DNA from: Alistipes sp.
Lineage (GTDB): Bacteria; Bacteroidota; Bacteroidia; Bacteroidales; Rikenellaceae
NCBI GenBank assembly: GCA_017631035.1
Contig: JAGBUB010000020.1
Coordinates: forward strand, 1 to 35,467
DNA length: 35,467 bases
Direction: 5' to 3'
Positions 1-35,467 of this stretch are shown piece by piece. Position numbers and translations under genes: made by a program. The notes below the pieces were generated by a model. The model worked only from the letters and a program-made list of their open reading frames with translations. It was not told where the DNA came from and did no database searches. The first letter of the stretch is position 1; each line of letters starts with the position of its first letter.

Positions 1-52
1 AGGTAATTGACCAGAAAATCACTATTATTAATATTTATAATATACGGGGGTA

Positions 53-526
53 AAAACGAAATGTGTATAACAATATAGAGGAGTATAGAGATATAACCTA
101 TATAGTTATCAAAGAGTTAGAGAGATTGACAGCCCCGAAGCCTTGCAAAACGAAATGTTACATCGGCGTTACTTTTGCGTTACATTCGACTGCAATTTGA
201 ACGCAGCGTTCGAGCGATAATGTTACATCGCCCTGAAAAACGGCAATAAACCGCCTGATTTCGGGGCGTTGTTGTATCTGTATAGTTATGGCTAAACCCA
301 CGCTAAAAGCCACCAGAGGGGCGATTTTGGGCTATTGTGTACCCTTGTCGCTCGCTACCTTGCCGGTGCACCTTCGAAGCGTTCAAATCAGGCGTTCAAA
401 CGCTACTCAAAGACCTTTCAAATAGCGGGGATTGCACCCTTGCCCCTCCCCGAACAATTGAGTTTAGGGATAGGTTTAGGGTTGAGTTTAGGGATAGCCT
501 ATTTTTGCAAGTTCAAAACGAAATGT
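53..526 (+). repeat. Three direct copies of AAAACGAAATGT, candidate transposase sites
   Basis: AAAACGAAATGT occurs at 53-64, 147-158 and 515-526, all in the same orientation. The copy at 147 continues into TTACATCG, and a partial copy ATGTTACATCG recurs at 220-230, with the related GTTACATTCG at 179-188. Several spaced copies close to a phage end, upstream of the repressor, match how Mu-type transposases recognise their ends. The binding role is inferred. Confidence 0.5.
382..422 (+). repeat. Phased TTCAAA array
   Basis: Four TTCAAA or CTCAAA units have their C at 384, 397, 408 and 419, that is, spacings of 13, 11 and 11 bp. The motif and period match the arrays found directly before start codons at 5843, 12676, 22550 and 30402. 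Here no gene follows closely, so the function is unknown. Confidence 0.5.
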
Positions 527-553
527 ATGCGTTAGGGATAGGTTTAGGGATAG
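461..553 (+). repeat. 12-bp tandem repeats TTTAGGGATAGG, two blocks
   Basis: A roughly 12-bp unit (TTTAGGGATAGG with variants such as TTTAGGGTTGAG) is repeated head to tail at about 461-498 and again at 531-553. The third AAAACGAAATGT copy lies between the blocks. This may be a protein-binding array that helps transposition or early transcription, comparable in position only to Mu's internal regulatory sequences. Confidence 0.55.
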
Positions 554-695
554 TTTTTTGTGTAAATATTGACACCCAAAATGCTACTTAATGACAAAAT
601 ACTCCCGAATTTGTGCAGAAAATTACGCTCAAACTACCCCTTAACTACATAAAAATACACGCAAAATCACCCTTGAATATCGTGGGAATGTAATG

Positions 696-732
696 AAAAA
701 CAGCGAGATACATTGCGTACCTCGCTGTTTTT
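696..732. terminator. Bidirectional terminator after the repressor gene
   Basis: A 12-bp stem AAAAACAGCGAG (696-707) pairs with CTCGCTGTTTTT (721-732) around a 13-nt loop. Both strands end in a T-run. It lies about 60 bp past the repressor stop and would end leftward transcription from the repressor gene before the phage end. Confidence 0.8.
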
Positions 733-790
733 TGTGTCTAAAAAGTGCGTGAAAAGCGTATCATCGGGAAGATAACTTCCTGAACAAACG

Positions 791-1477
791 CTATCCCATT
801 GTGTTGAAGCGTACACTTGCCTTGACAAGTGCCAGCGCTCGAATAGAGTCTGCCGGTATATCCTTTGGCGAGTGATGTGGGTTGTGGCTAACAAGGCGCA
901 CAGTGCGCTCATCATCCCCCTTCTGTATATACTTAATAGTAATATAGTCTTCGCCATCAAGGGTGAACGACAGCAGATACATCTCGCCCCAGAGGATGCT
1001 CTGCACTCCGTTGGGTATCTCTTTATATAGTACGATGTCGCCGCTTTTTAGCAGAGGATACATTGAGTCGCCTCGCACATATAGAGCTCCATCGCACGGA
1101 GGGAGGTCAGGTATCTGCAAATGGTTGATTGGTATATGGCGTGTTTCCGTATCGAATAAAGACACTAATCCCGCAGTCGCATCAAGTTCGTAAAGCGGGA
1201 TGCTCTGCAACCCTATGGTTCGATCCGTGCGAAGGGGGAACTGCTCTTGTATTGTTGGTGCTGAGATGTTACATTCCCTTAGCATATCCCCTACGCCAAG
1301 AACTAACCACTCTAAACTTATTTCCGGATATTGCGAGATTATCTTCTCGCATTTATCACTACCAATACTGCCATCTCTGTCAAGATACCCATTCGCAAGA
1401 CCTGTTGCCTTGTAAAATTGATATTTGCTAATTCCTTTATGCTCAACAAATTGGCGTAATCTCTCTATCGCTCCCAT
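791..1477 (-). CDS. Phage repressor, HTH plus S24 (LexA/CI-type) peptidase domain
   Basis: This 228-aa protein has the layout of a self-cleaving CI/LexA repressor. An N-terminal helix-turn-helix region (about residues 5-60) is followed by a linker and an S24 peptidase domain. Visible catalytic features are the nucleophile in VRGDSMYPLLKSGD (Ser138), the base Lys182 in the YITIKYI segment, and a likely Ala-Gly self-cleavage site at 102-103 in DATAGL. Family members hold the lysogenic state and are inactivated when RecA filaments stimulate autocleavage, so SOS-linked induction is expected; Mu itself uses an unrelated, non-cleaved repressor. The gene is divergent from the early operon and is followed by a terminator. 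Its promoter and a palindromic operator lie at 1543-1596. Confidence 0.92.
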   Translation of the reverse strand: MGAIERLRQFVEHKGISKYQFYKATGLANGYLDRDGSIGSDKCEKIISQYPEISLEWLVLGVGDMLRECNISAPTIQEQFPLRTDRTIGLQSIPLYELDATAGLVSLFDTETRHIPINHLQIPDLPPCDGALYVRGDSMYPLLKSGDIVLYKEIPNGVQSILWGEMYLLSFTLDGEDYITIKYIQKGDDERTVRLVSHNPHHSPKDIPADSIRALALVKASVRFNTMG

Positions 1478-1507
1478 AAAAATAATAGAAAAAAATCTCG
1501 CAAATAA

Positions 1508-1539
1508 TTTGTATATTAGAAAATAAACTACTAATATTG
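1508..1539 (+). promoter_or_regulatory. Early promoter, Bacteroides type
   Basis: TTTG (1508-1511), a 20-bp gap and TAATATTG (1532-1539) fit the Bacteroides sigma pattern TTTG-N19-21-TAnnTTTG with one mismatch. Transcription would start near 1545, inside the palindrome, and run right into the HTH gene and transposition operon. Confidence 0.7.
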
Positions 1540-1542
1540 CAT

Positions 1543-1561
1543 CGTCTTAACAGTTAAGACG
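1543..1561. promoter_or_regulatory. Perfect palindromic operator between facing promoters
   Basis: CGTCTTAAC and GTTAAGACG are perfect inverted repeats around one central A. The palindrome covers the predicted start sites of both the rightward early promoter and the leftward repressor promoter, so a protein bound here could block either. The phage repressor or the HTH protein at 1624 is the likely ligand (inference). Confidence 0.75.
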
Positions 1562-1565
1562 GGAA

Positions 1566-1596
1566 CAAAGGTAATGATTTTTATCGATTAAACAAT
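1566..1596 (-). promoter_or_regulatory. Repressor promoter (leftward)
   Basis: Read on the minus strand, ATTG (1596-1593), a 19-bp gap and a perfect TACCTTTG (1573-1566) form a Bacteroides-type promoter aimed at the repressor gene. Its start site near 1560 falls within the palindrome. It therefore faces the early promoter, and the first part of each transcript crosses the other promoter. Confidence 0.7.
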
Positions 1597-1625
1597 AGGA
1601 TATTTACTAATAAAGAATAGGATAT
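1594..1625 (+). repeat. Direct repeat AATAGGATAT, 22-bp spacing, at the HTH gene start
   Basis: AATAGGATAT occurs at 1594-1603 and 1616-1625, exactly two helical turns apart. The second copy overlaps the ATG of the HTH gene. This could be an autoregulatory binding site for that protein. Confidence 0.5.
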
Positions 1626-2034
1626 GAAGTTCATCGATTTACCAAACGCAAAGAAGGCTCAGTTGGCACGCCTCTTTGGCAAGAGCAGACAGACGATTTG
1701 GGCAGCTCTGAATTATGTTACGGATAGCGACTTGGCAAAGAAGATCCGTAGGGCTGCTCTAAACATGGGCGGTGTTGTGAAAAACAACTTCCAGACTCCC
1801 GAAGGCTTTATGCCGAACTGTGAGACCAAGTATATACACGGCGAGGGCACGGTACTCGGTATTATTCAAACCTTCCCGAACAATGTTCGAGTGGAGTTTG
1901 AAAACAAGAAGGAGATTGCAACCATCTCGTGTGATGGCGAAGTTATCAAGGTGTTTGAGAAGGTGCTGTTGCGTGATTGGACACGCATCGTATATGAAGC
2001 GCAGTCGTTGTCTGATACACTAAACGAGGAGTAG
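1624..2034 (+). CDS. HTH DNA-binding protein, Ner-like position
   Basis: A 136-aa protein whose first 50 residues look like a helix-turn-helix (the segment around AQLARLFGKSRQTIWAAL). It is followed by a basic linker and a C-terminal part of unknown fold. It is the first gene of the rightward operon, directly opposite the repressor, the place that Mu's Ner regulator occupies. A role in damping early or repressor transcription is therefore likely but inferred. Its start codon sits inside the second AATAGGATAT repeat, which suggests feedback control. Confidence 0.7.
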   Translation: MKFIDLPNAKKAQLARLFGKSRQTIWAALNYVTDSDLAKKIRRAALNMGGVVKNNFQTPEGFMPNCETKYIHGEGTVLGIIQTFPNNVRVEFENKKEIATISCDGEVIKVFEKVLLRDWTRIVYEAQSLSDTLNEE

Positions 2035-2036
2035 GT

Positions 2037-2282
2037 ATGGCAAAAGAGAGTAGATACTTGGCGACAAACTATTTGGGTAAGGTTTCTTATTACCTGCTGA
2101 CCTATAAGGTGGAGTTTCAGTATATCCCGGATAGGGGCATTGAGTTCAATGCAACGCAGGAGTTTGTCAGTGGTATGATATACAGCCTATGCGTATCGTA
2201 CGGTTGTCCCAAGTGGCCTACTATCGGTAAAATCAAAACAAAGAAGAGCAATGGAGAAGATAATCAAGGACCTCGAAAATAG
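2037..2282 (+). CDS. Small hypothetical protein of the early operon
   Basis: An 81-aa protein beginning 2 bp after the HTH gene's stop, so translation is probably coupled. It has a tyrosine-rich central part and a basic C-terminus rich in Lys and Gly. I recognise no domain. Its last 32 bases overlap the next gene in another frame, typical of a compact phage operon. Confidence 0.65.
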   Translation: MAKESRYLATNYLGKVSYYLLTYKVEFQYIPDRGIEFNATQEFVSGMIYSLCVSYGCPKWPTIGKIKTKKSNGEDNQGPRK

Positions 2283-2499
2283 AATTGCGAAGGCACGCCG
2301 AGAGTATGCCCGCAACCGAGCAGAACAGGCGGAGCTGGTAAAATCACATCGTGTAATATACCCAGACGCCGACCCTGAGAAGATGGAGCGATACGACAAC
2401 CTATGGAGGCGCAATCACGAGCTTACGCAGTATGTGAATATGCTCACTAACACAATTGCCGGTCTCCGCAACATTGACGATATAACTTTTAACGATTAG
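2251..2499 (+). CDS. Small coiled-coil hypothetical protein
   Basis: An 82-aa, highly charged protein rich in Glu, Arg and Lys with heptad-like spacing over most of its length. It probably forms a helical hairpin or coiled coil. It starts inside the previous gene (32-nt overlap). No enzymatic motif is visible. Its place before the transposase suggests a DNA-transaction or regulatory accessory role, but this is a guess. Confidence 0.65.
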   Translation: MEKIIKDLENRIAKARREYARNRAEQAELVKSHRVIYPDADPEKMERYDNLWRRNHELTQYVNMLTNTIAGLRNIDDITFND

Positions 2500-2503
2500 C
2501 AAT

Positions 2504-2725
2504 ATGACACGCGAACAGTTTAACAAAGCGATGGCTATCATAGCCCAGCACCACTCAACAGAGATAAAAATCAATATGCCCAAGAACCATTTTGTGGGCG
2601 ACCTCGGTACCACTAAATGGACTATTCACATCACACGCTGCTGCCCAAGTGTAGTGACTAAGTTGATAAGCGATGGCTTCACTTGCCAGATGGACGAGAA
2701 CGGTCTGTCAGTTGGCTGTATATAA
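2504..2725 (+). CDS. Small hypothetical protein
   Basis: A 73-aa protein with three cysteines, two of them adjacent (ITRCCPS), and a mixed alpha/beta composition. It starts 4 bp after the coiled-coil gene. I recognise no family. The last gene before the first tRNA-like RNA and the transposase. Confidence 0.6.
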   Translation: MTREQFNKAMAIIAQHHSTEIKINMPKNHFVGDLGTTKWTIHITRCCPSVVTKLISDGFTCQMDENGLSVGCI

Positions 2726-2765
2726 ATCGCCAAGTTTGTAGATGACAGCACAGATGTAGCGATTT
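2724..2765 (+). other. 7-bp inverted repeat before the first tRNA-like RNA
   Basis: AAATCGC (2724-2730) pairs with GCGATTT (2759-2765) around a 28-nt loop and ends two bases before the tRNA-like acceptor stem at 2768. It may help 5' processing or may be fortuitous. Confidence 0.3.
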
Positions 2766-2767
2766 CC

Positions 2768-2854
2768 TCCTGCATAGCACAATGGTAGTGCGGCAATGAG
2801 TCGGCGGTGCACAGTCGAGGAGTTGCAGGTTCGGGTTCGAGCCCCGATGCAGGA
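2768..2854 (+). tRNA. tRNA-like RNA 1, expanded anticodon arm
   Basis: An 87-nt cloverleaf. The acceptor is TCCTGCA/TGCAGGA (2768-2774/2848-2854, 7 bp). The D arm is GCAC-AATGGTA-GTGC (2777-2791) with the usual GG in the loop. The T arm is TCGGG-TTCGAGC-CCCGA (2831-2847), all paired. The anticodon arm is abnormal: GCAAT/GTTGC (2793-2797/2822-2826), then a 3x3 internal loop, then TCGGC/GTCGA with an 8-nt loop GGTGCACA (2806-2813). It is 34 nt instead of 17. If the loop were read conventionally, T2808 would be U33 and GCA the triplet, but a normal decoding tRNA seems unlikely. No CCA is encoded. It lies 22 bp upstream of the transposase start inside the early operon. Confidence 0.6.
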
Positions 2855-2876
2855 TCTAAACAAAAAGAGAACCACA

Positions 2877-4907
2877 ATGGAGTTTTACGGTAAGATAATA
2901 GCGGTTACGGTCCAAGACCTTACAAGAGCTGACGATGGCGAGGCTGTGATGAGTCTCTCTGTGTACAAGTGGAATGCCAGCAAGGGTAATTTCAATGTGC
3001 TGCGTCAGGGCAAGGGTCTTGGCTCGTATGCTTTGATAGAGTACAGTTCGCTACCATTGCGCTTCCGTGAGCGTTTCGAGGCGAAGTATGGCGACCCAGA
3101 AACCATAATGAAACGAGAGGAGATATCGCTGCCCCAAGATATGGCAGCGCAGGAGTTTTTCCGCACTCATAAGCTCGCCAATGGCGAGAGTATTCCAGAG
3201 GATAAGCAAGAGGAGTACATCATCAACGCACGAGTGCTTAATGCTCTCCGAGACTCGCTCAACACACAGAAGGCAATGCGCCGAGCGTGCAACAATAACA
3301 CCCCGGTTATTTGGGCTAATATCTTCGCACAGGCGGAGCAACTTCGTGAGGTGTACAATCACACCCTCCCAAAGAGCGAAGCTCGTCTGCGTGATAAGTT
3401 GCGCCAATATGCCAGCGAGGGTTACATCTGCCTCGTATCTGGTAAGTTCGGCAATGGCAACACCTTGAAGATAACCAAGGAGGCAGGTCGTCAGATTATC
3501 GCCCTGCGCCGTTGCCATATTCCTGTCTATACAACACAGCAGATCCTCGAAGAGTTCAACCGTATAGCAGAGCGTAAGGGCTGGAAACCGCTACGCTCAA
3601 AGAACGCTCTGTTGTCATATCTGGAACGCCCCGAAGTTAAGCCTTTGTGGTATGATGCAGTGTATGGTGAGTACGAGGCTAAAAAACTCTTTGCTCGTCA
3701 GCACAAGACCGAGATGCCGATGGTACGCGATGCCTTGTGGTATGGTGATGGTACGAAGCTCAACCTCTACTATAAGGCATACGAGGGCGGAAAGTTGGTA
3801 ATGCGCTCGGTACAGGTCTATGAGGTCATTGATGCGTATAGCGAGATGCTGCTTGGATATCACATCAGCCAAACCGAGAACTTCGATGCTCAATATCGAG
3901 CTTTCCGTATGGCTATTGAGACCGCTGGACACAAACCATTTGAGATTGTAACCGATAATCAGGGCGGTCAGAAGAAGGCTATTGCAAAGCAGTTCTTCTC
4001 ATCAATCTGTCGAGTAGCCCGTCCAACAGCCCCATATAATGCACAGGGCAAGAGCATTGAGTCTGTATTTGGTAGGTTCCAGCAGCAGGTACTCCATAAG
4101 GATTGGCGATTTACAGGCGGTAATATCTCGTCAAAGGAGGCGTGGAAAATCAACCGAGAGTTCATCGAGGCTAACAAGGAGCAGTTATACACATACGAGG
4201 AGTTGATGGTGGCTTATGCTACGGCTCGTCAGGAGTGGAACGCCTCGGCTCATCACTCAACAGGTATCGCTCGTGAGAAGATGTATAGGGATAGTGTAAA
4301 CCCCGAGGCGGTGGCAGTATCCGAGCACGATATGGTGGACCTGTTCTGGATTCGCACAGACCGCCCAAGCGTGTTCACAAATGGCGGTATCAAAATTCAA
4401 TATCAGAAGCAGGAGTACACCTTTGAGGTGCTTACCGAGGATGGTATGCCTGATATGGAGTGGCGTAGTCGTAACACAGGGCGAGAGTTCTTTGTTCGCT
4501 TCGACCCGCAGAAACTTGACCGTGCAATGCTCTACACCGAAAACCCTATGGGCTTACGCTTTGAGACAATGGCATACCCATACCTCACAATACACAGGGC
4601 AATACAAGAGCAGCAGGAGGGCGAAATGGACTTTATCCGCTGGAATGATGAGGCTAACAAGCGTGAACGCATACGCCGACAGGTGGAGGCTCACGCTCTC
4701 GAAATGGAGCACGGTGTTGCTCCTGAACAGCGAGGACTTCGTACCCCTGCAGCCAAAGGTATATCAGAGAGAGAATACGAGCGCCTTGCTGACTCTCTGG
4801 TAGTGGTACCAGCCGAGCAGAGTATTGAGCCGATATCGTTGGGAGAATTCACCAAGGCGGTCAGCAATATGGACTACGACCCTATGGCAGCATTGAACAG
4901 ACTTTAA
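2877..4907 (+). CDS. Mu A-type DDE transposase
   Basis: The 676-aa transposase that joins phage ends to target DNA. The ATG at 2877 is chosen because an upstream in-frame start would run through the tRNA-like RNA. Residues 1-270 hold helical DNA-binding regions. The retroviral-integrase-type core follows, with the acidic triad D291 (WYGDGTKL), D360 (IVTDNQGG) and E395 (KSIESVFGRF). A beta-barrel-like region and a charged C-terminal tail (about 590-676) follow, the part that in MuA contacts MuB. Size and order match MuA (663 aa). It is followed 16 bp later by the MuB-like ATPase. Confidence 0.95.
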   Translation: MEFYGKIIAVTVQDLTRADDGEAVMSLSVYKWNASKGNFNVLRQGKGLGSYALIEYSSLPLRFRERFEAKYGDPETIMKREEISLPQDMAAQEFFRTHKLANGESIPEDKQEEYIINARVLNALRDSLNTQKAMRRACNNNTPVIWANIFAQAEQLREVYNHTLPKSEARLRDKLRQYASEGYICLVSGKFGNGNTLKITKEAGRQIIALRRCHIPVYTTQQILEEFNRIAERKGWKPLRSKNALLSYLERPEVKPLWYDAVYGEYEAKKLFARQHKTEMPMVRDALWYGDGTKLNLYYKAYEGGKLVMRSVQVYEVIDAYSEMLLGYHISQTENFDAQYRAFRMAIETAGHKPFEIVTDNQGGQKKAIAKQFFSSICRVARPTAPYNAQGKSIESVFGRFQQQVLHKDWRFTGGNISSKEAWKINREFIEANKEQLYTYEELMVAYATARQEWNASAHHSTGIAREKMYRDSVNPEAVAVSEHDMVDLFWIRTDRPSVFTNGGIKIQYQKQEYTFEVLTEDGMPDMEWRSRNTGREFFVRFDPQKLDRAMLYTENPMGLRFETMAYPYLTIHRAIQEQQEGEMDFIRWNDEANKRERIRRQVEAHALEMEHGVAPEQRGLRTPAAKGISEREYERLADSLVVVPAEQSIEPISLGEFTKAVSNMDYDPMAALNRL

Positions 4908-4923
4908 TCAAAAATTTTGAGAT

Positions 4924-5808
4924 ATGACACAACAATTATCATTCGAGCAGAAACAGGCTATATCGGAGAAGTTAGCCGAGTATGTTAGCCGTTACCCAAG
5001 TCAAGCCAAAGCAGCGAACTCGCTCAAAGGCACAAGTGCAGGAACCGTAAACGCCATCTTGAAGGGCAAGTTTGAGAACATCAGCGACGAGATGTTCTGC
5101 AATATACGCTCGCAAATTGAGTCGAACAAAGTCGATGGTTGGCAGTTGTGTGGTACCGCAGCGTTCAAAGATGTTAGCACCTTCCTTGAAGATGCCCAGC
5201 AGTACCAGAATGTATCGTGGATTGTTGGTGCTGCAGGTATCGGTAAGACTACCGCAGCCACCATCTACGCCCGAGGACACAAGAATGTATTTTATCTGCC
5301 TTGCTCGGAGGATATGCACAAGTCAGACTTTGTGCGTGAGCTCGCCCGCAAGATTGGTATTCGTACCGAGGGCTTGACCGTGCGTGAGACCTTGGCCGCT
5401 ATCACTGCCGAGCTGGTAACGCTCGACCACCCGCTTCTCATCTTTGACGAGGGTGATAAACTGACCGACTCGGTAATGTACTATTATATCTCGCTCTACA
5501 ATGCGTTGGAGGATAAGTGCGGTATGGTGTTCCTCTCAACCCCTTACATTGAGAAGCGTATCAACCGAGGCGTGGCAGCAGACCGTAAGGGCTACGCCGA
5601 GATGTACTCTCGTATCTGTCGCCGTTTCGTGCAGCTGACCAAAGTGAACGAGTTTGAGGTCAGAGCCATCTGCATTGCCAATGGGCTCACCGCTGATGAG
5701 AACATTGACAAGGTGGTAGCCGATGCAAAGTTGGCAGACTTCGATATCCGCCGAGTGAAAAAGGAGATTCACAAGCAGCTCCGCATATTGGCAGCATCAC
5801 GACTCTAA
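4924..5808 (+). CDS. Mu B-type AAA+ ATPase, target-DNA activator
   Basis: A 294-aa protein with an N-terminal HTH-like segment (about 10-65) followed by an AAA+ ATPase core. The Walker A motif is GAAGIGKTT (102-110) and the Walker B motif LLIFDEGD (171-178). Arginine-rich segments follow (MYSRICRRF), as in sensor/arginine-finger regions. Length and layout match MuB (312 aa), which coats target DNA, stimulates the transposase and gives target immunity. Its position right after the transposase supports this. Confidence 0.93.
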   Translation: MTQQLSFEQKQAISEKLAEYVSRYPSQAKAANSLKGTSAGTVNAILKGKFENISDEMFCNIRSQIESNKVDGWQLCGTAAFKDVSTFLEDAQQYQNVSWIVGAAGIGKTTAATIYARGHKNVFYLPCSEDMHKSDFVRELARKIGIRTEGLTVRETLAAITAELVTLDHPLLIFDEGDKLTDSVMYYYISLYNALEDKCGMVFLSTPYIEKRINRGVAADRKGYAEMYSRICRRFVQLTKVNEFEVRAICIANGLTADENIDKVVADAKLADFDIRRVKKEIHKQLRILAASRL

Positions 5809-5810
5809 AA

Positions 5811-5842
5811 CGCTATTCAAACACTATTCAAACGCTATTCAA
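5811..5842 (+). repeat. 11-bp repeat array before the RecA-like ATPase gene
   Basis: Three 11-bp units of the form ACGCTATTCAA (C at 5818, 5829 and 5840) fill the whole gap between the MuB stop and the ATG at 5843. They are direct repeats in the reading direction of the gene. The same unit family occurs before three other genes. Confidence 0.7.
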
Positions 5843-6475
5843 ATGGCACGCACATTATCAGCAAAGCAAGTCCTCGCCAAAAAGTTCAAAACGCTTGAAC
5901 TTGGGGGTGCGTGGGATAATTGCATCGGTCCGATAGGTCGTTCAGGCGTGGTGTTCTTTTGGGGCAATTCTGGTAATGGTAAGACCTCGGCAGTGGTGTT
6001 GTTCTGCAAAGCTCTTTGTAACCTCGGACTCCGAGGCATCTACCTCTCCAAAGAGGAGGGAACAGACCTAACGATGCAGAATACCCTGCGCCGACTCGGT
6101 ATGACTGACTGTGGCAGCAGGTTTCAGATAGACGGCAAGATGACGCTCGAGGAGTTGTCGGAACGCCTCGCCAAGCCTCGTTCTGCCGACTTCTGTGTCA
6201 TCGACTCGGTACAATGTACACAGATGTCCTATAAGCAGTTCTTGGAGTTCACCCAACGCCACAAGAATAAACTTATAATTCTTGTTAGCCAAACCAAAGG
6301 GCGAATGCCCGATGGTCGCCCAGCTGGTCGTATGATGTATGACGCATCGCTCAAAATATGGGTAGAGGGGTACAAGGCATTTAGCAAAGGACGCTTCATC
6401 GGGCCAACAGGCGAATATACCATCTGGGAAGATGGCGCAAAGAGATATTGGGAAGGTAGAACACAAAAACAATAA
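5843..6475 (+). CDS. RecA-superfamily P-loop ATPase
   Basis: A 210-aa ATPase with Walker A GNSGNGKTS (41-49) and a Walker-B-like strand FCVIDSVQ (D121). A later strand reads IILVSQTKG, followed by a GRPAGRMMYDAS loop. This order resembles the RecA/RadA/DnaB-type core and phage single-domain recombinases such as the Sak4 group, not AAA+ proteins. Mu has no equivalent next to its B gene. It could load on single strands during replicative transposition or repair; the function is inferred. It is preceded by an 11-bp repeat array in place of a recognisable ribosome-binding site. Confidence 0.8.
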   Translation: MARTLSAKQVLAKKFKTLELGGAWDNCIGPIGRSGVVFFWGNSGNGKTSAVVLFCKALCNLGLRGIYLSKEEGTDLTMQNTLRRLGMTDCGSRFQIDGKMTLEELSERLAKPRSADFCVIDSVQCTQMSYKQFLEFTQRHKNKLIILVSQTKGRMPDGRPAGRMMYDASLKIWVEGYKAFSKGRFIGPTGEYTIWEDGAKRYWEGRTQKQ

Positions 6476-6478
6476 GCT

Positions 6479-6832
6479 ATGGAAATCAAAACAATTTATA
6501 TCAGCGGCAAGATATCAGGGTTGCCGATTTCGGAAGTAATATCAAAGTTCCAAAGAGCGTGCGCGAAAGTAAAGCGCTTCGGGTTAGAACCGAAAAACCC
6601 ACTTGACAATGGTTTGCCTTGGGATGCAGCGTGGGAGGACCAGATGGGCAAGGATATTTCGATACTGCTTCGATGTGATGCCATATACCTCTTGCCTGAT
6701 TATTTGGAAAGTGAGGGGGCAAAGATAGAGTTGGCTGTGGCAAAACAGTGTCAGATGCCTGTATTCATTGATACAACGATAACACCCGAAAACCGCCCAG
6801 CAGGGGCACAAGAATTAGAGCGCTATGAGTAA
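6479..6832 (+). CDS. DUF4406 protein, nucleoside deoxyribosyltransferase-like
   Basis: A 117-aa protein starting IYISGKISG and containing a central acidic stretch and LLPDYLESEGAKIELAVA. This pattern is typical of DUF4406, a Rossmann-like family related to nucleoside 2-deoxyribosyltransferases and common in phages. The ESEGAKIE motif matches the catalytic-Glu region of that fold. It may act on nucleotides or be a binding protein; the substrate is unknown. It overlaps the next gene by 8 nt. Confidence 0.8.
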   Translation: MEIKTIYISGKISGLPISEVISKFQRACAKVKRFGLEPKNPLDNGLPWDAAWEDQMGKDISILLRCDAIYLLPDYLESEGAKIELAVAKQCQMPVFIDTTITPENRPAGAQELERYE

Positions 6833-7289
6833 GAGAAAACGCAACTATTCAAGGTTCTACGCCTTGGCAAAGGAGAAGCACATCGACCTCGAACAGCACA
6901 AGGAGGTTCTGGTGTCGCAGTTTACAGATGGACGCACCTCATCGTTACGGGAGATGACCATTGCCGAGTACGAAGATATGTGCGACTGCCTCCAATCAGG
7001 CAAGCAGAGGGGTGAGAGCAGCGAAGCATATCAGGCAAGGCTGCGCAAAGCTCGCTCGGCGGTGCTGAACCGTATGCAGCGTCTCGGTGTTGATACCTCA
7101 GATAAGACCTTTGCGGCGGTCAATAAGTTTTGTATGAACCCCCGCATTTCAGGAAAGCCATTTGGTCTCTTGACAATAGATGAGTTGGAGGCTCTAATTC
7201 CGAAGCTCGAAGCGATACTACGCAAACCCAAGGTACGAGGTCCGATACCCATATTTTTCAACCCTAATCGTCATCAGTTACCGAGTTAG
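6825..7289 (+). CDS. GemA/Mu gp16-family protein (DUF1018-like)
   Basis: A 154-aa basic protein with the gp16/GemA core: an N-terminal helix of the type YALAKEKHIDLEQHKEVLV, then a TDGRTSSLREMTIAEYEDM segment. This matches the conserved pattern T-G-x-TS-x-x-x-MT-x-x-E of that family. GemA-type genes lie in Mu's early region and have been tied to altered host DNA topology and gene expression. The C-terminal 60 residues are helical and basic, compatible with DNA binding. Confidence 0.72.
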   Translation: MSKRKRNYSRFYALAKEKHIDLEQHKEVLVSQFTDGRTSSLREMTIAEYEDMCDCLQSGKQRGESSEAYQARLRKARSAVLNRMQRLGVDTSDKTFAAVNKFCMNPRISGKPFGLLTIDELEALIPKLEAILRKPKVRGPIPIFFNPNRHQLPS

Positions 7290-7290
7290 T

Positions 7291-7539
7291 ATGAGTAAGC
7301 CAACTATTGAAATTGATTTTAATGGACCACAAGGCAATATCTTCTGCGTACTATTAGAGGCGAACAAGGCTATTGAGAGGCTTGGCTTTACGGGAGGTTC
7401 ATTGTCTATGAGGAATGCCACCATTATCAACGCAGAGATGCGGCACAAGGTATCAAAGGCTAAAAGCTACAAGGATGCTCTAAACATCATAGAAGAGTAT
7501 GTAACAATTAAACCGAAAGGAGGGTTGCCAATGAAGTAA
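7291..7539 (+). CDS. Small hypothetical protein
   Basis: An 82-aa protein beginning MSKPTIEIDFNGPQGN; it looks like a small alpha/beta protein. I recognise no family. It begins 1 bp after the GemA-like stop. The first tRNA-like RNA of the cluster at 7549-7987 follows within 10 bp. Confidence 0.65.
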   Translation: MSKPTIEIDFNGPQGNIFCVLLEANKAIERLGFTGGSLSMRNATIINAEMRHKVSKAKSYKDALNIIEEYVTIKPKGGLPMK

Positions 7540-7548
7540 GTGAGACAT

Positions 7549-7630
7549 GGGTGGTAAAGGCATATTAGCATTTTTCCATGTGGTTGCAAGATAAAGAATT
7601 GCGATAGGGGTTCGACTCCCCAGCCACCCC
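7549..7630 (+). tRNA. tRNA-like RNA 2, degenerate D arm and 9-nt anticodon loop
   Basis: The acceptor is GGGTGGT/GCCACCC (7549-7555/7623-7629, 7 bp with one G-U). The T arm is AGGGG-TTCGACT-CCCCA (7606-7622, four pairs and one mismatch). An anticodon-arm-like stem TTGCAA/TTGCGA (7584-7589/7599-7604) closes a 9-nt loop GATAAAGAA. The D-arm region (7556-7583) does not form a normal arm and holds CCATGT, which could instead pair with ACATGG at 7545-7550. A normal 7-nt anticodon loop is not available. It was found by its strong T arm and acceptor stem; decoding function is doubtful. Confidence 0.5.
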
Positions 7631-7647
7631 CAAAACAATGTATGGTT

Positions 7648-7803
7648 ATGAAACAGTACAAGATTACAATGAAAGAGGTCGGCACAGAACGACCATTAGA
7701 GAGCTTCTACTTTGGCGATGTAAGCCGTGAGTATTTAATCGATTTTTATGGGCTAAAACAGCCCGATATTGAGTGGTACAATATAGAAGAAGTAACAGAG
7801 TAA
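7648..7803 (+). CDS. 51-aa hypothetical protein between tRNA-like RNAs
   Basis: A short frame starting MKQYKITMKEVGTE and ending at TAA 7801-7803; an in-frame ATG two codons upstream (7642) is an alternative start. The composition is that of a real protein: mixed alpha/beta, acidic C-terminus, no low complexity. Its last codons overlap the 5' end of tRNA-like RNA 4. Its function is unknown. Confidence 0.5.
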   Translation: MKQYKITMKEVGTERPLESFYFGDVSREYLIDFYGLKQPDIEWYNIEEVTE

Positions 7804-7880
7804 CCGCCCGAAGGAATCGGGGGCAGTTATCCCCAAGCAACTGCTTGCCCAGAATGAGGTTCAATTCCTTGTGGCTCTGT
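7795..7880 (+). ncRNA. tRNA-like RNA 4 (weaker candidate)
   Basis: A possible 86-nt cloverleaf. The acceptor is ACAGAGT/GCTCTGT (7795-7801/7874-7880, 7 bp with one G-U). The D-like stem is CCCG-AAGGAAT-CGGG (7807-7821). The anticodon-like stem is GCAGTT/AACTGC (7823-7828/7839-7844) with a 10-nt loop ATCCCCAAGC. The T-like loop TTCAATT (7860-7866) sits on a stem with wobble pairs. The 5' strand overlaps the stop of the 51-aa frame. Each helix is plausible but the whole could be chance; its place between RNAs 2 and 3 raises the likelihood. Confidence 0.35.
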
Positions 7881-7898
7881 TTGGCGGGTTTCCGCTGG

Positions 7899-7988
7899 GG
7901 GTAGGATAAGCCACTATGTGGAGAGGTGGCGAGGGTTTAGCCATATAACCCTTAGGCGTATTAGTAGGTTCGACTCCTGCACTACCCA
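7899..7988 (+). tRNA. tRNA-like RNA 3, 9-nt anticodon loop
   Basis: A cloverleaf of about 90 nt. The acceptor is GGGTAGG/ACTACCC (7899-7905/7981-7987, six pairs and one mismatch). The D arm is GCCAC/GTGGC (7910-7914/7926-7930) with a GG-containing loop. The anticodon-arm-like stem is AGGGTT/AACCCT (7932-7937/7947-7952) with a 9-nt loop TAGCCATAT. An 11-nt variable region follows, then the T arm GTAGG-TTCGACT-CCTGC (7964-7980). No U33 is placed correctly for a normal 7-nt loop. It lies 26 bp before the next gene's ATG. Confidence 0.55.
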
Positions 7989-8013
7989 CAACTTAACCAA
8001 ATTTTATAGTATT

Positions 8014-8451
8014 ATGATTGATATTAAACAGTTATCCATCGGGGATTGGGTACAGCACGACACTACCCCCTGCAAGATTAGAAGTATTATCCGAAAAGCA
8101 GCCATATCTGACGATGAGGTTATCTATGTGGTAGAACTAACAGATCCACGATTGGGGGATGTTTTCTGTGATCGTTTGTCATCAATAAGTCCATTGCCAA
8201 TAACCCCCGAAATAATGGTGAATATCGGGTTTTGGCAATTTGATGCCTCGCTCTCCAATTGGAGGATAATGGTCAATGAAACTCATCGTGTCGAAGCAAG
8301 AGGTTTTTCGGAGGACTACATGACCTTATACTATGAACGATTGACAGACTGCGGGGAGTGGGTACTAATAGCCCAAATGGATTGTACTTGCGTTCATCAC
8401 CTCCAACGATTTGTAACGATATGTAATATCCATAAAGAGATAAAACTATGA
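8014..8451 (+). CDS. Conserved Bacteroidales phage protein with C-terminal VHHLQ motif
   Basis: A 145-aa protein. The ATG at 8014 (MIDIKQLSIGDWVQ) is chosen over an upstream in-frame start, which would translate through tRNA-like RNA 3. The opening LSIGDWVQ and the ending with CVHHLQRF are typical of a small protein family common in Bacteroidetes phages and mobile elements. The biochemical role is not known to me. The stop overlaps the next start (ATGA). Confidence 0.7.
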   Translation: MIDIKQLSIGDWVQHDTTPCKIRSIIRKAAISDDEVIYVVELTDPRLGDVFCDRLSSISPLPITPEIMVNIGFWQFDASLSNWRIMVNETHRVEARGFSEDYMTLYYERLTDCGEWVLIAQMDCTCVHHLQRFVTICNIHKEIKL

Positions 8452-8693
8452 AGTGGATTAACGAGCCAATCAAGGATACGGGATACAGTGAGTCAATGCT
8501 TGCCCTGACACCAGAGGAAGCTGGCGTGATAGCCGAGGAGTTGCGCCCTGTATTGAAGTCCCTCAAAAAGAAGTTTGACTGTTTAGAGGATATTCGGCAA
8601 AGTGGCGAGGCGACTGAAAAGCAACTTAACAAGTGGACTATCCTACAAGAGAAAATAGCAACGATAGAAGAATTCATTAACATAGGTTGGTAA
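8448..8693 (+). CDS. Small helical hypothetical protein
   Basis: An 81-aa, mainly helical and charged protein (for example LTPEEAGVIAEELRPVL), translationally coupled to the previous gene by a 4-nt overlap. I recognise no domain. A DNA- or protein-binding accessory role in the early operon would fit. Confidence 0.6.
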   Translation: MKWINEPIKDTGYSESMLALTPEEAGVIAEELRPVLKSLKKKFDCLEDIRQSGEATEKQLNKWTILQEKIATIEEFINIGW

Positions 8694-8694
8694 T

Positions 8695-9021
8695 ATGGAT
8701 ACAATTAAACAGAGGGCAGAAGAGTATGCCCAGCGTATCAAGGATGAGCAGGAAGATGCGTATATCTTCACAGATGCCGAAGTGCTGGTGGAGGGAGCGT
8801 ATGAGGCGGGGGCAAGGGAGGAACGCAACGAACTATTGCGGTGGAGAGATCCCCGTGTAGAACTTCCCAAAGTTGGGGAAAATGTTTTAGTTAAGATAGG
8901 CGGAGAGTCCTATTTTGTTGGTTATTTAGATTTGTATAATTGCTTTTGCCAAATAACTAACACAGTGGAATTCCACACTGTAAATGAAGTTCTGGGGTGG
9001 AGATATATTGTAAACGAATAA
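8695..9021 (+). CDS. DUF551-like small phage protein
   Basis: A 108-aa protein with a helical, acidic N-terminal half. The C-terminal half reads WRDPRVELPKVGENVLVKI followed by FVGYL and WRY. The pattern W-x-D-x-x-x-x-LP-x-x-G-x-x-VLV is typical of DUF551-type phage proteins of unknown function. It starts 1 bp after the preceding stop. Confidence 0.6.
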   Translation: MDTIKQRAEEYAQRIKDEQEDAYIFTDAEVLVEGAYEAGAREERNELLRWRDPRVELPKVGENVLVKIGGESYFVGYLDLYNCFCQITNTVEFHTVNEVLGWRYIVNE

Positions 9022-9034
9022 ACACGATTGGAAT

Positions 9035-9307
9035 ATGAAGAAGATTTTAGTTAGTGGGTGCGCCAACTGCCCTTATTTAATAGTTTGGCAAGATGGCGAG
9101 GACAAAGGTTTCGAGAGTATAAAGCATGGAGAATGTCGCCACCCATCGTTCAGAATCCACAAGGATTTACCTGCTGCGATAATGGGTAAGGCTGCGTTTT
9201 TGGAATTTGACCACACAAAAGACAACGAGCCCGTAAGTAATGTTAAGGCGTGTGGAACCCCTCGCTGGTGCCCTCTTCCTAATGAAGATGTCGAAGATAA
9301 CCTATAA
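9035..9307 (+). CDS. Small Cys-rich protein, possible metal site
   Basis: A 90-aa protein with five cysteines: CANC near the N-terminus, CRHP in the middle, and CGTPRWC near the C-terminus. The spacing suggests a zinc or structural metal site. Similar small proteins with CANCPY and RWCPL motifs occur in Bacteroidetes mobile elements. Its function is unknown. Confidence 0.6.
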   Translation: MKKILVSGCANCPYLIVWQDGEDKGFESIKHGECRHPSFRIHKDLPAAIMGKAAFLEFDHTKDNEPVSNVKACGTPRWCPLPNEDVEDNL

Positions 9308-9319
9308 ACTGATTGATAT

Positions 9320-9964
9320 ATGATACAGTACACACAAGAAGATGTAGCCCGCCTGTTGGCGGACGAGCGAATCAGAGGAATTTACCTCTGCAACCTATTA
9401 CTTGAAAAGTTAAAGAAACAGCTACCTAACGCCAAGGGCGAGGTTAAGGCGAGCATCGGGCGAGCACATGGTATCCTGAATGGGTTGTTCTTTGACTTGA
9501 TAGGCGGAACTATTACCAAGGACCGTGATTTTGATGAGCAGATTATGGCTCTTGTCAAGGCTGATTACAAGCTCCTTCCCGAACCCGGAGACAAGCCTAT
9601 CGATGCGCTTGTATTCCCAAGCGAGGAACAGACGATATCGGTTATCGATGACGAGGTATATGGCGGTGCCCACTGCTACCTCATTAGAGAGTGCCTCGGC
9701 TTTGTTGATGGCAAGACGCAGTACACCGACACCCAACAGGTAGTGCAGTTCGTACAAAAGAACGATGATGGTAGTGTCGTGCCCGGACTTCAATCGGAGC
9801 AGTTGGTTTTGGCACTACTTGACCGACAGCAGAAGTTGAACAACCGCTTCCCATCGGAGCAGAACGCCAAGATGGTAGAGGGCTTGCAAATGTTCCTTGA
9901 TGCTTGCAAAGAGCGTGTTCAGGAGCGCATCGAGCGAGGTGTTATGGGCGAGCTTAAAAAGTAG
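9320..9964 (+). CDS. Conserved Mu-like early protein of unknown function
   Basis: A 214-aa protein with a helical N-terminal third, a short beta region in the middle (DEVYGGAHCYLIRE) and a helical C-terminal hairpin (LLDRQQKLNNRFPSEQN and the helix after it). I recognise it only as a type found in Bacteroidales Mu-like elements. The C-terminal helical hairpin is faintly reminiscent of the small Acb2/Tad1 nucleotide-sponge hairpin, but the resemblance is too weak to assign. It lies in the accessory part of the early operon. Confidence 0.55.
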   Translation: MIQYTQEDVARLLADERIRGIYLCNLLLEKLKKQLPNAKGEVKASIGRAHGILNGLFFDLIGGTITKDRDFDEQIMALVKADYKLLPEPGDKPIDALVFPSEEQTISVIDDEVYGGAHCYLIRECLGFVDGKTQYTDTQQVVQFVQKNDDGSVVPGLQSEQLVLALLDRQQKLNNRFPSEQNAKMVEGLQMFLDACKERVQERIERGVMGELKK

Positions 9965-9968
9965 CACC

Positions 9969-10085
9969 ATGGGAGAGGAGAAAAACATCATCGGGCAGTT
10001 GTTTGTCAATGGGCAGCCTTTGCCAATTATCAAAGAGATAGATTACATTGAAACTCCGTACGCTGATGACACAACGAGAGCTTAG
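9969..10085 (+). CDS. 38-aa hypothetical protein
   Basis: A short frame starting MGEEKNIIGQLFVNGQ. The ATG at 9969 is used because an upstream in-frame start would overlap the previous gene by some 70 nt. The composition is protein-like and the last 20 nt overlap the next short gene. Function unknown. Confidence 0.45.
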   Translation: MGEEKNIIGQLFVNGQPLPIIKEIDYIETPYADDTTRA

Positions 10086-10209
10086 AGAACTTGGCGATTT
10101 ACTAAATGACTTCGATGAGTCTGATGATAAAATCAACCAACTTGAAAGTATATACTATTGGGTTAGGAAACAATATGAATTACAAAAGCACAAACTAAAA
10201 GATAAATAG
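10066..10209 (+). CDS. 47-aa charged helical protein
   Basis: A short frame MTQRELRELGDLLNDF ending at TAG 10207-10209. It is rich in Leu, Glu, Asp and Lys and probably forms one or two helices. It overlaps the previous short gene by 20 nt and is followed 1 bp later by the DUF3164 gene, so it fits the operon spacing. Function unknown. Confidence 0.5.
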   Translation: MTQRELRELGDLLNDFDESDDKINQLESIYYWVRKQYELQKHKLKDK

Positions 10210-10210
10210 T

Positions 10211-10861
10211 ATGGATATCACAAAACTTACAGCAGAGCAACGCGCTGAACTGAAAGCGCAACTTGAGGCTGAGGAGCGTGCCGAGAAACAGAAACGCCAA
10301 GACGACATCGATGCCTACAAGCAGAGTGTCGATGAGTTTGTACGCACCACTTTTGAGCGTATGAAGAAGGTAAGCGAGTTGATGAGGGAGGAGAAGAATA
10401 CCGCGTTCACAGCGGCTGATACTATCATTGCCCTCAAAGATGAATTGTATGATACCAAAACTGACCGACATAGTAATTCGTTCACCTCGTCAGATGGTAT
10501 GATATCTATTACCCTCGGTAGGCGCACCAACGATGGCTGGGATGATACGGTTAATGTAGGAGTCCAGAAGGTACACGACTTCTTCAAGTCGATGGCTCGT
10601 GATGAGGAGATGGCAGCCTTGACCGAGATGGTGATGTCGCTTCTTGCCCGTGATAAAAAGGGCAATCTGAAAGCGAGCCGAGTTCTCCAACTCCGAGAGG
10701 TTGCCCGTAAGTCAGGCTACTCGGACTTGATGGAGGCTGTTGATATTATCCAACAGGCATACAAGCCTGTCGAGTCTGTTGAGTTTATTTCGGTGCAGTA
10801 CAAAGACGAGAACGGGGTGAAACAGACTCTCCCGTTATCGCTTGCTTCAATGGAGAAGTAG
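10211..10861 (+). CDS. DUF3164 family Mu-like protein
   Basis: A 216-aa protein. The N-terminal half is a charged helix. The C-terminal half has the DUF3164 signature: ITLGRRTNDGWDDTVNVG, then the LLARDKKGNLKASRVLQL segment and a final IIQQAYKPVESVEFI region. DUF3164 proteins are characteristic of the early region of Mu-like phages; their function is not established. It is the last rightward early gene before a long gap. Confidence 0.85.
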   Translation: MDITKLTAEQRAELKAQLEAEERAEKQKRQDDIDAYKQSVDEFVRTTFERMKKVSELMREEKNTAFTAADTIIALKDELYDTKTDRHSNSFTSSDGMISITLGRRTNDGWDDTVNVGVQKVHDFFKSMARDEEMAALTEMVMSLLARDKKGNLKASRVLQLREVARKSGYSDLMEAVDIIQQAYKPVESVEFISVQYKDENGVKQTLPLSLASMEK

Positions 10862-10871
10862 AAGATTGATG

Positions 10872-10952
10872 TTAAACAGAGGAGGGACGCACTTGCGCCC
10901 CTCCATCCGTCAAGAGTAGTCTTTCGACCAGAAGAATCATACCAATAATCAT
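10872..10952 (-). CDS. Possible 26-aa hydrophobic peptide
   Basis: On the minus strand a short frame begins MIIGMILLVERLLLTDGG and ends at TAA 10874-10872. Its N-terminal half is hydrophobic, as in small membrane peptides. It overlaps the strong hairpin at 10881-10904 and lies just downstream of the 56-aa minus-strand frame. It could easily be fortuitous. Confidence 0.25.
   Translation of the reverse strand: MIIGMILLVERLLLTDGGAQVRPSSV
10881..10904. terminator. GC-rich hairpin after the early operon
   Basis: GGAGGG-A-CGC / GCG-C-CCCTCC (10881-10890 and 10895-10904) forms a strong stem with one mismatch and a 4-nt loop, 20 bp after the DUF3164 stop. Neither strand has a long T-run, so it may be a weak terminator or a transcript-stabilising stem. 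Confidence 0.45.
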
Positions 10953-10962
10953 TGTAATGCCT

Positions 10963-11133
10963 CTATACCAGAAACAAAGGCAAGACAATGTACTTGAAAA
11001 TAGCATAGGCTGTCCCAAATGACAAAAGAAAATTGTTCAATCTGGTCCAGAAAGAGGAGTTACTATTATTCACTCCAGCTTTAATGTCTAATTCAAAATC
11101 ATTTCCTTGTTTTTTGATGTTTAGATTAAACAT
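10963..11133 (-). CDS. 56-aa small membrane protein, antisense to the early operon
   Basis: A minus-strand frame: ATG at 11133-11131, TAG at 10965-10963. The first 30 residues are polar (MFNLNIKKQGNDFELDIKAG) and the last 22 are hydrophobic (from FLLSFGTAYAIFKYIVL), suggesting a C-terminal membrane anchor. Codon use is AT-rich compared with neighbours. It sits alone in the early/late gap, facing both operons, as accessory (moron) genes often do. A perfect -7 element TACTTTTG lies upstream at 11252-11245. I do not recognise the protein. Confidence 0.45.
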   Translation of the reverse strand: MFNLNIKKQGNDFELDIKAGVNNSNSSFWTRLNNFLLSFGTAYAIFKYIVLPLFLV

Positions 11134-11252
11134 AAAATACATTATATTTTTTTATAAAAGTCAGGGATAGGAGGTCCCCAACCATCTTATTTTTAACAGG
11201 AGTTTTTAAGACCCCTGTTCACATAAACCTTAGTTTATGCTGTACAAAAGTA
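11134..11252 (-). promoter_or_regulatory. Putative promoter and structured leader of the small membrane-protein gene
   Basis: On the minus strand TACTTTTG (11252-11245) is a perfect Bacteroides -7 box, although no clear TTTG lies at the -33 distance. The leader after it contains two inverted repeats: CATAAAC/GTTTATG (11222-11239) and AACAGG/CCTGTT (about 11198-11222). This points to a folded 5' untranslated region of about 100 nt. Confidence 0.4.
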
Positions 11253-11290
11253 AATAGTTTTTTGCATAATGAATTAATTCTGTTAAGCAA

Positions 11291-11324
11291 ATAGTGGGAA
11301 TCGCACTGATTCCCACTATTTTTG
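11291..11324. terminator. Strong rho-independent terminator
   Basis: A perfect 12-bp stem ATAGTGGGAATC (11291-11302) / GATTCCCACTAT (11308-11319) with a 5-nt loop, followed by a plus-strand T-run. It lies 30 bp before the gene at 11356, so transcription of that gene must start after it or read through it. Confidence 0.85.
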
Positions 11325-11355
11325 TATATTCTTATCACTATAAACCACCCCTAAA

Positions 11356-11625
11356 ATGCCGAGAGGACGAAACAAAGAGTTAATCGACAAACGCAATGAA
11401 GCGTTGTGCCGCCGTTGGTACTATTGGACGGAGGTGCAACGACTGCGCTTTGACGATGCCATCAAGGTCCTCTCCGAGCAGGAGTTCTTTATCTCCGAGG
11501 AGCGAGTGATGTCTATTATCAGGCAGTTCTGCCGAGAGCACCCAGACGAGGGGATTAAACCGATGCCAAAGGTCAAGGTTCCGAAGCTGACAGCTGCCCA
11601 ACTCCGACTATTCTCTGGCGAGTAG
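11356..11625 (+). CDS. Conserved small protein between the early and late modules
   Basis: An 89-aa basic protein beginning MPRGRNKELIDKRNEALC, with the helical segments RRWYYWTEVQRLRFDDAIKVL and FISEERVMSIIRQF. I recognise the type as common in Bacteroidales Mu-like elements, but not its activity. The helices could form a helix-turn-helix-like DNA-binding unit. Its place between early and late genes is where Mu encodes Mor, the middle-to-late activator, so a role in late transcription is attractive but unproven. Its 3' end overlaps the convergent tail gene by 18 nt. Confidence 0.6.
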   Translation: MPRGRNKELIDKRNEALCRRWYYWTEVQRLRFDDAIKVLSEQEFFISEERVMSIIRQFCREHPDEGIKPMPKVKVPKLTAAQLRLFSGE

Positions 11626-12060
11626 GTTGTCTGCAACCTGAACCTTGAAAGTAACCTCATATACCTTGATACGCCCATATAGGGTGTAGTGTCGGCTCTG
11701 TGTTCTTTGGAGTTCAGAGGTCGCCACCGCAAATTTGTAGGCGTGTAATGCAGAGCATAGTTGCCTGTGCTGCTCGCTTCGGCGTTTAAGGTGTTCGAAT
11801 TGGTTGTCTGGATATGAGGAGAGGTGTGTATCCTCGTGGCAGTCGAAGGCGTGCTTAATGGTGATGTAGGCAGTACCTCGTTGTTCTGTTCCTCGGCAAC
11901 TCGTCCAATCCACCGTTGAGACATCAACCAGCGCACAGGGGAATGTTACGGGATAACCATCGGCACTCTCAATCAGTTGCCCTGTGTCCTCATCGATGAG
12001 GGTTAGCCCCTCGACATTGTTCTGTAATCGGTCTGCAATTCGCAGGTACAATTCTTCCAT
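11608..12060 (-). CDS. Tail terminator/completion-like protein
   Basis: A 150-aa protein, last of the leftward late block. It starts with an amphipathic helix (MEELYLRIADRLQNN), then beta strands with the word FPCALVDVS and a late segment GRIKVYEVTFKVQV. This is the general pattern of phage tail-terminator or head-tail completion proteins (short alpha/beta, N-terminal helix). It follows the virion morphogenesis gene, as such genes do in Mu-like phages. The assignment rests on context and pattern, not strict motifs. Convergent overlap of 18 nt with the gene at 11356. Confidence 0.5.
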   Translation of the reverse strand: MEELYLRIADRLQNNVEGLTLIDEDTGQLIESADGYPVTFPCALVDVSTVDWTSCRGTEQRGTAYITIKHAFDCHEDTHLSSYPDNQFEHLKRRSEQHRQLCSALHAYKFAVATSELQRTQSRHYTLYGRIKVYEVTFKVQVADNLLARE

Positions 12061-12064
12061 AGTT

Positions 12065-12676
12065 TTATGAGTTTAAGATTTTGAGAACTTCTCGTTCAAT
12101 GTATGCGGCTATCTTGTCGTCAAGTTCGGCACTCTGTCCCATAAATTGGCGTTTGGGGATTGTTACAAACTGCCTTTTAGTCAAAGCAAGCCCTTTCCAC
12201 ATCTTCGCCTCCGCTGATTCCACCACAGGCTCGGCATTCTTGCCTTCTTTGCGTGTTTTTGGGCTGTTTGAGCCACTTTTGCCCTTGCCTGTGAGTTCAT
12301 AGTAGCGATGCCACGCATAGCCCCTCATTTTGGGCGTTATGCCAATCGTGCCACCCTCATTGTGAATTTGAGCATAGACCACATCGTTGAAGATAGTAAC
12401 TTTGGCGGTGCTGGGGGTGTAGTTGATAGAACTATACAAGTGTTTGCGTGAGGAAAGCAATGTTCCATACTTTGAATCTGCCCCTTGCCCGCCTGACGAT
12501 AGACGCTTGGAAGGAGGCCAAGGTTGTAGCCCTCCATTGACAAATCCACCTTTCGTGAAGTTATCCTTGAAGTGCTGCGTGGCAGTCTTGCCCGCATAGA
12601 TGGGAAGTCTGCGGCTGATAAGCTGTTCAACTCCCTGCACAAACCGCTGTATGTCTTTTTCAATTCTATCTGCCAT
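12065..12676 (-). CDS. Phage virion morphogenesis protein (Mu gpG-like)
   Basis: A 203-aa protein with the signatures of the virion morphogenesis family. Near the N-terminus it reads AGKTATQHFKDNFTKGGF. A GGLQPWPPSKR segment and then LLSSRKHLYSSINY (the L-x-x-S-x-x-L-x-x-S pattern) follow. Further on are VVYAQIHNEGG and the C-terminal PKRQFMGQS (the RxFxG pattern). In Mu the homologue acts in late head or tail assembly. It directly follows the MuF head gene, separated by 176 bp that hold a small RNA gene. Its start is preceded by an 11-bp repeat array. Confidence 0.87.
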   Translation of the reverse strand: MADRIEKDIQRFVQGVEQLISRRLPIYAGKTATQHFKDNFTKGGFVNGGLQPWPPSKRLSSGGQGADSKYGTLLSSRKHLYSSINYTPSTAKVTIFNDVVYAQIHNEGGTIGITPKMRGYAWHRYYELTGKGKSGSNSPKTRKEGKNAEPVVESAEAKMWKGLALTKRQFVTIPKRQFMGQSAELDDKIAAYIEREVLKILNS

Positions 12677-12719
12677 TTTGAGTGTTATTCAAATGCCGTT
12701 CAAACAGCGTTCAAACGAG
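12677..12719 (-). repeat. 11-bp repeat array before the virion morphogenesis gene
   Basis: On the minus strand, units such as CGCTGTTTGAA, CGGCATTTGAA and TAACACTCAAA lead straight into the ATG at 12676. On the plus strand the C positions are 12690, 12701 and 12712, an exact 11-bp period. Same family as the arrays before 5843, 22550 and 30402. Confidence 0.7.
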
Positions 12720-12745
12720 GGTTGTAAAATTATTCTTTCCAAAGT

Positions 12746-12777
12746 TTTGTATTTTGGAATGTTTTGTGCTATCTTTG
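12746..12777 (+). promoter_or_regulatory. Consensus Bacteroides promoter for a small RNA
   Basis: TTTG (12746-12749), a 20-bp gap and a perfect TATCTTTG (12770-12777). It points right, against the surrounding leftward late genes, and is followed within 80 bp by a strong terminator, so it should drive only a short transcript, probably active even in the prophage. Confidence 0.8.
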
Positions 12778-12782
12778 TGGTC

Positions 12783-12854
12783 GAAGGCGGGTTAGGGGCT
12801 TTGCTCGTAACTTATCGCAAACGCCTTAGCCCCGCTTCGGCGGGGTTTCTTTTT
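12783..12854 (+). ncRNA. Putative small RNA antisense to the MuF-morphogenesis gap
   Basis: The transcript from the promoter at 12746 would be about 72 nt and has no convincing coding frame. It folds into a stem TTTGC/GCAAA with loop TCGTAACTTATC (extended by GGC/GCC), then a terminator CCCCGC-TTCG-GCGGGG (12830-12845) with a T-rich tail to 12854. The tail overlaps the stop codon of the MuF-toxin gene on the other strand. An alternative pairing GGGGC/GCCCC would open the terminator stem. Possible roles: antisense control of the late mRNA, a trans-acting RNA in the lysogen, or an inhibitor linked to the toxin domain. No match to a known RNA family is claimed. Confidence 0.6.
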
Positions 12855-14208
12855 ATGGCTCAAATTCTATCAAATCTCCCTCGATAACACAAAGGATAGA
12901 TTCAATAGTTTGTGTACGACCTCGCAGGTCGCTGGTATATTGTCTCCAGCCTTGACGAACTCTATCTTCTGAATATCTCGACCTCTCGTGGAAGTACAAT
13001 ACAACGCATTTGGCTCGTTGGTCGCACGCATCACTGAATTTGTTTTTAATAGTATATTTACCTGTACCTTCGACAGCCTTAATATCCATCAGAATATCAT
13101 TTAGCGAACCATCTGGGGTTTTAACACCCTTTTCTGCATGCTCTGATTCTAATAGCACCCGATATCCATTTTTACGGAGTGCTTCTACCGCCAATCTCTC
13201 ATATTCGCCACGAGGAATACCAAAGCAACCCTTTACGGGGTCAAAGTTGTGCTCTCGGTGTACTGCACTCAAACCTCCACTCTTGCGGTCAATCTTGACA
13301 TCGGTGTAGTTCTCATCAGCTCGCAGACGCTCATACTCCTCAATAACGGGAGCCAACTTTGCGCTCTTGATTGCCTTGATGATGTTGGCGCACTGATAGC
13401 AGTTTTTCTGCTTGTTGGTAAACAGTCGTAGTTGCACACTCTTGAATGCACAGTGGTCGCAATCGCTTGGGAAATATGGGTGGTCGTTGGAGAATATCTG
13501 CCCTGTTCTGGCAGGGTTGCCCCCCAATCCCGCTGATGGCTTGATACTCTCCTCCCCGATGCCTGTGTTGTCGGTAGGCTCCTCGTCTGTTGCTCTCCAA
13601 TCACACTGACAGCCCCACTCATCGCCCGGTTTGTGCTTCTCCCAAAATGGATCATCAATAGGCCAGATGCGGTGGTAGAATGGCATGTGCGACTCACGAG
13701 GGTTTACTGCTGTCGATGGCAGCCACTCGATATTCGGGAACACATCAGCCTCTTCCATAAATTGACGCATCTCGGCGGCACGATGGGCACGCTTTACAGC
13801 GGTATCAAATTCGGTGCGTAGCCAACGCCCTACCTGATGATCCACGATGTCCTTTGTGTCGGCTTTGAACTGTTCAAACGATTTGAGGTTGCCATCTTCG
13901 TCTAACATACGAGCAGCGATATCCCTGCCCATACGGTGAACCTTGAACGCTGACCACACCTCGGCATTGTTTTTCAGTTCTTGGGCGAAGTTGCTACCGC
14001 CAGCTGGAGCATTATAGCCGATATCGATAGCGTTGCTTACAATGCGCTGCACCTCCGAGAATAGCCCCGCATCGATAGTCGTGCGTGTGTTGATACGCTT
14101 CGACTGAATGTTGCGTAAAGCCTTCTCTATGATTGAGGAGTCGAAGGTGAAACTACTTCGAGCCCCCTCGTTGTCGGCAGCATCCCGGTACAACTCATCG
14201 ACTACCAA
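12853..14208 (-). CDS. MuF-type head morphogenesis protein with C-terminal BECR/CdiA-like nuclease domain
   Basis: A 451-aa fusion. Residues 1 to about 245 are the MuF/SPP1 gp7 minor head domain, with RTEFDTAVKRAHRA and the hallmark FYHRIWPIDDPFW plus KPGDEWGCQCDW. A short Cys-pair linker follows (C250, C253, C270, C273). From about 300 to the end comes a nuclease-like domain: AVHREHNFD, GEYERLAVEALRKNGYRV, DILMDIKAVEGTGKY, a conserved Gln region and a final beta strand. This matches the barnase-EndoU-ColicinE5/D-RelE (BECR) style of CdiA-CT tRNases and phage polymorphic toxins. Likely carried in the capsid and injected with DNA (inference). The start is a TTG overlapping the portal stop by 7 nt; no ATG is available. 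No immunity gene is adjacent. Confidence 0.8.
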   Translation of the reverse strand: MVVDELYRDAADNEGARSSFTFDSSIIEKALRNIQSKRINTRTTIDAGLFSEVQRIVSNAIDIGYNAPAGGSNFAQELKNNAEVWSAFKVHRMGRDIAARMLDEDGNLKSFEQFKADTKDIVDHQVGRWLRTEFDTAVKRAHRAAEMRQFMEEADVFPNIEWLPSTAVNPRESHMPFYHRIWPIDDPFWEKHKPGDEWGCQCDWRATDEEPTDNTGIGEESIKPSAGLGGNPARTGQIFSNDHPYFPSDCDHCAFKSVQLRLFTNKQKNCYQCANIIKAIKSAKLAPVIEEYERLRADENYTDVKIDRKSGGLSAVHREHNFDPVKGCFGIPRGEYERLAVEALRKNGYRVLLESEHAEKGVKTPDGSLNDILMDIKAVEGTGKYTIKNKFSDACDQRAKCVVLYFHERSRYSEDRVRQGWRQYTSDLRGRTQTIESILCVIEGDLIEFEP

Positions 14209-15575
14209 TCTAAATCCGCCCCCGCGCTGTCGGGGGCTCCTCCAAAAAAACTGCGAAGACGATCTATGAATTTGTGGTCTTCGTCTTTCTTAGAGGTTGT
14301 TTTTTTGCTCTTGGGCTCGGTACTCTCGTCTCCATCAGCGTCAGGGTCCTCTGTTTTATCCTCTTTTTTGCCCTCTTTGATGGCTGCTGCTGTTGCCTGT
14401 GCTTGCTCCTTGATTAGGTCGTAGTCATCGGGCTTCGGAATACCGAACTCCTCATAGAGGTAGTCATCGGCAATGGGTAATCCTGCCTCATTTTTCAGTC
14501 GGCAAACGATAGTAACCTGTTGTGCAGGGTCCTTCTTCTTTGGTGGCACAAAGGCGAATTTACCACCCTTGGTGTTGATGCCGAGAGCAGCAAAGATGTC
14601 GCACACCTCATAGTTGAGAATGTCGAGGATCTGTCGCTTAATGAAGAAGGTGATATCGACCTCGCCCTCCTGTTGTACAGTGCCGAGGGCTTGCGTGCCT
14701 TTGTCGCCCGCCTCGGTGGTCAAGGTATTACCATTTACCGCCTTACTCATCTCGTTGTTGCAATATGTGGCAAGTCTGCTATACATATCCCCAGCTCCGG
14801 ACACATTGCCTGTTTGGAGTAGGTTTATTTTCGTTCCGTCAGGGTGGATAATGATACCAGCACCGCCCATATTGTAGATGTCCTCAATCAATTTTTCTCG
14901 AGCCTTCTCGTCCCACGCATCGTATGTACCCTCTCGGATAGGTCGCCCGAATATCTCGGCGAGCTCTGCCCAATCAGACACATTGTTGCGTTTCAGGATT
15001 ACCCAGAAGGCGCAGACTGCAAGGTCGCCGATTTGTCTGGGGTCGCCGACATACAACAGGTCGGAGAACTCCTCCCAGCTCTCGCCTCGGAGGTCTGTCG
15101 GGTTACGGAGGATCGTGCGGTTGATTGGGTCCACATGTTCCCTCGGAATAAGGTCGTACTTAACCCAGCCCTTCTCGTCTTTGTAGAATTGGAACAGCGA
15201 GCCCCCGACACCTTCCCACTCGTGGTCAATAAGGTCCTCAATGAAGTGGTTGAACCAAGGCGATGTAATATGCTCCTGCATCTGCTCATCAACCTCACCA
15301 TCACGCAGAAACTGAATCGGGGTTGAAAGTATAGCTGCCTTCTGCTTGCGAAGTACCGCAAACAGGTGGGAGTCTGTTTTGACATCTTTGTAGAGGTCAA
15401 TGAGCTTCTTACGCTGGGGGTAGTCGATTAACTCCGCCTTGCGTATTGCTGTCATATACTCGGATACATCGAGTCCACCTCGGCGGGTGGGCTGAAGTAC
15501 GATTGTTTGCGTAGGGGTACGCCCAACACTACCACCAGAGGTGATACGCTTATTGTGCTTCTTGTTCTTTGCCAT
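14202..15575 (-). CDS. Portal protein, DUF935 (Mu gp29-like)
   Basis: A 457-aa protein forming the DNA entry/exit ring of the capsid. The DUF935 pattern is clear: an N-terminal DVSEYMTAIRKAE region, a conserved ILSTPIQF segment, VGGSLFQFYKD, PREHVDP, a central FGRPIREGTYD, and the MSKAVNGNTLTTE segment. The last 60 residues are low-complexity and charged (Lys, Glu, Asp, Thr), unlike the core and probably disordered. It sits between the DUF1320 connector and the MuF gene, the same order as in Mu-like phages (gp28, gp29, F). Confidence 0.93.
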   Translation of the reverse strand: MAKNKKHNKRITSGGSVGRTPTQTIVLQPTRRGGLDVSEYMTAIRKAELIDYPQRKKLIDLYKDVKTDSHLFAVLRKQKAAILSTPIQFLRDGEVDEQMQEHITSPWFNHFIEDLIDHEWEGVGGSLFQFYKDEKGWVKYDLIPREHVDPINRTILRNPTDLRGESWEEFSDLLYVGDPRQIGDLAVCAFWVILKRNNVSDWAELAEIFGRPIREGTYDAWDEKAREKLIEDIYNMGGAGIIIHPDGTKINLLQTGNVSGAGDMYSRLATYCNNEMSKAVNGNTLTTEAGDKGTQALGTVQQEGEVDITFFIKRQILDILNYEVCDIFAALGINTKGGKFAFVPPKKKDPAQQVTIVCRLKNEAGLPIADDYLYEEFGIPKPDDYDLIKEQAQATAAAIKEGKKEDKTEDPDADGDESTEPKSKKTTSKKDEDHKFIDRLRSFFGGAPDSAGADLDW

Positions 15576-15577
15576 AG

Positions 15578-16003
15578 TTAGATGTTGTTATTTCGTTTTC
15601 TGTTACTGCGTATCTGGAACTGCGAGGCGGTATCCATAACCTCGCATTCTACTTCGGGAAGCCCATCGACTGTGATATCGCCTTTTCGTATTCCTTCGAG
15701 CCACTTGATAGCACGCTCATATCGTTCAACACGAATCTCCGACATCATACGAGGATTGTGTATGCAGAACAGGTGATATATGGCGATGTCAATAGCCATC
15801 ATTAGCACCAATTCATTGCGCTCCTTGCCCTCGGCAGAGAATACCTTGTCGCAGTCGTAGCGGCGAGACATATAGCCTCGCATCTCGGCTATGGCTCTAT
15901 CCTCTACGACCTCAATGATGGCGCTGTCGGAGCGTATAACAGCGTCTAATATCTCCTGATGTATGGAGGCGTTGTAATCCTCCGTTGTGATGAAGTTTGC
16001 CAT
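15578..16003 (-). CDS. DUF1320-like head-tail connector (Mu gp36-like)
   Basis: A 141-aa helical protein. The start MANFITTEDYNASIH is followed by a helix with DRAIAEMRGYMSRRYD and a second with MAIDIAIYHLF. This is the DUF1320/gp6-like adaptor pattern: helices that pack below the portal. The ATG overlaps the large-terminase stop by 1 nt (TAATG), so translation is coupled. Confidence 0.85.
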   Translation of the reverse strand: MANFITTEDYNASIHQEILDAVIRSDSAIIEVVEDRAIAEMRGYMSRRYDCDKVFSAEGKERNELVLMMAIDIAIYHLFCIHNPRMMSEIRVERYERAIKWLEGIRKGDITVDGLPEVECEVMDTASQFQIRSNRKRNNNI

Positions 16004-17550
16004 TACTGTCTGTATTTATTGCGTTTTGCGATTGCTTTGTACGATGTTGTGTGTATAGGGTGTAACTGCCCGATTTTGTCATCTATAAAGCGGTTACCAC
16101 CCTCCACGCAGTCCACACCGTCAGCGTGGAATTTGAGCGACATAGAGAAGAATTTGAGCTCCTCCGCAAGCCCCTGCATATTCGGGTCGTTATGCTCCGC
16201 TTCGTTGAGTACCAGCAAGCCCTCTCGGTTCAGAGGTTCAAGGTTTGCCTCGATACGCAATGCCTTGTCGGTTTTCCTTTTCTCATCAGGTATGACCGAG
16301 ATATTGATGCTTAACTCTTTACATTTGGCGGCTAACGCCTTTTTGAATACCTGTTGGAAAAATGGGTCCTGCAGGGAGTTGTTCTCCTGCACCAGATATA
16401 TGTTACGCTGCCCTTTCATTAGGGCGTGTTGGTATAGCGTGAAGTAGTGCGTTATAAACTCATCGGTTGTCATCTTGCCGAGGAAGCCCCTGATAACATA
16501 CAGCGTGCGGTCAATCTTACCGAGTAACCACATCGCTTTGAGCGAACCTTTCTTATTCTTGGCAGAGCCTTTCGCCTCTGATGATGTCGGGTCGGCATAG
16601 ATACACAGGAACGGGAACTTGCGTAATGGTGGCACTTTACCCCACTTGACCGTAGAAAAGATTTTGCCCTCGACAACGGGGTTATTGAAATACTCCCCTT
16701 GTATTGTTTGAGTGCTTATCTTCGAAAGTATGCGGTCAATCATATCCTCGGTGTTCTTGGTTGGCCAAGTGCTTTTGCCCTCGTCATCTCGGATATTGAC
16801 AATATCCCAATGGTCTGCTTTTTCTCCTGCCCTCACAATACAACAATCTTCTGCGATGATATTACCGCAGAATATGATTAGTGTAGGCTCTGATACCGAG
16901 CGTGTCGGGTACAATGCGCGTTCCCACCAATTCCATTTTTTCTCCAATACATCAGGGTTAAGACACGCTTCGTCTGTATCGAAGTCATCTACAAGCAGAA
17001 TATCAGGGCGTTTGGCTTCGTTTCGGGCTCCACGAGGTTTATCCCCAGCTCCGAGTCCTGTGAATGATGCCCCTTGTTTGGTCTTGAATTGAAGTTCCGA
17101 CCAATCGTCTATGCTCTTCTGCTCCCCGTACAACTGTATGAGTCGGCGGTTGCTTTCGAGGTTGGCTCGGTAAGGTGCAAGCAATTTTCCCGCTGCTATT
17201 TGTGTGGCAGCGGCTAACATTATAGTATTCTTACGCTTGGTCAGCACTAAATAGAGGACCACAAACATTACGATGGTACTCTTTGCCAGCTCACGACTCC
17301 ACGACAAAACTTCATACCACTCTGGGTTGTTGATGAGGCGCTTGATAGCTTTGATATGGAATGGGGCGAACTCTGCCTTCGCATAGTTAGGGAATAGGTA
17401 TTTAATCCACTCAATAGGATTTGCCTCCAACTTGATACGCAACTTCTCCACCTCGGCAGGGGATAGCGAGGTGTCTATGGGTGTATCGTTGTATATGGAG
17501 CGTTTGAGCTCTTCCCACTTGCGTAGGGCGTCACGGTCTATTTGCTTCAT
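16003..17550 (-). CDS. Terminase large subunit (Mu gp28-like)
   Basis: The 515-aa DNA-packaging motor. The ATPase half has a Walker-A-like SRELAKST (85-92), a Walker B DILLVDDFD (183-191), and a C-motif-like strand LIIFCGN. The nuclease half begins FLCIYADPTSS with a metal-binding Asp (D320) and ends with further acidic residues and GGNRFIDDKIGQ. It is a headful-type terminase expected to cut host-flanked phage DNA. Preceded by the small-subunit gene and followed by the connector with 1-nt overlap. Confidence 0.93.
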   Translation of the reverse strand: MKQIDRDALRKWEELKRSIYNDTPIDTSLSPAEVEKLRIKLEANPIEWIKYLFPNYAKAEFAPFHIKAIKRLINNPEWYEVLSWSRELAKSTIVMFVVLYLVLTKRKNTIMLAAATQIAAGKLLAPYRANLESNRRLIQLYGEQKSIDDWSELQFKTKQGASFTGLGAGDKPRGARNEAKRPDILLVDDFDTDEACLNPDVLEKKWNWWERALYPTRSVSEPTLIIFCGNIIAEDCCIVRAGEKADHWDIVNIRDDEGKSTWPTKNTEDMIDRILSKISTQTIQGEYFNNPVVEGKIFSTVKWGKVPPLRKFPFLCIYADPTSSEAKGSAKNKKGSLKAMWLLGKIDRTLYVIRGFLGKMTTDEFITHYFTLYQHALMKGQRNIYLVQENNSLQDPFFQQVFKKALAAKCKELSINISVIPDEKRKTDKALRIEANLEPLNREGLLVLNEAEHNDPNMQGLAEELKFFSMSLKFHADGVDCVEGGNRFIDDKIGQLHPIHTTSYKAIAKRNKYRQ

Positions 17551-17554
17551 AGGA

Positions 17555-17998
17555 CTACATCAGGGAGTTAATAAATGAGTCGAACAACTGCGTGAACCTC
17601 TTTGTTTGGTCGAGGTCGATAGGGCGCAACCACGCAATAAATCGCTGTCCTACGCTAACAACATCATGGATACCTGCATCGGTCTCCAACTTGTTGATGG
17701 CGTTGGTCAGTTTGGAGATGGTGTCAGCCTCTTTGGGAGAGGCGAAGCGTTTGCCCTCCTCTCGTTGTAGGATGTTGTTGTTAATCTCGACAATCTGCTG
17801 TTGCAGTGCCTGAATCTGCCCCTCTCTGGTCATCGTGAGAGAAGCCTTGTGCTCGTGCCATTTGTCGGCTTTTGCCCAGCGTATAATAGTCTGACGAGAT
17901 ACCCCAACCACATCGGCAATCTCCTCCTGTGTTCGGTTCTCGTGAATATACATCGACATCGCCCATTGGCGCTTCTGTTGTGAGGTCATATTGTTCAT
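17555..17998 (-). CDS. Terminase small subunit-like HTH protein (Mu gp27/DUF1804-like)
   Basis: A 147-aa protein starting MNNMTSQQKRQWAM. A longer version starting at a TTG (18022) is possible but would overlap the predicted promoter. Residues 10-50 form a helix-turn-helix (ENRTQEEIADVVGVSRQTII followed by RWAK), then helical coiled-coil segments. Small terminase subunits and gp27-type proteins have this DNA-binding N-terminus and oligomerising helices. First gene of the leftward late block, just upstream of the large subunit. Confidence 0.8.
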   Translation of the reverse strand: MNNMTSQQKRQWAMSMYIHENRTQEEIADVVGVSRQTIIRWAKADKWHEHKASLTMTREGQIQALQQQIVEINNNILQREEGKRFASPKEADTISKLTNAINKLETDAGIHDVVSVGQRFIAWLRPIDLDQTKRFTQLFDSFINSLM

Positions 17999-18019
17999 AG
18001 TTTTGTGCTTTTGCTTTTG

Positions 18020-18051
18020 CAAAATTGACCTCTAAATAGGTGATTGACAAA
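18020..18051 (-). promoter_or_regulatory. Leftward late promoter
   Basis: On the minus strand TTTG (18051-18048), a 20-bp gap and CAATTTTG (18027-18020). The -7 box differs from the host consensus at the first base (C for T), in exactly the same way as the rightward partner. The start would fall near 18013, giving a very short leader before the small-terminase ATG at 17998. Confidence 0.6.
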
Positions 18052-18055
18052 TCAG

Positions 18056-18114
18056 AAAAACATCATAACACTTTATGGCGTCATCATAACACTGTAACTT
18101 GTTATGATGTTTTT
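18056..18114. promoter_or_regulatory. Late operator: two direct and one inverted CATCATAACA repeats
   Basis: CATCATAACACT occurs at 18061-18072 and 18082-18093 (21-bp period) and its inverse TGTTATGATG at 18100-18109. The second and third copies form a perfect 10-bp-arm dyad with an 8-bp spacer. The outer copies extend to 15-bp arms (18056-18070 and 18100-18114). The block lies between the -33 boxes of the two divergent late promoters, the right place for an activator such as a Mor/C analogue (inference). Confidence 0.7.
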
Positions 18115-18118
18115 GCGA

Positions 18119-18150
18119 TTTGCAAAGTGCAGATACACGCCCCAATTTTG
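18119..18150 (+). promoter_or_regulatory. Rightward late promoter
   Basis: TTTG (18119-18122), a 20-bp gap and CAATTTTG (18143-18150), the mirror partner of the leftward promoter. The sequence after it (GCACAAAAC) also resembles the other side. It would drive the protease, capsid and tail genes from about 18157. Confidence 0.6.
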
Positions 18151-18168
18151 CACAAAACAAAACGCAAA

Positions 18169-19233
18169 ATGGCAAACATATTCAATATCATTCCCGGTCC
18201 TCAGGAGGACACCTGTTGCATCTTGCTTTATGGCGAGATTGGCAACTATGCCGATGTTAGGGCACAAGATGTAGTTGCCCAGCTGATGGAGGCAGAGCGT
18301 ACATATCGAAAGATTGATGTGCGTATCAACTCTGTCGGAGGTGATGTGCATACAGGCATCGCCATCTTCAATGCCTTGCATCAGTCGCAAGCGGATATCA
18401 CTATCTACATTGATTGTATTGCAGCAAGTACTGCCTCGTTCATTGCGGGCTGTGGTAAGCCTGTAAAGATGAGTCGTTATGCTCGTATAATGATACATCG
18501 CCCGTCAGTAATCGTCAGCGCAAATGCTGATGAGTTGAAGGAGTATATCCAAACGCTGGAGGATATTGAGGATATCCTTTGCAGTATATACTCCGAGCGT
18601 ACAGGTATGAGCGTGGAGGAGGTGCGTGCAAAGTATATGGACGGCGAGAACCATTGGCTGACTGCTGATGAGGCGTTGGCTATGGGGTTTGTCGATGCAA
18701 TCTATGATGACCCCAACAAGGTCGAGGTCGTAGATACCCTTTCAGAACAGCAACTATGTGAGCGATATACTGCTCAATATCTTAATTCAATCAAGGTTTT
18801 ATCTAACAAACACGAACAAATGATCGACAAAATCAAATCAAGACCTTCGTTCAGCGATTGTGCTGACGAAGTAGCTATTATGAACCGCATCGCCGAGATG
18901 GAGGCGAAGGCGGAGCAGTTGGAAGCCGTAACCAAAGAGCGTGATGCTTACAAGGAGAAGGCGGATGAGTATGAGCAGAAGGCAAAGGAGGCGGCGGAAG
19001 CTGCTATCGATGCCGAGGTGCAGACCGCTATCGATGAGGGTCGCATCGGAGAGGATCAGCGTGAGCACTATGTCGCTATGCTCCACACGGAGAAGGCTGA
19101 CGATGCCCGTGCTATTCTTGCATCACAGAAGCCTAAACGCCGTGCAGCAACTATCATCGGCAAGGGTGGTGCACAGGTAACTGATGCGTGGGAGGCCCGT
19201 ATGAATGAGATTCGTGAGGACCTCAAAAAGTAA
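18169..19233 (+). CDS. ClpP-like head maturation protease fused to a scaffold domain
   Basis: A 354-aa protein. The ATG at 18169 (MANIFNIIPGPQ) is used; an upstream in-frame start would lie in the operator. Residues 18-190 are a ClpP/S14-like serine protease with GG in INSVGGDV, nucleophile Ser87 in CIAASTAS and His110 in RIMIHRPS. Residues about 230-354 form a long charged coiled coil with a basic end, typical of a scaffold. Family members build the procapsid and then digest the scaffold. This resembles Mu gpI and its internal scaffold in layout but uses a ClpP-type fold. Next gene is the major capsid protein. Confidence 0.92.
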   Translation: MANIFNIIPGPQEDTCCILLYGEIGNYADVRAQDVVAQLMEAERTYRKIDVRINSVGGDVHTGIAIFNALHQSQADITIYIDCIAASTASFIAGCGKPVKMSRYARIMIHRPSVIVSANADELKEYIQTLEDIEDILCSIYSERTGMSVEEVRAKYMDGENHWLTADEALAMGFVDAIYDDPNKVEVVDTLSEQQLCERYTAQYLNSIKVLSNKHEQMIDKIKSRPSFSDCADEVAIMNRIAEMEAKAEQLEAVTKERDAYKEKADEYEQKAKEAAEAAIDAEVQTAIDEGRIGEDQREHYVAMLHTEKADDARAILASQKPKRRAATIIGKGGAQVTDAWEARMNEIREDLKK

Positions 19234-19260
19234 CAAAATAACAAAAAAACAGTACAAACT

Positions 19261-20193
19261 ATGGCAAACATTCAGACAGCTTATCAGGGTGAAGTTTTAG
19301 CAAAACTTCTCGTGAAAGCAACGACCAACAATGAGTTGGTAAAGCGTGGTCTTATCCACATTGAGCCTAATGTGCAGAAGGCATTTTACATTCCTCGCTT
19401 GAAAGCTGGCAAGTTCTTGCAGAAGCGCAAGGAGCAACCTGAGGATGGCGACTCGAAGGGCTCGTTCAATATCGATGAGCGCAAGTTGGAGCCTGTGGAC
19501 TTTATGGCGTTCACAACCTTCAATCCTCGCTCGTTTGAGAAGTTCTGGAAGCAGTGGCAGCCTACGGGCAACCTCGTATTCTCGGAGCTTCCTGCTGAGG
19601 CACAGGCAGCATTCCTCGAGGAGTTGGGTAAGGTCGTGGACTTTGAGCTCGGCTGGCACTTTATCAACGGTACCGCTGGTGAGGGTGAGGAGCAGTTCTT
19701 CAATGGTATTCTTACTCGTATCCTTGCCGATGGCGATGTAGTCAAGGCAGATGTGTCGGGTGCGGATACGATGATTCAGAAGTTGCGCAAGGTACACCGT
19801 GCAATTCCTAAGGCTCTCCGCAACCATCCCGGCTTGAAGTTCTTGATGTCTATTGAGGACTTTGATGCCTACGATGATGAGCTCACCGACCTCCATCACA
19901 AGGGTGCAGATCCTACTTCGAGCAATGTGGCTCGCTTCAAGAAGTACAACATCGAGCCGTTGGCAGATTGGCCTCAGGGCGTTATCGTAGCGACCATCGC
20001 AACGATGGATATCGACTCGAACCTCTGGGCAGCTGTAAATCTCGCAGACGACTTCGAGTGCGTGAAGATTGACCGCTTGACCAATGCCGGTGAGCGTTAC
20101 TTCTTCAAGATGTTGATGAAGGCAGATACCAACATCGCATTCGGTGAGCACACCGTTCTTGCTGATTGGAGAGACGAACTCCCTGAGGCATAA
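19261..20193 (+). CDS. Major capsid protein
   Basis: A 310-aa protein directly after the protease/scaffold gene, with strong, regular codon use and few rare codons, as expected for the most abundant virion protein. It begins MANIQTAYQGEVLAKLLVKA, has long helices and a central FFNGILTRILADGD region, and is close in length to Mu gpT (305 aa). A short leader rich in A precedes the ATG. I assign it from position, size and composition; the HK97 fold cannot be proven by eye. Confidence 0.85.
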   Translation: MANIQTAYQGEVLAKLLVKATTNNELVKRGLIHIEPNVQKAFYIPRLKAGKFLQKRKEQPEDGDSKGSFNIDERKLEPVDFMAFTTFNPRSFEKFWKQWQPTGNLVFSELPAEAQAAFLEELGKVVDFELGWHFINGTAGEGEEQFFNGILTRILADGDVVKADVSGADTMIQKLRKVHRAIPKALRNHPGLKFLMSIEDFDAYDDELTDLHHKGADPTSSNVARFKKYNIEPLADWPQGVIVATIATMDIDSNLWAAVNLADDFECVKIDRLTNAGERYFFKMLMKADTNIAFGEHTVLADWRDELPEA

Positions 20194-20216
20194 GTCTAAC
20201 CTTAAAACGAAGAAGT

Positions 20217-20573
20217 ATGAAACTGAAAGTATTGAAGCCCTTTATCAACAAGGAGAACAAGAAGCAGATTTTTGAGGCTGGCGCAATCATCGACATTGAC
20301 GATGTTGCTCGCATCAACGATATCGTGAAGCGAGGTCTCGGTGAGGTCATCGAGCAGTCCACAGGTGCCGACAACGAAACTCCTGCACCTACAACGGTAG
20401 CAGACGAGAAGCCTGAGGAGAAGAAGAAGGACGAGAAGCCCAAGGCTGGTCGTTCATCGCAAAAGCCCAAGAAGGCTGACAAGGAGGTAGAGGAGCAGCC
20501 TGAGGAGGGCGATGCTAACCCTGCCCCCGAGGAGGTTGTTGAGTCGGAGGGCGCAGAGCCCAAGGAGGAGTAG
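20217..20573 (+). CDS. Capsid-associated protein with acidic/basic low-complexity tail
   Basis: A 118-aa protein. Residues 1-48 form a small folded part (MKLKVLKPFINKENKKQ onward), a pattern seen in short head proteins next to the capsid gene. The rest is a low-complexity tail rich in Glu, Lys and Pro. Its place after the capsid gene suggests a head decoration or completion role. Function not certain. Confidence 0.55.
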   Translation: MKLKVLKPFINKENKKQIFEAGAIIDIDDVARINDIVKRGLGEVIEQSTGADNETPAPTTVADEKPEEKKKDEKPKAGRSSQKPKKADKEVEEQPEEGDANPAPEEVVESEGAEPKEE

Positions 20574-20575
20574 CG

Positions 20576-21037
20576 ATGGCACAACTGAAACGCTTGGTAA
20601 TACACTGCACTGATACCCCCGAGGGGCGTAAGGTGTCTTCTGACGATATTCGTCATTGGCATACCTCCCCTGTCTCAAAGGGGGGTAGAGGTTGGCAACA
20701 AGTCGGCTACACCGATATGTTCCACCTTGACGGAACAGTCGAGCGTTTGGTTGCGAACAACGAAGATGCGAATGTAGATCCGTGGGAGATTACAAATGGG
20801 GCAAAAGGGTACAATTCCACATCCCGGCACATTGTGTATGTAGGAGGTCGTGCTGCGACCTCCAAAACTCCCAAGGATACTCGCACCAAGGCACAATGTG
20901 AGGCAATGAAGCAGTATGTACTCGACTTCCACCGCCGACACCCTGATGTCGAAATCGTTGGGCATAACGCTCTATCCGCAAAGGCGTGTCCTTCGTTTGA
21001 TGTCCCAGCGTGGCTCCGAGAGATAGGTATCAACTAA
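20576..21037 (+). CDS. N-acetylmuramoyl-L-alanine amidase (endolysin)
   Basis: A 153-aa type-2 amidase that cuts the bond between muramic acid and the stem peptide. The zinc ligands are visible: His10 in VIHCTDTP, His130 in IVGHNALS and Cys138 in AKACPSFD. Tyr45 and Lys136 correspond to the T7-lysozyme catalytic pair. No signal peptide, so a separate holin is needed. It is followed by two membrane proteins in overlapping frames that probably complete the lysis cassette. Confidence 0.93.
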   Translation: MAQLKRLVIHCTDTPEGRKVSSDDIRHWHTSPVSKGGRGWQQVGYTDMFHLDGTVERLVANNEDANVDPWEITNGAKGYNSTSRHIVYVGGRAATSKTPKDTRTKAQCEAMKQYVLDFHRRHPDVEIVGHNALSAKACPSFDVPAWLREIGIN

Positions 21038-21052
21038 TAAACTGATTCAAGT

Positions 21053-21619
21053 ATGGACTTTGAAACCGTAAAAGACATATTGCTGTTCGTTGGTGGCTGT
21101 GGGTCGTCAATGGTGGCGTGGTTCTTTGCACACCGTAAGCAGAAGAACGATTTTCTGTCTGAGTTGCAGAAGTCCATCGACCTGCTAACGGAGAAGTACA
21201 CCGAGACGCTAAACGAGAATGTGCAGTTGAAAGCAGATAATGCTAAACTGCTCGCCAACCAACAGGTAATGGAGGGTAAAATTGACTCTCTAACACGCAA
21301 AATTGATTCATTAACCAAACAACTGAAAAACTATGAGAAAAACAATCAAGGGATTCCCCCTTATGCTTCTGCTCTTGCTCGCAATGACTTGTCTGGCATC
21401 GTGCAGCGCGACCAAATCAACGAGCTCGAAGTCCGAGACGATGGACGAGGTAGTGCAGGAGGTCGCAAGTGCCGTAATTCAGGCAGAAACCGCACACGCA
21501 GAGCAGCACTCCGTACTCCATCAGGTGGAGACTCAACAGACGACAACGAAGTCGGAGGACACGGAGGTGGTACCTGCACAGACGAGCTCACTGACGGTGC
21601 CGACTCAGAACCTCCTTGA
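21053..21619 (+). CDS. Inner-membrane lysis protein (holin or i-spanin-like), overlapped by the lipoprotein gene
   Basis: A 188-aa protein with one N-terminal membrane segment (about 8-26, ILLFVGGCGSSMVAWFF) followed by a charged coiled coil (30-95). This is the layout of an i-spanin such as lambda Rz, or of a membrane-anchored lysis regulator. The last 95 residues are Gly/Arg/Asp-rich and low-complexity because they are read from the same DNA as the next gene in a shifted frame (287-nt overlap). The coiled coil alone may be the functional part. Confidence 0.65.
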   Translation: MDFETVKDILLFVGGCGSSMVAWFFAHRKQKNDFLSELQKSIDLLTEKYTETLNENVQLKADNAKLLANQQVMEGKIDSLTRKIDSLTKQLKNYEKNNQGIPPYASALARNDLSGIVQRDQINELEVRDDGRGSAGGRKCRNSGRNRTRRAALRTPSGGDSTDDNEVGGHGGGTCTDELTDGADSEPP

Positions 21620-22034
21620 CTTACCCGAGGGTGCCTCATATAACGCAAGCGAGGGACGCTCTTCGGTTGAGGCGAAGCGGCAAGGAGATAATATCGTGAT
21701 TACCGGTAACTGTGATAGTGTCGCCCGCCGAAGTTGGCGCTTTGAGCAGACGGTGTTCCGACAATGTAGCACTATTGACTCTTTGCGGAATGTTATCCTC
21801 GACCAACAGAAGCTCATTGATGAGTATGAGGCATTAGAGATGGCTCGCTCTGGAACTACTGAGCAGGTCGAGCAGACTGTAAAGAAGCCTTCCAATTGGC
21901 ACAAGTGGCTGCTTGGCGGTGTCGTGCTCGGGGTGGCATTATGTATCGCCATCCGTATTTTATGGAACCGCACCCGTTTAGGGTCTATTATCAAAACACT
22001 AATCAATAAAGTAACGAAACTATGGCAGAAGTAA
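21333..22034 (+). CDS. Lipoprotein with C-terminal membrane anchor, spanin-like
   Basis: A 233-aa protein starting with a lipoprotein signal peptide (MRKTIKGFPLMLLLLLAM) and a lipobox LASC with Cys24. The middle is Ser/Thr/Glu/Gln-rich with a coiled coil around SIDSLRNVILDQQ-type heptads. Near the end lies a second hydrophobic segment (WLLGGVVLGVALCIAI) followed by a basic tail. An outer-membrane lipid anchor plus an inner-membrane segment is the layout of a unimolecular spanin such as T1 gp11. The start lies inside the preceding gene in the +1 frame, like lambda Rz1 in Rz. The stop overlaps the tail-tube start by 13 nt. Confidence 0.7.
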   Translation: MRKTIKGFPLMLLLLLAMTCLASCSATKSTSSKSETMDEVVQEVASAVIQAETAHAEQHSVLHQVETQQTTTKSEDTEVVPAQTSSLTVPTQNLLDLPEGASYNASEGRSSVEAKRQGDNIVITGNCDSVARRSWRFEQTVFRQCSTIDSLRNVILDQQKLIDEYEALEMARSGTTEQVEQTVKKPSNWHKWLLGGVVLGVALCIAIRILWNRTRLGSIIKTLINKVTKLWQK

Positions 22035-22462
22035 CAGCACCTGCAAAAGAGGGCTATATCCACGGTAGTAATATGATTCTACTCGTGAATGATACGCCCC
22101 TCGGTCACTCGAAGTCGTGTTCTATCCAGAATCAGGCAGAGACCAAGGACCGAGCAACAAAGGAGACTTCGAACACGGGTAAGTGGAAGGAGAAGAGCGT
22201 ATCGGGTTTGTCTGTGTCGGTATCAGCTGAGGGCTTCGTGTTCGCAGATGACGAGATGGGTTACGACACCCTACTTGCTCTTTGGGAGAAGGGTGAGCCT
22301 GTAACCTTGAAGTATGCGTATCGAGGTGAGGAGGCTACGAAGTATCGCACAGGTCAGTTTATCATCACCTCCTTGGAGGAGAGCGACCCCGCTGATGACG
22401 ACTCAACTTACTCAATCAGTCTCGAGAACTCTGGGGAGGTTAAGACCGTAGAGGTCGCATAA
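22022..22462 (+). CDS. Major tail tube protein, TP901-1-like
   Basis: A 146-aa, beta-rich protein beginning MAEVTAPAKEGYIHGSN and including DTPLGHSKSCSIQNQAET, a segment typical of the TP901-1 family of tail tube proteins found in siphovirus-like tails. A later FIITSLEES and TYSISLENSGEV fit the last strands. It is followed by a hairpin and the tail-chaperone gene, the usual order. A tail tube without any sheath gene nearby suggests a long non-contractile tail, unlike Mu. Confidence 0.85.
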   Translation: MAEVTAPAKEGYIHGSNMILLVNDTPLGHSKSCSIQNQAETKDRATKETSNTGKWKEKSVSGLSVSVSAEGFVFADDEMGYDTLLALWEKGEPVTLKYAYRGEEATKYRTGQFIITSLEESDPADDDSTYSISLENSGEVKTVEVA

Positions 22463-22478
22463 TCGCCCAACACTTTTT

Positions 22479-22506
22479 AACGGGCGGGGCAATGGCTTCG
22501 CCCGTT
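22479..22506 (+). terminator. Hairpin after the tail-tube gene
   Basis: AACGGGCG (22479-22486) pairs with CGCCCGTT (22499-22506) around a 12-nt loop. No T-run follows, so it is probably an attenuator or an mRNA-stabilising stem that favours the abundant tail-tube message over the next genes. Confidence 0.5.
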
Positions 22507-22549
22507 ATTCAACCAACAATCGAATAACATTTGAATAACAATCGAAACA
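22507..22549 (+). repeat. 11-bp repeat array before the tail-chaperone gene
   Basis: Four units (TTATTCAACCA, ACAATCGAATA, ACATTTGAATA, ACAATCGAAAC) follow one another at exactly 11 bp and lead directly into the ATG at 22550. Same family as the arrays at 5811, 12677 and 30371. Confidence 0.7.
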
Positions 22550-22867
22550 ATGAAAGCTATATTTTTGAACTTTGAGGGTAAGAAGTTCCCTTATATCGAA
22601 ACTATGGGAGCAATGCTCTCTTTCAAGAACGAAACAGGTATGGACGCTTCGGCTATTACCCCCGAGGATACCGAGAACAACCTGAAATATATCTACCATG
22701 TGGTGAAGGCTCAATGCCGCCGTAACAAAGAGGAGTTTAACTACTCTTTTGAGGAGTTTGCAGACCATTTGGAGTTTGGCGACTATATCCAACTTATTAG
22801 CGATATCAGTGCAGCCGTGATGGAGAAGGTCGCAGCGAACAGCGGCGAGAACTCAAAAAACGACTAA
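22550..22867 (+). CDS. Tail assembly chaperone (G-type product)
   Basis: A 105-aa helical, acidic protein between the tail tube and the tape measure, the position of lambda G and its equivalents, which guide tape-measure folding and tail length. It has a short N-terminal strand pattern (MKAIFLNFEGKKFPYIETMG) followed by helices. Its 3' end carries a -1 frameshift site (A AAA AAC at 22855-22861 in the correct phase), giving a longer G-T-type fusion. Confidence 0.82.
   Translation: MKAIFLNFEGKKFPYIETMGAMLSFKNETGMDASAITPEDTENNLKYIYHVVKAQCRRNKEEFNYSFEEFADHLEFGDYIQLISDISAAVMEKVAANSGENSKND
22855..22861 (+). other. -1 ribosomal frameshift site A AAA AAC
   Basis: The heptamer lies in the zero-frame phase X XXY YYZ: codons are TCA AAA AAC GAC TAA. 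After a -1 slip the next codon is CGA at 22861, and the frame stays open to 23226. The normal product ends two codons later. It matches the known mechanism for tail chaperones of long-tailed phages. Confidence 0.85.
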
Positions 22868-23226
22868 ATCCTGTCTCGATTGATAAATTGTTGGGAATTG
22901 CAGTTGGGTGTATGGGCTTGTCGATAGACGACTTTTCAGCCCTTACCCCAGCGCAATTTGATGCCATCTACACTGAATGGCGAGCCGAGCAGGATAACAA
23001 GGTTAAGGCTGGTTGGGAGCAAACGAGGTCTATAATGTGGGCGGTGTTGAAACCTTACTCCAAAAAGAAAAACCTCAAACCAACCGACATTCTACCATTC
23101 CCTTGGGATAAATCCAACAAACCTAAAAAGAAGATGACAAAGGCGGAGCGTGAGGAGTCGCTTCGTGAACTTGAATACTACGATAAACTTTGGTCTAATG
23201 GCAAAGAAAGTAACATACGAGATTGA
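22861..23226 (+). CDS. Tail assembly chaperone extension (T part of G-T fusion)
   Basis: The downstream frame adds about 121 residues to the chaperone, giving a G-T product of about 225 aa. There is no ATG near its beginning (a TTG at 22888 would be the only early start), so expression through the frameshift is the simplest reading. The segment contains SIDDFSALTPAQFDAIY and a basic, Lys-rich end. It overlaps the tape-measure start by 29 nt, as in other tail operons. Confidence 0.8.
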   Translation, partial: RLNPVSIDKLLGIAVGCMGLSIDDFSALTPAQFDAIYTEWRAEQDNKVKAGWEQTRSIMWAVLKPYSKKKNLKPTDILPFPWDKSNKPKKKMTKAEREESLRELEYYDKLWSNGKESNIRD

Positions 23227-26200
23227 CTTTCGTGGTCGTGATTCCGTTTCAGGTATTGCGTCCAAGATAGTTTCAGAGGTGCGTGCTATGCAGTCTGCAA
23301 CCTCGGGTGCTGTTGGTGCTACGACCAAAGAATTCACAGCACAGGGGGCAGCTATATCGGCCCTCGCAAAACAAAATGCACAGGCGTTCCGAACTGTTGA
23401 GTCAGGGGCGACCAAAGCGATGAGTGGTACCGCTTCGGCATATCAAGAGGCATACGATACTATTCTTGCGGAAGTCGAGTCAGGAACTGCCAATATCCGT
23501 CAATCTATATCGGCGCAGAAGTCCGCAATTAAGGACCTCGAAAAACAATATAGGGAGATGGCAGCCAAGCGTGATAGCGCCCCAACTACTCACACCCGAG
23601 AGGTATATTCGGCAAAGACAAATGCGTTGGCGCAAGAACTTGCTGCGGAGCGTCAGGCGTTGGCTGGGATGGAGGCTGCACAGGAGACCTACAAGGCAAG
23701 CACTGTAACCGTAACCCGCCAAGTCGAGATGTTGCGTAATGCAATGGCTCGAATGAGGCTTGAAGGCAAGCAGAATACCGCCGAATATGCCCAGATGAGG
23801 GCAGAGATGGAGGAACTTGGCACCGCCTATCGAGAGGCAATGAAGGAGCAGATGGCTCTGTCGTCAAGTGAGGGCACTATGGTTAGTGGTCTCGTCTCTG
23901 GTATGCAGGGCTTGATGGGCTTGTACTCGGCAGGTTCTGGCGTTGTGTCGTTGTTTGTTAAGGACAACGAGCGACTGATGGAGGTGCAGACGAAGATGCA
24001 ATCAGTGATGGCTATTATGATGGGTATGCAGCAGGTGGCCAACACTCTCCACGCAACCAGCGCATTCCGCATAGTAACTGTTCGTAAGGTTACAGACCTA
24101 TGGAGAGCTGCACAAACGAAACTAACCGTATCGCTTGGCGTTTCGACTGTCGCAGCCAAGGCGTTTATGGCGGCAGCCACTTTGGGTGCATCTGTTATCA
24201 TTGGAACGGTGATATCCGCCATTGACCGATTTGTAAGCAAGAAACGAGAAGAAAAGGAAGCACAAGAAGCGGCAACAAAGGCACAGGAGGACAATATGAA
24301 CTCTATACGCTCATCAGTTGCCAATAGCGTAGCTTCTCAACTTCTTGAATTCCGCAAGTTGCAGAATGGCTGGACTGCGGTTGGTAACGATGCCCGCAAA
24401 CAGCAGAAGTTTATCAAGGATAATCAGACTGCATTTGAGAACTTGGGAGTGTCTATTACCAATGCTCGTGATGCAGAAAGTCTCCTTGTAAACAACGAAA
24501 GCGCCTTCATTCAGTCGTTGAAGCATAAGGCAATGGCGGCTGCTGCAATGGAGTTGGCAGCCCAACGATATAAGGCCGCTATCGAAAATATGATGCTTGC
24601 GGGTGAAGCTCGCACGGTTACAGATGAAGATCGTGACGCTATCTTCCCTGCACAAATGGAAGCTCGCCGAGTTCAACTTCAGGGGGCGGGCTCTATGGCA
24701 CAATTAGAAGAAGCAAAAGGGAATTGGGCAGAACAAAAGGCTATTGGCGAAAGAGCCGTAATGGCAAGAGTGCAAGCAAGAGGAGATGTATATGAGGAAG
24801 CTGCTCAAAAAGAAATTGAGGCGGGTGATAAATATATTGCTATTGCTAAGGAGCAAGATGCCAAATTTGCTGCTATATGGGAGAGTATGGGCCTTTCCTC
24901 GTCTGGTGGCGGAGGTACACAGGAGGATATCCCTCCGAAGGCTGGTAGCATAGCCGAAATAGAAAAGAAATTGCAGGATCTTCGTGTAGCATTGAAAGAA
25001 GCCTCTGCAGAAGAGCGTACCAACATTCAGAAGGACATCAATGTCTGGCAGCAAAAACTTGATACAATCAATGAAGAGCTGGCGGCATTGGGGCTCCCAT
25101 CAAATCCTACTTCTCTCGCAGATTTTGATGCGATTATTAATCACTACGAGCAACGATTGAAGACGGCCAATGAGTCGGAGCGTGCCCAAATAGTATCTAC
25201 AATAAATCAATACAAAGCGAAAAAAGCTGAGGTTGAGGATAGTATTGCCTTGTTATCGTTGCCTTTGAAGTATGATAGTTTTGATGATTTATCATTGGCG
25301 TTGTCCCTATATGAGCAGATGCTTAATAAAGCAACCGATGGTAAGCAACGCAAAGCACTTCAAGAGACTATTGATGCTTTAAGAACTTTACAAAGTGCTT
25401 ATTCTGTTGGATTGTCTTCAGATGCCGATTTCAGCGACTTGAAGAAGCTGGATACCTTCGATAAGTTGGAGGCTGCTCTCAATCACTATCAGGCAAAGTT
25501 GCAGACGGCTAATGAGTCGGAGCGTGCCCAGATACAGGCGACCATTGCGGCAATAGAGGCTAAACAGGCAGCTATGTCCCGCAAGCTGGATATTCCAGCG
25601 ATGCAGCAGGATGTAGCAAATTTGGGCGGGTTAGACCGCAGAACGCTGAAACTTGAATTAGAACTTATCGGTTTGGAGGGAGTGCGTGATCAGATACGCA
25701 ACCTTCAGGCGATGCTTGATGATACTAACAACCCCCTCAATGATGAGCAACGCAAGCAGGTGGAGGGTTTGATAACCACTTGGCGAGGCTATGAGGGGCA
25801 ATTGGAGAGAAGCAGCTTATCGCTTCGAGATGCGTGGGGTGCTGTTAAGGGTATTGGTAATGGTATTGAGGGCATAACCTCAGCATTACAGGGTAATGGT
25901 ACCGCTTGGGAGAAGACCGTTGCCGTTATTGATGGAATGTTCCAGATATACGATGGTATCAGCTCCGTAGTTGGTATGATTGAAACGCTTGTAACTGCAT
26001 CACAAGCGTTGTCAGCAGCCAAAGCTGCGGAAGCTGCATCTACTGCAACATCAACTACTGCGACCATTGCCGATGGTACAGCAAAGGCGACCACCGCTGC
26101 CTCTACTACGGCAGCAGTTGTTACAGAGACTGCAGCCTATACAGCAGAAACTGCTGCAATTACAGGTAGTGCCGTAGCATCAGGGGCAAGAACCGCAGCC

Positions 26201-26656
26201 AAAGGTGCGGAAACGGCAGCAACTGTAACCGCTACTGCAGCACAGGTCGCTGGTGCTACTACTGCGGTGGCGACCTCTGCGGCTGAAACTGCAGCAGCTA
26301 CTACGGCTACCACTGCTTATGTTGCGGAAGCTGCTGCCAAAACGATGAGTGCCCACGCTGGTATTCCTTGGGTTGGTATCGCTATCGGTGCAGGTATGAT
26401 TGCGGCGATGGTCGGCATTATGCTTGGCTTGCCGAAATTTGCTGATGGTGGTATTGCTTACGGTCCTACTCTCGGTTTATTCGGTGAGTATTCAGGAGCC
26501 CAGAACAACCCTGAGGTCGTAGCCCCATTGAATAAGCTGCGCTCGTTGATAGAACCCGCAGGTGGAGGCTATGATGATGTGGTATTCCGTATTGAGGGAC
26601 GCACTCTTGTGGGCCTTTTGAACAAAACCAATAAGACTCGTAATAGAACAAAATAA
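23198..26656 (+). CDS. Tail tape measure protein
   Basis: A 1152-aa protein that sets tail length; at about 1.5 angstrom per residue it suggests a tail of roughly 170 nm. The ATG at 23198 (MAKKVTYEIDFRG) is chosen inside the chaperone's end. It has long coiled coils in the N-terminal half, hydrophobic segments around residues 280-360 and 1090-1115, helical repeats containing TANESERAQI in the middle and an Ala/Thr-rich stretch (about 970-1075). The gene ends in TAATG shared with the next start. Confidence 0.93.
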   Translation: MAKKVTYEIDFRGRDSVSGIASKIVSEVRAMQSATSGAVGATTKEFTAQGAAISALAKQNAQAFRTVESGATKAMSGTASAYQEAYDTILAEVESGTANIRQSISAQKSAIKDLEKQYREMAAKRDSAPTTHTREVYSAKTNALAQELAAERQALAGMEAAQETYKASTVTVTRQVEMLRNAMARMRLEGKQNTAEYAQMRAEMEELGTAYREAMKEQMALSSSEGTMVSGLVSGMQGLMGLYSAGSGVVSLFVKDNERLMEVQTKMQSVMAIMMGMQQVANTLHATSAFRIVTVRKVTDLWRAAQTKLTVSLGVSTVAAKAFMAAATLGASVIIGTVISAIDRFVSKKREEKEAQEAATKAQEDNMNSIRSSVANSVASQLLEFRKLQNGWTAVGNDARKQQKFIKDNQTAFENLGVSITNARDAESLLVNNESAFIQSLKHKAMAAAAMELAAQRYKAAIENMMLAGEARTVTDEDRDAIFPAQMEARRVQLQGAGSMAQLEEAKGNWAEQKAIGERAVMARVQARGDVYEEAAQKEIEAGDKYIAIAKEQDAKFAAIWESMGLSSSGGGGTQEDIPPKAGSIAEIEKKLQDLRVALKEASAEERTNIQKDINVWQQKLDTINEELAALGLPSNPTSLADFDAIINHYEQRLKTANESERAQIVSTINQYKAKKAEVEDSIALLSLPLKYDSFDDLSLALSLYEQMLNKATDGKQRKALQETIDALRTLQSAYSVGLSSDADFSDLKKLDTFDKLEAALNHYQAKLQTANESERAQIQATIAAIEAKQAAMSRKLDIPAMQQDVANLGGLDRRTLKLELELIGLEGVRDQIRNLQAMLDDTNNPLNDEQRKQVEGLITTWRGYEGQLERSSLSLRDAWGAVKGIGNGIEGITSALQGNGTAWEKTVAVIDGMFQIYDGISSVVGMIETLVTASQALSAAKAAEAASTATSTTATIADGTAKATTAASTTAAVVTETAAYTAETAAITGSAVASGARTAAKGAETAATVTATAAQVAGATTAVATSAAETAAATTATTAYVAEAAAKTMSAHAGIPWVGIAIGAGMIAAMVGIMLGLPKFADGGIAYGPTLGLFGEYSGAQNNPEVVAPLNKLRSLIEPAGGGYDDVVFRIEGRTLVGLLNKTNKTRNRTK
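25000..25590 (+). repeat. Internal helical repeats of the tape measure gene
   Basis: About four related units of 45-60 residues, with the pattern FD-x-L-x-x-AL-x-x-Y-x-x-x-L-x-x-A-x-x-x-x-R-x-x-I. The two best copies share a near-identical 28-bp stretch (25161-25188 and 25503-25530) coding TANESERAQI. Duplication or loss of units would change the tail length. Confidence 0.6.
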
Positions 26657-28797
26657 TGGCAAAACGAATTATATATTGGGGCGAGTTTCGCAGTGTGGCG
26701 GGGACTTTATATCGTGTGGAGATACTCTCTGACGATATGTCATATACAGCTCAGAGAGTGTACTTCCCCCACGACACTCCTGTGGAGATAGAATGGAATG
26801 AGGTTGATAAGCTCGAACCTGTGCAAGGTGCGTGCTTGACTCTATCGCTCATTAGTGAAAAGGACCGCCAATTTATAGATTTGTATGCTATTGAGGTGGG
26901 GAAAGTTCGTGTTGATGTCTATCGAGAGGGAAACTTGTATTGGTCAGGGACTCTTGACCCTGAATTGTACGAGGAGCCATATTCCGAGAAGAAGGACTAC
27001 GAAGTCTCATTTTCATTCTCGGATTTTGCCCCCCTTGACCGTAAGAAGTGGAATAAAACGGGGGTTATATCTATTCAAGAGGTCATAGATACTTGCCTTG
27101 AAAATAGTGGTATCAACTACACAGAGTTGGTAAAATATATCAGCACTTCTGAATACCAATATGTGAATTCAGTTATCGACTTGTCAAGACTGAATGTGCT
27201 TTGCGATAACTTCTACGATGAGGAGGGGGAAGCAATGACTATGCGAGAGGTTTTAGATGAAACACTACGCCCGTTTGCCCTTCGTATGGTTCAGAAGGGA
27301 GGTAAGATATATCTCTATGACCTCAACGCAATCCATTCTGATATGCCAACCGAGGAGGTATATTGGGATGGTACCGATGCCCAGCTCGGCGTTGATGAGG
27401 TGTATAACAATGTTAAGGTTACCTTCTCCCCGTATGCTGATGCAGAACTCATAAATGGGGAGTTGAAACACGAGAATGTGCTACCCGATAAAACGGGGGA
27501 ACTATACTTGATGGATGCCGATTGGAATAATGCAGCCGATGGCTTCAAAATAGCGATGGGTACGCAGGACGGGTTGCCATTAACCCTATCTAATGGAGTA
27601 CAATTTTTCCGTATAGATGAGATATACAGTGGTAATGATGAGGCAGGTGTTATTTGGGCTCGTAAGGGTAATAACAAATCCTATTACAACACGATATATG
27701 GCAAGAATTACTTTCCGAGAGTATTCAACACCTCGACAGGTAAATGCCAATCGGTACCCATCATAACCACAAAACAGGCTTTCCTCGGGTACTCGTCATA
27801 TAAGCGTACTTCGTATCAGCTACGAATCAATCTTGATGTGCTGTTTGATACCCGTTACAACCCATTTGAATCGGCATCTGGCTCAAATGAGTCTGGACAT
27901 CACCAAAATATGCAAGATTGGTGTAATCACGGTTATATTCCTGTTATGCTCTATCTCAAAGATGCAGAGGGCAACATATTGTACCACTACAAGAATAATG
28001 AGATAATGCTGTCAAGCGGATATAAGCACGATAGTAGTAACAGCCGATGGGTTGAAGGTGCTGGCGAGTGGGGCGATATGTATCTTGCTTATTACGATAA
28101 AAGTAATCGCAAAAACGCATCAGGCTTTGGTGGCTGGCAGACGAACAAAATGATGTGTGGATACTATCGTGGTGACCTGCCTAAAAAGTGGAATACAATG
28201 GAGGACGGGGAGTATATTGATTTGCCTCCAACAAGCGGATTTTTGGAATTACAGATTGGTAGTGGTGTGCATCAATTTGACTACAAGCGTGAAACAAAGG
28301 ATATATACTCACAAGCCCGTTGGCTTATGTATAAAAACCCGATTGTTCGCCTTGTCAATAAAAATGGTACAACTGTTAATGTCGAGGATGTCGAAGATAC
28401 GGCGTGGGTAAATGTATCCGCCAAGGAGGATTTGGAGATTGAAACAATAATCGGAACTCTTGAATCCCGTTACTGTCCTTCGGCTCGTGGGCTTATTTTG
28501 CAAGGCTATTCCCCGTGCGATAAGTTTACTCGTGCGAAAAGGGCAGATGGTACCCGGTGTGAGACTCGCCGTCTTGAGCACCTGCTAATTGGTACGGTAT
28601 ATAGCCAATATGCTACTCGCCACAATACATTATCTGGTAGTGTGCGAATATTGCCCGAGATGAAAGTGCTAACCGATGCTTCCTCGTCAGGTAAGTATAT
28701 AATGCTCTCGGAGGTACAAGACCTAATGCAGGATACAAGTGAGATACTAATGTCGGAGTTTGTTGCCGACTGTTATGACGGAATAGAATACAAATAG
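26656..28797 (+). CDS. Baseplate/distal tail protein
   Basis: A 713-aa protein right after the tape measure, where distal tail and tail-associated proteins are encoded. It opens with beta-rich sequence (MAKRIIYWGEFRSVAGTLYR) and a segment of the type LYWSGTLDPELYEE, typical of large Bacteroidales phage tail-tip proteins. A region with YYDKSNRKNASGFGGW and a C-terminal immunoglobulin-like part follow. The AUG shares its A with the tape-measure stop. Its exact role (hub or Tal-like) is inferred. Confidence 0.72.
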   Translation: MAKRIIYWGEFRSVAGTLYRVEILSDDMSYTAQRVYFPHDTPVEIEWNEVDKLEPVQGACLTLSLISEKDRQFIDLYAIEVGKVRVDVYREGNLYWSGTLDPELYEEPYSEKKDYEVSFSFSDFAPLDRKKWNKTGVISIQEVIDTCLENSGINYTELVKYISTSEYQYVNSVIDLSRLNVLCDNFYDEEGEAMTMREVLDETLRPFALRMVQKGGKIYLYDLNAIHSDMPTEEVYWDGTDAQLGVDEVYNNVKVTFSPYADAELINGELKHENVLPDKTGELYLMDADWNNAADGFKIAMGTQDGLPLTLSNGVQFFRIDEIYSGNDEAGVIWARKGNNKSYYNTIYGKNYFPRVFNTSTGKCQSVPIITTKQAFLGYSSYKRTSYQLRINLDVLFDTRYNPFESASGSNESGHHQNMQDWCNHGYIPVMLYLKDAEGNILYHYKNNEIMLSSGYKHDSSNSRWVEGAGEWGDMYLAYYDKSNRKNASGFGGWQTNKMMCGYYRGDLPKKWNTMEDGEYIDLPPTSGFLELQIGSGVHQFDYKRETKDIYSQARWLMYKNPIVRLVNKNGTTVNVEDVEDTAWVNVSAKEDLEIETIIGTLESRYCPSARGLILQGYSPCDKFTRAKRADGTRCETRRLEHLLIGTVYSQYATRHNTLSGSVRILPEMKVLTDASSSGKYIMLSEVQDLMQDTSEILMSEFVADCYDGIEYK

Positions 28798-28801
28798 AGA
28801 T

Positions 28802-30373
28802 ATGGCACTGAAACAATTTAGCGTTGTTACACGCACCTATGAGGCACTCCCACGAAGCAAACGCCTTCGTGGGCGAGGTGTTAATGGTAGCGAAAGTGGA
28901 GGGGGTAGCAGTGCAGTCACTGTTATTGGTGATGGCGATGGTCATACCCACGCCAACAAGACCACGCTCGATGCCCAATCTATGGATGCCGAAGGTTATC
29001 TCTATTTGAAGTATAAACCTGATGGCGCTGATGACTCCAAGGAAGAGAAAGTTAAGGCTGGATTTGCGGATGAGGCTACCCACGCCAAAGAAGCAGATAA
29101 TGCTGATAAATGGGACGGTCAGCAGTTTGCTGACTACCTTGACCAAGCACTCCGCACAGGCGACATCGTACAGTTCTTGAAGGTTATTGCTTCGGAGTTT
29201 CGTACCCCGAATTTTATATCGGGCATTGAAACGGGAACAGGTGCAGCTATTGACAAAGAGGGTAACGCAGAGATGACCTCGCTGACGCTGCGCTCGTTCT
29301 TGAAGGTGCCAACGCTTATCTACAACAAGGTGCAGGTTACAGGTGGCGAGATGTGGAATACCGAGGGCGGTACCATCGCCAAGGTTGAACCTGATGCTGG
29401 TAGCGATACGGCGTTTGTGCTTACGATGGATATCGAGGACGGCGACAATATCGAGTTGCAGGTTGATGATATATGCAAGGGGCACTACAACAAGAACGGT
29501 GGGTTTATAACATCGTACTTCCGTGTCGTGTCGGTCAATCAGACCGCCAAGACGATCCGTGTGGTGCTTGGTGATAATGACGCCGTGCCCGGAGGCGTGA
29601 ACTGTGCGCCTACTGCCTATATGAACATCGCTCGTTATGGTAACTTTACCAACGAGGAGAGACAGCAGAGTCAATACTTCTCCTCTTCGGAGCAGCGTAT
29701 ATCGTTGCTTTCGGGTGTGGACCAATATATCATCGAGCCGAAACACTATAAGGTCGTTATTGGTAGTGTTCCCGAAGCTCTGCTTCCAGAGAACAACCCT
29801 GTATCGGGGCGAGCTTCGATTTATCTGGATAATGTGATAGCCAAAAACTTCTTCCAGATAGACAAGGACAATGAGGTTATTCGCACAGTTCGAGATCGAG
29901 GTTTGTGGAGCGCCATTGATGCTGTTACAAACCCTTATCAGTGCAACGCTCAATACCAAGACGAAGTATATCACAACTCGTGCAAGTACCGCTGCATTGT
30001 TGAGGGTACCACAGCCGAACCTCGCTACGACTCTACCGATTGGCTACTTGTCGCTGGTGATACAACTCTCACACTTGACATTGAGAGTACCGATGGGGAG
30101 ACCTTCCTTGTGGGGCAACTATCGACCACCCTCACTGCAAAGGTAAAACGAGGCGTTACGGATATCACAGCCGATATCCTCGTTGGAGATTGGTCGTGGA
30201 CTCGCGAGACGGGTGATGTCGCCTCGGATACAATATGGAACACTGACCACGCTGGGTGTGGTAACTCGATTACTTTGACCAATGAGGATTTGGCTGCGCT
30301 CTCTGGCCGCTTTATCTGCACCGCTTATGTGCGTGATGGGGCGGAGTCGGTCAGCGCTCAAGTAGCATTTTAA
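28802..30373 (+). CDS. Tail/baseplate fibre protein with N-terminal assembly domain
   Basis: A 523-aa protein. A basic N-terminal tail (LPRSKRLRGRGVNG) and a Gly/Ser-rich linker are followed by segments common in Bacteroidales phage tail proteins: TTLDAQSMDAEGYLYLKYK, the repeat-like ADEATHAKEADNADKWDG segment, TSLTLRSFLKVPTLIYN and VTGGEMWNTEGG. The C-terminal 100 residues are Ig-like (from TLTLDIESTDGETFLVG). It probably links the tail tip to fibres. A strong hairpin lies inside its 5' coding region (28849-28873). Confidence 0.65.
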   Translation: MALKQFSVVTRTYEALPRSKRLRGRGVNGSESGGGSSAVTVIGDGDGHTHANKTTLDAQSMDAEGYLYLKYKPDGADDSKEEKVKAGFADEATHAKEADNADKWDGQQFADYLDQALRTGDIVQFLKVIASEFRTPNFISGIETGTGAAIDKEGNAEMTSLTLRSFLKVPTLIYNKVQVTGGEMWNTEGGTIAKVEPDAGSDTAFVLTMDIEDGDNIELQVDDICKGHYNKNGGFITSYFRVVSVNQTAKTIRVVLGDNDAVPGGVNCAPTAYMNIARYGNFTNEERQQSQYFSSSEQRISLLSGVDQYIIEPKHYKVVIGSVPEALLPENNPVSGRASIYLDNVIAKNFFQIDKDNEVIRTVRDRGLWSAIDAVTNPYQCNAQYQDEVYHNSCKYRCIVEGTTAEPRYDSTDWLLVAGDTTLTLDIESTDGETFLVGQLSTTLTAKVKRGVTDITADILVGDWSWTRETGDVASDTIWNTDHAGCGNSITLTNEDLAALSGRFICTAYVRDGAESVSAQVAF

Positions 30374-30407
30374 CGCCATTTGAAAGACATTTGAACGCTA
30401 TATGAAA
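30371..30407 (+). repeat. 11-bp repeat array at the start of the next tail gene
   Basis: ACGCCATTTGA, AAGACATTTGA and ACGCTATATGA follow directly after the stop at 30371-30373. The ATG at 30402 lies inside the third unit. Phase is exact (G at 30382, 30393 and 30404). Confidence 0.7.
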
Positions 30408-31562
30408 AAGGTAAAACGCATAGGTGTCATTTACGACCCGCTTAATATCTCCGCTTCGCTTCTGGTGCGTGGTGGCAGTCTCTCACAGACTCACTGCGCC
30501 GAGCGCTCGGAGTTCGTTCCTGATAGAGAACTGACCCCGTTAGTCATCGTTCCACAGGTCTATATCCAAGACCCTAATGGAGTATTGACAAGTGGGTATG
30601 TTCGATTATCGGGTGTGCTTTGGTATGCTTTACCAAAGGATATCGCAGACACAATTGTCGATGAGTCCTATTTGAGCAAAGAGCTCGCACAGTATGTTAT
30701 CACAGCAGGAACACAAGGCTATTCGGTTGCCGAGGATGGAACATTGACCGTATCGACTAATGTTCCCTATCTGTCGCCTGTCGTGTTGGTGTTTACGGGT
30801 AATTACGCAGATCCTCGCGATGGCAAGATACTGCGTATCCACGCAACAGCAACACTATCGACCAGCTCCGTAGTATTGCCCGCCACGCTCTCGCTTGATA
30901 AGCCCGCATCGTGGGGCTTTAACCCGATATCAGATAGCGGTACCCGTAGCGTAGTTGCTACACTCCGTATAGGTGGGGTTGTTCCTGATGCTGCCTACAA
31001 AGTCCGCTATTGGTGGTATAAGGTCGAGGGCGGAGTGGAGAGCCTCATCGATGAGGGTGAGGATCTGTTCTATGAGTCGGGACAGAACAGCAACACCCTG
31101 ACCATAGACCCACGATATATTGATGGGGCAATGCACCTCATCTGCAAGGCGGAGTATGTATTGGCAGCGGAGTCGCTCCCGAACAGCCCGACAGCCGAGT
31201 GCCTAACTGCCGATACAGTTATCGCTCGCAGGTACCCGAACTACGACTTTGAGAACTTTGTGCATGGCGGTGTCGATGTGGCAGCAGGTGCCGAAGTTGT
31301 CAAGAACGAGTGTGTTGTAACCATTGGGCGTGAGGTCTTGGGACACCCAGCGGAACACTTTACAATTCGCTGGTCGATAAAACGAGCTGTATATGGTGCC
31401 GAGTGGCAGCACCTCGGATTTGGCGAAAGTATCTATATCCCTGCCGATGAGTTTGCTGATGGTGCTGATGTCGGTTTGGAGGTCGAGGAGTTCGCAGCTC
31501 TCGGTGCGATGGCTGACGGCAATACGGTTCTATGCGATGGTAATGCGGTAATAACATTTTAG
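30402..31562 (+). CDS. Beta-rich tail-tip/fibre protein
   Basis: A 386-aa, mainly beta protein beginning MKKVKRIGVIYDPLNISASL. Two Ig-like stretches can be seen (around YKVRYWWYKVEGG and FTIRWSIKRAVYG), each with spaced aromatic residues and YxxxxxY-type strands. It belongs with the neighbouring proteins in the receptor-binding apparatus. No enzymatic motif. Its start codon is embedded in an 11-bp repeat array. Confidence 0.6.
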   Translation: MKKVKRIGVIYDPLNISASLLVRGGSLSQTHCAERSEFVPDRELTPLVIVPQVYIQDPNGVLTSGYVRLSGVLWYALPKDIADTIVDESYLSKELAQYVITAGTQGYSVAEDGTLTVSTNVPYLSPVVLVFTGNYADPRDGKILRIHATATLSTSSVVLPATLSLDKPASWGFNPISDSGTRSVVATLRIGGVVPDAAYKVRYWWYKVEGGVESLIDEGEDLFYESGQNSNTLTIDPRYIDGAMHLICKAEYVLAAESLPNSPTAECLTADTVIARRYPNYDFENFVHGGVDVAAGAEVVKNECVVTIGREVLGHPAEHFTIRWSIKRAVYGAEWQHLGFGESIYIPADEFADGADVGLEVEEFAALGAMADGNTVLCDGNAVITF

Positions 31563-31565
31563 ACA

Positions 31566-31787
31566 ATGAAAAGATATAAATACGCAAAAATCCCTTTGGT
31601 GAGTGCAATAGCATTGGGCTTGGATAAGATACGCCGCCACACGCCAAGTGGCGATGTTATAATCAACGAGAGCGACTTGCTGACCTATGGCTCGGAGAGT
31701 AATACCTTTGAGCAGAAGGTGGAGGCGTTGAGTGGTAAGGTGCTGACGGCTCTCGAAGCAAAACAAGAACTTCAAAAAACAGAATAG
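31566..31787 (+). CDS. Small tail-region protein
   Basis: A 73-aa protein starting MKRYKYAKIPLVSAIA, 3 bp after the previous stop and 2 bp before the next gene, so clearly part of the tail operon. A mixed basic/acidic, partly helical protein with a Glu/Lys/Gln C-terminus. It may be a small assembly or chaperone protein for the fibres; not recognised. Confidence 0.6.
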   Translation: MKRYKYAKIPLVSAIALGLDKIRRHTPSGDVIINESDLLTYGSESNTFEQKVEALSGKVLTALEAKQELQKTE

Positions 31788-31789
31788 CT

Positions 31790-32833
31790 ATGAGCAATGT
31801 AAAAGGTATATCCACTATTAAGTATGTAAAACAGGGCGATACGGTAACTTGCGGGCTCCGTAGTACATTCCCCCTCAAACAGTTTATATCTAACGGCAAC
31901 GGAGCTGTTTCGCCCTCTTTTGCGGCGAATAGACCGTGCATCTATCCTGTTGTGCGTAGTTCATTGTCGGCTACCCGCATATCGCCCGAGACAGTGGGCT
32001 ATAAGTGGTATTACAACACCGTAGAGATACAGTTTGACGGTAGCGGTAATTCGCTTGCCTTGGGTAGTATTGCAGCGGGCACATTCCACTCGGAGTGGAA
32101 GAGTGTAGATGGCTTCGGTGTTCCGACCTTGACCATCTGCAAGGACCTCGCTTCGAGCAACAATATCGACTCGGATAGCATTGAGTTCTCGGGTGTGGTC
32201 AATACAGGCTTCGCTACGGTGGTGTCGGCTTCGATTGAGGTCGCTATCGAGCAGACCGAGGGAGATGCTTATGTTGCCTATATCGCTGTCAATAACGGTG
32301 GCGTCATTGATGACGATGTGGCTTCTCTTACCGCCAAGGCTCATCTGCTTGTTGGCGGGGTTGAGAAGACCTCGGGTGTCAAATATGCGTGGTATAAGAT
32401 GCAGGTGTCGGCAGGTGCTGACGGTTGGGTGAGCACAGGTAACACAGGGCAGTCAATAACTATCGGGGCATCGGCTATCAACAACAAAGAGTTGTACCGT
32501 TGTGTAATAACCAGCGGCGACAAGAGTGCCGAGGCTGTTATTGAGGTCGCAGATGAGACCGATGTGCTTATCATCTACCCGAACCCTACTGACGGTGCGG
32601 GCAATACGGTACCCGAGGAGCTGGGCTCGGCACAGCAGAGCATTACCTATGTTCCGAAGGTATATAAGCGTGGCACCTCGGAGGAGGTGTCGGGCTACAC
32701 CTTCAACTACCTTGTAACAAACTCTTCAGGCGATGAGATTGCTTCGAAGGACGGCGGTAGTTCGTTTGTTGTAACCCTTGCCCACGCTATTCAGGCGAAT
32801 GGAGATTTGACACTTATTATCACAGCAGAGTAG
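31790..32833 (+). CDS. Tail-tip/fibre protein with Ig-like domains
   Basis: A 347-aa beta protein with two Ig-like repeats, visible as VGYKWYYNTVEIQ and VKYAWYKMQVSAG followed by ELYRCVITSGDKSAEAVIEV. The last pattern (L-Y-R-C-V-I) is typical of bacterial/phage Ig-like folds, which often bind carbohydrates on the cell surface. It shares the WWYK/WYK strand with the 386-aa protein two genes upstream, so the two may be duplicated copies. Confidence 0.62.
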   Translation: MSNVKGISTIKYVKQGDTVTCGLRSTFPLKQFISNGNGAVSPSFAANRPCIYPVVRSSLSATRISPETVGYKWYYNTVEIQFDGSGNSLALGSIAAGTFHSEWKSVDGFGVPTLTICKDLASSNNIDSDSIEFSGVVNTGFATVVSASIEVAIEQTEGDAYVAYIAVNNGGVIDDDVASLTAKAHLLVGGVEKTSGVKYAWYKMQVSAGADGWVSTGNTGQSITIGASAINNKELYRCVITSGDKSAEAVIEVADETDVLIIYPNPTDGAGNTVPEELGSAQQSITYVPKVYKRGTSEEVSGYTFNYLVTNSSGDEIASKDGGSSFVVTLAHAIQANGDLTLIITAE

Positions 32834-32834
32834 T

Positions 32835-34109
32835 ATGACAAAGTTGAAAAACATAACTCGCATTGCCTATAAGCGAGAGCCCGAAAAGGGTGAGCGTGGT
32901 GCAATACCTCGCATTAGGCAGTGGCAGGTAAGGGTCCGGTATTTAGCAGGTAGCGAGGGCGAAACATTTATTGATTTTGTCTATTACGAAGGACAATACT
33001 ATCGCTGCCTTACCACGCACACAAGTGCGTCAATGACCAACCCTTATGCGTCTGTTAGCGATAATAATGGCCTATGGGATATAGAGAATAATTTTGACCT
33101 TGTTGCCACAAAGGTAGCATTTGTTGGTAACGGGGGAGAGGGTTGGATAATTGATAACGGTGAGATTAGGCATACCAGCGGGGAAATATCACTATCTCTT
33201 GATGGCTCTATTGAAACAAATAGTGGTCGTTATAGGGTTGATAGCACAGGTAAACTGATATGCGAGGAGGCTGAAATAAAAAATAGTTCATTGACTGATG
33301 TAAATGTTCAAGGTACACTTCGCTCCCAATTCGTGCTATGGGATTCAACCGCTGCCACTTTTGATAATAACGATAATGTTGTTGTGCCAATCACCTCATC
33401 AAGTGAATCTGATGGAAGGGTAATAACATCAGATAACTTTTCTTGGTCGGCTTCCAATAGTGGGCGTATAATCCGCTTTGTAAACTACAAGTGGAATTCA
33501 ACAGTCGCAGAGGGTAAGGTGATTTTGAAAGCCCCAAGTGGTAAGTATTTTTACGAAAACGGCAAAGCTCGCACCCAAATTATAGTATCTCGTGAGTGCC
33601 TTGTATTGCTTGGCTATGGAACACCCTCTACACTTTATGGCTGGATTGTTTTAGCCAGAGTAGATGTGTACACTAATGGTACTTATGGCAGCCCGTTGAA
33701 AGTAATATATCAAGGTGTCTATAACCCAACCAAAGATGTTCCACTTGAAAAGGTATGGTCGGAAAAATTGATGCATACAGGTATCAAGGAAACCTCTTGG
33801 GCTATCAAACAGTTAGACGCTAATGGCAAATATAGAGTATATATGCCCGAGTATATTGATAGTTCCAAATGGCATGTTATGCTTACCCCATGTGCTTTCG
33901 GCGTATCAGATGCGATAACTACAAATGTTAGATATGCAACGCTTATGGCAAAAGGGGCAGAGTCGGTATCGTTTACGGTTGATAATGTTACAACATCTAA
34001 ATACTTGTCATACTTTGATGTATGGACCGCAGACGATAGTAGTGTGAACTCCGGTGGTTTCCTATTCCAAGTTATTAGTATGGCTGATTGGGCAACACCG
34101 TCTTCTTAA
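32835..34109 (+). CDS. Tail fibre protein, AT-rich and probably mosaic
   Basis: A 424-aa protein. The N-terminal 95 residues resemble carbohydrate-binding/assembly modules (FIDFVYYEGQYYRCLTTHT, then NPYASVSDNNGLW). The middle has a fibre-type beta repeat segment (VGNGGEGWIIDNGEIRHTSG), and the C-terminal 230 residues are a different beta fold. Base composition is more AT-rich than in its neighbours, especially over 33200-34100. This suggests a recently exchanged receptor-binding module. It is placed immediately before the DGR-type fibre gene. Confidence 0.6.
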   Translation: MTKLKNITRIAYKREPEKGERGAIPRIRQWQVRVRYLAGSEGETFIDFVYYEGQYYRCLTTHTSASMTNPYASVSDNNGLWDIENNFDLVATKVAFVGNGGEGWIIDNGEIRHTSGEISLSLDGSIETNSGRYRVDSTGKLICEEAEIKNSSLTDVNVQGTLRSQFVLWDSTAATFDNNDNVVVPITSSSESDGRVITSDNFSWSASNSGRIIRFVNYKWNSTVAEGKVILKAPSGKYFYENGKARTQIIVSRECLVLLGYGTPSTLYGWIVLARVDVYTNGTYGSPLKVIYQGVYNPTKDVPLEKVWSEKLMHTGIKETSWAIKQLDANGKYRVYMPEYIDSSKWHVMLTPCAFGVSDAITTNVRYATLMAKGAESVSFTVDNVTTSKYLSYFDVWTADDSSVNSGGFLFQVISMADWATPSS

Positions 34110-34129
34110 TAATACTAACACTTTACGAT

Positions 34130-35467
34130 ATGAACAAAAAAGAACTCAGCTCCTTGGAGCATTTCGGCAAGGTCGAGGATAACGACCTGTTTTTTGGAAA
34201 GTCCGCATCAGGCGGCAAATATGGATTCTTCCCTGCTTCTATGCTGGGTAGTAAAGGCTACGCTTGCCGTAGGTGGAACCTGAATAACTCCACTCCTATT
34301 GGCGAGGCTGTGGGTAACATCGACTATCTGCGTGAGTTGCCTTCGTTGCTCGGTCTTGGTTGTTATCTGGTTGATGATGCCCATAACCGCCGTAAGCTCG
34401 ATCCGAACAACCACTACAAGTTGGCAACAGGTGAGACAGCAAAGCTCGATGGCTCGATGGGTCAATATATGTGGGGCTGGCGTACTCCGTTCTACATTGC
34501 GTGGTGGGTTGAAGGTGATTACTTCTACCTTGCAGCGAGCCTAAAACCTATTGCTGGTCGTGCTTGTTATAAGGTGCCTGTTGCCTCGGTTTCGGCTATG
34601 CACTGCGGTGTGATGGACCGCACCAACACAATGCTCTGCTCGCTTATCAGTACCGATGAGCGATACCGAGGTGGTAATGGTTCGGCTCTTACTACGGGTA
34701 CTGCTTCGGCAGAAAACCTCTCAATGCTTGGCTATGCTGCCACCGTTATTGGTACTGCTAATTTCGAGACCTATGCAGCCAAGCGAGGTGCTGGGTGGGG
34801 TGCAGGTTGGTATTGGATAGAGACGGCTATCCTTGTGCTGTTCCAGCTCATTATGGGCACCCGTAACTGTCAGGCATCGTTCAACGCAAGCAAGGACGCC
34901 AACGGACTCTATCAGGGTGGTCTTGGCTCTGGCGTTTCAAACATGTCATCGTGGGAAGCATACAATGGTCTATATCCCGTAGTTCCCACTTCGGCAGGTG
35001 TTGAGCTGGCAGATGCTGTTGGCGTTGGCTCTTACGCAGTCAAGAAGGCTGACGGCACCACCGCCTACAACGCCCCGATACCTGTATTTTTCGGTTTGAA
35101 AAACCCTTACGGGCACCTTTGGGTGGGTAAGAACCGTATCGTTGGAGTAAAGAACGCCGATGCTTCGTATTCGTTCTATGTGGCAAAATCCTCGCTTACA
35201 ACTTGGAATTATAGCGACACCGCGAATATGATACATGTGGGCGACCTTGCGGCAGCCGAAACGGCAAGCTGGGCGTATATCTCCGCCCTTAATTTTGAGG
35301 GCTTGGCGGGAATGCCGGCGGAGTGCAGCGGAACAACCTCCACTTATTATTGCGATGGCGTATATCGTGATATCTACACTTCGGGTTTTCGTTCGCCTCT
35401 TGGCTCCGGCACTGCTGACGTTGGTGCCAATCCTGGCTTGGCGTGCTTCCGCGGTAACTCTGCGCCC
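34130..35467 (+). CDS. DGR-type variable tail-fibre protein, truncated by the window edge
   Basis: At least 446 aa, open to the edge (ATG at 34130, MNKKELSSLEHFGKV). The C-terminal part has the C-type-lectin-like sequence of Bacteroidales DGR target proteins: residues around MHCGVMDRTNTM, IETAILVLFQLIMGTRN, NPYGHLWVGKNR, then the STYYCDGVYRDIYTSG region and GLACFRGNSAP at the last bases. In such proteins the adjacent variable repeat is rewritten by an adenine-mutagenic reverse transcriptase, changing receptor specificity. The RT, template repeat and accessory Avd gene should lie downstream, outside the window. The missing C-terminus prevents proof. Confidence 0.8.
   Translation, partial: MNKKELSSLEHFGKVEDNDLFFGKSASGGKYGFFPASMLGSKGYACRRWNLNNSTPIGEAVGNIDYLRELPSLLGLGCYLVDDAHNRRKLDPNNHYKLATGETAKLDGSMGQYMWGWRTPFYIAWWVEGDYFYLAASLKPIAGRACYKVPVASVSAMHCGVMDRTNTMLCSLISTDERYRGGNGSALTTGTASAENLSMLGYAATVIGTANFETYAAKRGAGWGAGWYWIETAILVLFQLIMGTRNCQASFNASKDANGLYQGGLGSGVSNMSSWEAYNGLYPVVPTSAGVELADAVGVGSYAVKKADGTTAYNAPIPVFFGLKNPYGHLWVGKNRIVGVKNADASYSFYVAKSSLTTWNYSDTANMIHVGDLAAAETASWAYISALNFEGLAGMPAECSGTTSTYYCDGVYRDIYTSGFRSPLGSGTADVGANPGLACFRGNSAP

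Follow-up and report, generated by a model that had tools for sequence, protein, structure and literature searches.

A tRNA-like element with a rebuilt anticodon side near the MuA gene of an Alistipes Mu-like prophage and of related Bacteroidota phages

The element and its setting in the prophage

The stretch of DNA analysed here, referred to below as the window, comprises positions 1 to 35,467 of contig JAGBUB010000020.1 of an Alistipes sp. assembly (GCA_017631035.1). It encodes a MuA-like DDE transposase, followed by a gene for an AAA ATPase in the MuB position, and an S24-type repressor on the opposite strand at 791-1477, and these three genes mark it as a Mu-like prophage carried by a Bacteroidales bacterium; uncultured Alistipes are among the named contigs bearing the closest transposases. 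The listed open reading frame of the transposase starts at 2796, within a tRNA-like element (Table 1). Matches to homologous transposases, at 19 loci with an uncut N-terminus, begin at query residues 21-28, and the ATG at 2877 is residue 28 of that frame, so this ATG, 22 nt past the end of the element, is the likely start of MuA. About 25-30 nt just 5' of the element (non-coding, ~2736-2762 of the window) are conserved in the related loci L203 and L221 and might contain a promoter or belong to the signal.

Table 1. Positions of the tRNA-like elements, their parts and the neighbouring transposase gene in the window.
Feature	Position	Strand	Sequence or basis
tRNA-like element	2768..2854	+	direct reading, ARAGORN, MFE fold, elbow score, relatives' alignment
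Acceptor stem (7 bp)	2768-2774 with 2848-2854	+	TCCTGCA / TGCAGGA
D arm (4 bp)	2777-2791	+	GCAC-AATGGTA-GTGC, loop AATGGTA
Outer stem (5 bp)	2793-2797 with 2822-2826	+	GCAAT / GTTGC, one G-U pair
3x3 internal loop between outer and inner stems		+	GAG / GGA
Inner stem (5 bp)	2801-2805 with 2814-2818	+	TCGGC / GTCGA, one G-U pair
8-nt loop on inner stem	2806-2813	+	GGTGCACA in DNA; loop GGUGCACA
T arm (5 bp)	2831-2847	+	TCGGG-TTCGAGC-CCCGA, loop TTCGAGC
A-rich 22-nt spacer, element to MuA	2855..2876	+	begins T-C-T-A; C at position 74 like host tRNA genes
MuA-like DDE transposase	2877..4907	+	homologous transposases; rve 25.6 bits, below Pfam cut-off 32.6
tRNA-like element	7549..7629	+	well-formed acceptor and T arm, irregular D arm; also in L032
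tRNA-like element	7797..7878	+	weak in window (imperfect acceptor), better formed in L032
tRNA-like element	7899..7987	+	D and anticodon arms remodelled; ACAA follows

Direct reading confirmed, at exactly 2768-2854, what had been described before: acceptor, D and T arms of 7, 4 and 5 bp, all perfect, and a remodelled two-tier hairpin of 34 nt in the place of the anticodon arm. The linkers read TA between acceptor and D arm, G before the outer stem and AGGT before the T arm. ARAGORN reported 2768-2856 under the label 'tRNA-???'. The minimum free energy (MFE) fold of the element (-37 kcal/mol, z -3.1) was equalled in none of 200 shuffles and reproduced the acceptor, the D arm and the two-tier arm, with the T hairpin closed as 6 bp and a 4-nt loop, and the elbow score of 38 compares with a maximum of 32 across 2.75 Mb of dinucleotide-shuffled sequence. 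The tRNA-like element is confirmed as real, beyond chance.

Of the parts of a canonical tRNA, the element has the 7-bp acceptor, the D arm and the 5-bp T arm with a TTCRANY loop, and lacks the 5-bp anticodon stem with a 7-nt loop carrying U33. The tRNA-model search proposed earlier as a check came out negative: Rfam RF00005 gave no match on the element at gathering score, and the element is absent from the 15 RF00005 matches at E ≤ 10 in the genome of the window. In a permissive Rfam search (E ≤ 10) the sole match on the element was an unrelated family (E 0.15). Over the whole window Rfam gave no match at gathering and sub-threshold ones only in permissive mode; no tmRNA was found in it by ARAGORN or by Rfam at gathering, the permissive match of the tmRNA model at 7607-7621 being a 15-base fragment of 8.9 bits.

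Next, we compared close relatives. The same element is present in three of the 180 genomes of the genus (G119, G122 and G141), found in a search with a relative's element to which the copies of G119 and G122 are both 100% identical; with the window this makes three distinct sequences, two of them beyond the window and from three genomes. On the alignment of the three, 94.9% of the cells pair, and 6 of the 26 pairs change on both sides (shuffle mean 1.8; 6 reached in 0 of 500 shuffles), namely 2 of 7 in the acceptor, 3 of 5 in the outer stem and 1 of 5 in the inner stem, with the D and T stems invariant. Conservation of the inner stem, which had been put forward as a check on the fold, held in part. 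The three loop-proximal pairs are always formed (two invariant, one G-C or G-U) and the fourth from the loop covaries, being C-G once, G-C once and unpaired once; on the other hand, the outermost pair is formed in only one of the three sequences, and in distant phages the arm is replaced or absent. The 8-nt loop GGUGCACA is identical in all three and contains the palindrome GUGCAC; the loop seems to resemble a retroviral dimerisation loop.

The transposase beside the element in two of these genomes (L198 in G122, L203 in G119) is only distantly related to that of the window (27-30% identity), and the reported match contains one TAG and one TAA. G169 (L223) gave a 21-base match only, and a 31-base match in G023 (L002) was rejected as a relative: there is no tRNA there and the 601 bases read look unrelated. 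A loop-plus-T-arm pattern found the copy of the window alone in 393 genomes of the order, a DNA similarity search of named phages returned no relatives and a two-part DNA pattern had no match in viral contigs; apart from the one search with a relative's element, relatives were reached via the transposase protein. The exact D-arm string of the window occurs in 11 viral contigs, and since most of these hold ordinary-looking phage tRNAs by reading, the D arm is a common tRNA sequence. Near position 1147 of the viral contig L231, on the reverse strand, lies a phage tRNA-like gene with this D arm and, by reading, an apparent anticodon loop of ~15 nt.

The window holds three further elements, all less regular and all in the intergenic stretch 7540-7990 among small early open reading frames. 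The one at 7549-7629 sits between a frame ending at 7539 and another starting at 7642. Sub-threshold Rfam matches were a weak tRNA-Sec match at 7899-7987 (15.3 bits, cut-off 47) and a weak mascRNA-menRNA (RF01684) match at 7819-7878 (13.7 bits, cut-off 42.5). The near relative L032 is without a stretch, consisting of a frame plus an element, between the first two, and there two elements stand head to tail.

Strand, position and spacing in related phages

To look beyond the genus we assembled MuA loci from viral contigs and genomes and removed duplicates, which left 138 loci (1.41 Mb). Strict T-arms, defined by five Watson-Crick pairs and a TTCRANY loop, numbered 62 on the MuA strand versus 3 on the opposite strand, and 0-1 in five shuffles; with an acceptor required as well, 64 lay on the MuA strand versus 1 opposite. 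Of 123 loci in which 700 nt or more precede MuA, 52 had an element within 2.3 kb 5' of the gene (18 of them within 60 nt) and 71 had no strict upstream element. To these 71 belong L065, L071, L134 and L136, whose MuA leaders have a related form without a TTC loop; by reading, they consist of an acceptor, a short hairpin and a CCGG-AGCRATA-CCGG arm instead of the T-loop form. A scan that accepted any 7-nt loop found two-tier leaders at a threshold of at least 22 in 25 of 127 loci (reverse strand 0, shuffles 1.2), and at a threshold of at least 21 in 33 loci versus 6 on the reverse strand and 5.2 in shuffles. In a second, order-wide sample of 28 loci, 10 strict T-arms in 9 loci were all on the MuA strand (7 plus and 3 minus as raw strands, the minus ones being L263, L264 and L272, where MuA itself is on that strand). 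The two samples are not independent: L279 and L006 are one and the same place, and element sequences of L033/L085 and L120 recur in L255 and L259.

The position relative to the surrounding genes was likewise narrow. The end of the element lay 14-36 nt before the ATG of a frame of at least 40 codons in 53 of 62 distinct elements, with random positions coming within 40 nt of such an ATG in 31% of trials. An ATG-led frame followed within 80 nt in 55 of the 62 and in 7 there was none, and for 58 the stop of an upstream frame was at most 200 nt away. The elements therefore lie between cistrons, on one strand and recurrently, as expected of tRNA-like punctuation. The gene that follows is not always MuA: of 29 high-scoring upstream elements, 12 are at most 31 nt from MuA, 13 are 419-689 nt and 4 are 1.1-2.1 kb from it, and in many phages, among them the hankyphage, the element stands ~420-690 nt ahead of MuA and is followed by a small gene. 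Among the roles suggested in the first-pass annotation, a cis-acting element in a leader is the best supported, because strand, position and start-codon spacing recur in many related phages.

A decayed, functionless phage tRNA gene would also show a tRNA resemblance without the usual decoding arm. Compensatory changes in several stems speak against decay, as does the recurrence at a fixed spacing on a single strand; we find this reading scarcely credible.

In the hankyphage p00 (L190, BK010646) the element occupies ~1767-1850 of an unannotated gap (1756-1876) and is labelled tRNA-Arg by ARAGORN; the gene after it is assigned to the ArsR family in a sister record, and the p00 relatives L192 and L244 share the unannotated element with an extended arm. 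The Elizabethkingia phage TCUEAP3 has one element ending shortly before the transposase and another at 6934; its two remaining matches, which are T-rich, are probably due to chance. One or two elements each are present in L240, L241 and L242. No T-arm at threshold was found in the stretches read of Mu and D3112 (8 kb each), Peternella (Winogradskyella, 7.4 kb) and MT835523 (L238, 8 kb), and these four phages together with the 71 of 123 loci indicate that the element is dispensable in the wider group.

All 10 transposable-phage records of P. gingivalis that we examined carry the element, which by reading ends 15-17 nt ahead of a conserved MuA ATG; at MuA, L191 is the same as L245 and L248 the same as L249. 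No RNA is listed in the feature tables of these records, and L250 and L251 have the transposase annotated from a start further upstream, which places the element inside the annotated coding sequence. The arm is short in seven of the records and long in three (L243, L248 and L249). L251 and L243 have MuA regions that are 99.8% identical and different arms, that of L243 being roughly 50 nt longer, and the sequence 5' of the element differs among L245, L247 and L251, with similarity resuming at the 5' strand of the acceptor. Both observations indicate that the element travels with MuA and that its arm is exchanged as a module. The family Alisviridae has Phage006a among its exemplars (PMC12451628).

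Constant elbow and interchangeable decoding end

Across the family the acceptor and T arm, the GG of the elbow and the 3' C persist, and the decoding end is interchangeable: it may be a hairpin, a possible pseudoknot, nothing or, rarely, a normal tRNA arm. In the 29 high-scoring elements the region from D arm to T arm is 15-50 nt long. Fourteen elements with a D arm paired in 224 of 224 cells of the acceptor, D and T stems, with 11 of 16 pairs changing on both sides; having been picked by a scan that rewards pairing, they display diversity rather than prove the fold. Interleaved stems compatible with a pseudoknot replace the anticodon arm in L070 (5922-6008), L072 (1219-1309) and L129 (2297-2388), and shuffles did as well in 12, 13 and 5 of 300 trials, respectively. 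At the other extreme, 13 of 95 distinct T-arms belong to minihelices without room for a D stem or an anticodon arm (chance 2.7%). A GG in the linker is kept in all 13 minihelices versus 42% of shuffled linkers, some of the 13 being closely related, and reads as if the D-loop/T-loop contact had been retained.

At the 3' side, 49 of 57 elements have C as base 74 and the remaining 8 have it as base 73, 6 of them with an A after it, like a register shift of one base; 15 of 15 host tRNA genes have a C after the discriminator. U at position -1 was not enriched (12 of 57 elements versus 10 of 15 host tRNA genes). An uncut leader fold that controls in cis how the downstream mRNA is translated or how stable it is, for instance via a tRNA-binding protein, would suit the narrow spacing directly 5' of start codons and the three additional elements of the window. 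The tRNA-like 3' C and the replacement by a canonical tRNA would, however, be more natural for a processing substrate, and we consider an uncut fold doubtful.

This replacement is seen in L184, where the slot of the element holds a canonical tRNA-Ser(GCU), the only one of the 29 elements to pass a test for a canonical anticodon arm that 12 of 14 scored host tRNAs passed (15 had been fetched). By reading, L005 and L272 have ordinary CAU anticodon loops, L005 having scored as non-canonical solely through the parse of its D arm. Rfam accepted several relatives as tRNA, RF00005 reaching gathering score at 6 of the 7 related element loci tested, and this, with the perfect acceptor, D and T arms and the 8-nt loop, is what a working but unusual tRNA would predict, for example the +1 frameshift suppressor considered previously. 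Against it stand the absence of a canonical anticodon arm in the window and the low pass rate of its relatives compared with host tRNAs; moreover, close relatives vary the stems and not the loop, and distant ones replace the arm. The 8-nt loop itself is borne by an inner stem behind a 3x3 internal loop, not by a normal anticodon stem, and no 8-nt loop of suppressor type was seen in the other subfamilies of the element. A suppressor role is unlikely, and an unusual working tRNA in general seems to us very improbable.

Candidate roles in the early operon

The model that we consider best, with a probability of about one half, is that the element punctuates the early operon in the manner of a tRNA and is cleaved by the tRNA-processing enzymes of the host. 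According to this model, which is drawn from sequence, the early region would be transcribed through the element and the transcript would fold a tRNA elbow between two cistrons. RNase P would cut at the 5' end of the acceptor, and after the discriminator the cut would be made by RNase Z or by a 3' activity equivalent to it, so that the upstream cistrons would be detached from the MuA cistron and the MuA mRNA left with a short A-rich 5' leader, with a possible effect on its translation or stability. Messages of Bacteroidota rely little on Shine-Dalgarno pairing, and for this reason a cut leaving such a leader would make sense. The anticodon side would not be needed for cutting and could hence be replaced. 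Bacterial RNase P reads the acceptor/T helix with its elbow and the 3' C. PMC11143913 reports that it also cuts tmRNA, phage C4 RNA and operon mRNAs. We favour punctuation because the constant part of the element is what RNase P reads and because RNase P is reported to cut transcripts other than tRNA. Also in its favour are the strand bias, the intercistronic spacing, the 3' C, the canonical tRNA in the slot of L184, the relatives accepted by RF00005 and the link of element and MuA in P. gingivalis phages. Against it count the loci and named phages without an element, the lack of enrichment of U at -1 and the many phages in which a small gene, and not MuA, comes next.

Two observations are left unexplained by processing alone, the identical loop GGUGCACA and the exchange of arms among P. 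gingivalis phages, and they keep a second reading alive. The element could be a natural tRNA scaffold: once cut out, it would persist as a small, stable RNA and work in trans through its exchangeable domain on the anticodon side, possibly as a decoy for defence proteins that cut or bind tRNA or by pairing with another RNA; two GGUGCACA loops could form a kissing dimer via GUGCAC. Consistent with this are the identity of the loop in three distinct sequences whose surrounding stems covary, the different arms beside nearly identical MuA regions and the pseudoknot-compatible stems of three relatives. Conversely, minihelix forms have no such domain, the position tied to start codons suggests action in cis, and targets of the loop are not in excess in the window (23 near-matches versus 27.6 expected). 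We regard the scaffold as possible but less probable than punctuation. More speculatively, both could apply: transposable phages of Bacteroidota would carry a tRNA scaffold with swappable cargo, excised by the host from the early mRNA as an RNA stabilised by its elbow. Its modules would target defence, lysogeny or host RNA in trans, and the cuts that free it would also define where the transposase mRNA begins. The cargo would then be a palindromic kissing loop in the window and pseudoknots or long branched domains elsewhere, a combination that we offer equally tentatively.

The punctuation that we propose has a parallel in mitochondria, whose polycistronic transcripts are punctuated by functional tRNAs; there, too, tRNA folds between cistrons are cut out by tRNA-processing enzymes. 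The marks described here differ in that nearly all are without a decoding arm and belong to DNA phages, and their cutting is a proposal. The mascRNA-menRNA of MALAT1/NEAT1 is likewise a tRNA-like fold within a longer transcript and is processed by RNase P and RNase Z, but it is eukaryotic and located at a 3' end, and we claim no homology. Phage-encoded tRNA genes share the acceptor, D and T arms and a host-like 3' trailer starting with C, whereas the elements are without the decoding arm and have a fixed strand and place by early genes. The C4 RNA, operon mRNAs and tmRNA, as treated in passages of PMC11143913, similarly offer tRNA-like helices to RNase P; they are single cases, while the phage elements form a recurring family of one group with exchangeable arms.

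We found the family annotated nowhere that we looked. The titles and opening parts of abstracts of the open-licence PMC papers surveyed contain no description of such elements, no word beginning with tRNA was counted in the main text of PMC12135933, which describes the hankyphage, and the excerpts of PMC10367356 mention tRNA for integration sites. Tools that search for tRNA genes will list some of the elements as odd tRNA genes. If our reading is correct, a widespread and so far unannotated RNA family is present in gut and oral phages, including the hankyphage, and these phages would have borrowed tRNA maturation as a means of ordering their early gene expression. The range of forms, which begins with a whole tRNA, continues with rebuilt arms and ends with a bare elbow minihelix, would then amount to a natural deletion experiment on what tRNA-processing enzymes need.
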